From assembly GCF_000349845.1 (NCBI RefSeq), contig NC_020829.1:1674001-1738000 (forward strand): a DNA stretch of 64,000 bases, in the 5' to 3' direction. Under the pieces are notes generated by a model that saw only the letters and a program-made list of their open reading frames with translations, was not told where the DNA came from and did no database searches. Positions 1-64,000 of the stretch are shown here, piece by piece. The DNA is from Pseudomonas sp. ATCC 13867 (GTDB lineage Bacteria > Pseudomonadota > Gammaproteobacteria > Pseudomonadales > Pseudomonadaceae). Position numbers and translations under genes: made by a program. The stretch's first letter is position 1. Every line of letters begins with the position of its first letter.

Positions 1-809
1 GCGGCGGCCATGCCCAGCAGGATGCCCAGTGCGGCCTGGGTCCGGCCGGTGGTCCAGAGGTCGCGGGCGGCGCTGGTGAAGCAGATCTGCGCGCGCTCGA
101 TCAGGCCGCCGAACAGCAGGCCGAACAGGCAGGCCATGCCCAGCACCAGGGAAGCCTCGAAGCGCCAGGCAGCGAACAGCGCGGCAATGGCCAGCACGCC
201 CATGCCCAGGCGCCATTGCAACTTGGCGCGCTGGGCTAGGGCTTCGGCGCTGGGTAGCGCCGCAGCCTTGCCGCCCACTTTCAACGGAATGCGCAGGAAG
301 GGCAGCAGGCTGATCTTCACGCCGAACCAGGCGCCGATTACCGTGGAAAACATGAAGGCCCAGGCATGCACCGAGAACATCGGGATGCCGGTGAAGAAGG
401 CGGCGAGGTTGCAGCCCATCGCCAGGCGCGCGCCGAAGCCGGCGATCACGCCGCCGATCAGGCCCTGCAACAGGCGGCGCTTGCTGGTCGGCCAGCGCAG
501 GCTGACGTTGCCGGCCCAGAGCGCGCAGACCAGTGCGCCGAGGAACATGCCGATGATCATCACGCCATCGATGCGATCCAGCGGCGTGCCCTGCAGGCCG
601 ATGAGCTTGAAGTAGCTCCATTCCTGGGGCTGCAGGCCGAACCAGGACAGCACGTGGCCGCCCCAGCGGGTGAACTCGCCGGTGACCGCCCAGAATGTGC
701 CGGTCATGGCGAAGTAGTAGGCCGAAATGATGCCCAGGGCGACCAGGGTCGGTAGAGGCGACCAGAAGCGCAGCAGATAGCGCTCACGGAAGGAGGAAAG
801 GGCTGACAT
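1..809 (-). CDS. YeeE/YedE-family membrane transporter, partial
   Basis: The gene runs off the left edge, so only the first 269 residues are visible. It is a polytopic inner-membrane protein with several hydrophobic spans. Two conserved cysteines characteristic of the sulfur-transport (YeeE/YedE) family are seen: Cys133 in a GCNLAAFF motif and Cys243 in ERAQICF. Family members move thiosulfate or related sulfur or selenium compounds; the substrate here cannot be told. The ATG is preceded by an AAGGACGAC ribosome site. It lies downstream of gfnR on the same strand with a gap of about 70 bases. The family call is firm, the substrate unknown. Confidence 0.8.
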   Translation of the reverse strand, partial: MSALSSFRERYLLRFWSPLPTLVALGIISAYYFAMTGTFWAVTGEFTRWGGHVLSWFGLQPQEWSYFKLIGLQGTPLDRIDGVMIIGMFLGALVCALWAGNVSLRWPTSKRRLLQGLIGGVIAGFGARLAMGCNLAAFFTGIPMFSVHAWAFMFSTVIGAWFGVKISLLPFLRIPLKVGGKAAALPSAEALAQRAKLQWRLGMGVLAIAALFAAWRFEASLVLGMACLFGLLFGGLIERAQICFTSAARDLWTTGRTQAALGILLGMAA

Positions 810-878
810 TTGTCGTCCTTGAACCTGTGTTGCGGGAAAGTCCGCCATTCTAGTCAAGCTGGCGGGGTTCCGCTTGCC

Positions 879-1772
879 CTATGGCAAGGGCGATGGCTGT
901 AGGCTCTGCAGGCCTTCCTTCAAATGATCCACCAGTTGCCGAACCTTGGGCGATAGGTGCCGTTGTTGCGGGTAGAGCGCCCAGACGCCGGTATTCGGCG
1001 GCTGGTGGGCCTCCAGCAGGGAGACCAGGCGGCCGCTACGCAGGTGTTCCAGTACGTAGTAGTCCGGCAGTTGGCAGAGGCCGAAACCGCGCAGTGCCGC
1101 ATCGAGCACTGCCTGGCCGCTGTTGCAGCGCCAGTTGCCCTGCACCCGGTGCTGGATTTCGCGGCCATCCTCGAGGAAGCTCCACTGGTCGCTGCTGCCC
1201 ACCAGGCAGTTGTGCTGCGCCAGCTCCGCGAGGCTCTCTGGTGTGCCGTGGCGGGCCAGATAGTCCGGCGTGGCGCAGAGGTACATCACGCGCGGCGCCA
1301 GACGTGTCGCTACCAGCCGTGAATCGGTCAGGCGGCCGAGACGTATCGCCAGGTCGAAGCCTTCGTGGAGCAGGTCGAGCTGACGGTTGGACAGCTCGAT
1401 CTCCACCCGCAGTTGCGGAAACTGCGCCATGAACCCGTTCACCAGCGGCACCACGAAGCGCTCGCCGTAGGCCACGGCGCAGGTCATGCGCAGCAGGCCC
1501 TTGGGTTCGGCGGACAGGTCGCTGACCGCCCGCAACGCCTCCTCGCGAGCGTCCTGCAGGCGCCGGCAATGCTGCAGGAAGGTCTGGCCAGCCTCGCTCA
1601 GCGTGACCTTGCGCGTGTTGCGATACAGCAGGCGAGTCTGCAGACGCTCTTCCAGTCGAGCGACCTGGCGGCTGACATGCGATGACGAAACACCCAGGCG
1701 TTCGGCGGCGGCGGTGAATTGGCCGGTTTCGGCGACGGCGACGAATTCGTCCAGTCCTTCCCAGCGGTGCAT
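879..1772 (-). CDS. gfnR: LysR-type regulator of formaldehyde detoxification (GfnR-like)
   Basis: A 297-residue LysR-type transcription factor. Residues about 1-60 form the winged helix-turn-helix (GQFTAAAERLGVSSSHVSRQ), followed by the periplasmic-binding-protein-like effector domain. It is transcribed away from adhC-fghA across a 216-base intergenic region that carries a strong palindrome. This is the arrangement of the P. aeruginosa regulator GfnR, which activates the glutathione-dependent formaldehyde genes. The specific name rests on position and on general resemblance. The effector is presumably a formaldehyde-glutathione adduct, by analogy. Confidence 0.8.
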   Translation of the reverse strand: MHRWEGLDEFVAVAETGQFTAAAERLGVSSSHVSRQVARLEERLQTRLLYRNTRKVTLSEAGQTFLQHCRRLQDAREEALRAVSDLSAEPKGLLRMTCAVAYGERFVVPLVNGFMAQFPQLRVEIELSNRQLDLLHEGFDLAIRLGRLTDSRLVATRLAPRVMYLCATPDYLARHGTPESLAELAQHNCLVGSSDQWSFLEDGREIQHRVQGNWRCNSGQAVLDAALRGFGLCQLPDYYVLEHLRSGRLVSLLEAHQPPNTGVWALYPQQRHLSPKVRQLVDHLKEGLQSLQPSPLP

Positions 1773-1789
1773 CTGGATTATCCCTGTAT

Positions 1790-3101
<1,312 letters not shown>

Positions 3102-3152
3102 TAGACACGTCGGGGCGTACACGCGCCCCGGCCTTGCAGGAAGGAGATTTCC

Positions 3153-4004
3153 ATGACGGATTCCATCGAGCTCATCAGCAGCCAGAAAAGCTTCGGCGGC
3201 TGGCACCAGCGCTACCGCCACCGTTCCGCAACCCTCGGCTGCGACATGGCCTTCGCGGTCTACCTGCCGCCCCAGGCCGAGCCCGAGGCGGGCCTGCCGG
3301 TGCTGTACTGGCTGTCCGGCCTGACCTGCACCGACGAGAACTTCATGCAGAAGGCCGGCGCCCAGCGCCTGGCGGCTGAGCTGGGCCTTGTCATCGTCGC
3401 GCCGGACACCAGCCCAAGAGGTCCCGAGGTGCCGGGCGACCCGGACGGTGCCTGGGATTTCGGTCTCGGTGCCGGCTTCTACGTCAATGCCACCCAGGAG
3501 CCCTGGTCGCGCCACTACCGCATGCACGACTACGTGGTGCAGGAACTGCCGGCGCTGATCGAGGCGAACTTCCCGGTGTCCCAGCGCCGCGGCATCAGCG
3601 GGCACTCAATGGGCGGCCACGGCGCGCTGATCTGCGCATTGCGCAATCCGGGGCGTTACCTGTCCCTGTCGGCCTTCGCCCCGATCGCTCACCCGAGCGA
3701 CTGCCCCTGGGGGCAGAAGGCACTGGGGCGCTTTCTGGGTGAGAACCCGTCCGCCTGGCGCGAGTGGGATGCGGTGGAACTGCTGGCCGGCGCCAGCGAG
3801 CGCCTGCCGATCCTGGTGGACCAGGGCGACCGCGACGACTTCCTCGCCGTCCAGCTCAAGCCCGAAGCCCTGCGTGACGCGGCTGCTGCTGCCGGTCACC
3901 TGTTGGAACTGCGCCTGCAGCCGGGATACGACCACAGCTATTACTTCATCGCCAGCTTCATCGAAGATCACCTGCGGCACCATGCCGGCGTGCTCTGTCG
4001 CTGA
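3153..4004 (+). CDS. fghA: S-formylglutathione hydrolase
   Basis: A 283-residue alpha/beta-hydrolase of the esterase D family. It hydrolyses S-formylglutathione to formate and glutathione, completing formaldehyde detoxification after AdhC. The nucleophile is Ser152 in GHSMGGHG. The acid is probably in VDQGDRDDF and the catalytic His in GYDHSYYF near residue 257. The family signature LTCTDENF is present near residue 57. A GGAAGGAG ribosome site precedes the ATG. It is co-directional with adhC and likely co-transcribed. Confidence 0.96.
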
Positions 4005-4093
4005 GACAGGCCGGGGTGTCGCCGCATGGCAACAGACCCCGGCGCGCATGATCCGGTAGAATCGACGCCCTGATACCAACAGGGCGTTTTTTC

Positions 4094-4567
4094 ATGCGAA
4101 TCGGACATGGCTACGACGTGCATCGCTTCGGCGAGGGCGACTTCATCACCCTCGGCGGTGTGCGCATCCCCCACAAGTTCGGGCTGATCGCCCATTCCGA
4201 CGGCGACGTACTGCTCCATGCGCTTTCCGATGCGCTGCTCGGCGCCTGCGCGCTGGGCGACATCGGCAAGCATTTCCCCGATACCGACCCGCAGTTCAAG
4301 GGCGCCGACAGCCGCGCGCTGCTGCGCCACGTGCTGTCGCTGGTGGAAGCCAAGGGCTGGAAGGTGGGAAACGTCGACACCACCATCATTGCCCAGGCGC
4401 CGAAGATAGCCCCGCACATTCAAACCATGCGCGAGACCATCGCCGCTGACCTGAAGGTCGAGCTGGAGCAGGTCAACGTCAAGGCGACCACCACCGAGAA
4501 ACTCGGCTTCACTGGCCGTGAAGAGGGCATCGCCGTGCACGCCGTCGCCCTGCTGAGCCGCGCATGA
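4094..4567 (+). CDS. ispF: 2-C-methyl-D-erythritol 2,4-cyclodiphosphate synthase
   Basis: A 157-residue IspF, full length for the family. It cyclises CDP-methylerythritol 2-phosphate with loss of CMP in the non-mevalonate isoprenoid pathway. The zinc ligands Asp8 and His10 (GYDVHRF) and His42 are present, as is the substrate-binding [10 protein letters not shown] stretch. It begins a tight run of genes (ispF-truD-surE-pcm) with overlapping ends; its last bases overlap the truD start by four (ATGA). Confidence 0.97.
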
Positions 4568-5622
4568 CCGAGCTGGAGCTGCTGGGGCCGCGCGCCCACG
4601 GGGAGCCTTGCGGACGTGGCGTATTGAAAGCCGTGGCCGAGGACTTCCAGGTTGACGAAGTGCTGGACATCCCGCTGTCGGGGGATGGCGAACACCTCTG
4701 GCTGTGGGTGGAAAAGCGCGGGCTGAATACCGAAGAGGCGGCGCGTCGCCTGGCTCGCGCGGCCGGCGTGCCGGTGAAGATGATCAGCTACGCCGGCCTC
4801 AAGGACCGCCAGGCGCTGACCCGCCAGTGGTTCAGCCTGCACCTGCCGGGCAAGGCCGATCCGGACTTGTCCGCCGCCGAAGACGACAGCCTGCGTATCC
4901 TTGAACGCAACCGCCATCGCCGCAAGCTGCAGCGCGGCGCGCATTCGGCCAACGGCTTCACCCTGCGCCTGACCGAGCTGCAGGCGGATCGCGAGCAGCT
5001 CGACGCGCGCTTGAAAGCGGTAGCGGCCAATGGTGTGCCCAACTACTTCGGCACCCAGCGCTTCGGCCATGACGGCGGCAACGTCTTCGACGCCCGTGGC
5101 TTCGCCGAACGCGGCAAGCTGCCGGATCATCGCAATGTCCGCTCGCGCCTGCTTTCGGCAGCGCGCAGCTACCTGTTCAACCGGGTACTGGCGCAGCGCG
5201 TGGCCGAGGGAACCTGGAGCCAGGCCCAGGTCGGCGATCTGCTGGCCTTCACCGACAGTCGCAGCTTCTTCCCGGCGGGCGAGGCGGAGTGCGTCGATCC
5301 ACGCCTGGCGGCATTGGATCTGCACCCCACCGGGCCGATGTGGGGCGAGGGCGATTCACCGGCCAATGGCACGCCCGGCAACATCGAGCGCAGCGTGCAA
5401 CAGGCGGAGATGGCGCTTTGCCAGTGGCTTGCCGGTGCGGACCTGGCGCACGAACGGCGCATTCTGCGCCTCCCCATCCCCGGTCTTACATGGCATTATC
5501 CCGCTTCTGACATCCTGCAACTGGAATTCGTCCTGCCGGCTGGCTGCTTCGCCACCGCGGTCGTGCGCGAGCTGATCGAACTCGTGCCGGCAGGGCAGAC
5601 GGAAAACCCATGCGCATATTGA
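4564..5622 (+). CDS. truD: tRNA pseudouridine(13) synthase
   Basis: A 352-residue TruD that isomerises uridine 13 of tRNA-Glu to pseudouridine. The catalytic Asp81 lies in the [12 protein letters not shown] motif, and NYFGTQRFG near residue 159 matches the family. It overlaps ispF by an ATGA junction and surE by 13 bases, which suggests translational coupling along the cluster. Confidence 0.96.
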
Positions 5623-6368
5623 TTGCCAACGACGACGGGGCCACTGCACCCGGTATCGCCGCGCTTTACGACGCGCTGTCCGCTTATGCGGACTGCGTCG
5701 TGATCGCTCCGGAAGCCGATCGCAGCGGAGCGAGCAGTTCGCTGACGCTGGACCGGCCTCTGCATCCCCACCGCCTGGGCAATGGCTTTATCAGCCTCAA
5801 TGGTACGCCAACCGACTGCGTGCACCTGGGCCTCAATGGCCTGCTGGACGAACTGCCGGACATGGTCGTCTCGGGTATCAACCTCGGCGCCAACCTGGGC
5901 GACGACGTGCTCTATTCGGGCACCGTGGCGGCGGCCCTGGAAGGGCGCTTCCTGTCCCGGCCGGCCTTCGCCTTCTCGCTGTGCTCGCGCCTGACGGACA
6001 ATCTGCCCACGGCGATGCATTTCGCCCGCCTGCTGGTGGAGTCCCACGAAAAGCTCGAGCTGCCGCCGCGCACCGTGCTCAACGTGAACGTCCCCAACCT
6101 GCCGCTGGAACGCATCAAGGGCATCCAGCTGACCCGCCTGGGCCACCGCGCCCGTGCCAAGCCGCCGGTCAAGGTGGTCAACCCGCGCGGCAAGGAAGGC
6201 TACTGGATCGCCGCTGCCGGCGATGCCGAGGACGGCGGCGAAGGCACCGATTTCCACGCGGTGATGCAGGGCTACGTGTCCATCACGCCGCTGCAGATGG
6301 ACCGGACCTTCCGGGAGGCGTTCAATGTCCTTGGCGATTGGATCGGAGGACTCGATCATGGCCAATGA
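5610..6368 (+). CDS. surE: 5'/3'-nucleotidase SurE
   Basis: A 252-residue SurE phosphatase, a metal-dependent nucleotidase of stationary-phase survival. The metal ligands Asp8-Asp9 in [10 protein letters not shown] and the [21 protein letters not shown] stretch are typical. The ATG lies inside the 3' end of truD, and the SurE stop lies just beyond the pcm start. The order surE-pcm-nlpD-rpoS is the classic stress cluster of gamma-proteobacteria. Confidence 0.96.
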
Positions 6369-7026
6369 ATTGTCCCGCCGAGGCATCGGCATGACCTCCC
6401 AGCGTACGCGAGAGCGGCTGATCCAGCGCCTGTACGAGGAGGGCCTGTCCAATGCCCATGTGCTCGAAGTGATTCGCCGCACGCCGCGCCACCTGTTCGT
6501 CGACGAGGCGCTGGCGCATCGCGCCTACGAGGACACCGCGTTGCCCATCGGGCACAACCAGACCATCTCGCAGCCCTTCATGGTGGCGCGGATGACCGAA
6601 TTGCTGCTGGCGGCCGGCCCGCTGGACAAGGTGCTGGAGATCGGCACCGGCTCCGGCTACCAGACCGCCGTGCTGTCGCAACTGGTTGAACGGGTGTTCT
6701 CCGTCGAGCGTATCCAGGCGCTGCAGGATCGGGCAAAAGAACGACTTGCGGAGCTAAACCTGAGAAATGTTGTCTTTCGTTGGGGCGATGGCTGGGAAGG
6801 CTGGCCGGCCCTGGCGCCATACAACGGCATCATCGTCACCGCGGCAGCGGCCGAGGTCCCGCAGGCCTTGCTGGACCAACTGGCGCCCGGTGGGCGGCTG
6901 GTGATTCCGGTGGGCGGTGGCGAGGTTCAGCAACTGCTGCTGATCGTCCGTGCCGAGGATGGCTTCCAGCGCCAGGTGCTGGACTCCGTGCGCTTCGTTC
7001 CGTTGCTCAACGGCCCGCTGGGCTGA
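6358..7026 (+). CDS. pcm: Protein-L-isoaspartate O-methyltransferase
   Basis: A SAM-dependent repair enzyme that methylates L-isoaspartyl residues in ageing proteins. The SAM motif [15 protein letters not shown] and the post-motifs VFSVERI and [12 protein letters not shown] are present. The chosen ATG (222 residues) has a near-perfect GGAGGA ribosome site eight bases upstream and overlaps the surE stop. The start usually annotated in relatives corresponds to the internal [10 protein letters not shown] at 6391, which has only a weak site, so the protein may carry an 11-residue extension. Confidence 0.94.
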
Positions 7027-7096
7027 AGTACGCGCAACGGCAGCGGATACAATACCGGCCAGTGGGCCGGGCGTAATTCATGGATAAGGGGGATGG

Positions 7097-7948
7097 GTGA
7101 GCTTGACAGCGACCCTGCGACAACGGAACTGGATCAAGGGCCTGGGCCACGCTGTGCTGGCCATTGCCGTTTGCTCTCTGCTGGCGGCCTGTACTTCCTC
7201 GTCACGTAGCAGCACCACCGTGGTCGACCGCGGCGCGTCCGCGCGCAAGGCGGTGACCAGCGGACAGTACGTGGTGCGTCCCGGCGACACCCTGTACTCC
7301 ATTGCCTTCCGCTATGGCTGGGACTGGAGAGCCCTGGCCGCGCGCAACAACATTTCCGCGCCTTATACCATCCGCCCCGGACAATCGATTCGCTTCGATG
7401 GCGGTCCGCCGTCGACACAACCATCCGTCGCAAAAAATGCTACGCCCGTCGCTCCGGCGGTTGTCAATAAGTCGACTTCCACGAGCTCCAGCGCCAGTAA
7501 ACCGACCCCGTCGACCGCTGCGCCTTCATCTCAAGCCAGCACCGGCAGTGCAACCCCGGCCACGTCGGGCGGTGGTGTCAGTGGTTGGATATGGCCAACC
7601 AATGGCACCCTGATTGGGCGTTTTGCATCAAACGGCAGTTTGAATAAAGGGATTGATATAGCCGGGCAATTGGGCCAGCCTGTCCTGGCTGCGTCTAATG
7701 GCACGGTGGTGTACGCCGGTAGTGGTTTGCGGGGCTACGGCGAACTCGTGATCATCAAGCACAGCGATACCTACGTAAGCGCCTACGGTCACAACCGCAG
7801 GTTGCTGGTGCGGGAAGGGCAACAGGTCAAAGTTGGGCAGAGCATTGCCGAGATGGGCTCCACAGGGACTGACCGGGTGAAGCTGCACTTTGAGATTCGC
7901 CGCCAGGGTAAGCCTGTAGATCCGCTGCAATACCTGCCAAATCGTTGA
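7097..7948 (+). CDS. nlpD: NlpD-family lipoprotein (LysM plus degenerate LytM)
   Basis: A 283-residue outer-membrane lipoprotein. A hydrophobic signal ends in the lipobox LLAAC (Cys32), LysM occupies about residues 58-100, then comes a Ser/Pro/Thr-rich linker and a C-terminal M23/LytM domain. In that domain the first zinc His is replaced (LNKGID instead of HxGxD) and the final HxH reads KLH, so it should be enzymatically dead. This fits the NlpD role of activating the septal amidase AmiC. The GTG start is chosen because the AAGGGGGA site lies just upstream and the preceding ATG is out of frame or terminates. It precedes rpoS; in relatives an rpoS promoter lies inside this gene. Confidence 0.93.
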   Translation: MSLTATLRQRNWIKGLGHAVLAIAVCSLLAACTSSSRSSTTVVDRGASARKAVTSGQYVVRPGDTLYSIAFRYGWDWRALAARNNISAPYTIRPGQSIRFDGGPPSTQPSVAKNATPVAPAVVNKSTSTSSSASKPTPSTAAPSSQASTGSATPATSGGGVSGWIWPTNGTLIGRFASNGSLNKGIDIAGQLGQPVLAASNGTVVYAGSGLRGYGELVIIKHSDTYVSAYGHNRRLLVREGQQVKVGQSIAEMGSTGTDRVKLHFEIRRQGKPVDPLQYLPNR

Positions 7949-8043
7949 CGCTTGCTGTTCCCCTGCGTAGGTGAGCGGGCCCTGGTGTCCTAAGGATAAG
8001 GACGCACCTGGGCTTGTTGTCGAACTCAGCAAGGGATAACGAC

Positions 8044-9048
8044 ATGGCACTTAAAAAAGAAGGGCCGGAGTTTGACGTCGATGATGAAGTGCTCCTTCTG
8101 GAGCCCGGCATCATTTTTGAAGAGTCGCTTGCCGAAGAGCAGGTATCGCTTCAAGTCACTCCCAAGGCTTCCCCTCTCTCCTCTCTCAAGCAACACAAGC
8201 ACATCGATTACAGCCGGGCGCTCGACGCTACCCAGTTGTATCTGAACGAAATCGGCTTCTCGCCGCTGCTGACCCCGGAAGAAGAAGTCCATTTTGCGCG
8301 CCTTGCGCAAAAGGGCGATCCTGCCGGTCGGCGGAGAATGATCGAGAGCAACCTGCGCCTGGTGGTGAAGATCGCGCGACGTTATGTCAATCGCGGCCTC
8401 TCGCTGCTCGATCTGATCGAAGAGGGCAACCTCGGGTTGATCCGAGCGGTGGAAAAGTTCGACCCGGAGCGCGGCTTCCGCTTCTCCACCTATGCGACCT
8501 GGTGGATTCGACAGACCATCGAACGGGCCATCATGAACCAGACCCGCACCATCCGCCTGCCGATCCATGTGGTCAAGGAACTCAACGTCTACCTGCGGGC
8601 GGCTCGCGAGCTGACCCACAAGCTGGACCACGAGCCTTCGCCCGAGGAAATCGCCAACCTGCTCGAGAAACCGGTGGGCGAGGTCAAGCGCATGCTGGGC
8701 CTCAACGAGCGGGTGACCTCCGTGGATGTCTCGCTTGGCCCGGACTCCGACAAGACGCTGCTCGACACCCTTACGGACGATCGGCCTACCGATCCCTGCG
8801 AGCTGCTGCAAGACGATGATCTCAGCGAGAGCATCGACCTGTGGCTCTCGGAACTGACCGACAAGCAGCGTGAAGTGGTGATTCGCCGCTTCGGTCTGCG
8901 CGGCCACGAAAGCAGCACACTGGAAGAGGTTGGGCAGGAAATCGGCTTGACCCGCGAACGCGTCCGCCAGATTCAGGTCGAGGCACTCAAGCGCTTGCGC
9001 GAGATCCTCGAGAAGAATGGTCTCTCCAGCGACGCACTGTTCCAGTAA
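8044..9048 (+). CDS. rpoS: RNA polymerase sigma factor RpoS
   Basis: A 334-residue sigma-38, master regulator of stationary phase and general stress. Region 1.2/2 ([20 protein letters not shown], then [16 protein letters not shown]) and the region 4 helix-turn-helix near the end ([20 protein letters not shown]) are intact. The start is [10 protein letters not shown], after AAGGGATAACGAC, matching the P. aeruginosa protein. An in-frame ATG 30 bases earlier is less likely. The gene ends in a strong intrinsic terminator. Confidence 0.98.
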
Positions 9049-9064
9049 ACAACAGTCGACCTCG

Positions 9065-9092
9065 AAAAAGCCCGGATAATTCCGGGCTTTTT
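9065..9092 (+). terminator. Intrinsic terminator of rpoS
   Basis: A perfect 12-base stem (AAAAAGCCCGGA / TCCGGGCTTTTT) with a TAAT loop, starting 17 bases after the rpoS stop and ending in a T-run. Confidence 0.92.
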
Positions 9093-9103
9093 ATGCGTCG
9101 TGA

Positions 9104-9121
9104 TGTAAGCATTCGCTTACA
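9104..9121 (+). promoter_or_regulatory. GacA upstream activating site for rsmZ
   Basis: TGTAAGCATTCGCTTACA is an exact match to the GacA-box consensus TGTAAG-N6-CTTACA. Its centre lies about 170 bases before the predicted rsmZ transcription start, the spacing known for Gac-controlled Rsm RNAs in pseudomonads. Confidence 0.92.
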
Positions 9122-9249
9122 TCGTGTGTGAGTGTTCAGCTTGAGATATTGCTCGCTTGAGCTGAATTATTTTCTATATTTTTGTTTTATAAGGGTTTTT
9201 ATTTTTGTCGTCAGTACGCGAAGAGGACGGCGAGGTGAAACTGCCTCGG

Positions 9250-9277
9250 TTGCCAAGGCGCGGAGGTTGAGTAATAT
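9250..9277 (+). promoter_or_regulatory. Predicted rsmZ core promoter
   Basis: A -35-like TTGCCA (9250-9255) and a -10-like TAATAT (9272-9277), separated by 16 bases, place the start near 9285. The A/T-rich stretch between this promoter and the GacA box (about 9165-9210) could bind IHF or MvaT-type proteins; no specific site is claimed. Confidence 0.7.
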
Positions 9278-9284
9278 CACTCCT

Positions 9285-9401
9285 GCGTACAAGGAAAGGC
9301 GCATGCCGGTAAGGATGTCGGTCAGGACATCGCAGGATGCGATTCATCAGGATGATGAACCAGGGAAGAAAGAGTGGGCGGGTTATCCCGCCCCTTTTTT
9401 T
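9285..9401 (+). ncRNA. rsmZ: Small regulatory RNA RsmZ
   Basis: About 117 bases between a sigma-70 promoter and an intrinsic terminator. It carries six GGA motifs at about 9293, 9313, 9325, 9335, 9350 and 9364, several in A(N)GGA context and exposed in small hairpins, such as the GACATCGCAGGATGC and CATCAGGATGATG blocks. This is the hallmark of an RNA that sequesters the translational repressor RsmA/CsrA. The position between rpoS and fdxA is that of rsmZ in P. aeruginosa. Expression should depend on GacS/GacA; gacS itself is elsewhere in this window. The exact 5' end is inferred from the promoter. Confidence 0.92.
9376..9401 (+). terminator. Intrinsic terminator of rsmZ
   Basis: A 7-base GC stem, GGGCGGG / CCCGCCC, with loop TTAT, one extra C, then seven Ts. 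Confidence 0.93.
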
Positions 9402-9428
9402 GCCCGCAGAAAAGTGACGTTCTGGATG

Positions 9429-9465
9429 CAGAAAGGCCCGCACTGGGCGGGCCTTTTCTGTTTTT
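9429..9465. terminator. Hairpin terminator between rsmZ and fdxA
   Basis: A long stem, CAGAAAGGCCCGC against GCGGGCCTTTTCTG (one bulged T), followed by TTTTT on the plus strand. It lies just past the fdxA stop on the other strand, so it probably terminates fdxA and backs up rsmZ. Confidence 0.8.
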
Positions 9466-9479
9466 GCTGGTAGCGCAGA

Positions 9480-9803
9480 TCAGCGCTCCAGATACTGCAT
9501 CTTGTTCGGCTTGCCGTCCCACTCTTCGGCGTCCGGCAACGAATCCTTCTTCTCGGTGATGTTCGGCCAGACGTCGGCCAGATCCTTGTTCAGCTCGATG
9601 AACTCCTGCATGCCATCCGGGACCTCGTCCTCGGAGAAGATCGCCTGTGCCGGGCACTCCGGTTCGCACAGGGCGCAGTCGATGCACTCATCCGGATGGA
9701 TGACCAGGAAGTTCGGGCCTTCGTAGAAGCAGTCCACCGGGCATACTTCCACGCAGTCGGTGTATTTGCACTTGATGCAGTTGTCGGTGACGACGAAGGT
9801 CAT
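9480..9803 (-). CDS. fdxA: Seven-iron ferredoxin FdxA
   Basis: A 107-residue ferredoxin carrying one [3Fe-4S] and one [4Fe-4S] cluster, a low-potential electron carrier in the cytoplasm. Cysteines 9, 12, 17, 21 and 25 and the second set 40, 43, 46 and 50 ([12 protein letters not shown]) give the Azotobacter FdI pattern. The acidic C-terminal extension is typical of this type. The upstream sequence TGAGGAGAAAATTAGAA supplies the ribosome site. It is divergent from nothing close: mutS lies upstream on the same strand. Confidence 0.95.
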
Positions 9804-9868
9804 TTCTAATTTTCTCCTCAGGCGGGCGGCTAAGCGCGCGCGATTCTAACAGCTTGTTTCGCGGTCCG

Positions 9869-12442
9869 TCAGACTCGCATCTTCCATGCATATAACAATT
9901 CGAGAGCTTGGCGCGGTGTCAGGTCATCCGGGCTGACGCGCATCAGCTCTTCGACGATGGGGTGCGGCAGGCTGGCAAACAGGTCGCTCTGCAGTGGCGC
10001 CGGGCTTTTCGGATCGTTCGAGCGTGGAGTTTCGTGGGGCAGGCTGGTGGTTTCCAGGCGCGACAGGTGTTCGCGGGCGCGCTGAATTACCGCACCCGGC
10101 ACACCGGCCAATTGTGCGACTGCCAGGCCGTAGCTCTGGCTGGCCGGGCCGGGCAGTACGTGGTGCAGGAACACGATGCGCTCGTTGTGCTCGGTGGCGT
10201 TCAGGTGAACGTTGGCGACCGCCGGCTCGCTTTCCGGCAACACGGTCAGTTCGAAGTAGTGGGTGGCGAACAGCGTGAAGGCGCGCAGCTTGGCCAGGTG
10301 TTCGGCCGCGGACCATGCCAGCGACAGGCCGTCGAAGGTACTGGTGCCGCGACCCACTTCGTCCATCAGCACCAGGCTGCGGTCGCTGGCGTTGTGCAGG
10401 ATGTTCGCGGTCTCGCTCATCTCCACCATGAAGGTGGAGCGGCCGCCGGCGAGGTCGTCGGAGGAGCCGATGCGGGTGAAAATGCGGTCCACCAGGGACA
10501 GTTCGCAGCGCGCGGCGGGGACGAAACTGCCGATGTGCGCTAGCAGAACGATCAGCGCCGTTTGCCGCATATAGGTCGATTTACCACCCATGTTCGGGCC
10601 GGTAATCACTAGCATGCGGGTGTCCTGGTCGAGGTTCAGGTCGTTGGCGACGAACGGCGTATCCAGCACCTGCTCGACTACCGGATGGCGGCCTTGCTCG
10701 ATGAGGATGCCGGACTCTTCGACGAAGCGCGGGCGGTTCAGGTCGAGGTTCAGTGCGCGCTCTGCGAGGTTGGACAGCACATCCAGCTCGGCCAGGGCAG
10801 CAGCGGTGTCCTGCAGCGGCGCCAGTTGGCCGATCAGCAGTTCCAGCAGTTCTTCATAAAGCTGCTTCTCCCGGGCGAGGGCACGGCTCTGGGCCGACAG
10901 CGCCTTGTCTTCGAAGGCCTTCAGCTCCGGCGTGATGAAGCGCTCGGCACCTTTCAGGGTCTGGCGGCGAATGTAATCGGCCGGGGCCTGCTCGGCCTGC
11001 ACGCGCGGCAATTCGATGTAGTAGCCGTGGATGCGGTTGTAGCCGACCTTCAGGTTCGGCAGGCCGGTGCGGGCCTTTTCGCGAGTCTCCAGGTCCATCA
11101 GATACTGGCCGGCGTTTTCGCTGAGCATCTGCAGTTCGTCCAGCTCGGCGTCGTAGCCGCGGGCAATTACACCGCCGTCGCGGATCACCGCCGGCGGGTT
11201 CTCGATCACGGCGCGGGCCAGCAAGTCGGCCAGTTCCGGGTAGGTGCGGATGCTGCTGGCCAGTTCGCCCAGGTGCGGGGCTTCCAGCTCGGTCATACCG
11301 TTCTGCAGTTCCGGCAGCGCGGCGAGTGCGTCGCGCAGGCGGGCGAGGTCGCGCGGGCGGGCGTTACGCAGGCCGATTCGAGCGAGGATGCGCTCGACGT
11401 CGCCGATTTCCTTCAGTTGTGGCTGAAGGATTTCGAAGCGATAGCGCTCCAGCAGGCAGGCAATGGACTCCTGGCGGGCTTCGAGGACGGCGCGGTCGCG
11501 CAGCGGGCGGTTCAGCCAGCGGGTCAGCAGGCGGCTGCCCATTGCGGTCTGGCACCGATCGACCACCGATTGCAGGGTATTGTCGCGGCCGCCGGCGAGG
11601 TTGGTGTCCAGCTCCAGGTTGCGGCGGCTGGCGCCGTCGAGGATGACGGTGTCGTCAATGCGTTCATGGCGCAGGCTGCGCAGGTGCGGCAGGGCGGTGC
11701 GCTGGGTTTCCTTGGCGTAGGCCAGCAGGCAGCCGGCGGCGCCGATGGCCAGGGTCAGTTCCTGGCAGCCGAACCCCTTGAGATCCTGCACGCCGAACTG
11801 CTGGCACAGGCTCTTTTTCGCCGAGTCGCGATCGAAGTCCCAGGGCGCGCGACGGTGCGCGCCACGGCGTTTTTCCGCCGGCAGGCCCTGGGGCCAGTCG
11901 TCGGGGATCAGCAGCTCGGCGGGATTCAGACGCTCCAGTTCGGCGAGCAGGGTTTCCCAGCCTTTTATTTCCTGGACGTTGAAGCGGCCGCTGGTGATAT
12001 CCAGCACGGCGAGGCCGAACAGGCGCTCATCGCCCAGCACGGCGGCGATCAGGTTATCGCGGCGTTCGTCGAGCAGGGCTTCGTCACTGACGGTGCCGGG
12101 GGTGAGGATGCGCACTACCTGGCGCTCCACCGGTCCCTTGCTGGTGGCCGGGTCGCCGATCTGCTCGCAGATCACCACCGATTCGCCGAGCTTCACCAGC
12201 TTGGCCAGGTAGCCTTCGGCGGAGTGGAAGGGAATGCCGGCCATGGGAATGGAGTTGCCGGCGGACTGGCCACGTGCGGTCAGGGTGATGTCCAGCAGCT
12301 TGGCGGCCTTCTTGGCGTCCTCGTAGAACAGCTCGTAGAAGTCGCCCATGCGGTAGAACATCAGCTGGTCCGGGTGCTGGTTCTTCAGCCGCCAGTATTG
12401 TTGCATCATGGGGGTGTGAGCTGAGAGGTCGCTTTGACTCAT
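9869..12442 (-). CDS. mutS: DNA mismatch repair protein MutS
   Basis: An 857-residue MutS from the chosen start [11 protein letters not shown]; an ATG ten codons upstream would give 867. The mismatch-binding motif is in the N-terminal domain ([25 protein letters not shown]), where Phe-x-Glu contacts the mispair. The ATPase has Walker [10 protein letters not shown], Walker [16 protein letters not shown] and the signature helix near the C-terminus. It recognises mismatches and recruits MutL. It is divergent from cinA with only about 80 bases between them. Confidence 0.97.
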
Positions 12443-12524
12443 GGCTTCTGGCTGTCCGGCTTCAACATGCAAAAGCGCCTAGTGTACGGTATCCGCCTGA
12501 CCTTCTTTAACCCCGGAGCGCAGC

Positions 12525-13052
12525 GTGCCCGTCACCGATTCCTTTATTACCGATCTTTCCATCACCGAACTGGCTGCCCGGCTGGGCGCACGACTCGTCG
12601 CCAACCGGCTGCGCGTCACCACTGCCGAATCCTGCACGGGGGGTGGCATCGCCGAGGCGATCACCCGTATTTCCGGCAGCTCTGCCTGGTTCGAGGCAGG
12701 CTACGTTACCTACTCCGACAGCCAGAAGACGCGCCAGCTGGATGTGCCGGCTGAGCTGTTCCCGCGAGTGGGCGCGGTGAGCCGCGAAGTGGTCGAGGCG
12801 ATGGTCGCCGGCGCCTTGCCGCGCAGTGGGGCGGATATTGCCGTAGCGGTCAGCGGCGTTGCCGGGCCGGATGGAGGTTCTGCCGAGAAGCCCGTAGGCA
12901 CCGTCTGGTTGGCCTGGAGGAAAGGCGAACAGGTGTTCAGCGAACGCCGTCTGTATGCCGGTGATCGGGAGGCGGTGCGCCGGCAGACCGTGGCGACGGC
13001 TCTGGCCGGGCTGTTGCGACTGGCGGACGGGGAAAATCCGCTCCAGGGGTAG
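12525..13052 (+). CDS. pncC: Nicotinamide-nucleotide amidase (CinA C-terminal type)
   Basis: A 175-residue stand-alone CinA C-terminal domain protein. The motif TTAESCTGGGIAEAIT near residue 30 and AVSGVAGPDGGSAEKPVGTVW are diagnostic. The family deamidates NMN to nicotinate mononucleotide in NAD recycling. It often lies just upstream of recA, as here, and in some bacteria is co-transcribed with it. The GTG start has GGAG seven bases upstream. Confidence 0.9.
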   Translation: MPVTDSFITDLSITELAARLGARLVANRLRVTTAESCTGGGIAEAITRISGSSAWFEAGYVTYSDSQKTRQLDVPAELFPRVGAVSREVVEAMVAGALPRSGADIAVAVSGVAGPDGGSAEKPVGTVWLAWRKGEQVFSERRLYAGDREAVRRQTVATALAGLLRLADGENPLQG

Positions 13053-13077
13053 GCGAGCGGCTTGCCCTGTGGAATAA

Positions 13078-13097
13078 TACTGTCTACTTATACAGTT
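13078..13097. promoter_or_regulatory. LexA (SOS) box of recA
   Basis: TACTGTCTACTTATACAGTT fits CTG-N10-CAG with an A/T-rich core and symmetric TA/GT flanks. It lies 41 bases before the recA ATG. Confidence 0.92.
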
Positions 13098-13137
13098 GTT
13101 CGTGGCCGTCCGGCCCCCTGACTTCGCGAGGACTTCA

Positions 13138-14193
13138 ATGGACGAGAACAAGAAGCGCGCCCTGGCCGCGGCCCTGGGACAGATCGAACGCCAATTCGGC
13201 AAAGGTGCGGTCATGCGCATGGGCGACCATGAGCGCCAGGCTATCCCCGCCATCTCCACCGGCTCGCTGGGCCTGGACATCGCGCTGGGCATCGGCGGTC
13301 TGCCGAAGGGCCGAATCGTCGAAATCTACGGCCCGGAATCCTCGGGTAAGACCACCCTGACCCTGTCGGTCATCGCCCAGGCCCAGAAGGCCGGCGCCAC
13401 CTGCGCCTTCGTCGATGCCGAACACGCGCTGGACCCGGACTACGCCGGCAAGCTGGGCGTCAACGTCGACGACCTGCTGGTTTCCCAGCCGGATACCGGC
13501 GAACAGGCTCTGGAGATCACCGACATGCTGGTGCGTTCCAACGCCGTTGACGTGATCATCGTCGACTCCGTGGCGGCCCTGGTACCCAAGGCCGAAATCG
13601 AAGGCGAGATGGGCGATCAGCACGTCGGTCTGCAGGCGCGCCTGATGTCCCAGGCCCTGCGCAAGATCACCGGCAACATCAAGAACGCCAACTGCCTGGT
13701 CATCTTCATCAACCAGATCCGCATGAAGATCGGCGTGATGTTCGGCAACCCGGAAACCACCACCGGTGGTAACGCGCTGAAGTTCTACTCCTCCGTTCGT
13801 CTCGATATCCGCCGTACCGGCGCGGTGAAGGAAGGCGACGAGGTGGTCGGCAGCGAAACCCGCGTCAAGGTCGTGAAGAACAAGGTCGCACCGCCCTTCC
13901 GTCAAGCCGAGTTCCAGATCATGTACGGTCGTGGCATCTACCGCACCGGCGAGATCATCGACCTGGGTGTGCAACTGGGCCTGATCGAGAAGTCCGGCGC
14001 CTGGTACAGCTACCAGGGCAGCAAGATCGGCCAGGGCAAGGCCAATGCCGCCAAGTTCCTGGAAGAGAACACCGAGATCTGCAACACCCTCGACAAGGCC
14101 ATCCGTGAGCAACTGCTGACCAACCAGCCGGCGCCGACCAAGGCCGAGCTCGCGGCGGCGGAAGCCGAAGCGGAAGCGGAAGCCGACTACTGA
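13138..14193 (+). CDS. recA: Recombinase RecA
   Basis: A 351-residue RecA, the strand-exchange recombinase and co-protease for LexA cleavage. Walker [11 protein letters not shown] is near residue 67, followed by [23 protein letters not shown]. The acidic C-tail ([12 protein letters not shown]) is typical. The start is [11 protein letters not shown]; the frame is open further upstream, but that stretch lies over the LexA box. recX begins five bases after the stop. Confidence 0.99.
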
Positions 14194-14198
14194 TAGCC

Positions 14199-14663
14199 GT
14201 GGCCGTCGAGCTCGATACCCCCGTCGCGGTGCGGCGGGTCGCTATGGACCTGCTGGCGCGACGCGAGCATGGTCGTGCGGAACTCTCGCGCAAGCTGCGG
14301 CAACGCGGTGCCGCACAGGACCTGATCGACTCCGCCCTCGACCGTTTGGCCGAGGAGGGGTTGCTCAATGAAAGCCGCTATCTGGAAAGCTATATCGCCA
14401 GCCGCGCGCGGGCCGGGTACGGTCCGGTGCGGATCCGTGAGGAACTGTCGCAGCGTGGTTTGCCCCGCAGCGAAATCGACCGTGCGCTGAGCGAGGCGAG
14501 TGTCGATTGGAGCGAGAATCTGCGTGAGGTCTGGCGCCGCAAGTTCGCCCGGCTGCCGCAGGATGCTCGTGAGCGCGCCCAGCAGGGACGGTTTCTGAGC
14601 TATCGAGGCTATTCGATGGACGCCATCGGTCGACTCCTGAGTGGTCGACGGTCGGATGACTGA
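14199..14663 (+). CDS. recX: Regulatory protein RecX
   Basis: A 154-residue RecX that binds and limits RecA filaments. Tandem three-helix repeats are visible ([18 protein letters not shown], then [16 protein letters not shown]). It begins with GTG five bases after recA and has no clear ribosome site, so translation probably depends on read-through or re-initiation from recA. Its TGA stop forms the first bases of the terminator stem. Confidence 0.94.
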
Positions 14664-14702
14664 AACGAACAAGGCACCCGAGAGGGTGCCTTGTTCGTTT
14701 CA
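14661..14702. terminator. Long bidirectional terminator of recA-recX
   Basis: A perfect 19-base stem with a GAGA loop (14661-14679 paired with 14684-14702). Transcription converges here from recX on the plus strand and the LOG-family gene on the minus strand. The recX stop codon is inside the stem. Confidence 0.88.
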
Positions 14703-14718
14703 GGGACGGGACTCGCTA

Positions 14719-15792
14719 TCAGCGTTCCCAGTTTTCCGGCTGGTTGATGAAATTCAGCAGCTCGCGCAGACGCCCCTGGTCGCGCCCATTGAAGGCGAAG
14801 GCCAGGCGGGTGAGGTGGGAGAACTCCGGTTCGTCCAGTTCCGATTCGCTGTAGGGCTGTTGATGGAAGCCGTCGGTAACGCAGAGGTTGCCGAATTCCT
14901 GCCCCAGCAGTTCCAGTGCGCGGGTGCTCAGCGGATGGTTCAGGCGGATCACGAAGCGATCCTTGAGCCAGCGACTGGAGTGGAAGTTGCTGTAGAACTG
15001 GGCGATTTCCTCGACGGCTTCCTCGGCCGTGTGCACCAGTTTCATCAGGTTCATGTCGCTGGGCAGGATGTAGCCGTTGTCTTCGAGCTGTTCCTTGATG
15101 AACTCCAGGGCGTGGTCCCAGTAATGGCCGCCGGGCTGGTCGAGCAGTACCACCGGCACCAGCGGGCTTTTGCCGGTCTGGATCAGGGTGAGCACTTCCA
15201 GGGCTTCGTCGAGGGTGCCGAAACCGCCGGGGCAGAGCACCAGGGCGTCGGCTTCCTTGACGAAGAACAGCTTGCGCAGGAAGAAGAAGTGGAACGACAG
15301 CAGGTTGCTGGTGCCGTCCACGATGTGGTTGGCGTGCTGCTCGAAGGGCAGGGTGATGTTGAAGCCGAGGCTGTTTTCCAGGCCGGCCCCTTCATGGGCG
15401 GCGGCCATGATGCCGCCGCCGGCGCCGGTGATGACCATCAGGTCGTAGCGCGCCAGGGTTTCGCCCAGGTCGCGGGCCAGGGCATAGACGGGATGGTTGG
15501 CCGGCGTGCGGGCCGAGCCGAACACCGTGACTTTGCGGCGACGCTTGAACTGCTCCAGGGTGCTGAAGGCGTGCTCCATCTCGCGCAGGGTCTGCAGCAT
15601 GATCTTGGCGTCCCAGCGGTTGCGGTCGGCCTGGGCCATGCGGGCGACGGTGGTGAGCATTTCGCGGTAGAGCGGCAGGTTCTGGCTGCCGCCGGGGGCG
15701 GCCAGTTCGGCCAGCTCCTCTACTTTCTGCGCAAGGTCGATGCCGCTGGTCTGGAAGTGTCTGGAGAGGTAGTCGTCGGGCTCATAGGGCAT
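14719..15792 (-). CDS. LOG-family nucleotide-binding protein
   Basis: A 357-residue Rossmann-fold protein of the LOG/TIGR00730 superfamily. The family motif PGGFGTLDE is present, as are an upstream GSARTPANHPVYA nucleotide-contact region and ITGAGGGIMAAAHEGA. Relatives hydrolyse nucleoside 5'-monophosphates to base and ribose 5-phosphate (LOG, PpnN). It is longer than plant-type LOG (about 200 residues) because of N- and C-terminal extensions. AAGGAGTATCAAC precedes the ATG. Substrate and physiological role are unknown. Confidence 0.82.
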   Translation of the reverse strand: MPYEPDDYLSRHFQTSGIDLAQKVEELAELAAPGGSQNLPLYREMLTTVARMAQADRNRWDAKIMLQTLREMEHAFSTLEQFKRRRKVTVFGSARTPANHPVYALARDLGETLARYDLMVITGAGGGIMAAAHEGAGLENSLGFNITLPFEQHANHIVDGTSNLLSFHFFFLRKLFFVKEADALVLCPGGFGTLDEALEVLTLIQTGKSPLVPVVLLDQPGGHYWDHALEFIKEQLEDNGYILPSDMNLMKLVHTAEEAVEEIAQFYSNFHSSRWLKDRFVIRLNHPLSTRALELLGQEFGNLCVTDGFHQQPYSESELDEPEFSHLTRLAFAFNGRDQGRLRELLNFINQPENWER

Positions 15793-15956
15793 GTTGATAC
15801 TCCTTGTTCATCAACCCCTGTTGGCCTGTCCATGCGCCGCGGCCGTTCACGCAAGGTGTCGCCGGGACGGGTAGTGCGTTGCGTCATGCACAGGTCTCAT
15901 GCAGGAGGCCTGTGCAGTCTGACACGCGGGATGTGACAGTCCGTGAGACCTCCACT

Positions 15957-17378
15957 TCAGATCGCTATCCGGTCCCCCGGTTCCGGTATGTTCGCGTTCC
16001 AGTTCAGGCGTTCGTGGAGGGCCGTCTGCAGCGCATCCATTTTTTCTCGTTCGCCATGTATCAGGTATAGCTCGGGTTTGTGCTCGAAGTGGCCAACCCA
16101 CTGAATTAATTGCGATTGTCCTGCGTGGGCGGAGAATCCGCCAAGGGTATGGATCTGCGCCCGCACGCCGATGCGCTGGCGCAGGATGCGTACCGATTCA
16201 GCGCCATCGACGATGGCGCGTCCCAGTGTGCCTTTGGCCTGGAAGCCGGGGAAGACGATGTGGCATTCCTCGCGCCAGAGGTTGTGCTTGAGGTGGTGGA
16301 CGATCCGGCCGCCGGTACACATGCCGCTGCCGGCGATGATGATGGCGCCGCTCTGGATGCGGTTCAGCATCATGGATTCCTCCACGCTCTGGGTGGTGTG
16401 CAGGATCGGCAGCCATTCGCCTACCTTCGCCGTGCCGGTGCCGCGCATGTATTCGCGGTCGCTGTCGGCGAACTCGCTGATGTGCTGCAGGTAGATGCGG
16501 TTGGCCTGGGCGGCCATCGGGCTGTCGAGATAGACCACTTGCTGCGGTAGCCGGCCTTCCTGGTAGAAGCGCCCGAGGTAGTAGATCAGGTCCTGTGTGC
16601 GGCCGACGGCGAAGGCCGGGATCAGCACGTTGCCGCCGTCGCGCTGGGCCTGCGCGAGGATGCCGGCCAGTTCCAGCAGAGTTTCGTTGGCATCGCGGTG
16701 GTCGCGGTCGCCGTAGGTGGACTCCAGTAGCACCACGTCGGCGCGAGCCAATGGTGTCGGCGTGCGCATCAGCGGTGAGCAGGTGCTGCCCAGGTCGCCG
16801 GAGAACACCAGGCGACGGGTCATGCCAAATTCGTGGATTTCGATCTCGACGATGGCCGAGCCGAGGATGTGGCCGGCATTGTGGAAGGTGACGCGAATAC
16901 CTCGCGCCACATCGACCGTGCTGCCATAGCTGACGCGTCGACGCTGGTTAAGCGCGCGGGAAGCGTCCTCCTGGGTGTACAGCGGTTTCACCGGCGCCCG
17001 ATTGAGGCGCGCGCGCCATTTGTTCTCCCATTCGGCGTCCTTTTCCTGGATGTGCGCCGAGTCCAACAGCATCAGCTCCAGCAGGTCGCAGCAGGACTCG
17101 GTGGCATAGATCGGCCCCTTGTAGCCCTCCTTCACCAGGCGCGGCAGCAGACCGCTGTGGTCGAGGTGGGCGTGGGACAGCACCACTGCGTCCAACGCCT
17201 TGGGATCGAACGGGAACGGACTGCGATTGCTCGCTTCATTGTCGCGGGTACCCTTGCTTGCGCTGCGTCCCTGACGCATGCCGCATTCGAGCAGCACACG
17301 TATGCCGTCGCGGGTTTCCAGCAGGTAGCAGGAACCGGTGACTTCCTGGATCGCGCCGATGAAGGTGAGTAGCGCCAT
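15957..17378 (-). CDS. Metallo-beta-lactamase-fold beta-CASP protein (RNA-processing type)
   Basis: A 473-residue cytoplasmic protein with a metallo-beta-lactamase core and a beta-CASP cap. The zinc motif HAHLDHSG is near residue 57, followed by GHILGSA, SGDLGS, the GSGMCTGGRIVHHLKHN beta-CASP element and GFSAHAGQSQL; a C-terminal IHGE follows. Related enzymes are RNases or mRNA 3'-end nucleases (YSH1/CPSF-like). No substrate is known for this group. The start is MALLTFIGA after AAGGAGGCGAT; an upstream in-frame ATG would add 35 unsupported residues. It is divergent from the phosphoketolase-like gene. Confidence 0.85.
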   Translation of the reverse strand: MALLTFIGAIQEVTGSCYLLETRDGIRVLLECGMRQGRSASKGTRDNEASNRSPFPFDPKALDAVVLSHAHLDHSGLLPRLVKEGYKGPIYATESCCDLLELMLLDSAHIQEKDAEWENKWRARLNRAPVKPLYTQEDASRALNQRRRVSYGSTVDVARGIRVTFHNAGHILGSAIVEIEIHEFGMTRRLVFSGDLGSTCSPLMRTPTPLARADVVLLESTYGDRDHRDANETLLELAGILAQAQRDGGNVLIPAFAVGRTQDLIYYLGRFYQEGRLPQQVVYLDSPMAAQANRIYLQHISEFADSDREYMRGTGTAKVGEWLPILHTTQSVEESMMLNRIQSGAIIIAGSGMCTGGRIVHHLKHNLWREECHIVFPGFQAKGTLGRAIVDGAESVRILRQRIGVRAQIHTLGGFSAHAGQSQLIQWVGHFEHKPELYLIHGEREKMDALQTALHERLNWNANIPEPGDRIAI

Positions 17379-17433
17379 ATCGCCTCCTTGTCGGAATTGT
17401 CTTTCAGCCTTGCCCGATTGGGCGGACGGGGCG

Positions 17434-17474
17434 TTGATACATGTCAGCGCCTCTCCGATCTGGCGACCTAGACT
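17434..17474 (+). promoter_or_regulatory. Candidate Anr/Dnr-dependent class II promoter
   Basis: TTGATACATGTCAG (17434-17447) matches the Anr consensus TTGAT-N4-ATCAA at eight of ten positions. A -10-like TAGACT follows at 17469-17474. If transcription starts near 17482, the box is centred at about -41.5, the class II Fnr/Anr position. It would drive the phosphoketolase-like gene with a leader of about 20 bases. Confidence 0.5.
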
Positions 17475-17501
17475 TCCAGTCATACCCGAGGGAGAGCCGA
17501 T

Positions 17502-19907
17502 ATGTCACAGATCCTGCCCAGTCCGGAAGAACTCGCCGCCCATGCGGCCGCCGAACCGGCATACGCCCGATGGCTGCATGGCCGAGGTCCGCTTCAGCAT
17601 AGCGCGCAGACCCAGGCGGCGGTTTTCCGCATGGCTCATCAATTGGTCCAGTACCGCCTGCAGCCGGATCTGGCGAGCGTCTACCGGATGTTCAGCGCCC
17701 TGGATCAACTGACCTGTGCCGGCCTTTGGCTGGTGGCGCACATGACCTATGCCCGGCGCGTACGCCTGAACGGCGAGCCGCTGCAGGCCGAGGATTTCAA
17801 GGCACAGCCCGAGGGGCACACCGGTGGCGCGCTGAACATGGTGCCGGCCTACGCCGGCTACCTGGCGCTCAATGCCTTGAGCGGCAAGACGCGGGGCTGG
17901 CTGATGGGGCAGGGGCACTGCGTGTCGGCGATCGACGCACTGAACGTGCTGACCGGTAACCTGCACCCGGAGCAGGCCACCGCCTACGGGCAGGGCGAGG
18001 ACGGGCTGAATCGGCTGGTACGGGACTTCTACAGCTACGTTCAGGCGCCGGACGGCAGGGTTGCCGCGCCGCTGGGCAGCCACGTCAATGCGCACACCGC
18101 GGGTGGTATCGCCGAAGGCGGCTACCTCGGTTTCGCCGAACTGATGTATGCGCACATGCCGTTGCCGGGCGAGACGCTGGTGGCGTTTCTCTCCGACGGT
18201 GCCGCCGAGGAGCAACGCGGCAGCGACTGGATTCCGCGCTGGTGGCGGGCCGAGGACTGCGGGACGGCTTTGCCGGTGATGATCGCCAATGGCCGGCGCA
18301 TCGAGCAGCGTACCGACCTGGGGACCCACGAAGGCCTGGCGGGCTTCAAGCAGCACCTGCGCCGTTGCGGTTTCGACCCGGTCAGCTTCGACGGGCGCGA
18401 TCCCGCGGCCTTCGTCTGCGCCCTGTGGGAAATGGAGCAGCGGCTGGCACATCGGGTGGAAGACAAGGACCGCGGCATCCTCCACTATCCCTTGCCGATT
18501 CCCTACGGCATTGCGGAAACGGTGAAGGGCTTCGGTTTCTACGGTGCCGGCAGCAACGCCGCGCACAACCTGCCGCTGCCGGGCAATCCGAGCGAGGATG
18601 CGCAGGCGCGTGAGTTGTTCAACCAGCATGTGGCGCCGCTCTGGGTCGAACCGCAGGTGCTGGCCGATGCCTGCGCGCTGTTCAGTGCCTCTCGCGCTGG
18701 CCGGGGGCTGGAGCGGGATAATCCGCTGGCGGTGCGTCGTCCTATCGAGCCGTCGATCCCCGAGCTGCATTACCGCAACGACCTCTGTTCGCCGATGGCG
18801 GCACTGGACCGCTTCTATGTCGACCTGTGCGCGGCGAACCCTGACCTGCGGGCCCGCGTCGGCAACCCGGACGAGCTGGCGAGCAATCGCCTGGGCGGCG
18901 TCCTCAAGGCGCTCCGGCACCGGGTTTCCGAGCCGGAGAGCGCGCTGGAGGCGGTCGACGGCCGGGTGATCACCGCCCTCAACGAGGAAGCGGTGGTCTC
19001 CGCCTGCCTGGCCAACCAGGGCGGCCTCAATCTGGTGGCGAGCTACGAGGCCTTCTGCGTGAAGATGCTGGGCGCGGTGCGCCAGACAATCATCTTCTCC
19101 CGTCAGCAGAAGGAAGTTGGCCGCCCCGCCGGCTGGCTTGGCTGGCCGCTGGTGGCGACTTCGCACACCTGGGAGAACGGCAAGAACCAGCAGTCGCACC
19201 AGGACACTACCTTCTGCGAGGCGCTGCTGGGCGAGATGAGCGATATGGTGCGGGTGGTCTTCCCCGCGGACCACAACAGTGTGCTGGCGCTGCTGCCGGA
19301 GATTTACCGCAGCCGTGGGCAACTGACCTGCATGGTGATTCCCAAGCGCGAGCGCCCCTCGGAGTTCAGTCGGGCCCAGGCCGAGCAGTTGACCCGAGAT
19401 GGCGCGCTGGTGCTGGAGGAGCATCCGGGCAGCGCTCCGTTGCTGCTGATCGCCAACGGCAGTTATCAACTGGCGGAGATGCGTCGCGCAGCAATGCGCC
19501 TGGAGGAGGCTGGCTATCCCTATCGGCTGGTGTATCTGCAGGAGCCGGGCCGCTTCCGCGCCCCTCGCGACAGCTGGGAACTGCAGTCGGTGGCCGACGA
19601 GGCGCTGACCGCCCGCTTGTTCCCCAACCACTGCGAGCGCCGGGTGCTGCTGACGCACATGCGCCCCGAAGTGGCGCGCGGACACCTCTGGCCGATCCTG
19701 CCGGACGCGCTGAAAACTTCGGTGCTGGGTTATCGCAACCAGGGCGGTACGCTGGACGAGGCGGGCATGCTGTTCGCCAACCGCGCCTGTTGGGCCAATG
19801 TGCTGGTCGCCTGCGCGCGCCTGCTGGATGTCCCGCGCACCGCGTTGTTGACGCCCGAAGAGGCAGCGGCGGTGGCGGGAAAGGGCGATCCGGCGTTGTT
19901 GCGTTGA
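17502..19907 (+). CDS. Phosphoketolase-like thiamine-diphosphate enzyme
   Basis: An 801-residue protein of the xylulose-5-phosphate/fructose-6-phosphate phosphoketolase family, close to the usual 790-825. Recognisable blocks are LTCAGLWLVAHMTYARRVRL, HTAGGIAEGGYLGFAELMYAH, PVMIANGRRIEQRTDLGTHEGL, ENGKNQQSHQDTTFCEALLGE and the FPADHNSVLA region. Two canonical motifs are altered: GPGHG reads GQGHC, and the cofactor-binding GDGEAETGP reads SDGAAEEQR. Classical members split sugar phosphates to acetyl phosphate using thiamine diphosphate; this divergent branch may differ in substrate or activity. GAGGGAGAG lies before the ATG. The upstream region suggests low-oxygen control. Confidence 0.82.
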   Translation: MSQILPSPEELAAHAAAEPAYARWLHGRGPLQHSAQTQAAVFRMAHQLVQYRLQPDLASVYRMFSALDQLTCAGLWLVAHMTYARRVRLNGEPLQAEDFKAQPEGHTGGALNMVPAYAGYLALNALSGKTRGWLMGQGHCVSAIDALNVLTGNLHPEQATAYGQGEDGLNRLVRDFYSYVQAPDGRVAAPLGSHVNAHTAGGIAEGGYLGFAELMYAHMPLPGETLVAFLSDGAAEEQRGSDWIPRWWRAEDCGTALPVMIANGRRIEQRTDLGTHEGLAGFKQHLRRCGFDPVSFDGRDPAAFVCALWEMEQRLAHRVEDKDRGILHYPLPIPYGIAETVKGFGFYGAGSNAAHNLPLPGNPSEDAQARELFNQHVAPLWVEPQVLADACALFSASRAGRGLERDNPLAVRRPIEPSIPELHYRNDLCSPMAALDRFYVDLCAANPDLRARVGNPDELASNRLGGVLKALRHRVSEPESALEAVDGRVITALNEEAVVSACLANQGGLNLVASYEAFCVKMLGAVRQTIIFSRQQKEVGRPAGWLGWPLVATSHTWENGKNQQSHQDTTFCEALLGEMSDMVRVVFPADHNSVLALLPEIYRSRGQLTCMVIPKRERPSEFSRAQAEQLTRDGALVLEEHPGSAPLLLIANGSYQLAEMRRAAMRLEEAGYPYRLVYLQEPGRFRAPRDSWELQSVADEALTARLFPNHCERRVLLTHMRPEVARGHLWPILPDALKTSVLGYRNQGGTLDEAGMLFANRACWANVLVACARLLDVPRTALLTPEEAAAVAGKGDPALLR

Positions 19908-19914
19908 CAGGCCG

Positions 19915-19942
19915 CGCGCAACCGTCGGAGGGCGGTTGCGCG
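19915..19942. terminator. Hairpin between convergent phosphoketolase-like and DUF3820 genes
   Basis: CGCGCAACCG and CGGTTGCGCG form a perfect 10-base stem with an 8-base loop immediately after the phosphoketolase-like stop. There is no T-run, so it may be a weak or factor-aided bidirectional terminator. Confidence 0.5.
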
Positions 19943-19946
19943 GGGT

Positions 19947-20162
19947 TCAGCGTTTCAGCGGTTTGATCAGGCTATCGAGACCGTCGATCTTCAGCTCCAG
20001 GGTCAGTTGCATCAACTGGCCCAGTTCACCCTTGGGGAACTCGCCCTTGCGGTGGAACCACAGCAGGTACTCTTCCGGCAGGTCCACCAGCATGCGCCCC
20101 TGGTACTTGCCGAACGGCATCGGCGTGCGCGCGATCTTCAACAGCTGCAGCTTGTCGAGCAT
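19947..20162 (-). CDS. Small DUF3820 protein
   Basis: A 71-residue cytoplasmic protein with the DUF3820 pattern: MPFGKYQGRMLVDLPEEYLLWF and a basic C-terminus. The FGKYxGxxxxDLP motif resembles the exonuclease-associated quorum-regulated factor family. No enzymatic residues are evident and its function is unknown. It begins 12 bases after the stop of the secreted protein gene on the same strand, so the two are probably one operon. Confidence 0.85.
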   Translation of the reverse strand: MLDKLQLLKIARTPMPFGKYQGRMLVDLPEEYLLWFHRKGEFPKGELGQLMQLTLELKIDGLDSLIKPLKR

Positions 20163-20174
20163 GGCGGGGCGAGG

Positions 20175-20582
20175 TTACTTCTGCAGCTTGATCTTGCAGC
20201 TGCCGGCGTCGAAGCGCTCGGTGGCGACCGGGGCGTTGGTCTTGTACTCGGTGAAGCTGTAGGTGAGGATCGCGCCCTGAGCCAGCAACTGGCGGTAGGC
20301 GGTATTGCTGCAGACGCTGTCGCCCAGCTGGCTGCGCACGCTGTCGGGATTGGCACGCATTTTCTCGGCGTGGCTGGCGCGCACGCTCAGGTGGTTGATC
20401 AACTGAGGACCGTCGACGGTGTAGCCCTGGTCGAGGATGTCTTCGTTGATCGCGCGCGGGGTACCTTCACTGCTCTCCTTGGCGACCTTTTCCAGGGTCT
20501 GGGTCAGTTCGAAGTCCTTCTTCGACGCGGCGTGGGCGGCGGGAAGAACGAGGCAGAGGGCGAGGGCGGTGAGGCGCAGCAT
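20175..20582 (-). CDS. Small secreted protein, QSregVF type
   Basis: A 135-residue protein with a clear signal peptide (MLRLTALALCLVLPAAHA, cut before about residue 19). The mature part is about 117 residues with two cysteines (VCSNTAY and GSCKIKL) that could form a disulfide. It resembles P. aeruginosa PA3611, a quorum-sensing-regulated secreted protein of known structure but unknown function. The start is MLRL, because AGGAG is six bases upstream of it and directly abuts the alternative ATG two codons earlier. Export to the periplasm or outside is inferred. Confidence 0.82.
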   Translation of the reverse strand: MLRLTALALCLVLPAAHAASKKDFELTQTLEKVAKESSEGTPRAINEDILDQGYTVDGPQLINHLSVRASHAEKMRANPDSVRSQLGDSVCSNTAYRQLLAQGAILTYSFTEYKTNAPVATERFDAGSCKIKLQK

Positions 20583-20827
20583 GGGCATCTCCTGACAATG
20601 GTGCCGATTCGACCGTGCGGACCCATCGGGGTTCGCCGGTTGTTCCTGGTCGCCATTGTCCCTGAAAAGCGCGTCCGTGCCGAGGAGCACGTGTCGCGGC
20701 GGCGCCGCACGGCGGTCCTCTGGCGTCGGGAGATAGGACGGCTCTGTTACAATCACCGGCCTGCACCTTTCGTTTTGTCCGAGCAGCCGATGTTCCAATC
20801 GCTTTCCCTCGCCCCGGTGGCGCGTTC

Positions 20828-21553
20828 ATGAGCCACGCCGTTGCCCGTCTTCGCGATGAACGCCTTGCCCGTTGCGTCAAGCCGTTCGTGGCCCGTGGTT
20901 CGCGCTCGCCGCGTTGCGCCGGCTGCCGTCTGCGGCCGAACTACTGCATGTGTGGCCTGCGTCCGCAGGTCGAGTCGAACGCGGCGATGTGTCTGGTGAT
21001 GTTCGATACCGAGCCGCTCAAGCCCAGCAACACTGGCTGGCTGATCGCCGAGACCGTGCCCGAGACCTGGGCGTTCGGCTGGTCGCGCATCGAGGTCGAT
21101 CCGGCCTTGCTGGCGTTGCTGGACGATCCGCAATGGCAGCCCTACGTGGTGTTCCCCGGCGAGTTCGTCCAGCCCGAGCGCGTGGTGACCGAGGTGATGC
21201 CGCAGGAGGGCAAGCGCCCGCTGTTCATCCTGCTGGACGCGACCTGGAACGAGGCGCGCAAGATGTTCCGCAAGAGCCCTTACCTGGACCGCTTCCCGGT
21301 ACTGAGCATCACCCCCGATGCGCTGTCACGCTACCGCCTGCGCCGCTCCAAGTTCGATGAGCACCTGTGCACCGCGGAGGTGGCGGCGCTCTGCCTGGGG
21401 CTGGCCGGCGACCGCCGCGCCGGGGATGCGCTGGATGCCTATCTGGATGTGTTCAGCGAGCGCTACCTGGGCTCCAAGTGCCAGCAGCCGCTGGACGAGA
21501 AGAGCCCGGCACACCAGGTGCTGATGCCCTTCACCCAGGGCCAGGACTCGTAG
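20828..21553 (+). CDS. tapT: tRNA-uridine aminocarboxypropyltransferase (DTW family)
   Basis: A 241-residue DTW-domain protein. The zinc-like cysteines RCAGCRLRPNYCMCG lie near residues 30-44, and the signature LLDATWNEARKM gives the D-T-W motif. Family members (TapT/YfiP) transfer the 3-amino-3-carboxypropyl group of SAM to uridine 47 in tRNA variable loops. In P. aeruginosa a polyamine transport operon lies between the preceding gene and this one; it is absent here. Confidence 0.9.
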   Translation: MSHAVARLRDERLARCVKPFVARGSRSPRCAGCRLRPNYCMCGLRPQVESNAAMCLVMFDTEPLKPSNTGWLIAETVPETWAFGWSRIEVDPALLALLDDPQWQPYVVFPGEFVQPERVVTEVMPQEGKRPLFILLDATWNEARKMFRKSPYLDRFPVLSITPDALSRYRLRRSKFDEHLCTAEVAALCLGLAGDRRAGDALDAYLDVFSERYLGSKCQQPLDEKSPAHQVLMPFTQGQDS

Positions 21554-21588
21554 CGGACTCTGTCCGCGATGCTTCTATTCCCGGGCTG

Positions 21589-21667
21589 TTCGCGAGCAAG
21601 CTCGCTCCTACAGTCCTGGCATCGCGCTCAGCCGGGAGGATTTTGTAGGAGCGAGCTTGCTCGCGAA
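21589..21667. repeat. REPIN: inverted pair of Pseudomonas REP elements
   Basis: A 24-base REP (TTCGCGAGCAAGCTCGCTCC then TACA, 21589-21612) and its inverted copy (21644-21667) flank a 31-base spacer, between tapT and the DMT gene. Each copy has its own GAGCGAGC/GCTCGC-type palindrome. Such elements are mobilised by RAYT transposases; none is encoded in this window. Confidence 0.92.
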
Positions 21668-21689
21668 CCGCGTCGTTGCGGCGCTGTAA

Positions 21690-22574
21690 TCAGGCCGGCT
21701 TCGCCTCGGCCTTTTTCGGCCACAACTGCGCCACCAGCATGCCGGTAAGCATTAGTGCGCACCCCAGGTAGCCGCGCAGGTGCAGTGTCTCGTCGAGGAA
21801 CAGGGCGCCGGCGATGGCGGCGAATACGGCTTCGAGCGACAGGATGATCGCCGCGTGGGAAGCGATGGCGTGTTTCTGCGCCACGACTTGCAGGGTGAAG
21901 CCGGTGGCGACGCCGAACAGGCCGCCATAGAGCAGTGCGGGGCCGGCCTGGACGATGGCGGCCCAGCGGATTTCCTCGAAGATCAGCGCCAGGACCAGGC
22001 TCACGACCGCGCAGGTGACGAACTGCAGGAAGGCCAGGCGGATCGGGTCGTAGCGGCTGGCGAACAGGCCCACCAGCAGTACGTGGCCGCCCCAGACGAA
22101 GGCGCCGGTCAACTGCAGCCAATCGCCGGAGGCAACGTGGAAGTTCGGCCCGATGCTCAGCATCGCCATGCCGATCACCGCCAGCGCCGCGCCCAGCCAG
22201 GTTCCCATGCCGGTGCGGTGGCCGAACAGCAGTCCCAGCAGGGGCACGATGATCACGTACAGGCCGGTGATGAAGCCGGAGTTGGTCACGCTGGTGAACA
22301 GCAGGCCGACCTGCTGCAGGTTGATCCCCAGAGTGAGCGCGGCGCCAATGGCCAGGCCCGCCAGCAGCAGGCCGCGATTGAAGGGCTGGGCGCCGCGCTT
22401 GCTCGACCAGGCCAGCAGTGGCAACAGCGCCAGCGCGCCCAGGGCGAAGCGCAGGCCGGTATAGAGAAACGGGCCGATGGCGTCCATCCCCAGACGCTGT
22501 GCGACGAAGGACACGCCCCAGATCATCGCGGTAAACAGCATCAGGATATCGGCGCGCAGCGCGTGGCTTTTCAT
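21690..22574 (-). CDS. DMT-superfamily exporter (EamA)
   Basis: A 294-residue protein with ten predicted membrane spans formed by two EamA repeats, of the drug/metabolite transporter superfamily. The first repeat begins near LMLFTAMIWGVSFVAQRLG and the second near LTGAFVWGGHVLLVGLFAS. A short Lys/Ala-rich tail ends the protein. The start MKSHALRAD gives the usual family length; the frame is open 70 codons upstream but that part is Arg/Gln-rich and not membrane-like. The substrate is unknown. Confidence 0.85.
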   Translation of the reverse strand: MKSHALRADILMLFTAMIWGVSFVAQRLGMDAIGPFLYTGLRFALGALALLPLLAWSSKRGAQPFNRGLLLAGLAIGAALTLGINLQQVGLLFTSVTNSGFITGLYVIIVPLLGLLFGHRTGMGTWLGAALAVIGMAMLSIGPNFHVASGDWLQLTGAFVWGGHVLLVGLFASRYDPIRLAFLQFVTCAVVSLVLALIFEEIRWAAIVQAGPALLYGGLFGVATGFTLQVVAQKHAIASHAAIILSLEAVFAAIAGALFLDETLHLRGYLGCALMLTGMLVAQLWPKKAEAKPA

Positions 22575-22813
22575 CTTGTTGTTCTCGAACGATGGAAAAA
22601 AAGCGGAACTCTGCCGCAAGCCTCGGCGCTTGGAAAGAGGCGCGCCTTGCCTGCGGGTGCGACGACAGTGCCCTTGACGTTGCATTCGCACGGACAGCGG
22701 GCGTTGTCTTTGCGTACAATGTGCGGGCAGTGCTCTATCCGGCTCCGACCTTCCCTGCGCAGGTTTGGCTGTTATCCACGGCAAGACTTCGGCGCGGCCT
22801 TCAAGGAATTTTC

Positions 22814-23464
22814 ATGGCTTCCTACGAGATCCTGATCGCTGACGATCACCCGCTGTTCCGCAGTGCCCTGCACCAGGCCCTGACCATCGGCCTGGGACCT
22901 GACGCGCGACTGGTGGAGGCGGCGAGCATCGCGGAGCTGGAGGCCAGGTTGAACGAAAAGTCGGACTGGGACCTGGTGCTGCTGGACCTGAACATGCCCG
23001 GCGCCTACGGCTTCTCCGGTCTGGTGCTGCTGCGCGGCCAGTATCCGCAGATTCCGGTGGTGATGGTCTCGGCCCAGGAGGACGCCGCCGTGGTGCAGCG
23101 CTCCCGCGAGTTCGGCGCCAGCGGCTTCATTCCCAAGTCCAGCGAACTGAGCGTGTTGCAGCAGGCGGTGCGCGCGGTGCTCGACGGCGACGTCTGGTGG
23201 CCGCCGCAGGTGGACGCCGTGACCGAGATGAGCGAGGAGGTCCGTGCCGCCAGTGCCGGTCTTGCCAGCCTCACGCCGCAGCAGTTCCGCGTGCTGACGA
23301 TGGTCTGCGAAGGTCTGCTGAACAAGCAGATCGCTTTCGAGCTGAACGTCTCCGAGGCCACGGTGAAGGCCCACGTCACCGCGATCTTCCGTAAGCTCAA
23401 CGTGCGTACCCGCACTCAGGCGGCGTTGCTGCTGCAGCAGATGGAGTCGGTCCCGGGGGCGTGA
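22814..23464 (+). CDS. erdR: LuxR-type response regulator ErdR
   Basis: A 216-residue response regulator. The receiver domain has Asp10-Asp11, the phosphoacceptor Asp58 in VLLDLNMPG and the Lys in GFIPKSS. The C-terminal NarL/FixJ helix-turn-helix reads LTPQQFRVLTMVCEGLLNKQ and onwards. It matches P. aeruginosa ErdR (PA3604), which controls ethanol oxidation and acetate activation genes. The start MASYEILIADD follows AAGGAATTTTC. Its sensor kinase is not in this window. Confidence 0.92.
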   Translation: MASYEILIADDHPLFRSALHQALTIGLGPDARLVEAASIAELEARLNEKSDWDLVLLDLNMPGAYGFSGLVLLRGQYPQIPVVMVSAQEDAAVVQRSREFGASGFIPKSSELSVLQQAVRAVLDGDVWWPPQVDAVTEMSEEVRAASAGLASLTPQQFRVLTMVCEGLLNKQIAFELNVSEATVKAHVTAIFRKLNVRTRTQAALLLQQMESVPGA

Positions 23465-23551
23465 TTTCGTCACATCCTGTCAAACCGAATGACTCCTTTT
23501 TGACGCGCGCTGGTATAGAGTGCCGCGACCTTTTACCTGTGAGAAACACTC

Positions 23552-23923
23552 GTGTCCGCTTCCCCCTTCAAAGGCCAGACCGGCCTGAAACGCATCTTCA
23601 ATGCCGCCGGTTATTCCCTGGCCGGCTTTGCCGCCGCCTTCAAGGGTGAAGCGGCCTTCCGCCAGTTAGTGCTGATCAACGTCATCCTGATCCCGCTGTC
23701 GTTCTTCTGCGACGTCACCCGCGGCGAGCGCGCGCTGCTGATCGCGGTGTGTTTGCTGGCGCTGATCGTCGAGCTGCTCAACTCTGCCATCGAGGCGGTG
23801 GTCGATCGTGTTTCCCTGGAGCGTCACCCGCTGTCGAAGAACGCCAAGGACATGGGCAGCGCCGCCCAGTTCGTGGCGCTGACCATCATCACCGTCACCT
23901 GGGCGGGCATCCTGCTGGGTTAA
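23552..23923 (+). CDS. dgkA: Diacylglycerol kinase
   Basis: A 123-residue small integral-membrane kinase with three spans that phosphorylates diacylglycerol (and undecaprenol in some bacteria) using ATP. The conserved block ELLNSAIEAVVDRVSLE holds the catalytic and metal-binding glutamates, followed by HPLSKNAKDMGSAAQ. The start is GTG (MSASPFKGQTGLKR) with only a weak ribosome site. The gene is about 90 bases after erdR and may be independently transcribed. Confidence 0.95.
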   Translation: MSASPFKGQTGLKRIFNAAGYSLAGFAAAFKGEAAFRQLVLINVILIPLSFFCDVTRGERALLIAVCLLALIVELLNSAIEAVVDRVSLERHPLSKNAKDMGSAAQFVALTIITVTWAGILLG

Positions 23924-23962
23924 GCGTCGGTCATCCTTTGCAGGACCGAGGGGGCGCCCAGT

Positions 23963-24031
23963 CCTTGCTCGCGAATCGCCCGGCCCTGATGTCGTCGGCG
24001 TGAAGCGTTCGCGAGCAAGCTCGCTCCTACG
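23963..24031. repeat. REP element with partial partner
   Basis: A full REP copy is at 24008-24031, and a 5'-truncated inverted copy (CTTGCTCGCGAA) lies at 23964-23975. It sits between dgkA and finR, a junction between two blocks that are far apart in PAO1. Confidence 0.85.
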
Positions 24032-24043
24032 AAAAGCGCATCG

Positions 24044-24970
24044 TCATGGAATCATCGGCAGCACGATCTCGTCGCTGCGCGTCACCCCGGCCGTTTCGCT
24101 GCGGCACAGGTCGAGAAACTCACGCATGGTCGCGGTCTGGTACTTCTGCCGGTGCCAGATGAAGTAGAACTGCCGGCGCAGGTCCAGATCCGGAGTTTCC
24201 ACCGCCACCAGGCTGCCGCGGCGGAAGGCGTCGCGCAGGGCCAGGCGTGAGATGCAGCCGATCCCCAGTCCCGACTCCACCGCGCGCTTGATCGCCTCGG
24301 TGTGTTCCAGTTCCAGGCGCACGTTCAGTGGCTCGATGCGGTGCCGCATGGCCTGGTCGAAGGTCAGTCGCGTGCCGGAGCCCTGCTCCCGCAGGATCCA
24401 GGCCTCCTCGATCAACCGCGCAAGGTCCGCGCGGCCTTCGCGGGCCAGCGGGTGCTGTGGCGCGCAGAACACCACCAGTTCGTCCTCCATCCACGGTTGT
24501 ACCTCGATGTCCGGGTGCTGGCAGTCGCCTTCGATCAGGCCCAGGTCGAGTTCATAGTGGGCGATGCGCTGCACCACGTGGGCGGTGTTGTGCACGTGCA
24601 GGCGCACCCGGCAGTCCGGCTGGCGCTGCATGAAGGTGCCGATCAGCAGGGTCGCCAGGTAGTTGCCGATGGTCAGGGTGGCGCCCAGGTCCAGCGAGCC
24701 GAAGGCGCTCTTGCCGTTGAGCATGTTCTCGATCTCGCTGCCGCGGTCGAGCAGGGCCACCGCCTGGGGCAGCAACTGGTGGCCGAGAGCGTTTAGGGTC
24801 AGGCGTTTGCCGGAACGGTCGAACAGCTTGCAGTCGAACTGCCGTTCCAGCTCGCCCAGGGCGGTGCTGGTAGCCGACTGCGACATGGACAGCGCTTCGG
24901 CCGCGCGGGAGACGCTTTCCTGCTGGGCGACGGCGACGAAGACTTCGAGCTGGCGCAGGGTGAACTTCAT
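24044..24970 (-). CDS. finR: LysR-type regulator FinR
   Basis: A 308-residue LysR-type regulator. The N-terminal helix-turn-helix (ESVSRAAEALSMSQSATSTALGELE) is followed by a CysB/CbbR-like effector domain. It lies divergently from fpr. In other pseudomonads FinR is required for superoxide-induced expression of fpr. The name is given by this context and overall resemblance. The intergenic region contains an 8-base inverted repeat overlapping the fpr promoter. Confidence 0.88.
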   Translation of the reverse strand: MKFTLRQLEVFVAVAQQESVSRAAEALSMSQSATSTALGELERQFDCKLFDRSGKRLTLNALGHQLLPQAVALLDRGSEIENMLNGKSAFGSLDLGATLTIGNYLATLLIGTFMQRQPDCRVRLHVHNTAHVVQRIAHYELDLGLIEGDCQHPDIEVQPWMEDELVVFCAPQHPLAREGRADLARLIEEAWILREQGSGTRLTFDQAMRHRIEPLNVRLELEHTEAIKRAVESGLGIGCISRLALRDAFRRGSLVAVETPDLDLRRQFYFIWHRQKYQTATMREFLDLCRSETAGVTRSDEIVLPMIP

Positions 24971-25080
24971 GCTGTGGGGCTCCGGAGAAGGCTGCGCGAC
25001 ATTTCGTCACCCCGGCGTAGGAAGCACCTGACGGTATCCTTTCGCGGCGACTGGGCGGCCTTATCTGCGTTTTGGATTAG

Positions 25081-25128
25081 CAATATCCAGATAATTTATT
25101 TTGCGGATATTGTCGACGCCTATAAAAT
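25081..25128 (+). promoter_or_regulatory. fpr promoter with inverted repeat
   Basis: CAATATCC (25081-25088) and GGATATTG (25105-25112) form an inverted repeat with 16 bases between. A -35-like TTGCGG (25101-25106) overlaps the right arm, and a -10-like TAAAAT is at 25123-25128, 16 bases on. This is the likely FinR target and fpr promoter; an activator bound here would contact polymerase at the -35. Confidence 0.55.
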
Positions 25129-25192
25129 GTCGCGCAATTGCGCTACGTCCGGGATCTGCTGGGGTGCGCCACGTTTCTCCTAGGAGTCCTTG

Positions 25193-25969
25193 ATGAGCAA
25201 CCTGTACACCGAACGCGTTCTCAGCGTGCACCACTGGAACGATACCCTCTTCAGCTTCAAGACCACCCGTAACCCGGGTCTGCGCTTCAAGACCGGTCAG
25301 TTCGTGATGATCGGCCTGGAAGTCAACGGTCGTCCGCTGATGCGCGCGTACAGCATTGCCAGCCCGAACTACGAAGAACACCTGGAGTTCTTCAGTATCA
25401 AGGTCCCGGACGGTCCGCTGACTTCGCGCCTGCAGCACCTGAAGGAAGGCGACGAACTGATGGTCAGCCGCAAGCCCACCGGCACCCTGGTGCTGGACGA
25501 CCTCAAGCCCGGCAAACACCTGTACCTGCTGAGCACCGGCACCGGCATGGCGCCGTTCCTCTCCGTCATCCAGGATCCGGAAGTCTACGAGAAGTTCGAG
25601 AAGGTCATCCTGGTTCACGGCGTGCGCTGGGTCAGCGAGCTGGCCTATGCGGACTTCATCACCAAGGTCCTGCCGGAGCATGAGTACTTCGGCGACATGG
25701 TGAAAGAGAAGCTGATCTACTGCCCGCTGGTTACCCGTGAAGAGTTCCACAGCATGGGCCGCCAGACCGACCTGATGCGCAGCGGCAAGCTGTTCGCCGA
25801 CATCGGCCTGCCGCCGATGAACCCGCAGGACGACCGCGCGATGATCTGCGGTAGCCCGAGCATGCTCGACGAAACCAGCGAAGTGCTGAACGGCTTCGGT
25901 CTGCAGATCTCCCCGCGCATGGGCGAGCCGGGCGACTACCTGATCGAGCGCGCCTTCGTCGAGAAGTAA
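25193..25969 (+). CDS. fpr: Ferredoxin-NADP+ reductase
   Basis: A 258-residue FAD enzyme that exchanges electrons between NADPH and ferredoxin or flavodoxin. The FAD motif RAYSIASPNYEE, the NADP-binding STGTGMAPFLS and the C-terminal ERAFVEK of bacterial subclass I reductases are seen. It supports iron-sulfur repair and oxidative-stress defence and could reduce the FdxA of this window. A TAGGAG site precedes the ATG. It is divergent from finR. Confidence 0.97.
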   Translation: MSNLYTERVLSVHHWNDTLFSFKTTRNPGLRFKTGQFVMIGLEVNGRPLMRAYSIASPNYEEHLEFFSIKVPDGPLTSRLQHLKEGDELMVSRKPTGTLVLDDLKPGKHLYLLSTGTGMAPFLSVIQDPEVYEKFEKVILVHGVRWVSELAYADFITKVLPEHEYFGDMVKEKLIYCPLVTREEFHSMGRQTDLMRSGKLFADIGLPPMNPQDDRAMICGSPSMLDETSEVLNGFGLQISPRMGEPGDYLIERAFVEK

Positions 25970-25992
25970 GCAGCGCTGTTGAGTTGAAGGAG

Positions 25993-26026
25993 CGCCGCGG
26001 TCCCTAATGGGATCGCGGCGTTTTTT
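25993..26026 (+). terminator. Intrinsic terminator of fpr
   Basis: A 12-base stem (CGCCGCGGTCCC / GGGATCGCGGCG, one G-T pair) with TAAT loop and six Ts. Confidence 0.92.
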
Positions 26027-26087
26027 ATGGCCCGGATTCGTGAGGGCGGCGGTTTTTCGTCGGATCGGATGTCGGTGCGCTGGGAGC

Positions 26088-26118
26088 GCCCTCACCCTGG
26101 CCCTCTCCCAGAGGGGGA
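26088..26118. repeat. CCCTCACCC/CCCTCTCCC dispersed repeat
   Basis: The stretch reads GCCCTCACCC, TGG, CCCTCTCCC, AGAGGGGGA. It matches a repeat often seen between genes of pseudomonads and other gamma-proteobacteria (from memory); its function is not known. Confidence 0.5.
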
Positions 26119-26169
26119 CTGTTCGGTGCGGGACGAAAGACTGGTATTAGCCGGCACGGAGAGCTTTTC

Positions 26170-26240
26170 GTAGGAGCGAGCCTGCTCGCGAACCTGCGGA
26201 GTATCGTGCACCACCGTTCGCGAGCAAGCTCGCTCCTACA
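26170..26240. repeat. REPIN: inverted REP pair
   Basis: REP copies at 26170-26192 (one substitution, CCTGCTC) and 26217-26240 in opposite orientation, between fpr and the VOC gene. Nothing else is recognised in 26041-26246. Confidence 0.9.
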
Positions 26241-26246
26241 GAAGCA

Positions 26247-26660
26247 TCAGGCCAGGCGTTGGCCGGACACGGCCGGGTGATACAGCGGCTGCACCTTGTT
26301 CCCCGCCGGGTCGAGCAGGTGGAAGCTGCGCGCGCCGTCGCCGTGGTCGAAGGGGCGGTCCAGCAGGGTTACGCCACGGGCCTTGAAGTACTGGTACCAG
26401 GCTTCCAGCTCTTCCACGCTGTCGACCACGAAGCCGTAGTGATCCATCGTCTGCAGACCGTTGGCCGCGCCGACGCCGCGTCCCAGGGATAGGTTGTCGT
26501 TGCCGCAGGTGAGGTAGACCAGGTCCTCGTTGGCGCGGTTGAGCACTTGCATGCCGAGTACGTCGACATAGAAGCGCTCGCACTCTTCCAGGTTCGGCAC
26601 CAGCAGGGCGAGGTGGCGCAGGCCGTTGAGGCGACCGGGGCGGACAGGGAGATCGGACAT
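26247..26660 (-). CDS. VOC (glyoxalase/bleomycin-resistance) superfamily protein
   Basis: A 137-residue vicinal-oxygen-chelate protein with two beta-alpha-beta-beta-beta modules. Probable metal ligands are His16 in RHLALLV and the His in MDHYGFVV. The last expected ligand, Glu in the DPxGNxxE motif, reads Gln (DPAGNKVQP), so metal use may differ. Possible roles include extradiol dioxygenase-like or thiol-transferase chemistry; no substrate can be assigned. It is divergent from the monooxygenase-like gene at 26721, and the two share a 60-base A/T-rich control region. Confidence 0.82.
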   Translation of the reverse strand: MSDLPVRPGRLNGLRHLALLVPNLEECERFYVDVLGMQVLNRANEDLVYLTCGNDNLSLGRGVGAANGLQTMDHYGFVVDSVEELEAWYQYFKARGVTLLDRPFDHGDGARSFHLLDPAGNKVQPLYHPAVSGQRLA

Positions 26661-26676
26661 GGACGGGATTCCTTTT

Positions 26677-26709
26677 TTGTATACAATTTGTTTTTAAATT
26701 TAAAACAAA
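26677..26709. promoter_or_regulatory. Palindromic control region between VOC and ABM genes
   Basis: Two symmetric elements lie next to each other: TTGTATACAA (26677-26686) and TTTGTTTT-N7-AAAACAAA (26687-26709). The first resembles GntR-type operators. The region is very A/T-rich against the GC-rich background and lies between the two start codons, so it must hold both promoters. No regulator gene is adjacent. Confidence 0.55.
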
Positions 26710-26720
26710 AGGAGCATCCT

Positions 26721-27023
26721 GTGTACAGTCTCTTTATCAAGACCCGGGTAAAGCCCGGAACCGCCGACGATTTCCTGGCCGCCATCAAGGTCAATGCCGC
26801 CGCTTCGGTATCCAATGAGCCGGGGTGCCTGGTGTTCGATGTGTCCCAGGACCGCGTCGATCCGGAGGTGATCTACCTCTACGAGATCTACCGCGACGAC
26901 GCGGCCTATGACGCGCACACCCAGACCGCGCACTTCCGTGACAGTCGCCCGCTGGTGGAGCCGCTGATCCTCGAACAGGAATGCTTCGAGAGCGAGGTGG
27001 TCGCCCTCAACCCGGTGAGCTGA
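26721..27023 (+). CDS. Antibiotic-biosynthesis-monooxygenase-like (ABM/YgiN) protein
   Basis: A 100-residue ferredoxin-like-fold ABM domain protein (VYSLFIKTRVKPGTADDF, then NEPGCLVFDVSQD and EIYRDDAAYDAHTQTAHF). YgiN-type members are cofactor-free quinol monooxygenases; others are heme-degrading or of unknown role. The GTG start is preceded by AAAAGGAG with six bases between. It is divergent from a VOC protein, suggesting a joint role in handling a quinone- or catechol-like compound; that link is inference. Confidence 0.78.
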   Translation: MYSLFIKTRVKPGTADDFLAAIKVNAAASVSNEPGCLVFDVSQDRVDPEVIYLYEIYRDDAAYDAHTQTAHFRDSRPLVEPLILEQECFESEVVALNPVS

Positions 27024-27029
27024 TCCGCT

Positions 27030-27728
27030 TCAGTCGGCGCCGCGAATCAGGTCGAGCACGCGGATCTCGCCCTCGGCCGGGTAGTGCCAGTGCACGTCCA
27101 GGTCCCACAGGCGCACTCCGTAGCGGCGCTCGGGCGGCGGCTTCTGGTAGGCCGGACGCGGGTCCTGGGCGAGACACTGTTCGACCAGTTCGCGCACCGG
27201 CTGGCCGAGTCGCACACCGTGCTCGTGGGCCTGGCGCAGGGCCTCGTCGCTCCACTGCACGGCGATGGCGGCGGGCGGTGCGTCGGCAATGGCGTTGCGC
27301 GCATCGCTGACGATGTCGGCGTAGGGCACGTAGGGCTTGATGTCGAGTACCGGCGTGCCGTCCAGCAGGTCGATGCCGGATAGCCAGAGGCGGCCGGGTT
27401 CGACCTTCTCCAGCTTCACCACCGACTGGCCGATGCCGTTGGGGCGGTGGGTGGCGCGGGTGGCGAACACGCCGAGGGAGCGGTTGCCGCCCAGGCGCGG
27501 CGGGCGCACCTTCAGCCGTGGCTTGTTTTCCAGTGCCTGGTGGAAGAGGAAGATCAACCAGACGTGGCTGACCTGCTCCAGGCCTTCCACCGCATCGCCG
27601 GTGTCGAACGGCGGCAGCAATTCCAGTACGCCGGTCGCGGCCGGAGCCAGTTGCGGCTGGCGCGGGATGGCGAACTTCTCCTTGAAGCAGGAGCGGACAT
27701 GGCCGATGGGCGTGACGGAATGAGGCAT
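27030..27728 (-). CDS. trmO: tRNA (N6-threonylcarbamoyladenosine37-N6)-methyltransferase
   Basis: A 232-residue TrmO (TsaA/UPF0066 family) that methylates t6A37 of threonine tRNAs using SAM through an unusual beta-barrel fold. The motifs CFKEKFAIPRQPQL, SHVWLIFLFH, RPPRLGGNRSLGVFATRATHRPNGIG and DLLDGTPVLDIKPYVPYAD are diagnostic. The C-terminal domain ends with RRYGVRLWDLDVHWHYP. The start is MPHSVTPIGHVRSCF; there is no good ribosome site, and an ATG ten codons upstream is possible. It converges with the ABM gene. Confidence 0.93.
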   Translation of the reverse strand: MPHSVTPIGHVRSCFKEKFAIPRQPQLAPAATGVLELLPPFDTGDAVEGLEQVSHVWLIFLFHQALENKPRLKVRPPRLGGNRSLGVFATRATHRPNGIGQSVVKLEKVEPGRLWLSGIDLLDGTPVLDIKPYVPYADIVSDARNAIADAPPAAIAVQWSDEALRQAHEHGVRLGQPVRELVEQCLAQDPRPAYQKPPPERRYGVRLWDLDVHWHYPAEGEIRVLDLIRGAD

Positions 27729-27758
27729 GGCGGTGGAGGCTGGCGCTGGGGCGAACAT

Positions 27759-28027
27759 GGTACCCGATCAGAGGTGAAGCCGCGCCCTGGTCGAATCGTC
27801 GGGAGGGGCCGCGCGCTTTTTCAGTGCGCGTCGGACGAGGCATCACGGGATTCCGGCAAATCCCTAGCGGCGGCATGACCATTGTCGGCGACTACGGTGC
27901 GCGGTTGTCGATGTATCTGGAAGAGCCTGCTTCTACCCGGCGTGGCTCCTGATCATCACCGAGGCACCTCCGAGGATCCGCTCTCACACGACCGGCGAGC
28001 TCAGCCTGGTCTATCTGCCAGTTGCGC
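27759..28027. other. Intergenic region without recognised features
   Basis: About 270 bases between the trmO start and the DUF2784 stop. Short open frames exist, but none has a ribosome site or family resemblance. It should contain the trmO promoter on the minus strand. No repeat was seen. Confidence 0.5.
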
Positions 28028-28396
28028 TCAGTGCGAGCGCAAGGCCCGCCGAGCCAGCAGCAGGTAGGGCGGCAGATTGATCGCCAGCACCAGCAGGCCG
28101 AGCACGGCCTGAGTTGCCTCGGTCAGGCTGGCGGGGTAGATCAGCGGGATCAGGTAGTGCTCGATGAAGCCGCCGCTGTAGCCGTTATCGCCGGCGAGGG
28201 CGCGGAAGTGGTTTTCCAGCGGTGTCAGCGGGCAGTAGAGGTGGAAGAACTCCACCGCCATGCCCCAGATCGCCGCCGGCGCATGCAGCCATGCCAGGCG
28301 CGGCCAGCGCAGCGCCAGCAGGCCGCCGAGCAGCACGAAGAGGATGAAGCCCAGGTGCAGCAGCACCACGGCGTCGGCGGCGAGGCGATAGAGCAC
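28028..28396 (-). CDS. DUF2784 membrane protein
   Basis: A 122-residue inner-membrane protein with about three hydrophobic spans and the DUF2784 pattern: ADAVVLLHLGFILFVLLGGLL at the N-terminus, EFFHLYCPLTPLEN in the middle and GGFIEHYLIPLIYP after it. Function unknown. It follows the DUF1456 gene by seven bases on the same strand, so the two are probably co-transcribed. Confidence 0.85.
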   Translation of the reverse strand: MLYRLAADAVVLLHLGFILFVLLGGLLALRWPRLAWLHAPAAIWGMAVEFFHLYCPLTPLENHFRALAGDNGYSGGFIEHYLIPLIYPASLTEATQAVLGLLVLAINLPPYLLLARRALRSH

Positions 28397-28403
28397 GGCG
28401 GCC

Positions 28404-28865
28404 TCAGCGCTGCTGGCGCTGGGTCAGGCCCTTGAGGAAGTTGCGCAGCAACTGGTCGCCGCAGGGGCGGTAGTTGTTGTGGCCGGGCTTGCGGAACAAC
28501 GCACCCAGTTCCGTCTTGGTGACGATGAAACCTACGCTGTCGAGGATCGCGAGGATGTCGTCGTCGCGTAGCTCGAAGGCGACGCGCAGCTTCTTCAGGG
28601 TGATGTTGTTGGTCAGCGGCAGCTCCACCGGCGGCAGCGGGCGTGATTCGTCGCGGCCGCGGCGATGCACGATCAGGCCGTCGAGGAAGTGCGCCAGTAC
28701 GCGGTCGCTGCACGGCTCGAAGTCCGGCTCGTCGTCGCGGGCGAGGAAGGCGCCGACATCCTCCGCGCTGAGGTTGAAGCCGGCCAGCGCGGTGATCTCG
28801 GCGACTTGTGCATCGCGGATGTCCAGCAGGTAGCGCAGGCTGCGCAGTACGTCGTTGTTGGTCAT
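28404..28865 (-). CDS. DUF1456 protein (YehS-like)
   Basis: A 153-residue soluble protein made of two similar DUF1456 halves: NNDVLRSLRYLLDIRDAQVAEI at the start and LTNNITLKKLRVAFELRDDDI near residue 88. E. coli YehS is the best-known member; its function is not established. The start MTNNDV is chosen because GGAAAGAAC precedes it; an ATG five codons upstream lacks such a site. Confidence 0.85.
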   Translation of the reverse strand: MTNNDVLRSLRYLLDIRDAQVAEITALAGFNLSAEDVGAFLARDDEPDFEPCSDRVLAHFLDGLIVHRRGRDESRPLPPVELPLTNNITLKKLRVAFELRDDDILAILDSVGFIVTKTELGALFRKPGHNNYRPCGDQLLRNFLKGLTQRQQR

Positions 28866-28883
28866 GTTCTTTCCATCCAAATG

Positions 28884-28909
28884 AAGAGCCCCGCATCAGC
28901 GGGGCTCTT
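28884..28909 (-). terminator. Hairpin after rimO
   Basis: A perfect 11-base stem (AAGAGCCCCGC / GCGGGGCTCTT) with a 4-base loop, six bases beyond the rimO stop and just before the DUF1456 start. Confidence 0.75.
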
Positions 28910-28914
28910 GCGGA

Positions 28915-30237
28915 TCAGACCAGTTCGGCCCAGAGGTCGTACTCGTCGGCGTCGGTGATGCGCACGCGCACCTTGTCGCCGGGCTTCACGTCGAAGCTGT
29001 CGATGTAGACGGCGCCGTCGATTTCCGGGGCGTCGGCGTAGGAGCGGCCGACCGCGCCTTCGTCGTCCACTTCGTCGATCAGCACGTCGATTTCCTTGCC
29101 GATCTTCAGTTGCAGGCGCGCGGCGGAGATCGCCTGCTGGTGCGCCATGAAGCGCTCCCAACGGTCCTGCTTGATGTCATCGGGTACCACGTCCAGGCCC
29201 AGGTCGTTGGCCGGCGCGCCTTCCACCGGGGAGTACTGGAAGCAGCCGACGCGGTCGAGCTGGGCTTCGGTCAGCCAGTCCAGCAGGTACTGGAAGTCTT
29301 CTTCGGTCTCGCCGGGGAAGCCGACGATGAAGGTGGAGCGGATGGTCAGCTCGGGGCAGATCTCGCGCCACTTCTTGATGCGCGCCAGGGTCTTGTCCTC
29401 GAAGGCGGGGCGCTTCATGGGCTTCAGCACTTTCGGGCTGGCGTGCTGGAAGGGGATGTCCAGGTAGGGCAGCAACTTGCCCTCGGCCATCAGCGGGATC
29501 ACGTCGTCGACGTTGGGGTACGGGTAGACGTAGTGCAGGCGTACCCACACGCCCATCGCGGAGAGCGCCTGGCATAGCTCCAGCATGCGGGTCTTGACCG
29601 GCTGGCCGTCCCAGAAGTCCATCTTGTACTTCAGGTCGACGCCGTAGGCGCTGGTGTCCTGGGATATCACCAGCAGTTCCTTGACGCCGGCCTTGACCAG
29701 GCGCTGGGCTTCGCTGAGCACGTCGCCGACCGGGCGGCTGACCAGCTTGCCGCGCATGGACGGGATGATGCAGAAGCTGCAGCTGTGGTTGCAGCCTTCG
29801 GAAATCTTCAGGTAGGCGTAGTGACGTGGGGTCAGCTTGATGCCCTGCGGCGGCACCAGGTCGATCAGCGGGTTGTGCTCGGCCTTGGGTGGGATCACCT
29901 CGTGGACGGCATTGACCACCTGCTCGTACTGCTGCGGGCCGGTCACGGCCAGCACGCTGGGGTGCACGTCGCGGATGCTGTCTTCGGCGACGCCCATGCA
30001 GCCGGTGACGATCACCTTGCCGTTCTCGGCGATGGCTTCGCCGATGGCGTCCAGGGACTCGGCCTTGGCGCTGTCGATGAAGCCGCAGGTGTTCACCACT
30101 ACCACGTCTGCGTCCTGGTAGGTGGGGACGATTTCGTACCCTTCCATGCGCAGCTGGGTGAGGATGCGTTCGGAATCGACCGTGGCCTTCGGGCAACCAA
30201 GGCTTACGAATCCGACTTTGGGTGTGGCGGTGGACAT
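28915..30237 (-). CDS. rimO: Ribosomal protein uS12 methylthiotransferase RimO
   Basis: A 440-residue radical-SAM methylthiotransferase that adds a methylthio group to Asp89 of ribosomal protein S12. The N-terminal UPF0004 domain has cysteines in [23 protein letters not shown] and VTGCMG for the auxiliary cluster. The radical-SAM CxxxCxxC is in [18 protein letters not shown] near residue 150. The C-terminal TRAM domain starts around [10 protein letters not shown]. The protein is full length. It is divergent from kup. Confidence 0.97.
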
Positions 30238-30480
30238 GTGCGGCTAACCTCGAAGGGCGCGCTGGCGGCGCCTCTGATCAAAAAGTGCGCAATTCTAGCG
30301 GCGTCCCGCGCGCTTGACCAGTCTCCCTGGGACAAGCTGTCGCAGTCTCCTGTCGGCGCCTGCCAGCCGGTAATTGTAGGCAACAGGCTCTATAGTCATT
30401 CAGAACGAACGCGGCCGGCTCTTGCATCGATGAATGGGTCGGAGCAGGATGCGCCGAATTTTCCTGAGGAATCTTGTTAC

Positions 30481-32385
30481 ATGTCCGATGCAAGCGCCGG
30501 CACCGTTGAGCATGAGCAACCCCATTCCAGCTCCGCGATCGGCCTGATGGTCGGCGCCGTGGGCGTCTGCTACGGCGATATCGGCACCAGCCCGCTGTAC
30601 ACCCTCAAGGAGGTCTTCGTCGGCGGCTATGGCGTGCAGGCCAACCATGACGGCGTACTCGGCGTGCTGTCGCTGATCTTCTGGTCGCTGATCTGGGTGG
30701 TGTCGATCAAGTACGTGATCTTCGTCCTGCGCGCCGACAACCAGGGCGAGGGCGGGGTGATGGCGTTGTCGGCCCTGGCTCGCCGCGCCGCCACCGGGCG
30801 CCGCCGCCTGCAGGCGACCGTGGTGATCGCCGGTCTGATTGGCGCGGCGTTGTTCTATGGCGACAGCATGATCACCCCGGCGATCTCGGTGCTCTCGGCC
30901 ATCGAGGGCCTGGAGATCGCGTTCGACGGCCTGGAGCACTGGGTGGTGCCGTTGTCGCTGATCGTGCTGGTCGGCCTGTTCCTCATCCAGAAGCACGGCA
31001 CTGCGCGCATCGGCATCCTGTTCGGCCCGGTGATGGTGGCCTGGTTCGTGGCGCTGGCGGCGCTGGGGGCCTATGGCGTGTCGCGGCAGCCGGAAGTGCT
31101 GAAGGCGATGAATCCGGCCTGGGCCTTCAATTTCTTCGTCTCGCACCCCGGCATCGGCGTCGCCATCCTCGGCGCCACCGTGCTGGCGCTGACCGGCGCC
31201 GAGGCGCTGTATGCGGACATGGGCCATTTCGGCCGCAAGCCGATCGCCCGCGCCTGGTTCGCCCTGGTGCTGCCGGCGCTGGTGCTGAACTACTTTGGCC
31301 AGGGCGCGACCATCCTGGTCAACGCCGAAGCCGCGCGCAACCCGTTCTATCTCACTGCGCCGAGCTGGGCGCTGGTACCGATGGTGGCACTGTCCACCGC
31401 GGCCACGGTGATTGCGTCCCAGGCGGTGATTTCCGGCGCCTTCTCGCTGACCCGGCAGGCCATCCAGCTTGGCTACGTGCCGCGCATGGTGATCCAGCAC
31501 ACGTCCAGCCATGAGCAGGGACAGATCTACATCGGCATGGTGAACTGGGCGCTGATGGTGGGTGTGGTACTGCTGGTGCTGGGCTTCGAATCTTCCGCCG
31601 CACTGGCCTCGGCTTACGGCGTGGCGGTGACCGGCACCATGCTGATGACCACCCTGTTGATGGGCGTGGTGGTCTGGCTACTGTGGAAGTGGCCGCTGTG
31701 GCTGGCCATTCCGTTCTTCCTGATGATGCTGCTGGTGGACAGCCTGTTCTTCGCCGCCAACCTGCCCAAGGTTGTCCAGGGCGGTGCCTTCCCGGTGATC
31801 GCCGGTATCGGCCTGTTCATCCTGATGACCACCTGGAAGCGCGGTCGCCAACTGCTGGTGGATCGCCTCGACGAGGGCTCGCTGCCGCTGCCGCTGTTCA
31901 TTTCCAGCATTCGCTCGCAGCCGCCGCACCGCGTGCAGGGTACCGCCGTGTTCCTCACAGCCCGCACCGACGCCGTGCCCCACGCGCTGTTGCACAACCT
32001 GCTGCACAACCAGGTGCTGCATGAGCAGGTGGTGCTGCTCACCGTGGTCAACGAAGACAGCCCCCGGGTCAGCCCGGATCGCCGCTTCGAGGTGGACGCC
32101 TATGGCGAGGGCTTCTTCCGCGTTGTGTTGCACTTCGGTTTCATGGAGGACCCGGATATTCCGCTGGCGCTCAAGCTCTGCCACCTCAACGAGCTGGACT
32201 TCAGCCCGATGCGCACCACCTACTTCCTCAGCCGCGAGACGGTGATCCCATCCAAGCTGATTGGCATGGCGCGCTGGCGCGAGGCGTTGTTCGCCTTCCT
32301 GCTGAAGAACGCCAACGGCAACCTGCGCTACTTCAATTTGCCGCTGAACCGGGTGATCGAGCTGGGGACGCAGGTGGAGATCTGA
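30481..32385 (+). CDS. kup: Low-affinity potassium transporter Kup
   Basis: A 634-residue KUP/HAK/KT potassium uptake permease with about twelve membrane spans and a cytoplasmic C-terminal domain. The signature [19 protein letters not shown] is at residues 25-43, with [15 protein letters not shown] and [19 protein letters not shown] following. It imports K+ with protons. The start is [10 protein letters not shown], with TGAGGAA nine bases upstream; the frame is open much further upstream across the divergent rimO gene, which is an artefact. Confidence 0.96.
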
Positions 32386-32399
32386 GTTTTCGCTGCATG

Positions 32400-32427
32400 A
32401 AAAAGCGCGCCGATTGGCGCGCTTTTT
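32400..32427 (+). terminator. Intrinsic terminator of kup
   Basis: A perfect 12-base stem (AAAAAGCGCGCC / GGCGCGCTTTTT) with a GATT loop and T-run, 14 bases after the stop. Confidence 0.93.
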
Positions 32428-32446
32428 CTTTGGGGTGTATTGGGTA

Positions 32447-32568
32447 GTCGCGGACTTTGTCCGCGACTCGTCGGCAGGGTCTGCGTTGGGTGGGTTCGCG
32501 AGCAAGCTCGCTCCTACGAAGAGCACTCCGGTGTATGCCGGTAGTGTGGGCGCGAGCTCGCTCGCGAA
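32447..32568. repeat. REP-rich intergenic region between kup and cytochrome b561
   Basis: A 21-base hairpin (GTCGCGGAC, TTT, GTCCGCGAC) at 32447-32467, a REP copy at 32495-32518 and a degenerate inverted REP at 32544-32568. Bases 32569-32756 contain no gene that I can support; fragments such as GCAGGAGCGGCTTCCGTCCG look like a further decayed repeat. Confidence 0.8.
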
Positions 32569-32756
32569 CCGCACGGCACCACGCTGCACTCTTCTGCAGA
32601 AGCGCTCCTTGGGGGCAAATCACAGGCATGGCCCCCACAGTCACCGGCAATCACGATGCAGGAGCGGCTTCCGTCCGCTACTGTCCCGTGTCGCGCCGGA
32701 AGAGATCGCGGACGAGGCTCGCTTGTACGGAAGCACGCCCTGCGAAGGGCGGAGTC

Positions 32757-33320
32757 TTACTCCGGCTTCGCCTCACCCTTGCCCGGCAGCATTCGCACCA
32801 GGGTGTTGTCGCGGCTGATGTAGTGGTGGAACAGCGCGGCGGCGGCGTGCAGGCCGATCAGCCAGTAGCCCAGCACGGCGATGCTTTCGTGCCAGCCCTT
32901 GACCTGCTTGGCCAGGTCCGGATTCTTGCCCACCAGGTGGGGCAGCTCCAGCCCCCAGAAGGGGACCGGCTTGTCGGCGGCACTGAGGATCACCCAGCCG
33001 GCCAGCGGCAGGCCGATCATCAGGACGTACAGCATCACGTGCATCAGCTTGGCCAGTACCATCTGCCAGCTCGGCGGCGCGGGGAGGATAGGCGGAGTCG
33101 GGTAGATGAAGCGGCCGATCAGGCGCAGCCAGACCAGCACGAAGACGCTCAGACCGAGCATGAAGTGCCACTGCTTGAGCAACTCGCGGGTTTCGCTGCC
33201 CTTCGGGAAGTTCCCGCGCAGTTCTATGCAGGCATATACCGCCGCAATCAGCAGCAGCATGAGCCAGTGCATGGCGATCGACAGGCTTCCGTAACGGGAG
33301 GGTTTTCGGGTCAGGCTCAT
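32757..33320 (-). CDS. cybB: Cytochrome b561
   Basis: A 187-residue four-helix inner-membrane cytochrome b561 that binds two b hemes and accepts electrons from ubiquinol; E. coli CybB acts as a superoxide:quinone oxidoreductase. Heme ligand histidines are His18, His52, His144 and His158, one in each of the four membrane helices. AAGGAACCGTC precedes the ATG. It is downstream of the mprF-acvB-like pair on the same strand. Confidence 0.93.
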   Translation of the reverse strand: MSLTRKPSRYGSLSIAMHWLMLLLIAAVYACIELRGNFPKGSETRELLKQWHFMLGLSVFVLVWLRLIGRFIYPTPPILPAPPSWQMVLAKLMHVMLYVLMIGLPLAGWVILSAADKPVPFWGLELPHLVGKNPDLAKQVKGWHESIAVLGYWLIGLHAAAALFHHYISRDNTLVRMLPGKGEAKPE

Positions 33321-33421
33321 GACGGTTCCTTGTGTGGCTTCACGGACCCCGTTCCGGCGACGGGGCTGACAGTGTCAGCATAGAGCCTTAAGCCAGCCTG
33401 AAGCTGCATCGGAGCATGGAG

Positions 33422-33458
33422 AAAGGGCCGCCTGGCGCGGCCCTTTGATCGAGATCAA
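33422..33458 (-). terminator. Hairpin and Anr-like palindrome at the end of the acvB-like gene
   Basis: AAAGGGCCGC (33422-33431) and GCGGCCCTTT (33437-33446) form a 10-base stem just beyond the acvB-like stop, with a poor T-run. It is joined to TTGATCGAGATCAA (33445-33458), a perfect Anr-type palindrome that includes the stop codon. Confidence 0.6.
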
Positions 33459-34729
33459 CCCTCGTTGTCGGTGGCCTGGCGGGAGCGGATGGCGTCGACC
33501 AGGCGCTTGGCAAGGGCCGGATAATTCTCGTCGAAGTGGTGGCCGCCGGGGAGCTGGAGATTCTCCCCGACCGACTGCGGCTGGGTGCAGCCGCTCTCGT
33601 CCTTCTCTTCGATACCGTACACGCAGAGCACCTTGGGCCCTGGCAGGCGGGCCATTTCCGGGCCGGTGGCGGCTTCCTGACCGGCCTTGCCCAGCCAGCC
33701 CTGCACTTCGATCTCGAAGCTGCCGCTACGGGCGAAGGCCAGCAGGATTACCGCGCTGACGTCCTTCTTGGCGTCGGCCGGCAGGCGGTTGTAGATCGCC
33801 GGCAGCACGTCGGCGCCAAAGGAGTAGCCCGCCAGCACGAAATGCTTGGCGCCCCATTTCTCGCGGTAGTGCTGCATCAGCACGGCAAGGTCGGCGGCGC
33901 TCTGCTCGGGGCTCTTGTGCTCCCAGAAGTAGCGCAGGGCATCGACGCCCACCACCGGGTAGCCCAGCTCGGCCATCTGCGCGGCGACGTCGCGGTCCAG
34001 GTCGCGCCAGCCCCCGTCGCCGGAGTAGAACAGGGTGACGGTTTCCGACGGCTTGGCAGCGGGGACTTCCACTACCGGCACGTTATCGCTGCCGCCTTGC
34101 AGCAGGTGGCGCAACTGGTCGGCGAGTACCTTGGGCAGCGGGGTGTCGTAGTCGGCGATTACCGTCTCGGCATTCTGCAGGCCACGGGCGAAGCGTGCGC
34201 TGGGATCATCCGGGTTGTCGTTCCAGGCGGCCAGCCAGCGGCCGTGGGCGGCGCTTTGCGGCAGGGGGGCGGCGGCGCAGTCGGGCTTTTCCAGGGAGAA
34301 ACCGACCGACAGGGCGCGGGCCTTGTCGTCGCTCTGTCCGGCGAGCCAGCGCCAGGCATAGGTGCCGCCCGGACCGATGCCGGCAACCAGGGTCGGCTGG
34401 CCGTCGAGCAACTCGCCAGCGGCCTTGATGCGCGCCTGCTGGGCGGCGCAATCCTTGTCCGGGAAGACGAACTGCACCACGCGGGCCCCGCTGTCGTGAG
34501 CCAGGGCCAGCAGTTGGCCGTCGTCCAGCTTCTGGTCCGGTTGTACCGCCAGCAGGACGCGCGCATTGGGTTGCTTGCCAGGGATGGCCAGACTGACGGC
34601 GCTGCCGTCGGGCAACTGATGGTGTTCCACGACCGCCTGGGACGCGGGGCGACTCCACAGCAACAGTCCGGCGGCGATGAGGATCAGCAGGAGCAGGGCG
34701 AGCAGATGCCGCCAGCGACGTTTCGACAT
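33455..34729 (-). CDS. AcvB/VirJ-family hydrolase, probable alanyl-phosphatidylglycerol hydrolase
   Basis: A 424-residue periplasmic alpha/beta hydrolase anchored or secreted by an N-terminal hydrophobic segment (residues about 8-26). The C-terminal VirJ domain holds the nucleophile in LAGYSFGADV, an acid in the VYGIEEKDESGC region and the His pair in GGHHFDENYP. The N-terminal half is a degenerate copy (GIGPGGTYAW). It starts one base after the mprF stop, so the two form an operon. The P. aeruginosa counterpart (PA0919) hydrolyses alanyl-phosphatidylglycerol, and AcvB proteins hydrolyse lysyl-phosphatidylglycerol. Together the pair would make and remove aminoacyl lipids. Confidence 0.88.
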   Translation of the reverse strand: MSKRRWRHLLALLLLILIAAGLLLWSRPASQAVVEHHQLPDGSAVSLAIPGKQPNARVLLAVQPDQKLDDGQLLALAHDSGARVVQFVFPDKDCAAQQARIKAAGELLDGQPTLVAGIGPGGTYAWRWLAGQSDDKARALSVGFSLEKPDCAAAPLPQSAAHGRWLAAWNDNPDDPSARFARGLQNAETVIADYDTPLPKVLADQLRHLLQGGSDNVPVVEVPAAKPSETVTLFYSGDGGWRDLDRDVAAQMAELGYPVVGVDALRYFWEHKSPEQSAADLAVLMQHYREKWGAKHFVLAGYSFGADVLPAIYNRLPADAKKDVSAVILLAFARSGSFEIEVQGWLGKAGQEAATGPEMARLPGPKVLCVYGIEEKDESGCTQPQSVGENLQLPGGHHFDENYPALAKRLVDAIRSRQATDNEG

Positions 34730-34730
34730 T

Positions 34731-37364
34731 TCAGCGTTTCACCAATCCACTCAGGCCGCCGGCGATCAACGCGGCGGTGTCGGCCAGGGCCACCAGCGGA
34801 TCCAGTCCGGCGGGCACGGCCAGGTAACGGGGCTCCCAGTCGGGCTGGAACTTGTCCTTGAAGCGGCGCAGCCCCTGGAAATTGTAGAACTGCTCGCCCC
34901 GGCGGAAGACCAGGGCGCCCAGGCGCTGGGTCAGCGGCGCGCCACGGCGCGGCTGCAGGCCGGCGAGCGGCACCATGCCAAGGCTGAAGCGGGTGTGCCC
35001 GCTTTCCTTGTAATGCAGGATCAGGCCGAGCATGAGAAATTCCATAGTCAGCTTTGGCGCGTCAGGCGCCACGCGCATCAGGTCGATGCTCGCCACGTCC
35101 TTGCTGGCGGTTTCCAGCAGGTTGGCGAAGGCGACGGCACGGCCTTCGTGGCGGATCACCACGACGCGGAAGTAGTTCAGGTACTCGGGGGTGAAGCGGC
35201 CCAGGGAGAAACCCTTCTCGCGGACGTTCTTGCCGCCCAGCCAGGCATCGGAGACCGCCCGTAGTTCCTCCATCGGCGCCTGGCCCGCGTCGTAAAACTC
35301 CAGGCTCAGGCCGTCGCGCTGACCCCGGTTCCAGGTGTAGCGCAGGTCCTTCATTTCCTTGCCTTTGTTCTCCAGGTCGAAGCGGCGCAGGTCGACCCGT
35401 GCCTCCTCGCCGAGCTTGAGGGCGGTCAGGCCGATGTCCATGTACAGCGGCAGGTTCTCCGCCCGCACCTGGTAGAACACCGGGCGCGCATGGTGCAGGT
35501 CGCAGAGGTCGCGGAACTGCCAGATCAGCTCGGCGCGGGACTGTGTCGGCCCCACCGGGTCGAACAGTGCCACCAGGCTGCGACCGCGGCGGGCATACAT
35601 CAGGAAGGCGTCGTTGCCTTCGTGGAACAGCAGCGCCTTGTCGCCGGACAGGGCCAGGCCGCCGTCCGGCTGCGACGAGTTGGCCAGGATGCCGGCGGCG
35701 GTATCCAGCTCCTCGCGGCTGGGTTCGAGGATCGCCGGCGGCTCGGTGCGCAGCAGCCAGTACAGCGCCAGCGCGGCCAGCAGCAGGCAACTGCCCAGGG
35801 CGGCGCGCAGGCCGCGCGGGGCGTCGGCATCCAGGGCGAACTGCCACCAGAGCTCATGGCTGTAGGGCACGTCCTGGTAGGCAAACAGCAGCAGCCAGAT
35901 CGATGCGCCGATGACGCAGGCCGCGGCGCCCAGGTAGAGCGGCGAGAAGGGCAGATCCATCAGGCGGCTGCGGCGGTAGAAGGCGCTGCGGAAGATCACC
36001 AGCAGGGCGGCGGTGACGCTCAGGATCAGCGCTTCTTCCCAGTCGAAGCCCTTGAGTAGCGACAGCACGGCGCCGGCCACCAGCAGGCCGAGGGTCAGCG
36101 CCCAGGCGGCGGACAGGCGGCGGCGCAGGCCGTAGGCGAGCAGCAGGCAGAGCACGCCGATCAGGCTGGCGGCGAGGTGCGAGGCATCGATCAGGCGGTG
36201 CGGCACCAGGAAGCCGATTTCATTCAGGCGGGTATCGATGGACGGCGTGGCGCCGGAGAACAGCAGCACGACGCCGGAGATGAATACCAGCAGGGAGAGA
36301 ATCTGTGCGGCGAAGCCTGAGGCCACGCGCACCGCCTGCCTGGCCACCAGGACACGGCGGGCTTCGAGAAACAGCAGCAGCAGGCAGGCGACGATCAGCG
36401 GCAGCACCACATAGATCAGGCGGTACAGCAGCAGAGCTGCGGCCAGCGGTGCGGCACCCAGTTGCCCGGCGAAGGCCGCCAGCAGCACCGCCTCGAAGAC
36501 GCCTACGCCGCCGGGGACGTGGCTGAGCACGCCGGCCGCCAGGGCGATCAGGTAGACCAGCAGGAAGGCGCCGAAGGGCGGGGCTTCCGGCAACAGCAGG
36601 TAGAGGACGGTGGCGGCGGCGGCCACGTCCAGCGCGGTGATCAGCAGTTGCAGCAGCGACAGGCGCAGGCCCGGCAGGCGCACGGTACGGCGACCGATGC
36701 GCACCAGGTGGCTGTCGGGCGACGGCTGTTCCGGCAGGCGGCGGCGCTCGATGCCCACCACCAGCAGGATGCAGAAGGCGATGATGCCCAGGGCGAGCAC
36801 GGCCACCAGCCAGCTCGGCAGGTGCAGGGCCAGGGCGGCGTCGGACAGGTCGCTCAGGGCGGCCAGCGCGGCCAGTATCGGCAGGGCGCAGCCCAGCGAG
36901 AGGCTGGCGAACAGGGTCATCCGCGCGACTTCGGCGGCGCCCAGGCCCTGGCGGGCATAGAGGCGGTAACGCACCGAGCCGCCGGAGAGCATCGACAGGC
37001 CGACGGCATTGCCGATGGCGAAGGCCGAGAAACCGCCGGTGAGCAGCGCCGAGGGCGACAGTTTCGCCCCGGCGAAGCGGGTGGCCGACCATTCGTAGCC
37101 CAGCAGGGTGATGAATCCCGCGACGGTGGCGGCGAAGGCGCCCGCGAGCGAGGCGGTGGGGACGTCGAGGATGGCGTCGTGCAGGGAATAGGCATCGATG
37201 TCGCGCAGCAGGTGGTGGCAGGCGATCAGCGCGAGGCTGAACAGCAGCAGCGTGACCCCCAGGCCGATCGCCTGGCGATGGGCGTTGATCCAGTGCAGAA
37301 GTCCGTTGCGCTGCGGCTGTTCGCCGACGGCGGGGCTGTCTGGTGCGGAGGGGGTGGCGCTCAT
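34731..37364 (-). CDS. mprF: Aminoacyl-phosphatidylglycerol synthase/flippase MprF
   Basis: An 877-residue bifunctional protein. Residues about 35-560 form a flippase with about fourteen spans. The C-terminal GNAT-like catalytic domain transfers an amino acid from aminoacyl-tRNA to phosphatidylglycerol (DUF2156 motifs LFHEGNDAFLMYARRGRS, YTWNRGQRDGLSLEF, LGMVPLAGLQPRRG). P. aeruginosa uses alanine. The modification reduces surface charge and gives resistance to cationic peptides and acid. The start is MSATPSAPDS, with GAGGTG upstream. Downstream lies the hydrolase gene, one base away. Confidence 0.94.
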   Translation of the reverse strand: MSATPSAPDSPAVGEQPQRNGLLHWINAHRQAIGLGVTLLLFSLALIACHHLLRDIDAYSLHDAILDVPTASLAGAFAATVAGFITLLGYEWSATRFAGAKLSPSALLTGGFSAFAIGNAVGLSMLSGGSVRYRLYARQGLGAAEVARMTLFASLSLGCALPILAALAALSDLSDAALALHLPSWLVAVLALGIIAFCILLVVGIERRRLPEQPSPDSHLVRIGRRTVRLPGLRLSLLQLLITALDVAAAATVLYLLLPEAPPFGAFLLVYLIALAAGVLSHVPGGVGVFEAVLLAAFAGQLGAAPLAAALLLYRLIYVVLPLIVACLLLLFLEARRVLVARQAVRVASGFAAQILSLLVFISGVVLLFSGATPSIDTRLNEIGFLVPHRLIDASHLAASLIGVLCLLLAYGLRRRLSAAWALTLGLLVAGAVLSLLKGFDWEEALILSVTAALLVIFRSAFYRRSRLMDLPFSPLYLGAAACVIGASIWLLLFAYQDVPYSHELWWQFALDADAPRGLRAALGSCLLLAALALYWLLRTEPPAILEPSREELDTAAGILANSSQPDGGLALSGDKALLFHEGNDAFLMYARRGRSLVALFDPVGPTQSRAELIWQFRDLCDLHHARPVFYQVRAENLPLYMDIGLTALKLGEEARVDLRRFDLENKGKEMKDLRYTWNRGQRDGLSLEFYDAGQAPMEELRAVSDAWLGGKNVREKGFSLGRFTPEYLNYFRVVVIRHEGRAVAFANLLETASKDVASIDLMRVAPDAPKLTMEFLMLGLILHYKESGHTRFSLGMVPLAGLQPRRGAPLTQRLGALVFRRGEQFYNFQGLRRFKDKFQPDWEPRYLAVPAGLDPLVALADTAALIAGGLSGLVKR

Positions 37365-37485
37365 CGGGCACCTCATCGATTTTGCGCGACAGAGTAGGGG
37401 CAGTGGCGCGTTTTCCCAAGTCCCTCGGGAGGATTTCTTCCTGGGGGCGAAGATTTGCTGAAGCAGTTTCTCTGGCGCAACGAAA

Positions 37486-37509
37486 AAAGCCACTCCTAAG
37501 AGTGGCTTT
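37486..37509 (-). terminator. Terminator of the distal initiator tRNA
   Basis: A 10-base stem (AAAGCCACTC / GAGTGGCTTT) with loop CTAA. Read on the minus strand it is followed by TTTTTTCG, 12 bases past the tRNA 3' end. Confidence 0.9.
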
Positions 37510-37521
37510 CTTCTTGATGTC

Positions 37522-37598
<77 letters not shown>

Positions 37599-37689
37599 GC
37601 GGCCATTCTACGGATATGAGAGGGTCTGTCAATCAATATTTCGTTTTCGATCAATAATTTAAATTCACGCATAAATTACGCGCAAACGA

Positions 37690-37715
37690 AAAGGCCACTC
37701 CGAAGAGTGGCCTTT
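37690..37715 (-). terminator. Terminator of the proximal initiator tRNA
   Basis: An 11-base stem (AAAGGCCACTC / GAGTGGCCTTT) with loop CGAA, nine bases past the tRNA and followed on the minus strand by TTTTCGTTT. Its core matches the terminator at 37486, so the duplication covered the tRNA and its terminator. Confidence 0.88.
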
Positions 37716-37724
37716 CCCTGTGTC

Positions 37725-37801
<77 letters not shown>

Positions 37802-37899
37802 GTCGCCATTCTACGCATGGGGGGCGGGGTGTCAACCGAAAGTTGAGAAAAAGTGATTTTTTATCAGGTGCTTAGCGAAATCCTCCGGCTGTGGGCGTG

Positions 37900-39822
37900 C
37901 TAGAAGGCGAGGCTGGCGCTCAGGTTGCCGGCGACGCCGTGGCTGTCCTCGCCGCTCAGGGCTTTCACCTCCGCGCCGAGGGTCAGCGCGTCCCGGGTCG
38001 CCGTCAGCTTCAATCCGGCCTTGACCAGGTGGTGGCTGTCGAAGGCCGAGACCTGCTCCACCTCGAACCCTTCCAGCGAGGCATTGCTGACGACCTGCGG
38101 ATCGTTCAGGAAGCGCTCGTAACCCAGGCTGACGCCCGGCGCCAGGGTCCAGTTGCCCAGGCTCTGGTTGGCCAGGCCGATGTCCAGGCCGAGCAGGGCG
38201 CTGTTCAGGCTGCGGTCGGTGCCGTCGACATCCAGGGCGAGGTCGCTGCCTTTTTCGTGGAAGTCGTCCAGCTTGACCCGTGCGCTGCGCAGGCCGATGG
38301 ACGGCTCCAGGTCCAGTCCGCCCGCATGCAGGCGATAGCCGAGCAGCCCGGTGGCGGCATAGAAGCTGCCGTTGCTGTCGCCCTTGGCGGTGCCCAGGCC
38401 GTTGCCCAGGTCGCGCTTGCCGTCGTAGTCGATCCAGCCGGCATCCAGGCGCAGGTCGGCGTACAGGCCCTGGCTGAGATCGTCCGGTGCCCAGCGTGCG
38501 CCCAGGGTGAGCAGCGCGAGGTCGGCATCCGCATCGGCGCCGGCGCTGCCCAGTGAGCCCCAGCTGTAGCCGGCGCCGACACGGGCGCTGAGGTTATCGC
38601 TGAAGCGGTGGGTCGCGCCGATCAGGGTGCCTTGCGCATGTTCGTTGCTGCTGGCCACGCCGTCGCGGCTGTCGGTGCCCAGATAGCTGGCCAGGGCGGT
38701 CATCCACAGGCGGGTTTCACCGTCCTTCAGCTCGCGGCCGCTGGCGTAGGGGGCGATGGCGTCGTCGATCTGCCCGGCTTCGCGCAGCAGGTAGCTGCCA
38801 GCGTCGGCATGGATCTGCCCACCGACCCGCGATTCGACCCCGCCCAGGGTGCCGGCGTCGATCGCCGATTGCAGGTAATAGTTGTAGGCGCTGTAGCGGC
38901 CTGACAGCTCGCTGTCCTGCAGGGCCGCCAGCAGCCCGGCGCCGGCGGCGGCGTTGCGCGCGAAGCCGGCCTGGCCGGGCAGGCTGTTGAAGCGTACCAG
39001 CTTGCCGCGCAGGACATAGAGGGTTTCCTGGTCGAGCCCCAGGCCCTGGGTCAGGTAATTCTCCACCGAACCATAGCTGGCCTGGAGCTGGTCCAGGCCA
39101 GCCTGCAGGTAGCTGGCCTCCACGCCCAGCAGCGGCTGGTAGATGGCGGCGAAGGTTGGCGACAGGGCGTTCAACTGCGCGAGCGTCGCGGCGGTACGCT
39201 CGGCGGTGTAGGCGTTGGTGGCCAGGTAGTCCTGCAGGATGGTCGCCGAATCCACCCCGGCGATGGATTGCAGCATGGCCGCGGTCCAGCCGGTGCGGTC
39301 CTTGCCGGCGGTGCAGTGGAACAGCGCCGCATCGTCGGCGGCCGCCAGTTCCTCGAACAGGTGGCGGTACTGCGCGCGCTGGCTGGCGTCGGTGACGAAG
39401 GCGCGGTTCATGTCCTGCATCATCTGCCGCGAGGCCGCTGCGCTGGTGAGCGAGAGGTTCACGTTGCTGGAGCCGACGATGTTGACGTTCTCGTAGACCG
39501 CGCCGGCCGGCAGGGTGTCCGGGGTGCCGGTGATTTCCGTCGGCGTGCGCAGGTCGAAGACATGACTGATGCCCAGGCCGTTCAGGGTTGCCAGGTCGGA
39601 GGCGGTCGGGGTCAGCGCGTTGGAGCGGTAGAACACGCCGCCACGCATCACGCCGTCATGGGCGGTGCCGTAGGCGCTGGTGGTACCGGCGATATCGCGG
39701 AAGTTGTCGATGCCGGTCAGGCGCGGAGTGTTCAGGATTTCTGCCTGGGCGGGAGCGGCGGCCGCGAGGGCGGCCAGCGGCAGCATCAGCAGGGAAGCGG
39801 AACGCAGCAGACGAGCGTGCAC
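37900..39822 (-). CDS. Secreted tyrosine phosphatase fused to an autotransporter barrel
   Basis: A 640-residue protein in three parts. A signal peptide ends at about residue 27 (APAQA). A protein-tyrosine-phosphatase domain of the Y_phosphatase3 type spans about 28-260, with DNFRDIAGT, the possible general acid Asp90 in FDLRTPTE, and the P-loop HCTAGKDRTGW (Cys170, Arg176). After a linker, residues about 365-640 form an autotransporter beta-barrel of alternating strands ending in the outer-membrane signal LSASLAF. It should display an active phosphatase at the cell surface or in the periplasm. The GTG start has GGAG seven bases upstream. Substrates could be phosphoproteins or phosphoinositides; none is known here. 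Confidence 0.87.
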   Translation of the reverse strand: MHARLLRSASLLMLPLAALAAAAPAQAEILNTPRLTGIDNFRDIAGTTSAYGTAHDGVMRGGVFYRSNALTPTASDLATLNGLGISHVFDLRTPTEITGTPDTLPAGAVYENVNIVGSSNVNLSLTSAAASRQMMQDMNRAFVTDASQRAQYRHLFEELAAADDAALFHCTAGKDRTGWTAAMLQSIAGVDSATILQDYLATNAYTAERTAATLAQLNALSPTFAAIYQPLLGVEASYLQAGLDQLQASYGSVENYLTQGLGLDQETLYVLRGKLVRFNSLPGQAGFARNAAAGAGLLAALQDSELSGRYSAYNYYLQSAIDAGTLGGVESRVGGQIHADAGSYLLREAGQIDDAIAPYASGRELKDGETRLWMTALASYLGTDSRDGVASSNEHAQGTLIGATHRFSDNLSARVGAGYSWGSLGSAGADADADLALLTLGARWAPDDLSQGLYADLRLDAGWIDYDGKRDLGNGLGTAKGDSNGSFYAATGLLGYRLHAGGLDLEPSIGLRSARVKLDDFHEKGSDLALDVDGTDRSLNSALLGLDIGLANQSLGNWTLAPGVSLGYERFLNDPQVVSNASLEGFEVEQVSAFDSHHLVKAGLKLTATRDALTLGAEVKALSGEDSHGVAGNLSASLAF

Positions 39823-40147
39823 GTTGTGACTCCATGTCTATGGATAGGGATTGGACGGTGGTGCCACATCCTTGACGCACCCGATGAACAGTTGGCGGCA
39901 GTTCGGTGAAGGATTGATTGCAGGGTCAGGTTCTGCGAGCGAGCGGGGGTGGAGCGTAGCCTCGGATACGCTGAACGACCTGCTGCGCGTGGGCTTGCGG
40001 GGGATTGCAGGAAATTTCCGCAGTTTCCCGCCAGTCCTTCCGATGCCTAGGACGCCTGGCTGGGGTAGCGTCGTTTTTTTGCTTTACCATGAAGGCGTTT
40101 TCCGTCGCCGCTCCCTGGCGACCCCGATGGCGATGCAGGCCCTTTCC
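39823..40147. other. Divergent control region between phosphatase-autotransporter and dinB
   Basis: About 325 bases between two divergent genes. No good LexA box (CTG-N10-CAG with A/T core) was found, so SOS control of dinB is not evident. The frame of dinB stays open through much of it, but the translated sequence is unlike any DinB. A poly-T stretch (40075-40081) and CTTTACCATG follow. Promoters could not be assigned. Confidence 0.45.
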
Positions 40148-41206
40148 GTGACACGGCAACGAAAGATCATCCACATCGATTGCGACTGCTTCTATGCCGC
40201 CATCGAAATGCGCGACGACCCAAGCCTGGTGGGCAAGCCGCTGGCCGTGGGTGGTTCGCCGGACAAGCGCGGCGTGGTCGCCACCTGCAACTACGAGGCG
40301 CGGGCCTATGGCCTGCATTCGGCGATGGCGATGCGCACGGCGGTGAAGCTGTGTCCCGACCTGACCATCGTCCGCCCGCGCATGGACGTGTACCGCGAGA
40401 CCTCCCGCGAGATCCACGCGATCTTCCGTGACTACACCGAACAGATCGAGCCGCTGTCGCTGGACGAGGCCTACCTGGACGTCAGCGACAGCGAGCGTTG
40501 TGACGGCAGCGCCACGCGCATCGCCCGGGAGATTCGCCAGCGCGTGTGGGAAACCCTGCACATCACGGTGTCGGCCGGTGTTGCGCCGAACAAGTTCATC
40601 GCCAAGATCGCCAGCGATTGGCGCAAGCCCAACGGCCTGTTCGTGGTCACGCCCGACGAGGTGGACGGATTCGTCGCGGAACTGCCGGTGAAGAAGCTGC
40701 ACGGCGTGGGCAAGGTCACCGCCGAAAAGCTGGCGCGCTTAGGGATTCGCACCTGCGCGGACCTGCGCGACTGGTCGCGCATCCAACTGGCGAAGGAATT
40801 TGGCAGCTTCGGCGAGCGCCTCTGGGGCCTGGCGCGGGGGATCGATGAGCGGCCGGTGCAGGTGGACAGCCGGCGCCAGTCGATCAGCGTGGAGAATACC
40901 TTCGACCAGGATCTGCCGGACCTGGCGGCCTGTCAGGAGGAACTGCCGTCGCTGCTGGGCGAGCTGGAGCGGCGCATGACCCGCCTGGACGCCAGCTACC
41001 GGCCGGGCAAGCCGTTCATCAAGCTGAAGTTCCACGACTTCACCCAGACCACCCTGGAGCAGGCCGGCGCGGCGCGCGACCTGGACAGTTACCGGCTATT
41101 GCTGGGGCAGGCATTCCAGCGCGGCAACAAGGCGGTGCGGCTGATCGGCGTGGGCGTGCGCCTCGTCGATCTGCGTGGGGCGCACGAGCAGCTCAGCCTG
41201 TTCTAG
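40148..41206 (+). CDS. dinB: DNA polymerase IV
   Basis: A 352-residue Y-family translesion polymerase. The catalytic metal residues are in HIDCDCFYAAIEM and in the SLDEAYLDV motif. Steric and palm features (GGSPDKRGVVATCNYEAR, SAGVAPNKFIAKIASDW) follow, and the little-finger domain ends with the beta-clamp-binding tail QLSLF. The chosen GTG gives MTRQRKIIHID, nearly the family start; ATGs at 40127 and 40133 would add seven or five residues. Confidence 0.95.
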   Translation: MTRQRKIIHIDCDCFYAAIEMRDDPSLVGKPLAVGGSPDKRGVVATCNYEARAYGLHSAMAMRTAVKLCPDLTIVRPRMDVYRETSREIHAIFRDYTEQIEPLSLDEAYLDVSDSERCDGSATRIAREIRQRVWETLHITVSAGVAPNKFIAKIASDWRKPNGLFVVTPDEVDGFVAELPVKKLHGVGKVTAEKLARLGIRTCADLRDWSRIQLAKEFGSFGERLWGLARGIDERPVQVDSRRQSISVENTFDQDLPDLAACQEELPSLLGELERRMTRLDASYRPGKPFIKLKFHDFTQTTLEQAGAARDLDSYRLLLGQAFQRGNKAVRLIGVGVRLVDLRGAHEQLSLF

Positions 41207-41224
41207 GGGATTGCTGCCGTTTCC

Positions 41225-41623
41225 TCAGCTTTCCGGCCACATGCGCATGGCGCGGCCCGAGGCCGGCCACAGGCGCAGCTCGCCCTGGTCGCTGAAGTCC
41301 CAGCGCTGGACCTCGCGGAGCATCTGCAGGAAGCGTCCTTCCTGCTCCATCAGCGCTTCGGCGCACATCTTCCGGGTGGCGCCAGGCTGGCCGAAGGTCA
41401 GCTTGTCGCCGTCCAGCGTGTAGCTGGCGAACCAGTGGTTGCAGCCGGCGCTGCCATAGGCGCGGCCCTTGCCGTCGAGGGTCAGGGTGATGTGGCTGTA
41501 GTCGATCAGGGGGCGTTCACCGACCCATTCGACGCGATAGGTCTGATCGGTTTCAGGTACCGGTTTGCTGGCGCAGCCAGCCAGGGCCAGCGCCATGCAG
41601 GCGCCGGCGAACAGGACTTTCAT
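41225..41623 (-). CDS. META-domain lipoprotein (HslJ-like)
   Basis: A 132-residue lipoprotein: signal and lipobox LALAGC with Cys17, then a META domain (ITLTLDGKGRAYGSAGCNHWFASYTLDGDKLTFGQ, which contains the typical GxxGCN turn). HslJ relatives are outer-membrane or periplasmic stress proteins linked to novobiocin resistance. AAGGAGATTGC precedes the ATG, which overlaps the TGA of the upstream gene by ATGA, indicating translational coupling. Confidence 0.85.
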   Translation of the reverse strand: MKVLFAGACMALALAGCASKPVPETDQTYRVEWVGERPLIDYSHITLTLDGKGRAYGSAGCNHWFASYTLDGDKLTFGQPGATRKMCAEALMEQEGRFLQMLREVQRWDFSDQGELRLWPASGRAMRMWPES

Positions 41624-42060
41624 GCAATCTCCTTGCTCAGGCAGTCCGGGCAGAGATGGCGAGCACCAGCCTTCGCCCAACCCAGTTCGCCGATGCGCGC
41701 TTCGGCGGCCGGTTGCTGGGCGGACTTGCCGAGGGTGGCGTCGACGGCAAATTCGAATTTCAGTGTAGCTGCGCAGCCGTCGCAGTTGACGGTCCATTCG
41801 TGGATCGCCAGCTCGCGGAACGCCGGACCGCGCGCAACCGCTGTCCACTGCCCCGGTGGGTTGATCAGGTGGCGCACCTTGTCCACCTCCAGCGTCATGC
41901 TCAGGCTATGGCTGCCCTTGAGGCTGACCAGCAGGGTGTCGCCCGTCTGGATCGAGCCGCCGATACCGGTGACCTGGTAGAGGCCCGGGGTCAGCGCGCG
42001 GCATTCGTTGAGGGTGAACTGCGGGTTGAGCAGGGTATAGCGGAAATCGTGCTGGGCCAT
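41620..42060 (-). CDS. Conserved protein with paired CxxC motifs
   Basis: A 146-residue cytoplasmic-looking protein with no signal peptide. Two Cys pairs, NCDGC near residue 96 and HLCPDC near residue 138, suggest a zinc ribbon. The N-terminal half (FTLNECRALTPGLYQVTGIGG, then GDTLLVSLKGSH) has an OB- or barrel-like pattern. I do not recognise a named family. GGAGGACTC precedes the ATG. It is the first gene of a two-gene unit with the META lipoprotein. A counterpart lies in the same place in P. aeruginosa (about PA0925, from memory). Confidence 0.75.
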   Translation of the reverse strand: MAQHDFRYTLLNPQFTLNECRALTPGLYQVTGIGGSIQTGDTLLVSLKGSHSLSMTLEVDKVRHLINPPGQWTAVARGPAFRELAIHEWTVNCDGCAATLKFEFAVDATLGKSAQQPAAEARIGELGWAKAGARHLCPDCLSKEIA

Positions 42061-42121
42061 GAGTCCTCCGGGAAAGCGCGGCATTCTAGGTGGCGGCGCG
42101 CGGGGATGCGAGTGCTGCCGG

Positions 42122-43108
42122 TTAGCTGACCTGGTTGACGGGGTTACCCGCCTGCCAGGCGCCGATGTTGGCCAGGGTGGTTTCGGCGATGGCGGCCAGC
42201 GCCTCGCGGGTCAGGAATGCCTGGTGGGCGGTGATGATGACGTTGGGGAAGGTCAGCAGGCGCGCCAGGACGTCATCCTGTAGCGGCAGGTCGGAGCGGT
42301 CGGCGAAGAAGATTTCGGCTTCTTCTTCATAGACGTCCAGGCCCAGGTAGCCGAGCTGGCCGCTCTTGAGCGCCTCGATCAGCGCCGGGGTGTCCACCAG
42401 CGCGCCGCGCCCGGTGTTGATCAGCATGGCGCCGCGTTTCATCTGTTGCAGGCTGCGAGGGTTGATCAGGTGCCGGGTGGCGTCGTTGAGCGGACAGTGC
42501 AGGCTGAGGATGTCGGACTGGGCGAGCAGTTCGTCCAGTTCGACGAAACGGCCGCCCAGGGCTTCGATGGCGCGGTTGGGGTAGGGGTCGTAGGCGAGGA
42601 TGTGGCAGCCGAAGCCGCTCATGATGCGGGCGAAGACTTCGCCGATCTGGCCGCTGCCGATGACGCCGACCGTGCGCCCGTGCAGGTCGAAGCCGGTCAG
42701 TCCGTGTAGCGAGAAGTCGCCATCGCGGGTGCGGTTGTAGGCGCGGTGCAGGTGCCGACAGAGCGCCAGGACCAATCCCACGGCATGTTCGGCCACGGCA
42801 TGGGGCGAATAGGCCGGAACCCGCACCACGGAAAGCCCCAGGGCGTGGGCGGCCTTGAGGTCGACATGGTTGTAGCCGGCCGAGCGCAGGGCGATCAGGC
42901 GCGTGCCGCCGGCGGCCAACTGTTCCAGTACCGGTCGCGACAGCTCGTCGTTGACGAAGGGGCAGACCACGTCGAAGTCCCTGGCCAGGGCCACGGTGTC
43001 CAGGCGCAACTGCGCCTGCTGGAAGTGCAGTTCGAAGCCGTGGCTGTGGTTGGCGGCGAGGAAGCTGTCGTGGTCGTAGGGCTGGTTGCTGAACAGGATG
43101 ATGCGCAT
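42122..43108 (-). CDS. ldhA: Fermentative D-lactate dehydrogenase
   Basis: A 328-residue NAD-dependent D-2-hydroxyacid dehydrogenase that reduces pyruvate to D-lactate. The substrate Arg is in LRSAGYNHVDL, the NAD-binding motif is GVIGSGQIGEVFARI, NTGRGALVDT follows, and the catalytic His is in IITAHQAFLT. P. aeruginosa LdhA is the anaerobic fermentation and micro-aerobic biofilm enzyme. The ATG is 12 bases after the gacS stop, so it may be co-transcribed from the gacS promoter. Confidence 0.93.
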   Translation of the reverse strand: MRIILFSNQPYDHDSFLAANHSHGFELHFQQAQLRLDTVALARDFDVVCPFVNDELSRPVLEQLAAGGTRLIALRSAGYNHVDLKAAHALGLSVVRVPAYSPHAVAEHAVGLVLALCRHLHRAYNRTRDGDFSLHGLTGFDLHGRTVGVIGSGQIGEVFARIMSGFGCHILAYDPYPNRAIEALGGRFVELDELLAQSDILSLHCPLNDATRHLINPRSLQQMKRGAMLINTGRGALVDTPALIEALKSGQLGYLGLDVYEEEAEIFFADRSDLPLQDDVLARLLTFPNVIITAHQAFLTREALAAIAETTLANIGAWQAGNPVNQVS

Positions 43109-43120
43109 CGTCTCGCGGTC

Positions 43121-45901
<2,781 letters not shown>

Positions 45902-46007
45902 GCGATTCCTCCGGTGCGGTTTTCCCCCGGCAGTGTAGCGGTTCGGACCTTCGGACGGAGCCTTTGCCTTGCCGAGATCGCGCGGAATCGGGAATACTGG
46001 GCGCAAT

Positions 46008-46022
46008 TGCTAATCACTCTTA
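46008..46022. promoter_or_regulatory. Possible Fur box before the pirR-like gene
   Basis: TGCTAATCACTCTTA matches the 15-base Fur core TGATAATNATTATCA at ten of fourteen informative positions. It overlaps the probable start region of a promoter with -35 TTGCCG (45970 region) and -10 AATACT. The match is partial. Confidence 0.35.
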
Positions 46023-46028
46023 TTCAAT

Positions 46029-46736
46029 ATGAACGCATTTTCTTCCTCGGGCCTGCGCCTGCTGACCATCGAGGACGATCCAACCCTGGGCGCGCACCTG
46101 TCTTCCCATCTGAGCGAGCGCGGCTTCGCCGTCACCTGGTGCCAGGATGGCGATGCCGGCCTGGCCGAGGCGCGCGGTGGCGATTACGACCTGGTGCTGA
46201 TGGACATCATGCTACCGGGCATCGGCGGCCTGGACATTCTGCGCACGTTGCGCCGCGAGCGTTCGGTGCCGGTGATCCTGATGTCCGCCCTGGGCGCCGA
46301 GCAGGACCGCATCGCCGGTTTCTCCCAGGGCGCCGATGACTATCTGCCCAAGCCCTTCAGCCTGGTCGAGCTGAGCGTACGGGTCGATGCCGTGCTGCGT
46401 CGCGTGGCGCTGGAGCGCGGCTTGCAGGCGCCGACGGGCGGCGACGGTTTGCTGCTGGATGGCGAGAAGGTCGACGCCAGCCTCGACGGCCGCTGGGCGG
46501 GGCTGACCGCCACCGAGTTCCGCCTGCTGGAGACCTTCCTCGGCAGCCAGGGCGAGACGCTGAGCAAGGCCTTCCTTTATCAGCATGTCCTGCACCGCGC
46601 CTACACCACCCACGATCGCGCCCTGGACATGCATGTCAGCCATCTGCGCCGCAAGTTGCAGGGCATCGGCTATCTGCGCCACCAGTTGCACACGGTGTGG
46701 GGCAAGGGCTACGTGTTCAGCGATGGCGATGGCTGA
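46029..46736 (+). CDS. pirR: OmpR-family response regulator, PirR-like
   Basis: A 235-residue OmpR-type regulator. The receiver has Asp16-Asp17, phosphoacceptor Asp59 (LVLMDIMLPG) and the Lys in DDYLPKPF. The C-terminal winged helix reads LTATEFRLLETFLGSQGETLS onwards, with DRALDMHVSHLRRKL. It sits between gacS and cysM, the position of P. aeruginosa pirR, and resembles PfeR-type siderophore regulators. No clear ribosome site precedes the ATG. The kinase gene overlaps its last 14 bases. Confidence 0.8.
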   Translation: MNAFSSSGLRLLTIEDDPTLGAHLSSHLSERGFAVTWCQDGDAGLAEARGGDYDLVLMDIMLPGIGGLDILRTLRRERSVPVILMSALGAEQDRIAGFSQGADDYLPKPFSLVELSVRVDAVLRRVALERGLQAPTGGDGLLLDGEKVDASLDGRWAGLTATEFRLLETFLGSQGETLSKAFLYQHVLHRAYTTHDRALDMHVSHLRRKLQGIGYLRHQLHTVWGKGYVFSDGDG

Positions 46737-48105
46737 GGTGCCCGGGCGTCATTCGCTGTTCTGGAAACTGGCGGTCGCGCTGGTGGCGTTCTGCTTGCTG
46801 CTGATCTGGCTGTCCTGGTCCTGGGGCAAGCAGGTCGAGCGCCAGGGCTATTACCTGTCCGCCGAAGCCCGGCAAGTCCTGGGCGGCTACGCCCGCGAAG
46901 CGGAGCAGGCCTGGCGCTCCGGCGGTGCGACGGGGGTCGATGCCTGGCTGGCGCGGATGCGTCAGCGCGAGGCGGGCTGGATGACGGTGGTGGACGGTCG
47001 GTTGCAGGCCCTGGGCAGTGTCCCGTTGAGCGAGGAGGAAATCGCGCACCTGACCTTCCAGCGAGGCCTGGACTGGCCGGCGAGCTCGCGTTCGGCGCAC
47101 CTGCCCTACATCGGCATTCCGTTCCCCGGTGGGCCGAGCGCCGGCCGCCTGGTACTGCAACTGCCGGCCCGCTACCTGCCCGGCGGTTTCACGCTCATCC
47201 GCCAGTCGGTGACCCACGGCCTGGTGCCGGCCGTGCTGGCGCTGCTGCTGTGCGTCCTGCTCTACCGGCACCTGGTGCGCCCACTGGGGCGGCTACGCGA
47301 GCACGCCAATGCCTTGCAGGCCGACGATCTGGGATCGGTGGCCGATCCTGGGCTCAGTGCGCGCCACGATGAGCTGGGCGAACTGGGCCGCGCGCTGGAC
47401 CACATGGCCGAACGCCTGCGCGGGTATGTGGGGTTCCAGCGCCAGTTGTTGCGCGACCTGTCCCACGAACTGCGCACGCCGCTCAGCCGCCTGCGCGTGG
47501 CGGTCGACAGCCCGATCGGCGAGGCGGCGCTGCGCCAGCGGGTCGAGCGCGAGGTGGAGGTGATGCAGCGCCTGGTCGCCGATACCCTGGAGCTGGCCTG
47601 GCTGGACACCGAGCGGCCGCGCCTGGAGCGGGAGGACATCGACCTGCAACCGCTCTGGGAACTGCTGGTGGAGGACGCGCGGTTCGAAGCCGGCTGGGCG
47701 CCGGAACGCTTCCTTTACCAGGTGCCGGCGGGGTGTCGTGTCCGGGGTCATCTCAACGGCCTGGCGCAGGCGCTTGAAAACCTGCTGCGCAATTCCATAC
47801 GTCACTCGCCGGAGAGTGGCTGCATTCGCCTGGGCGGCCAACGGGAGGGGGCGGGCTGGCATCTCTGGCTGGAAGACGACGGCCCCGGCGTGCCCGAGGC
47901 CGACCTCGAGCGCATCTTCCTGCCGTTCACCCGGTTGTCCGCCGCGCGCAGCGACGAAGGCTTCGGCCTGGGCCTGAGCATCGCCCGCAGCTCGCTGCGC
48001 ATGCAGGGCGGGGAACTCTGGGCGGACCGCGGGACGGCGGGGTTGCGCGTGCACCTGCGGTTGCCCGCGGCGGACGGTTCTGAGCATTTGCACACGGCTT
48101 GTTAG
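46723..48105 (+). CDS. pirS: Sensor histidine kinase, PirS-like
   Basis: A 460-residue kinase. There are two membrane spans (about 13-32 and 162-180) with a periplasmic sensor of about 130 residues, then HAMP, the phosphoacceptor motif LSHELRTPLSRLR, the N box LENLLRNSIRHSPESG and the G boxes DDGPGVP and EGFGLGLSIA. It overlaps the response regulator, indicating coupling. ATGs at 46723 and 46729 are both possible starts. In P. aeruginosa the enterobactin receptor gene pirA follows; here cysM follows directly. Confidence 0.82.
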   Translation: MAMAEVPGRHSLFWKLAVALVAFCLLLIWLSWSWGKQVERQGYYLSAEARQVLGGYAREAEQAWRSGGATGVDAWLARMRQREAGWMTVVDGRLQALGSVPLSEEEIAHLTFQRGLDWPASSRSAHLPYIGIPFPGGPSAGRLVLQLPARYLPGGFTLIRQSVTHGLVPAVLALLLCVLLYRHLVRPLGRLREHANALQADDLGSVADPGLSARHDELGELGRALDHMAERLRGYVGFQRQLLRDLSHELRTPLSRLRVAVDSPIGEAALRQRVEREVEVMQRLVADTLELAWLDTERPRLEREDIDLQPLWELLVEDARFEAGWAPERFLYQVPAGCRVRGHLNGLAQALENLLRNSIRHSPESGCIRLGGQREGAGWHLWLEDDGPGVPEADLERIFLPFTRLSAARSDEGFGLGLSIARSSLRMQGGELWADRGTAGLRVHLRLPAADGSEHLHTAC

Positions 48106-48174
48106 GAAACTTCGTATGGCGAGCGACAGTTTGCCGTTATCATAGGTGGCCTGGTTTCAGATCCGAGTACCTCC

Positions 48175-49074
48175 ATGACCGTGCAGTATCTGACTATCGC
48201 CGATTGCGTCGGCAATACCCCGCTGGTGCGTCTGCAACGCTTGCCCGGGAATACTTCCAATACGCTGCTGGTGAAACTCGAGGGTAACAACCCCGCGGGT
48301 TCGGTGAAGGATCGCCCGGCGCTGTCGATGATCACCCGAGCCGAGCTGCGCGGTGACATCAAGCCCGGCGACACGCTGATCGAAGCCACCTCCGGCAACA
48401 CCGGCATCGCCCTGGCGATGGCGGCGGCGATCAAGGGCTACCGCATGATCCTGATCATGCCGGACAACTCCACCGCCGAGCGCAAGGCCGCCATGACCGC
48501 CTACGGCGCCGAACTGATCCTGGTGACCAAGGAGCAGGGCATGGAAGGCGCCCGCGACCTCGCCGACCAGATGGCGCGCGAAGGCCGGGGCAAGGTGCTC
48601 GACCAGTTCGCCAACGGCGACAACCCGGTGGCCCACTACGATTCCACCGGCCCGGAAATCTGGCAGCAGACCGGCGGTGAGATCACCCATTTCGTCAGCT
48701 CCATGGGCACCACCGGCACCATCATGGGCGTGTCGCGCTACCTCAAGGAGCAGAACCCCAAGGTGCAGATCGTCGGTCTGCAGCCGATGGAAGGTTCGGC
48801 CATCCCCGGCATCCGCCGCTGGCCGCAGGAATACCTGCCGAAGATCTTCGACGCCACCCGCGTCGACCGCGTGGTCGACATGCAGCAGGGCGAGGCCGAG
48901 GACGTGATGCGTCGTCTGGCCCGCGAAGAGGGCATCTTCTGCGGCGTGTCCTCCGGTGGCGCGGTGGCAGCCATGTTGCGCCTGTCCCGCGAGCTGGAAA
49001 ACGCGACCCTGGTGGCGATCATCTGCGACCGTGGCGACCGTTATCTGTCCTCGGGCGTGTTCGACCCCAACTGA
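48175..49074 (+). CDS. cysM: Cysteine synthase B
   Basis: A 299-residue PLP enzyme making cysteine (or S-sulfocysteine) from O-acetylserine and sulfide (or thiosulfate). The PLP lysine is in [13 protein letters not shown], the asparagine loop is [16 protein letters not shown], and the phosphate-binding loop is [11 protein letters not shown]. The length and the RRWPQEYLP segment favour CysM over CysK. rlmD starts two bases after the stop, implying co-transcription. Confidence 0.95.
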
Positions 49075-49075
49075 C

Positions 49076-50428
49076 ATGGCCAAGCAGAGAACCGGCCTGC
49101 GCTTCCAGCCCAGCGGCGGAGCGCGGAGCCCTGCGGTACCGGTAGGCAAGAAGCAGCGTCTGAGCATCGAGCGCCTGGCCCACGACGGCCGTGGCATCGC
49201 CCATGCCGATGGCCGCACCTGGTTCGTCGCCGGCGCCTTGCCGGGCGAAGCGGTGGAAGCCCGCGTGCTGTCGGCGCGCGCGCAGATTGTCGACGCCCGT
49301 AGCGAGCGGATCTTCACCGCCGCCGAAAACCGTCGAACTGCCCCGTGTCCGGTGGCCGGCACCTGTGGCGGCTGCAGCCTGCAGCACCTGCCCCATGCCG
49401 ATCAATTGGTACTCAAGCAGCGCACCTTGGCCGAGCAACTGGAACGCTTCTCCGGCCTGAGCCCGGAAGAGTGGGCCGCGCCGCTGGTGGGGCCGGAGTT
49501 CGGCTATCGCCGCCGCGCGCGCCTCGCCGTGCGCTGGGACGTCAAGGCCAAGCGCCTGGAAGTCGGCTTCCGCGCCGCCGCCAGCCAGGCCATCGTTCCG
49601 TTCGACGACTGCCTGGTGCTGGTGCCCGAGCTGCAAATCCTCGCCCGCGAGTTGCCGGACCTGCTGCGTGGTTTGGCCAAGCCCCAGGCGCTGGGCCACG
49701 TCGAACTGTTCCACGGCACGGCCAGCGCGCTGCTGCTGCGGCATATCGAACCTTTGTCCGATAGCGACCTGGCGCGACTGCTGGGATTCTGTTCGGCACG
49801 CGACGTGCAACTGTGGTTGCAGGGCGACGGAGAGCCGACACCGTGCTCCGGGAACGCCGACCTCGGCTTCCGGCTCGATACCTGGGATCTGACCCTGGCC
49901 TACCGGCCCGGCGACTTCGTCCAGGTGAATGCGCCGGTCAACGAGGCGATGGTTGCCCAGGCGCTGGATTGGCTGAAGCCTGCACCAGGCGAGCGTGTGC
50001 TGGATCTGTTCTGCGGCCTGGGCAACTTCGCCCTGCCGCTGGCGCACCGGGTGCGGGAAGTGGTCGGGGTGGAGGGTGTGCAGGCGATGGTCGATCGCGC
50101 CGCCGCCAATGCCCGGGCCAATGGCCTGGCCAATACCCGGTTCCACCAGGCGGACCTTTCGAAACCGCTTGCCGGCGCCCCCTGGGCGGCGGAGGATTTC
50201 ACCGCCGTGCTGCTCGACCCTCCGCGAGACGGAGCCTTCGAGGCAGCACGGGAGATGCGTTCACTGGGCGCCGAGAGGGTACTGTATGTGTCCTGCAATC
50301 CGGCGACCCTGGCGCGCGACGCCGGCGAGATGGCCCGACAGGGCTATCGCCTGAAGCGTGCCGGCATCCTCGACATGTTCCCGCAGACGGCACATGTGGA
50401 GGCAATGGCTTTGTTCGAGGCGAGCTAG
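49076..50428 (+). CDS. rlmD: 23S rRNA (uracil(1939)-C5)-methyltransferase
   Basis: A 450-residue SAM-dependent methyltransferase. The N-terminal TRAM domain ([20 protein letters not shown]) is followed by iron-sulfur cysteines 91, 97 and 100 ([10 protein letters not shown]) and one later Cys. The catalytic domain has [24 protein letters not shown] and [12 protein letters not shown], where the Cys is the nucleophile. It follows cysM directly and precedes relA. Confidence 0.96.
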
Positions 50429-50487
50429 GACGGCTCGCGCAATCCGACCGGCCCGAGCAAGAAGAAAGGCCGGCGCTGTGAGCGGTG

Positions 50488-50507
50488 CACCGTGGGGCAC
50501 CGTGGGG
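50488..50507 (+). repeat. 10-base tandem duplication before relA
   Basis: CACCGTGGGG occurs twice in a row, ending just before the GAAGGG ribosome site of relA. Confidence 0.9.
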
Positions 50508-50520
50508 AAGGGTAGACACG

Positions 50521-52779
50521 ATGGTACAGGTGAGAGCGCACCAGCCGGTCAATACTGACGGCAGCATCAACCTCGAGGCCTGGCTGGACCATGTCCAGAC
50601 TCTGGTCCCGCTACTGGATCGCAAGGTCCTGCTGGACGCCTGCGAATTTGCCCGCGAGGTGGAAGACAAGGCAGTCAGCAAGGCTGACAACTCCTGGGCG
50701 GACGGCACCTCCAGTTTTCAGACGGGCCTGGAGATCGCCGAAATCCTGGCGGACCTCAAGCTCGACCAGGAATCACTGGTCGCCGCGGTGATCTACCGTG
50801 GCGTGCGCGAGGGCAAGGTCAAGCTGGAGGAGGTGGCGCAGCGCTTCGGTTCTGTGGTCGCCAAGCTGATCGAAGGCGTGCTGCGCATGGCGGCGATCAG
50901 CACCAGCCTCAACCCCCGGCAATCGCTGGTGCTCGGCACCCAGGCGCAGATCGAGAACCTGCGCAAGATGCTGGTGGCGATGGTCGACGACGTGCGCGTC
51001 GCGCTGATCAAGCTGGCCGAGCGTACCTGCGCGATCCGCGCGGTGAAGAACGCCGACGAGGAAAAGCGCCACCGCGTTGCCCGCGAGGTGTTCGACATCT
51101 ACGCGCCGCTGGCACACCGCCTGGGCATCGGCCATATCAAATGGGAACTGGAGGACCTGTCCTTCCGCTACCTGGAGCCCGACCAGTACAAGCAGATCGC
51201 CAAGCTGCTGCACGAGCGCCGGCTGGATCGCGAGCAGTACATCGCCACCGTGATGCAGCAGCTCAAGGACGCCCTGGCCGCCACCGGCATCAAGGCCGAC
51301 CTGTCCGGCCGCGCCAAGCACATCTATTCCATCTGGCGGAAGATGCAGCGCAAGGGCCTGGACTTCAGCCAGATCTACGACGTCCGCGCGGTGCGCGTGC
51401 TGGTGCCGGAAATGCGCGACTGCTACACCGCGCTGGGCATCGTGCACACCCTCTGGCGGCACATTCCCAAGGAATTCGACGACTACATCGCCAACCCCAA
51501 GGAAAACGGCTACCGCTCGCTGCACACCGCGGTGATCGGCCCCGAGGGCAAGGTGCTGGAAGTGCAGATCCGCACCCATTCCATGCACGAGGAAGCCGAG
51601 CTGGGCGTGTGCGCGCACTGGCGCTACAAGGGCACCGACGTCAAGGCCAGCTCCAATCACTACGAAGAAAAGATCTCCTGGCTGCGCCAGGTGCTGGAAT
51701 GGCACGAGGAGCTGGGCGACATCGGCGGTCTGGCCGAGCAGTTGCGCGTCGACATCGAGCCCGACCGGGTCTACGTCTTCACCCCGGACGGCCACGCCAT
51801 CGACCTGCCCAAGGGCGCAACCCCGCTGGACTTCGCCTACCGCGTGCACACCGAGGTTGGCCACAACTGCCGTGGCGCCAAGATCAACGGCCGCATCGTG
51901 CCGCTCAACTACAGCCTGCAGACCGGTGAGCAGGTGGAAATCATCACCGGCAAGCAGAGCGGGCCGAGCCGCGACTGGCTGAACCAGAACCTGGGCTATG
52001 TCACCACCTCGCGGGCGCGGGCGAAGATCGTCCACTGGTTCAAGCTGCAGGCGCGCGACCAGAACGTCGCCGCCGGCAAGGCCATGCTCGAACGCGAGCT
52101 GGGTCGCCTGGCGCTGCCGCCGGTGGACTTCGAGAAGCTTGCCGAGAAGGCCAACTACAAGACCGGCGAAGACCTGTTCGCCGCCCTGGGCGCCGGCGAC
52201 CTGCGCCTGGCCCACGTGGTCAACTACGCGCAGCAACTGGTCGAGCCCGAGCGCGGCACCGAGCAGCTCGAACTCATTCCGCGCAAGCCGAGCAAGATCG
52301 GCCACGGCAAGCGCGGCGACATCCAGATCCAGGGCGTCGGCAACCTGCTCACGCAGATGGCCGGCTGCTGCCAGCCGCTGCCGGGCGAGCCGATCGTCGG
52401 CTACATCACCCTCGGCCGTGGCGTGACCATCCACCGCCAGGACTGCGCCACCGCGCTGCAACTGGCCGGCCGCGAGCCGGAACGGATCATCCAGGTCAGC
52501 TGGGGGCCGGTGCCGGTCAGCACCTATCCGGTGGATATCGTCATTCGCGCCTACGACCGTTCCGGCCTGCTGCGCGACGTCTCCCAGGTGCTGCTCAACG
52601 AGCGCATCAACGTGCTGGCGGTGAACACCCGCTCGGACAAGGAAGACAACACCGCGGTGATGCGCCTGACCATCGAGATCCCCGGCCTCGACGCGCTGGG
52701 ACGCCTGCTGGCGCGGGTGTCGCAGTTGCCCAACATCATCGAGGCGCGGCGCGACCGCGCGGGTGCCAAGGATGCATAA
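50521..52779 (+). CDS. relA: (p)ppGpp synthetase RelA
   Basis: A 752-residue ribosome-associated alarmone synthetase of the stringent response. The N-terminal pseudo-hydrolase domain lacks the HDxxED dyad (AVIYRGVREGKV stands in its place), as in RelA. The synthetase domain has KENGYRSLHTAVIG and EVQIRTHSMHEEAELGVCAHW. A TGS domain (VYVFTPDGHAIDLPKGATPLDFAY) and a C-terminal ACT domain follow. The start is MVQVRAHQPV with GGGAAGGG upstream. mazG overlaps its stop. Confidence 0.97.
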   Translation: MVQVRAHQPVNTDGSINLEAWLDHVQTLVPLLDRKVLLDACEFAREVEDKAVSKADNSWADGTSSFQTGLEIAEILADLKLDQESLVAAVIYRGVREGKVKLEEVAQRFGSVVAKLIEGVLRMAAISTSLNPRQSLVLGTQAQIENLRKMLVAMVDDVRVALIKLAERTCAIRAVKNADEEKRHRVAREVFDIYAPLAHRLGIGHIKWELEDLSFRYLEPDQYKQIAKLLHERRLDREQYIATVMQQLKDALAATGIKADLSGRAKHIYSIWRKMQRKGLDFSQIYDVRAVRVLVPEMRDCYTALGIVHTLWRHIPKEFDDYIANPKENGYRSLHTAVIGPEGKVLEVQIRTHSMHEEAELGVCAHWRYKGTDVKASSNHYEEKISWLRQVLEWHEELGDIGGLAEQLRVDIEPDRVYVFTPDGHAIDLPKGATPLDFAYRVHTEVGHNCRGAKINGRIVPLNYSLQTGEQVEIITGKQSGPSRDWLNQNLGYVTTSRARAKIVHWFKLQARDQNVAAGKAMLERELGRLALPPVDFEKLAEKANYKTGEDLFAALGAGDLRLAHVVNYAQQLVEPERGTEQLELIPRKPSKIGHGKRGDIQIQGVGNLLTQMAGCCQPLPGEPIVGYITLGRGVTIHRQDCATALQLAGREPERIIQVSWGPVPVSTYPVDIVIRAYDRSGLLRDVSQVLLNERINVLAVNTRSDKEDNTAVMRLTIEIPGLDALGRLLARVSQLPNIIEARRDRAGAKDA

Positions 52780-53605
52780 GCTCGACGACCTGCTGTACCT
52801 GATGGCCCGGCTGCGCGATCCGCAGCATGGCTGTCCGTGGGACCTGAAGCAGAGCTACGCGACCATCGTCCCCTACACCCTCGAGGAAGCCTACGAAGTG
52901 GCCGACGCCATCGAGCGTGGCGACTTCGACCACCTGCGAGAGGAACTGGGCGATCTGTTGTTCCAGGTCGTCTACTACGCGCAGCTGGCGCGGGAAGAGG
53001 GGCGTTTCGAGTTCGACGCTGTGGTCGATGGCATCACCCGCAAACTGGTCCGCCGCCATCCCCACGTGTTCCCCGATGGCGACCTGTACGGCGAGCCGGA
53101 CCCGGCGAAGCTTGCGGAAGCTGCGGTCAAGCAGCGCTGGGAGGAGCTCAAGGCCGAGGAGCGCGCCGCCAAGGCTGCCGAACCGGTGCAGCTGTCCCTG
53201 CTGGACGACGTGCCCCACGCCCTGCCAGCACTGAGTCGCGCCGCCAAGCTGCAGAAGCGTGCTTCCCAGGTCGGCTTCGACTGGACCGACGCCCTGCCGG
53301 TGGTGGACAAGGTTCGCGAGGAACTGGACGAGGTCCTCGAAGCCATGGCCGGCGGCGACACCGAGGCCCAGGCGGAAGAAGTGGGCGACCTGCTGTTCGT
53401 GGTGGTCAACCTGGCGCGCAAGCTCAAGGTCGATCCGGAAACCGCCCTGCGTGCGGCCAATGCCAAGTTCGAGCGGCGTTTCCGCTACATCGAGACGGCC
53501 TTGCGTGACCAGGGACGCACGCTGGAAGACAGCAACCTGGAAGAGATGGACGAGCTGTGGGGCGCCGCCAAGCGCGACGAGAAGAACCCGCTCAGCTGTG
53601 GATAA
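52772..53605 (+). CDS. mazG: Nucleoside triphosphate pyrophosphohydrolase MazG
   Basis: A 277-residue protein with two MazG domains. The first contains CPWDLKQSYATIVPYTLEEAYEVADAIE and EELGDLLFQVVYYAQLA; the second contains FDWTDALPVVDKVREELDEVLEAM and EEVGDLLFVVVNLARKL. EExxE and ELxD motifs bind magnesium. It hydrolyses NTPs and dNTPs to monophosphates and may influence (p)ppGpp levels. It overlaps the end of relA, an old and conserved linkage. Confidence 0.95.
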   Translation: MHKLDDLLYLMARLRDPQHGCPWDLKQSYATIVPYTLEEAYEVADAIERGDFDHLREELGDLLFQVVYYAQLAREEGRFEFDAVVDGITRKLVRRHPHVFPDGDLYGEPDPAKLAEAAVKQRWEELKAEERAAKAAEPVQLSLLDDVPHALPALSRAAKLQKRASQVGFDWTDALPVVDKVREELDEVLEAMAGGDTEAQAEEVGDLLFVVVNLARKLKVDPETALRAANAKFERRFRYIETALRDQGRTLEDSNLEEMDELWGAAKRDEKNPLSCG

Positions 53606-53621
53606 GTTCTTCGCTCCAATA

Positions 53622-53647
53622 AAAAGCCCCGCATTCGCGGGGCTTTT
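53622..53647 (+). terminator. Intrinsic terminator of relA-mazG
   Basis: A perfect 11-base stem (AAAAGCCCCGC / GCGGGGCTTTT) with loop ATTC, then GTTTT. Confidence 0.92.
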
Positions 53648-53655
53648 GTTTTCTG

Positions 53656-53732
53656 GTAGGAGCGAGCTTGCTCGCGAACCGCTTGATGCCGGCGCCGCCG
53701 GAAATCTGTTCGCGAGCAAGCTCGCTCCTACA
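53656..53732. repeat. REPIN: inverted REP pair
   Basis: REP copies at 53656-53678 and 53709-53732 in opposite orientation, between mazG and lpxO (convergent genes). Confidence 0.92.
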
Positions 53733-53762
53733 ATATTCCGTCAATGCGAAGGGCGCGCGCCC

Positions 53763-54695
53763 TCAGCCGAACAGCCAGCGCAGGATCAGCACCAGCAGCA
53801 CCACCGCCAGCACCGGCCGGCTGATGCGGTAGGCTCTGGGATAGGCGCGCTTGAACACCTTCACCTGGCTGCCCACGGCATTGCCCAGGCGGATCAGCAC
53901 CGAGTAGGCCTGGTTGATCCCGCCGACGCGCTCGCCTTCGACGTTCTGCGGCGCGGTGGCGCGGCCGAGGAAGGCACTGACGCGGCGGTTGATGCGGGTC
54001 AGCAGCGACGACCTGAGCGGACGCTCGATGTCGCAGAAGAGGATCAGGCGCGATTCGTCGGTTTCGTTCTTCACCCAGTGGACGAAGGTTTCGTCGAACA
54101 TCACGTCCTGGCCGTCACGCCAGGCGTAGGGCTGGCCGTCGACGAAGATGCGGCACTCTTCGGAGTTCGGCGTGGCCAGGCCCAGGTGGTAGCGCAACGA
54201 GCCGGCGTAGGGGTCGCGGTGCTTGTTCAGGTGGCTGCGCGGCGGCAGGCGGGTGAACATGGCGCCCTTGACGTTGGGGATGCTGCTCACCAGCTCGACG
54301 GTCTTCGGGCAGAGCTTCTGCGCGGAGGGCAGGGGGCCGTCGTACCAGGTCAGGTAAAAGCGGGTCCAGCCTTTCTTGAAGAAGGAGCCGAAACCGGCCT
54401 CGTTGTTGTTCAGGGCGTCGCGGATGTAGCCCTCGTCGAACAGGTTTTCGGCTTCCTCGCGAATCATTTGCCAGTTGTCGCGCAGCCTGTCGAGCTCGGG
54501 GAAGCGCTCGCGGTCCAGGTAGGGCTTGGACGGCACGCTGGAGTTCAGGTACATCAGCGAGTTGTACGGGGCGAACCAGGCAGAGTGGTTCACGACCTGG
54601 CGCAGGAAGGGCAGCCGTACCTTGCCGCGCAGGTGCACGTAGAGGATGGCGACGAGGAAGATGGCAAGGATCGTGAGAACGATGAACTTGATCAT
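53763..54695 (-). CDS. lpxO: Lipid A 2-hydroxylase LpxO
   Basis: A 310-residue Fe(II)/2-oxoglutarate-dependent dioxygenase of the aspartyl/asparaginyl beta-hydroxylase family, which hydroxylates the secondary laurate chains of lipid A. An N-terminal membrane anchor (residues 3-22) and a C-terminal hydrophobic helix are seen. The iron site is in LNKHRDPYAGSLRYHLGL and FDETFVHWVKN. The start MIKFIVLTILAIF follows CAGGG; the longer open frame upstream is unrelated. Confidence 0.92.
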   Translation of the reverse strand: MIKFIVLTILAIFLVAILYVHLRGKVRLPFLRQVVNHSAWFAPYNSLMYLNSSVPSKPYLDRERFPELDRLRDNWQMIREEAENLFDEGYIRDALNNNEAGFGSFFKKGWTRFYLTWYDGPLPSAQKLCPKTVELVSSIPNVKGAMFTRLPPRSHLNKHRDPYAGSLRYHLGLATPNSEECRIFVDGQPYAWRDGQDVMFDETFVHWVKNETDESRLILFCDIERPLRSSLLTRINRRVSAFLGRATAPQNVEGERVGGINQAYSVLIRLGNAVGSQVKVFKRAYPRAYRISRPVLAVVLLVLILRWLFG

Positions 54696-54844
54696 GGGGG
54701 CCCTGGATAGTGAAATCGAGCTGGGCACTTGCGCAGCGCACGCACAGGCCCGAGGATTATACCCCCTGTGGGCATGAGCGCGGAGCGTTGTGCCGCCAGG
54801 AAAGTTGTTCCGCGTCAATCAAGGATTGTCGAGAGTCTTATCGA

Positions 54845-55384
54845 ATGAGCATGTCGTTACGTGACCAGTTGCTGAAAGCCGGACTGGTCAGTGAGAAACA
54901 GGCCAAACAGGCCGGCAAGCAGAAGCAGAAGCAGCAGCGTCTGGAGCACAAGAACCAGGTGCAGAAGGATGACAGCCAGCGTCAGGCCGCCTTGCAGGCG
55001 CAGGCCGACAAGCAGGCCCGCGATGCCGAGCTGAATCGCCAGCAGCAGGAAAAGGCCGAGAAGAAGGCCAGGACCGCGCAGATCAAGCAACTGATCGAAG
55101 GCACCCGTCTGCCGAAGCTGGAAACCGAGGACTATTACAACTTCGTCGATGCGAAGAAGGTCAAGCGCATTGCGGTGAACGACCTGATCCGCGACAAGCT
55201 CAGTCGCGGCAGCCTGGCCATCGTCAGCTACGACGGCCGCTACGAGATCGTCCCGCGTGACGCCGCGCTGCGCATCAAGGAGCGCGACGAGCGGCGTATC
55301 GTGCTGCTCAACGAGCCCAGCGGCGAGCCGGACGAGGACGACCCGTACAAGGATTACGTGGTGCCCGACGACCTCATGTGGTGA
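54845..55384 (+). CDS. DUF2058 protein
   Basis: A 179-residue cytoplasmic protein. Residues 1-85 are very rich in Lys, Gln and Ala and probably coiled-coil (KQAKQAGKQKQKQQRLEHK and following). The C-terminal part (YNFVDAKKVKRIAVNDLIRDKLSRG, then DPYKDYVVPDDLMW) is the conserved DUF2058 signature. E. coli YaiL is a member; it may associate with nucleic acid or ribosomes, but function is unknown. The start is MSMSLRDQLLKAG. It is divergent from lpxO. Confidence 0.85.
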   Translation: MSMSLRDQLLKAGLVSEKQAKQAGKQKQKQQRLEHKNQVQKDDSQRQAALQAQADKQARDAELNRQQQEKAEKKARTAQIKQLIEGTRLPKLETEDYYNFVDAKKVKRIAVNDLIRDKLSRGSLAIVSYDGRYEIVPRDAALRIKERDERRIVLLNEPSGEPDEDDPYKDYVVPDDLMW

Positions 55385-55402
55385 GGCCGTCCCGGTCGGA
55401 CC

Positions 55403-55693
55403 TCAGGCCGGATTCAGCACCACCCTTGCGAAGCGCGCCTCCGCCGCCTGCGGCGTGATGGCGTGCAGACGGTCCAGCCGGAGCTCCCGGCTGGCATCGT
55501 CCACCCGGACTTCCAGGAACTCCTCCACGACCCCGTCCGCGTTTCGCCGCGTGTGCGTGGTGAAGGCCTGGGCGTCGAACGCCAGGCCGTCACGCAGCTC
55601 GATACGCAGCCAGTAGCGGTGCAGGCAGGCGATCTCCAGGTAGTCGTGCAGATCGCAGTGCAGCGGCTGGTAGGCGTCCATGCCGTTCAGCAT
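55403..55693 (-). CDS. Rof-family Rho-binding antiterminator-like protein
   Basis: A 96-residue protein with the Rof/YaeO pattern: YQPLHCDLHDYLEIACLHRYWL at the N-terminus, a beta-strand-rich middle (IELRDGLAFDAQA) and EFLEVRVDDASRELRLDRLHAITP. E. coli Rof binds Rho and inhibits termination. The start could be 55693, overlapping the DUF2024 stop by seven bases, or the ATG four codons later. It is the last gene of a three-gene operon. Confidence 0.75.
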   Translation of the reverse strand: MLNGMDAYQPLHCDLHDYLEIACLHRYWLRIELRDGLAFDAQAFTTHTRRNADGVVEEFLEVRVDDASRELRLDRLHAITPQAAEARFARVVLNPA

Positions 55694-55941
55694 CCTTCCA
55701 TCTCGATGACGTAGTAGCCCTGGCGGCGCAGCGCCTCTTCCACCGGGGGCGTGGAAAACTCGCTGTGGCAGAACTCGCAGCGGCTCATGTGCACGTCATG
55801 CGCCTGGATGCCGCGCGCCGCCAGCCAGTGCGCGGCGAACTCCGCGGCACGGCTGGCGGCGTCCGGCCCGACCAGGACGTCGAAGTGCAGGTAGCGGCCA
55901 TCGTGGGTACGCACATGGGTGTCGTAGACGCGAACCTGCAT
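55687..55941 (-). CDS. DUF2024 protein
   Basis: An 84-residue protein with the DUF2024 pattern: MQVRVYDTHVRTHDGRYLHFDVLV, then a helix and SRCEFCHSEFSTPPVEEALRRQGYYVIEMEGC. The CxxCH motif near residue 55 and a terminal Cys may bind metal or be redox-active. Function unknown. AAGGGGCTCGCC precedes the ATG. It lies ten bases after the thioredoxin-like gene. Confidence 0.82.
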   Translation of the reverse strand: MQVRVYDTHVRTHDGRYLHFDVLVGPDAASRAAEFAAHWLAARGIQAHDVHMSRCEFCHSEFSTPPVEEALRRQGYYVIEMEGC

Positions 55942-55951
55942 GGCGAGCCCC

Positions 55952-56176
55952 TTACTTCAGGTCGGCGATGGCGGCGCCGAAGTTCAGGTGCAGCACCTGG
56001 CCATCGACCACCAGGGCGGGCACCGATTTGACCCCGGCGGCCTCGGCCTCGGCGATGCGCGGCGCCTGCTCGCCCAGGTGCACCACTTCCACATCCCGGT
56101 TCAGCAACGGCAGCAGCGTGCGTTCGGCCTCGACGCAGACGGCGCAACCGGCATGGTAATAGATGGCTTTGCTCAT
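55952..56176 (-). CDS. Small thioredoxin/glutaredoxin-fold protein
   Basis: A 74-residue single-domain thioredoxin-fold protein with a CAVC active site at Cys11-Cys14 (YYHAGCAVCVEAERT) and the cis-proline region SVPALVVDGQVLHLNFG. It is shorter than glutaredoxin (about 85). It should act as a cytoplasmic disulfide reductase or redox relay. AGGAGAAGGATC precedes the ATG. It is the first gene of the operon with DUF2024 and the Rof-like gene, divergent from a MarR regulator. Confidence 0.83.
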   Translation of the reverse strand: MSKAIYYHAGCAVCVEAERTLLPLLNRDVEVVHLGEQAPRIAEAEAAGVKSVPALVVDGQVLHLNFGAAIADLK

Positions 56177-56198
56177 GATCCTTCTCCTGATTGATTAA

Positions 56199-56277
56199 GT
56201 ATCGAATCGATACAATATCAGTCTGCAAGCGAAAAGAGCCTTCTGTCAAACTGGTTTTTGATCGATACTATCTATCG
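56199..56277. promoter_or_regulatory. Twin operators between the thioredoxin-like and MarR genes
   Basis: GTATCG-N3-CGATAC (56199-56213) and CGATA-N5-TATCG (56263-56277) are two dyads sharing the CGATA core. One lies just upstream of the thioredoxin-like gene and the other immediately before the MarR ribosome site. This arrangement suggests autorepression and joint control by the MarR protein. Confidence 0.6.
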
Positions 56278-56290
56278 GGAGGATGAGCCC

Positions 56291-56860
56291 ATGACCGATA
56301 CGACCCTGTACGACTATCTTGAGCGCATTGCCAGCCTGATGCGCGCCTGGGCCCGCGAGCAGCCGCTGATGGCGGATCTGCAGCCGATCCAGCTGAGTGC
56401 GCTGAACTACCTGGCGCGCTGCAACCGCTATTCGAACACGCCATTGGCGGTCACGGACTTCCTCGGGCTGACCAAAGGCACGGTGTCGCAGTCGCTGAAA
56501 GCGCTGGAGGCCAAGGGGCTGATTCGCAAGCGCCCGGATGCGCAGGACCGACGCAGCGTGCACCTGGAACTGACGGACGCGGGGCAAGGACTGATCGAGG
56601 CGCTGGTGCCGCCGGCGTTCCTGAGTCGCGCCGAAGAGGCTTTGGGCGAGCGCCGCGAACTGCTGGTCGCGCTGCTGCGCGAGCTGTTGACCAGCATCCA
56701 GCGCCAGGAGGATGTGCCGGGCTTCGGCCTGTGCCGCACCTGCCGTTTCCACCAGAAGCGGGACGACGGCGCGCTCTGCGGGCTGACCGGGGAGCGGCTG
56801 GAAACGCGCGAAGGAGAGCTGGTCTGCCGCGAGCACTCAGAGCCCGGCGAAGCCGCCTGA
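56291..56860 (+). CDS. MarR-family regulator with C-terminal cysteine cluster
   Basis: A 189-residue MarR-type repressor. The winged helix-turn-helix covers about 35-105 (PLAVTDFLGLTKGTVSQSLKALE, and DRRSVHLELTDAG in the wing). A non-standard extension after residue 140 carries Cys148, Cys151, Cys163 and Cys179 (CRTC, ALCG, LVCREH), which could bind zinc or an iron-sulfur cluster or form disulfides. The start MTDTTLYDYL has GGAGG eight bases upstream. It is divergent from a thioredoxin-like operon, which suggests redox or metal sensing. Confidence 0.85.
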   Translation: MTDTTLYDYLERIASLMRAWAREQPLMADLQPIQLSALNYLARCNRYSNTPLAVTDFLGLTKGTVSQSLKALEAKGLIRKRPDAQDRRSVHLELTDAGQGLIEALVPPAFLSRAEEALGERRELLVALLRELLTSIQRQEDVPGFGLCRTCRFHQKRDDGALCGLTGERLETREGELVCREHSEPGEAA

Positions 56861-56888
56861 ACCGGGCTGCACGGCGCCGTTGATCTTC

Positions 56889-56981
56889 GTAGGAGCGAGC
56901 TTGCTCGCGAACCGCTTGACGCCGTTGTCAGGGGGACGCTTTGTTCGCGAGCAAGGGTTGGGAGCCCCCTTCGCTCCTACA
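56889..56981. repeat. REP pair with an altered second copy
   Basis: A normal REP is at 56889-56911. The inverted partner (56944-56981) starts TTCGCGAGCAAG and ends CGCTCCTACA, but has an additional GGTTGGGAGCCCCCTT in the middle. Confidence 0.85.
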
Positions 56982-56992
56982 AAAAAGCCACC

Positions 56993-57028
56993 CATGAAAA
57001 AGCCGGGCAGATGCCCGGCTTTTTCATG
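56993..57028. terminator. Bidirectional terminator between the MarR gene and fadL
   Basis: A perfect 17-base stem (56993-57009 with 57012-57028) with A-run and T-run on its two arms, serving converging genes. Confidence 0.92.
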
Positions 57029-57044
57029 TCCGCAGGTGGCGCTA

Positions 57045-58319
57045 TCAGAAGCGATAGGTCATCTGTGCGGTCAGGCCGTGAGCGCTGTTGTCGTACTTGG
57101 CGCTGTAGGCCGGCTGCAGGGCGCTGCCTTCCAGGTTGACGCTAGCGGTGTCTTCCCACAGGTAGGCGTAGGCCATGTCGACGGTCAGGTCCGGGGTCGG
57201 CGACCAGCCGGCACCGAAGGTGACGATCTGGCGATCGCCCACCGGGATGCGCACGCTGCGGTAGTCGTTGTCGGTCGGCGACGGGTCGTAGGCGTAACCG
57301 GCACGCAGTACCCACTCCTGGTTCAACTGGTAGGAGGCGCCTACCGAGGCGGACCAGGTGTCATGCCACTTCAGGTCTTCGCCGATGGTGCCGAAGCCGA
57401 GGGCCTGACCCAGCGCCGGTACGCCGCTGTTTTCCACTTCGATCTTTTCCAGGCGGCTCCAGCGGGTCCATACCGCGCCGATGTAGCCAGTCCACTGGTC
57501 GTTGAACTTGTGGGTGATGGAGGTATCCACCGACTCCGGCAGGGTGATGTCCAGCTTGGCGTCGTAGGAGCCGTTCAGGCCCAGGGCGCCGGGGGCGTTC
57601 TTGACCTTGGTGCGGCCGTCCAGGTGATAGTCGACCTTGGAGTGGTAGGTCAGGCCCCAGGCGGTGTCGTCGGTCACGTCGACCAGTACGCCGATGTTGT
57701 AGCCCACCGCGGTGTCGTCACCCTTGATGTCGATGTGGGTGTCGCCCTGGCCGCCGGCCAGGCCGTTGGTGGCCAGGTCGTTCTTCAGCTGGCCGTCGAT
57801 ACGGTTGATGGTCGGGCCGAAACCGACGGAAACCTTATCGTTGACCTTGTAGGCGATGGTCGGCTGCAGGGTGATGACCTGGACCTTGCTGTAGGAACCG
57901 TGGTAGCTGCCCTGGAAGCCGTTCTCATAGTCGTTGATGATGCCGTAGGGGACGTACATGCCGAAGCCGAAGGTGAAGTCCTCGTTGATCGGCGTGGAGA
58001 TGTAGCCGAACGGCACGGCGGCCAGGGGCACGGAATCGCCCTTGTTGGAGCCCGGATGCGGGCTGTTGGCCTGGCTGATGTCGTCCTTGGCATCGACAAT
58101 GGCGAGACCGCCGCTGATTTCGGTGCGCTTGAGTTTGGACAGACCGGCCGGGTTGCCGTAAATGGTGCTGGCGTCGAGCGCGGAGGAAGCGCGGCCTGCG
58201 TAGGCAGTACCGGCGCCGCTGGCGCTCTGCTCGTTGATAGCGATGCCGTTGGCCAGGGCCTGGGCAGAGGCGGCGCTAATGGTCAGTGCGAGCGTGGTCT
58301 TGAGCCATGTTGTTTTCAT
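57045..58319 (-). CDS. fadL: FadL/OmpP1-family outer-membrane transporter
   Basis: A 424-residue outer-membrane beta-barrel for uptake of long-chain fatty acids or other hydrophobic compounds. The signal peptide ends near residue 23 (AQALA). The family N-terminal hatch NGIAINEQSASGAGTAYAGRA and YGNPAGLSKL (NPA motif) are clear, and the protein ends in MTYRF, the barrel-assembly signal. AGGAG lies 11 bases before the ATG. The position matches P. aeruginosa PA1288 (from memory). Confidence 0.92.
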   Translation of the reverse strand: MKTTWLKTTLALTISAASAQALANGIAINEQSASGAGTAYAGRASSALDASTIYGNPAGLSKLKRTEISGGLAIVDAKDDISQANSPHPGSNKGDSVPLAAVPFGYISTPINEDFTFGFGMYVPYGIINDYENGFQGSYHGSYSKVQVITLQPTIAYKVNDKVSVGFGPTINRIDGQLKNDLATNGLAGGQGDTHIDIKGDDTAVGYNIGVLVDVTDDTAWGLTYHSKVDYHLDGRTKVKNAPGALGLNGSYDAKLDITLPESVDTSITHKFNDQWTGYIGAVWTRWSRLEKIEVENSGVPALGQALGFGTIGEDLKWHDTWSASVGASYQLNQEWVLRAGYAYDPSPTDNDYRSVRIPVGDRQIVTFGAGWSPTPDLTVDMAYAYLWEDTASVNLEGSALQPAYSAKYDNSAHGLTAQMTYRF

Positions 58320-58504
58320 TGTAAGAGCAACTCCTGTGTTTATCGGCGCGCAAGCTACCAAGATTCCCAGGTCTTGGGTAGTCTCTGGAAAGCGCTCTAC
58401 CTTGGGCTTCAACGCTCAAACGAGCGTTCTATCGGTATCGTTACCGTTCGTCGCTGTATGTAAAAAACCTGACCGTTTGGTCATTCAGGGACTGCCGGCT
58501 CCGC

Positions 58505-58984
58505 TCAGGCCACCTGGCTGAGACTGCCAACGTAGTTGTGCCAGGCGTCGACGAAATCGTGCAGGCGTCCGTGGGGGTGGAAGACCCGGCGCCAGACCCG
58601 GGCCAGGCCCAGGGGATCGTCGGCGTGGGGCAGGGGGATGCGCTCGGCCTCGACCATCATCCAGGCGATGGCGGTGCTGTAGCGCAGGTTCACCGTGAGT
58701 TCCAGGTGCGGCGCGTCGAGGAAGGCGTGCTGACTGGCCAGCCCGCGAACCCGGCTAGCCAACTCCGGGTCGCAGGCCAGATAGCAGTCCCAGAGGCTCT
58801 GGTGACGGCTTTCACCGATGCGGTACAGCCCGTGGCCATGACTGTCGCCCAGCGCACTCCCCAGCGCCGATTGACAGGCCGCTGCCCCCAGCAGCAGCGC
58901 TTCCGCCGCGACACTATGCCGCTCCAGATACAGCAGGGTAGGGCGAATCACATAGTGGCACAGGTCGTTGGCGGCAATTCCCAT
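58505..58984 (-). CDS. Lysozyme/transglycosylase-like hypothetical protein
   Basis: A 159-residue soluble protein without signal peptide. I do not recognise a named family, but its layout resembles phage-type lysozyme or transglycosylase-like domains: LLLGAAACQSALGSALGD, then GLYRIGESRHQSLWDCYLACDPELA and ARVWRRVFHPHGRLHDFVDAW. In such domains the first block normally has a catalytic Glu (AAxES); here it is Gln38. It may therefore be a binding or structural derivative. GAGGACGTC precedes the ATG. It is co-directional with fadL, which lies downstream. Confidence 0.6.
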   Translation of the reverse strand: MGIAANDLCHYVIRPTLLYLERHSVAAEALLLGAAACQSALGSALGDSHGHGLYRIGESRHQSLWDCYLACDPELASRVRGLASQHAFLDAPHLELTVNLRYSTAIAWMMVEAERIPLPHADDPLGLARVWRRVFHPHGRLHDFVDAWHNYVGSLSQVA

Positions 58985-59165
58985 GACGTCCTCGTCCTCG
59001 GTGACCGGCGGGGCGGGGCGACTTGGCAGCTTCGAGTGATTTTCCTGGCCCCGCCGGAAGCGGACTTAGCCGCTCGATTTGAAGTGTAGTGCGATAATTA
59101 TGCTGTAAAGGCCTGTTTTTAAATTGTTTTGATGGTGCAGGAATAATCCATATTCCCTCCGGAAA

Positions 59166-59819
59166 TTAGATACTGGGCGGCAATTCGGGCATGGCCTCGA
59201 GTTTTTCCTCGGCCTCTTCGTGCCCCTGGTCCGCCGCGCGCTGGTACCACAGACGGGCCTGCGCGGGGTTCTTCGCCACCCCCCGACCCTTGGCGTAGCC
59301 CTCGGCCACGGCGAACTGGGCATCCACGTCGCCCTGCTCGGCCGACTTCCTGTACAGCGCGAAGGCCCGCTTGTCGCTGCGGGTCACCCCGGTGCCGTTC
59401 TCGTACATGATCGCCAGGTTGTACTCGGCGTCCTTGTCGTTCTGGTCGACGGCCTTCTGGTACCAGTACACGGCCTTCTCCGCGCTCTGCTCCACGCCGT
59501 CGCCGCTGTCATAGGCGTTGCCCAGGTTGTACTGGGCGCAGGCGTGTCCCTGTTCGGCGGCCTTCTGGTACCAGTACGCGGCCTGCTCGTAGCTCTGCTC
59601 GAACTCGTCGCTGCCGGAGTCGTATTCCAGGCCGAGGCTGTACTGGGCGGTGGCGTGGCCGGCGTTGGCCGCCGTCACCAGTTCGTCGCCGTACAGGTCG
59701 GACCACTGGTCCGTGATGGAACAGGGTGTGGCCTCCAGGGTGGCAGCCTGGATCGGGGTGGCGGCCCACAGGCACAGCAGGGCGCTGGCGAGCAGGGTGT
59801 GGCGGAGACGGGTGGGCAT
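59166..59819 (-). CDS. Secreted Sel1-repeat protein
   Basis: A 217-residue protein. The signal peptide is about residues 1-25 (ASALLCLWAATPIQA). Four Sel1-like repeats of about 36 residues follow (YSLGLEYDSGSD, YNLGNAYDSGDGV, YNLAIMYENGTGV, FAVAEGYAKGRGV), each with a YWYQKAAEQG-type helix. Such solenoids bind partner proteins in the periplasm. AGGAGTGATCCC precedes the ATG. It is downstream of the sulfurtransferase gene; no partner can be named. Confidence 0.88.
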   Translation of the reverse strand: MPTRLRHTLLASALLCLWAATPIQAATLEATPCSITDQWSDLYGDELVTAANAGHATAQYSLGLEYDSGSDEFEQSYEQAAYWYQKAAEQGHACAQYNLGNAYDSGDGVEQSAEKAVYWYQKAVDQNDKDAEYNLAIMYENGTGVTRSDKRAFALYRKSAEQGDVDAQFAVAEGYAKGRGVAKNPAQARLWYQRAADQGHEEAEEKLEAMPELPPSI

Positions 59820-59931
59820 GGGATCACTCCTTTGAAAATGGGCATGAGTCTGACGCATGCCCGGGTACCTATCCATCGGAACACAAGCGCCCGGCATGAC
59901 GTGTATTCCGTTTTCGCTGCGGGACGACTGA

Positions 59932-60786
59932 TCAGTCGCCCTTGGCCACCGGGCGCCTGGCATCGGTGATCCATTCGCTCCAGGAGCCGGCGTACAGGCG
60001 CCCCAGCGGATAGCCGGCCAGGCTCATGGCGAACAGGTTGTGGCAGGCGGTGACGCCGGAGCCGCAATAGGCCACCAGGTCTTGCGCCGGGCGGCCGCGC
60101 AGCAGGCTGGCGAAGCGCTGGTGCAAGTGCTCCGGGCGCAGGAAGCGGCCGTCGCTGCCGAGGTTGTCGGTGAACGCCGCGCACTGGGCGCCGGGGATGT
60201 GGCCGGCGACCGGGTCTATGGGTTCCACTTCGCCACGGAAGCGCGGCAGCCCGCGGGCGTCCACCAGTGGCAGGTCGGGTTCGCCCAGGCGCGCGCCGAG
60301 AGCCGTGGCGTCGATCAGCAGGCTGTTGTCCGGCTTGCCCTGGAAGTCGCCGGGGCGCACGGGCGTCTCGGCGGTGGTCAGGCGCAGGCCGGCGGCGTGC
60401 CAGGCGGCAAGGCCGCCGTCGAGCAGGTAGACACCCTCGCGCTTGCCCAGCCACAGCAGCAGCCACCAGGCGCGGGCGGCGAAGGCGCCGGGGCCGTCGT
60501 CGTACAGCACTACTTCGCTTTCCGTCTCCAGGCCCCAGGCGCGCAGGCGTTCCAGCAACTGTTGCGGATCGGGCAGCGGGTGGCGGCCGGTCACGCCGGG
60601 AACGACAGGTGCGGAAAGGTCCTTGTTGAGGTCGGCGAAGTGGGCCCCGGGAATATGGTTTTCCTGGTAGCTGCGGGCCCCGTAGCCGGGATCGTCGAGG
60701 GAGAAACGGCAGTCGAGCAGGACCAGATTCGGGTCATCGAGGCGGGCGGCCAGTTGCTCGGGCATGAGCAGGCGGGCGTAGGTCAT
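59932..60786 (-). CDS. sseA: Two-domain rhodanese, 3-mercaptopyruvate sulfurtransferase type
   Basis: A 284-residue protein with an inactive N-terminal rhodanese domain (Asp96 where Cys would be, in VVLYDDGPG) and an active C-terminal one with Cys241 in CGSGVTACHN. The CGSGVT loop is typical of 3-mercaptopyruvate sulfurtransferases, rather than CRxGxR of thiosulfate rhodaneses. It moves sulfur from mercaptopyruvate to thiols or cyanide. It is divergent from the acyltransferase gene. Confidence 0.88.
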   Translation of the reverse strand: MTYARLLMPEQLAARLDDPNLVLLDCRFSLDDPGYGARSYQENHIPGAHFADLNKDLSAPVVPGVTGRHPLPDPQQLLERLRAWGLETESEVVLYDDGPGAFAARAWWLLLWLGKREGVYLLDGGLAAWHAAGLRLTTAETPVRPGDFQGKPDNSLLIDATALGARLGEPDLPLVDARGLPRFRGEVEPIDPVAGHIPGAQCAAFTDNLGSDGRFLRPEHLHQRFASLLRGRPAQDLVAYCGSGVTACHNLFAMSLAGYPLGRLYAGSWSEWITDARRPVAKGD

Positions 60787-60873
60787 GGGCGCATTCCTGT
60801 GTCGTGACGGGGCTTGGGCGCATCATAAGGCTTGTATCGCGAACAAGTTACTCTCGGTGGGGAATTGGCGAAA

Positions 60874-61668
60874 ATGCTCAATCTGCAATCGGCGCCGCGC
60901 AAGGCCGGCCCGCTGCGCGTCGCCCTGGTGGGGCTGGCGACCGTCCTGATCACCCTGGGCTACAGCGTCCGTGTGTTGGCGCTCGGCGCCATCGGCCGGC
61001 TGCGTCGCGGCAAGGTCGACGGTTTCACCCGCGACTGGTCGGGGAGTCTGCTGCGCCTGACCGGTGCGCGCCTGAGCCGCCACGGCGAAGTACCGGACTT
61101 CGGCGACGGCCGCCGCTACATGATCCTTTGCACCCACTCCAGCTTTTACGATATCCCGGCGATCTTCGTGACCATGCCCGGCTCGATCCGCATGCTGGCG
61201 AAGAAGGAACTGTTCGCGGTGCCGATCTGGGGCGCGGCGATGCGCGCGGCGGAGTTCCCGTCCATCGACCGGCACAACCGCCACCAGGCCATGGCCGACC
61301 TGGCCAAGGCGCGGGAAATGATGGAGAGCGGCATCGTGCTCTGGGCCGCACCCGAGGGCACGCGCTCCAAGGATGGCAAGCTGCAGCCGTTCAAGAAAGG
61401 CTGCTTCCGCCTGGCCCAGCAGACCGACGCGATCATCGTTCCGGTGGCTATCCGTGGCATCCAGCAACTGCTGCCGGCGGGCGGCCTCAAGCTGAACCTC
61501 GGCATGCCGGTGGAGGTGCATGTCGGCGCGCCCATCGACTCCACCCGGTTCACTGAACATGGCGTCGATGCGCTGATGGGGGAGGTGCGCGAGCGTATGC
61601 TGGAGCTGCTGGAACCCGCCGCCGTGCCCGCACCGGCGCCTGCCCTGAAGGAGCAGACGCCGGCCTGA
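60874..61668 (+). CDS. Lysophospholipid (1-acylglycerol-3-phosphate type) acyltransferase
   Basis: A 264-residue PlsC-family membrane acyltransferase. An N-terminal span is at about 15-38. The catalytic HX4D is His88-Asp93 (THSSFYDIP), the second block is PSIDRHNR and the third is APEGTRSKDGKLQPFKKG. It probably acylates lysophosphatidic acid or a lysolipid; the exact acceptor is unknown. The start MLNLQSAPRK is chosen, with GGGGAA at a long distance; a TTG three codons earlier is possible. The C-terminus is Ala/Pro-rich. Confidence 0.86.
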   Translation: MLNLQSAPRKAGPLRVALVGLATVLITLGYSVRVLALGAIGRLRRGKVDGFTRDWSGSLLRLTGARLSRHGEVPDFGDGRRYMILCTHSSFYDIPAIFVTMPGSIRMLAKKELFAVPIWGAAMRAAEFPSIDRHNRHQAMADLAKAREMMESGIVLWAAPEGTRSKDGKLQPFKKGCFRLAQQTDAIIVPVAIRGIQQLLPAGGLKLNLGMPVEVHVGAPIDSTRFTEHGVDALMGEVRERMLELLEPAAVPAPAPALKEQTPA

Positions 61669-61691
61669 AGCGTCCTGGGAGCCGGCGCCTT

Positions 61692-62753
61692 TCAGTGGAT
61701 TGGCAGCCGGCCGATGCGGTCGTTCTCCAGGCTGCCCAGGTAGAGCACGCCGTTCACCGGTTTGGCCGAAGTCACCATGCGCAGGTGCTGGCCGCTGGTG
61801 TCATGCAGGCTGCGCACGATCTCGCCTTTCTCGTTCACCTGGATCACCAGGCCGTAGGGCACCGGCTTGGGTAGCACGGCGCGCGGCAGTTTGGTCAATT
61901 GGCGCTTGAGCCAGGGCATCTGCTGGATCAGGTCGGCGTCGGCCTTGCGCGGCGAGGGCAGGGCCACCCAGAAGGTGCCGCTGCGGTCACTGGCGAGGTT
62001 GTCCGGCAGGCCCGGCAGGTTGTCGATGAACACGTCATGCTGCCCGGCCTTCTCACCCTTGAGCCAGTAGCGGGTGATGCGGTAGCGGTAGGTCTCGTTG
62101 ACCAGCACGAAGTCCTCGTTTTGCGACAGCGCCACGCCGTTGGCGAAGTACAGGTCCTTGAGCAGCGTCTCGGTCTTGCCGGTGGCCGGGTCGTAGCGCA
62201 GCAGGCGGCCGTGAGGGCGGGCTTCGAGTAGGTCGAGGATGTAGTCGGGCTGGTGGAAGCGGCTGGACGCGTCGCTGAAATAGATGCGGCCGTCGCTGGC
62301 GATGTCCAGGTCGTCGGTGAAGGCGAAGGGAATGCCGTCGGCCGAATCGGTCAGCACGCGGATCTTGCCCTGCGGGTCGACCTCCAGCAGGCCCTTCCAG
62401 GCGTCGGCGACGATCAGCTTGCCGCTCTTGTCGAACGCCAGGCCCAGCGGGCGGCCGCCGGTTTCGACGAAGGTTTCGGCCTTGCCGTCGGCGCCGATAC
62501 GCACGATGCGCCCGTCATCCAGTCCGGCGAAAACCCGGCCCTGGCTGTCCACGGCGGTGTCTTCGGGGCCGACGATCTGGCCCTGGGCGAGCAGTTCGGC
62601 TTTCATCAGCGTGTCGTTGGGTTCCATCACGCCGGTCATCGGCGGCGCCTTGGGCGGCGTCCAGGCCAACGGATCGATGGGGCTGGGCGTGAGCGCCAGG
62701 TAGACCGCGAGGGCTACGACCAGCAGAACGACCAGTCCGAGAAGCTTTTTCAT
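61692..62753 (-). CDS. SMP-30/strictosidine-synthase-like beta-propeller protein
   Basis: A 353-residue protein with an N-terminal membrane anchor or signal (residues 4-22) and a six-bladed beta-propeller. The motifs GPEDTAVDSQGRVFAGLDDGRI, RPLGLAFDKSGKLIVADAW, LYFANGVALSQNEDFVLVNET and DNLPGLPDNLASDRSGTFWVAL are those of the strictosidine-synthase/APMAP branch. Relatives have lactonase or arylesterase activity with calcium. Substrate unknown; periplasmic location inferred. It is convergent with the acyltransferase gene and divergent from rnd. Confidence 0.82.
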   Translation of the reverse strand: MKKLLGLVVLLVVALAVYLALTPSPIDPLAWTPPKAPPMTGVMEPNDTLMKAELLAQGQIVGPEDTAVDSQGRVFAGLDDGRIVRIGADGKAETFVETGGRPLGLAFDKSGKLIVADAWKGLLEVDPQGKIRVLTDSADGIPFAFTDDLDIASDGRIYFSDASSRFHQPDYILDLLEARPHGRLLRYDPATGKTETLLKDLYFANGVALSQNEDFVLVNETYRYRITRYWLKGEKAGQHDVFIDNLPGLPDNLASDRSGTFWVALPSPRKADADLIQQMPWLKRQLTKLPRAVLPKPVPYGLVIQVNEKGEIVRSLHDTSGQHLRMVTSAKPVNGVLYLGSLENDRIGRLPIH

Positions 62754-62893
62754 GCGCAAGCTGCCTTCTTGTTGTCGTGGGCGGGGCAAAGCGTAGAGAT
62801 TGCCATGCAGTTGTCACAGACCGATGGCCGAGTGGAATGCTCGCACATCATGCATCTCTATATACTGCGCGCACCGAAACGAAGGAGATGTTC

Positions 62894-64000
62894 GTGACCG
62901 CTCTCGATATTCAGTGGATTCGCGACGATGCCAGCCTCGAGCGCAAGTGCCGGGACTGGAAAGAACTGCCGTACCTCGCGCTCGATACCGAGTTCATGCG
63001 TGTCGATACCTTCTATCCCGAAGCCGGTCTGGTGCAGGTGGGCGATGGCAGCGGCGTGTGGCTGATCGACCCGCTGCTGATCCGCGACTGGTCGCCGTTC
63101 GCAGCCGTGCTGGAGTCGCCGCTGGTGGTCAAGGTATTCCATGCCTGCGGCGAGGACCTGGAAGTCTTCCAGCGCCTGACCGGCAGCCTGCCGCAGCCGC
63201 TGTTCGACACCCAGTTGGCCGCCGCCTACCTGGGCATGCCGCACTCGATGGGCTATTCGAAGCTGGTGCTGGAGATCCTCGGGATCGACCTGCCCAAGGA
63301 CGAGACCCGCTCCGACTGGCTGCAGCGCCCGCTGACCGACATGCAGGTGCGCTACGCCGCCGAGGACGTGCAGCACCTGGCCGAGGTCTACGTGAAGCTG
63401 GCGCCGCGCCTGAGCGACGAGAAGCTGCAGTGGCTGCTGGCCGATGGCACCGACCTGACCAACAACCAGAGTCGCGTCAGCGACCCGCAGGAGGCCTACC
63501 TCGACGTCAAGCTGGCGTGGAAGCTCAATCGCCTGCAACTGGCCGTGCTGCGCGAGCTGTGCGTCTGGCGCGAGGAGCAGGCGCGGTTGCGCAACAAGCC
63601 GCGTAACCATGTGCTGCGCGAGCACACCCTGTGGCCGCTGGCGCGTTTCCAGCCGGCCGACAAGGTCGCCCTGGCGCGTATCGACGACATGCACCCGCGC
63701 ACCGTGCGCCAGGATGGCGACACCCTGATCGCGCTGATCGCCCACGCGGCGAGGCTGCCGGAAGCCGTTCATCCCGAGACGCTGCCCGAGCCGCTGCCGC
63801 GCGAGGTTACGCCGGTACTGAAGAAGTTGCGCGAAGTCGGCCAGAAAGAGGCCGAGCGCCTGAACATGGCCCCCGAGCTGATGCTGCGCAAGAAGGTACT
63901 CGAGGCGCTGCTCAAGACCGGCTGGCCGAACGGCCCCTACCAACTGCCCGAGTCGCTGCAGGGTTGGCGCCGCGAACTGATGGGCCAGGCCTTGCTGGAC
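62894..64000 (+). CDS. rnd: Ribonuclease D, 3' end beyond window
   Basis: 369 codons are visible, close to the full length of about 375. The DEDD exonuclease domain has LALDTEFMRVDTFYP (Asp-x-Glu), VKVFHACGEDLEVF and YAAEDVQHLAEVY; the HRDC domains follow, with LAVLRELCVWREEQARLRNKPRN. It trims the 3' ends of tRNA precursors. The GTG start has AAGGAG six bases upstream; the ATG two codons earlier abuts that site. It lies at the right-hand edge of the window. Confidence 0.95.
   Translation, partial: MTALDIQWIRDDASLERKCRDWKELPYLALDTEFMRVDTFYPEAGLVQVGDGSGVWLIDPLLIRDWSPFAAVLESPLVVKVFHACGEDLEVFQRLTGSLPQPLFDTQLAAAYLGMPHSMGYSKLVLEILGIDLPKDETRSDWLQRPLTDMQVRYAAEDVQHLAEVYVKLAPRLSDEKLQWLLADGTDLTNNQSRVSDPQEAYLDVKLAWKLNRLQLAVLRELCVWREEQARLRNKPRNHVLREHTLWPLARFQPADKVALARIDDMHPRTVRQDGDTLIALIAHAARLPEAVHPETLPEPLPREVTPVLKKLREVGQKEAERLNMAPELMLRKKVLEALLKTGWPNGPYQLPESLQGWRRELMGQALLD

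Follow-up and report, generated by a model that had tools for sequence, protein, structure and literature searches.

Redox-sensing repressors of the MarR family, such as OhrR and MexR, are winged-helix proteins with palindromic operators in divergent promoters and with redox-related targets. OhrR-type proteins carry a reactive cysteine near the N-terminus, which is Cys15 in Bacillus subtilis OhrR. Rof (YaeO) of E. coli is an inhibitor of Rho, as described in passages of two papers (PMC11018626, PMC11018607); passages of the first of these also report that in published structures Rof touches Rho through its first helix, that the Y13A and D14A substitutions abolish Rho binding, that E17A is mild and E17K removes toxicity, that C10S roughly halves the lag effect, and that Rof is restricted to Pseudomonadota (PMC11018626). 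The E. coli MOSC protein YiiM is associated with resistance to N-hydroxylaminopurine. Solved structures represent a family of small thioredoxin-like proteins (2k8s) and the DUF2024 family (2hfq), both entries presumably originating from Nitrosomonas europaea, and no operon or regulation for either protein was found in the open-access full-text literature.

A divergent locus and its occurrence

In the window, which is the whole stretch of 64,000 nucleotides of Pseudomonas sp. ATCC 13867 that was analysed, a MarR gene for which we coin the name MarR4C is divergent from genes for a thioredoxin-fold protein, a DUF2024 protein and a Rof-like protein (Table 1). The four genes and their orientation had been proposed in a preliminary description, and reading frames and Pfam agree with it; profile and structure matches likewise bear out its identification of a Rho-antiterminator-like protein, a DUF2024 protein with a CxxCH motif and a 74-residue thioredoxin-fold protein with a CAVC active site. 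The rof and DUF2024 reading frames overlap by 7 bp. The window genome is a single contig of 5.70 Mb with one Rof match only, and homologues close to the window proteins are, where named, mainly from Pseudomonas. A terminator scan found no intrinsic terminator in the 18 bp between the end of the Rof gene and the convergent DUF2058 gene (55385-55402), and the thioredoxin-DUF2024-Rof operon may end by Rho-dependent termination. Between the MarR4C and FadL-like genes (56885-56985), a repeat pair consisting of GTAGGAGCGAGCTTGCTCGCGAA and an imperfect inverse was seen by eye; we take it to resemble Pseudomonas REP elements.

Table 1. Positions of the genes and likely regulatory sites, in window coordinates unless a contig is named
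Feature	Position	Strand	Length or motif	Basis or remark
Rof-like (Rho-off) gene	55403..55693	-	96 aa	Pfam ROF, 85.2 bits (cut-off 27.6)
DUF2024 gene	55687..55941	-	84 aa, CxFCHxE	Pfam PF09630, 99.7 bits (cut-off 27)
Thioredoxin-fold gene	55952..56176	-	74 aa, CAVC active site	Match to 2k8s, E 2.3e-24
O2, likely operator	56199..56213		GTATCGAATCGATAC	7+1+7 palindrome near the presumed thioredoxin transcript start
Possible -10 box	56220..56225	-	CAGACT	Presumed from position in upstream regions
Likely -35 box of the thioredoxin-DUF2024-Rof promoter	56244..56249	-	TTGACA	Spacing from O1
O1, likely operator	56254..56268		GTTTTTGATCGATAC	One perfect and one diverged arm
MarR4C gene	56291..56860	+	189 aa	Pfam MarR_2, 49.6 bits (cut-off 27)
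Four-cysteine tail of MarR4C	56723..56836	+	CxxC-x11-C-x15-C-x-E-H	Residues 145-182
Second operator pair of the window genome	L169, G000:C1:3218001-3223000			Between the MOSC/YiiM-family gene and the 79-aa gene

Genome contigs scanned with the thioredoxin alignment yielded at least 578 confirmed stretches, of which the best 80 (L006-L085) were kept, so that the set of loci leans to near relatives; loci were picked by the thioredoxin alone and reach at most 5 kb to each side of it. Among these best 80 of at least 578 loci, a MarR-family gene is present in 57, DUF2024 in 28, MarR and DUF2024 jointly in 26, and Rof in 17, including one (L053) under the Pfam cut-off. The DUF2024 count is taken from neighbour clusters, which left out L001, L002, L004 and L005; counting by family models gives 22/80, owing to competition between overlapping models and to spurious N-terminal sequence in the Rof model. 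By lineage, as judged from record titles and again within the best 80 of at least 578, MarR is found in 23 of 35 loci of Gammaproteobacteria, 22 of 23 of Bacteroidota, 5 of 5 of Alphaproteobacteria, 2 of 4 of Bacillota, 2 of 2 of Dadabacteria, 0 of 2 of Betaproteobacteria and 3 of 9 others.

Among 249 genomes of the phylum drawn independently, 22 were listed at E 0.001; the 10 above 100 bits count as strong thioredoxins, and the 12 at 21.8-29.2 bits were dropped. Five of the 10 come from outside Pseudomonadaceae, and each of these has a match to the MarR model in the 3.2-kb region examined (L092-L096). Four genomes of this draw carry DUF2024 above the cut-off, three of them with the thioredoxin about 1 kb away or nearer, and genome G206 has DUF2024 without a thioredoxin match; in one genome of the order draw (G049) DUF2024 lies 3 kb from the thioredoxin. 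Across 89 Pseudomonadaceae genomes the thioredoxin occurs in 20, DUF2024 in nine and Rof above the cut-off in 29. All nine DUF2024 copies are less than 1 kb from the thioredoxin, and Rof lies within 1.3 kb of it in 19 of the 20 thioredoxin genomes, the exception being G397. Presence of DUF2024 (p 2.6e-7) and of Rof (Fisher p 3e-11, leaving out G387, where Rof is under the cut-off) follows that of the thioredoxin, with Rof above the cut-off in 10 of the 69 genomes that have no thioredoxin; eight thioredoxin genomes have a second Rof elsewhere.

These linkage counts rule out chance neighbours. They also rule out a fixed four-gene unit, DUF2024 and Rof being optional: 11 of the 20 Pseudomonadaceae thioredoxin genomes have Rof without DUF2024 (G094, G170, G240, G348, G355, G362, G382, G390, G406, G411 and G418), and in the best 80 of at least 578 loci Rof is missing from 63 and DUF2024 from 52, so that neither belongs to the core, which consists of MarR4C and the thioredoxin. 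The preliminary description had offered linkage in other genomes as a check on a four-protein unit. Linkage elsewhere is borne out by the retention of MarR in most of the best 80 loci, and the unit survives as a MarR/thioredoxin core to which DUF2024 and Rof are optional additions.

The tail of MarR4C and the companion proteins

MarR4C shares its winged helix with the redox-sensing MarR repressors, and like them it has a divergent promoter, palindromic operators (here predicted) and redox-related targets. Unlike the OhrR and MexR type it ends in a conserved four-cysteine tail, and unlike OhrR systems its operon is without an Ohr gene. The reactive N-terminal cysteine of OhrR-type proteins is absent from window MarR4C, which has no cysteine before residue 44, and the NCBIfam OhrR equivalog model scores 25.1 bits against a cut-off of 200. 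C44 itself is ruled out as a sensor, since only 23 of 58 sequences carry it. The extra tail cysteines to which the preliminary description had drawn attention (C148, C151, C163 and C179) are invariant in 58 of 58 aligned MarRs, an alignment made up of 57 loci and the window protein without L003, whose MarR is cut by the locus end, and obtained with a search model that spanned the tail and thereby favoured tail-bearing matches. Overall identity to window MarR4C goes down to 20-25% (53-row alignment). In the AlphaFold2 model of MarR4C (pLDDT 89.9) the tail is predicted to be ordered, with blocks of pLDDT 81-89 over residues 141-180, strands at 154-157, 160-163 and 168-170 and a helix at 172-176. 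The tail has no Pfam or NCBIfam match, and the fold-search rows for the model span residues 1-142.

The window thioredoxin reaches 23.7 bits against Pfam Thioredoxin_3, narrowly under the cut-off of 24.8, and belongs to the same family as the solved 2k8s (entitled 'Thioredoxin'); in the best 80 of at least 578 loci its relatives retain CxxC in all 80 and SVPAL, which we take to be the cis-proline motif, in 77. The DUF2024 protein is likewise of the family of solved 2hfq (E 1.2e-19), and CxxCH is present in all 31 clustered copies, with xE directly after it in 30. A further companion, the cl7 family of predicted secreted proteins of about 245 aa, is found in 14 of the best 80 of at least 578 loci, where it adjoins the thioredoxin (for example L015:5242-5979 and L062:5288-6004, plus 12 other loci). 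HPDFDD and WHxHW are invariant in cl7, which is without a Pfam or PDB sequence match and whose model (pLDDT 70.1) has its best PDB structure match at E 0.013.

Likely operators and regulon

The two likely operators bracket the elements of a predicted promoter; O1 is placed ahead of the -35 box, and in the window 22 bp separate it from the MarR4C ATG. In 40 upstream regions from Pseudomonas, Citrobacter and Serratia, which include repeats of one genome (L001/L090, and L009/L119 with identical sequence), the distance from O1 to O2, taken from the best match per region, is 54-58 bp throughout (55 in 26, 54 in 10), and TTGACA starts 19 bp past the O1 start in 38. The possible -10 box reads TAGCCT, TAACCT and similar in relatives; a strict promoter scan of 55300-57050 returned no promoter because the -10 is weak. 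With O2 just past the likely -10 and O1 just before the -35, the placement of these predicted sites is the layout of a repressor.

Related sites recur as two operator types. Within the best 80 of at least 578 loci, 33 thioredoxin genes are preceded by class I (GTATCGANTCGATAC, at most three mismatches) and 31 by class II (AGTTAGGANTCCTAACT, at most four mismatches), where mononucleotide shuffles of the 80 upstream regions lead one to expect 0.3 and 0.56 matches; in random 150-bp windows from the same loci, which can in some cases cover a true operator site, class I matches 30 and class II 24 times in 3200. Class II is mainly found in Bacteroidota and Alphaproteobacteria, and in most Bacteroidota it abuts TATATTTG, which we take to be the -7 element of that group. 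The 57 MarR loci among the best 80 of at least 578 include 24 with class I, 28 with class II and four with neither type at the thresholds used. A single split of the MarR tree, with support of 0.999, parts the class I from the class II sets, and the recognition helix has Gln67 in all class I MarRs and Asp67 in 96% of class II. The tree used 28 of the 31 class II matches, since L023 and L039 are also class I and L030 is borderline at four mismatches; the loci that were in neither class in this analysis (L024, L030, L041, L042 and L060) fall on the class II side. Because the class II set includes Alphaproteobacteria and one gammaproteobacterium (L028), the split does not reflect taxonomy alone. 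The twin CGATA dyads, read in the preliminary description as one closed circuit, are thus above chance, conserved and covary with the regulator, and on these sequence grounds MarR4C and O1/O2 very probably form such a circuit. Neither the operator letters nor a MarR4C regulon that spans several phyla and has two types of operator was found described in the open-access full-text literature.

Nine MarR-less loci in the best 80 of at least 578 retain class I matches. The MarR-less L018 shares its assembly with the MarR-bearing L020, which makes regulation in trans likely. Six loci of Methylococcaceae type (L022, L025, L029, L032, L055 and L079), where genes for a small protein, cl15, and a Cys-rich one, cl16, come after the thioredoxin, have class I matches with two to three mismatches and no MarR in the locus.

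The combined O1+O2 pattern matches 25 sites in 18 of the 89 Pseudomonadaceae genomes, all 18 being among the 20 that carry the thioredoxin, and the reversed control has no match in the 89. The thioredoxin accounts for sixteen of these sites; the other nine, all from genomes of the window's genus, are second sites. The five second sites that were read each have a divergent gene like the MOSC/YiiM-family gene of the window genome, in which Pfam recognises MOSC and YiiM_3-alpha domains, and four have a 79-aa gene without a Pfam match. The MarR4C regulon is therefore likely to include a second promoter, whose MOSC gene has domains in common with E. coli YiiM and, unlike it, stands under likely MarR4C operators. 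MOSC genes are also found near the module in L008, L012, L013, L020, L040 and L095, and in genome G425 an operator precedes a cl7 gene. A search with the single operator in 12 genomes of the genus gave matches in nine and none in G426, G428 and G430. In the window genome a third, one-mismatch operator at G000:C1:4063269 sits in the gap where two convergent frames end and has no O1 partner (7/14 positions differ), and it is therefore taken as chance and rejected as a real site.

The probable stress signal and Rof

The neighbours of the module suggest oxidant or electrophile stress. AhpC/TSA redoxins occur in L028 and L060, a bacterial globin in L078, a cytochrome P460 in L031 and, recognised by eye on the opposite strand less than 2 kb away, MsrB-like frames in L023 and L043, and MOSC genes recur. 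In nine of the best 80 of at least 578 loci an HxlR gene neighbours the thioredoxin, and in seven MarR-less loci it is divergent and adjacent to it (L043-L045, L057, L063, L081 and L085); the HxlR of L081, the only one tested, has its best matches to the RrpB/RrpA redox models, under their cut-offs. From such neighbours the signal is probably thiol or electrophile stress. Loci L033, L038 and L040 have LysR-family genes close to the thioredoxin. Expression records are weak and mixed. PA0939-PA0942, which we take to be the gene set of P. aeruginosa with PA0942 as the locus tag of the MarR, appear in the excerpts of P. aeruginosa papers only in lists and tables, one of which terms PA0942 an oxidative response gene; such entries give PA0942 as 1.54-fold up on sRNA overexpression and as one of the genes down-regulated by a herbal extract. 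No report of DNA binding by the regulator or of induction of this operon was found in the open-access full-text literature.

MarR4C would bind O1 and O2 and so repress its own gene and the thioredoxin-DUF2024-Rof operon, and would also repress the second promoter, between the genes for the MOSC/YiiM-family reductase and the 79-aa protein. The four-cysteine tail may house a metal or thiol centre, for which zinc, an iron-sulfur cluster or disulfide cycling may be considered; on disruption of this centre by thiol-reactive stress, the repressor would leave the DNA. The small thioredoxin/glutaredoxin-like protein would then repair thiols and may reset the repressor, with DUF2024 as a possible metal- or thiol-binding partner, and Rof, judging from its family, would block the site at which Rho binds RNA and weaken Rho-dependent termination during stress that uncouples translation and transcription. 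On balance we favour this autoregulated switch for thiol or electrophile stress, among whose outputs would be the repair of thiols and a dedicated Rof in Pseudomonas and Citrobacter. Counting against it are the many loci that lack Rof or DUF2024, the four MarR loci with neither operator type, and the replacement in module Rofs of Tyr13, the residue whose change to alanine abolishes Rho binding in E. coli Rof.

The tail could also be a purely structural zinc site, and in one alternative, which we consider unlikely, it is such a zinc knuckle and the MarR pocket receives the signal in the form of a small organic ligand, N-oxygenated or aromatic for example, with MOSC and thioredoxin as detoxification enzymes and Rof as an accessory. 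The cytochrome P460 found in one locus, a protein type with hydroxylamine chemistry, would suit this alternative, as would the glyoxalase gene that adjoins the thioredoxin in two Serratia loci (L011 by Pfam, L014 by tblastn at 97%) and the MOSC/YiiM-family gene under the same operators, YiiM and YcbX being described in passages of two papers as reducing N-hydroxylaminopurine (PMC3831636, PMC5818509). The single replacing regulator that was tested, the HxlR of L081, however resembles redox regulators, and the invariance of the tail cysteines where identity elsewhere is 20-25% exceeds what a plain aid to folding would call for, although it is not proof.

Window Rof matches E. coli Rof (8ptm, E 2.1e-12), shares with it the Pfam family ROF and retains the Rho-contact positions as C13, D17 and E20; the equivalent C10, D14 and E17 of E. 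coli are kept in 25 of 25 module Rof rows. The position of Tyr13, in contrast, is His in all 25 rows, the window's included, and Tyr in all eight second Rofs of Pseudomonadaceae genomes. His at this position was rejected as a module signature, as seven of 23 non-module Rofs share it (L191-L194, L197, L198 and L200); one other has Ser. Whereas E. coli rof lies beside yaeP, window rof lies in the thioredoxin operon, and in Citrobacter, where three genomes have two Rofs each and both second copies read are E. coli-like, the module Rof is a copy additional to the E. coli-like one. A small tree, weak and including over-long N-terminal readings, did not place module Rofs in a single clade. The Tyr13 replacement, the score of 52.2 bits against a cut-off of 117 with the NCBIfam model of E. 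coli Rof (PRK11625) and the second Rofs of Citrobacter would all accord with a Rof that hitch-hikes, having lost its action on Rho to serve as some other Sm-like RNA- or protein-binding protein, yet we regard this as doubtful given the retained C, D and E contacts and the keeping of Rof in 19 of 20 Pseudomonadaceae operons. It is quite probable that module Rof acts on Rho.

Two further occurrences of Rof-like genes were seen. In Serratia grimesii (L176, G434:C18:35802-39023) an E. coli-like Rof and the thioredoxin are about 10 kb apart on what is, by contig number and length, a single contig; they were not counted as linked. In a Saprospiraceae metagenome bin a Rof-like gene (L053:5362-5619, 24.1 against 27.6 bits) stands between the thioredoxin and MarR, and the bin has a second Rof-like gene under the cut-off (L178); contamination of the bin is possible.

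In E. coli, according to passages of one study, rof goes up with HgCl2 and phenylmercuric acetate and is the sole riser of five termination-factor genes (PMC5769350). This response hints independently that thiol stress acts on rof; it is a stress link seen once and without this operon. It is improbable that the locus serves metal homeostasis, with MarR4C as the sensor of zinc, copper or mercury, and with the thioredoxin and DUF2024 to deal with the metal or its damage: CxxCH in DUF2024, a passage listing DUF2024 among metal-binding proteins (PMC6393860) and the induction of E. coli rof by mercurials (PMC5769350) speak for it, but no metal transporter or metallochaperone was recognised by eye among the neighbour clusters, and the model of the zinc MarR AdcR scores 18.6 bits against a cut-off of 175.

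MarR4C and its two operator types offer a handle, in several phyla, on two families that are structurally solved but have no role assigned (2k8s and DUF2024). Tentatively, and with a probability slightly short of even, this is a widespread thiol-stress regulon to which some lineages have added a dedicated Rof, in which case thiol state would directly set the strength of Rho-dependent termination. Since versions of the set recur with the likely DNA switches in distant bacteria, it can now be tested whether thiol stress is linked to termination, and because Rof lies under conserved operators amid genes suggestive of thiol chemistry, the stress that induces it can be sought directly.
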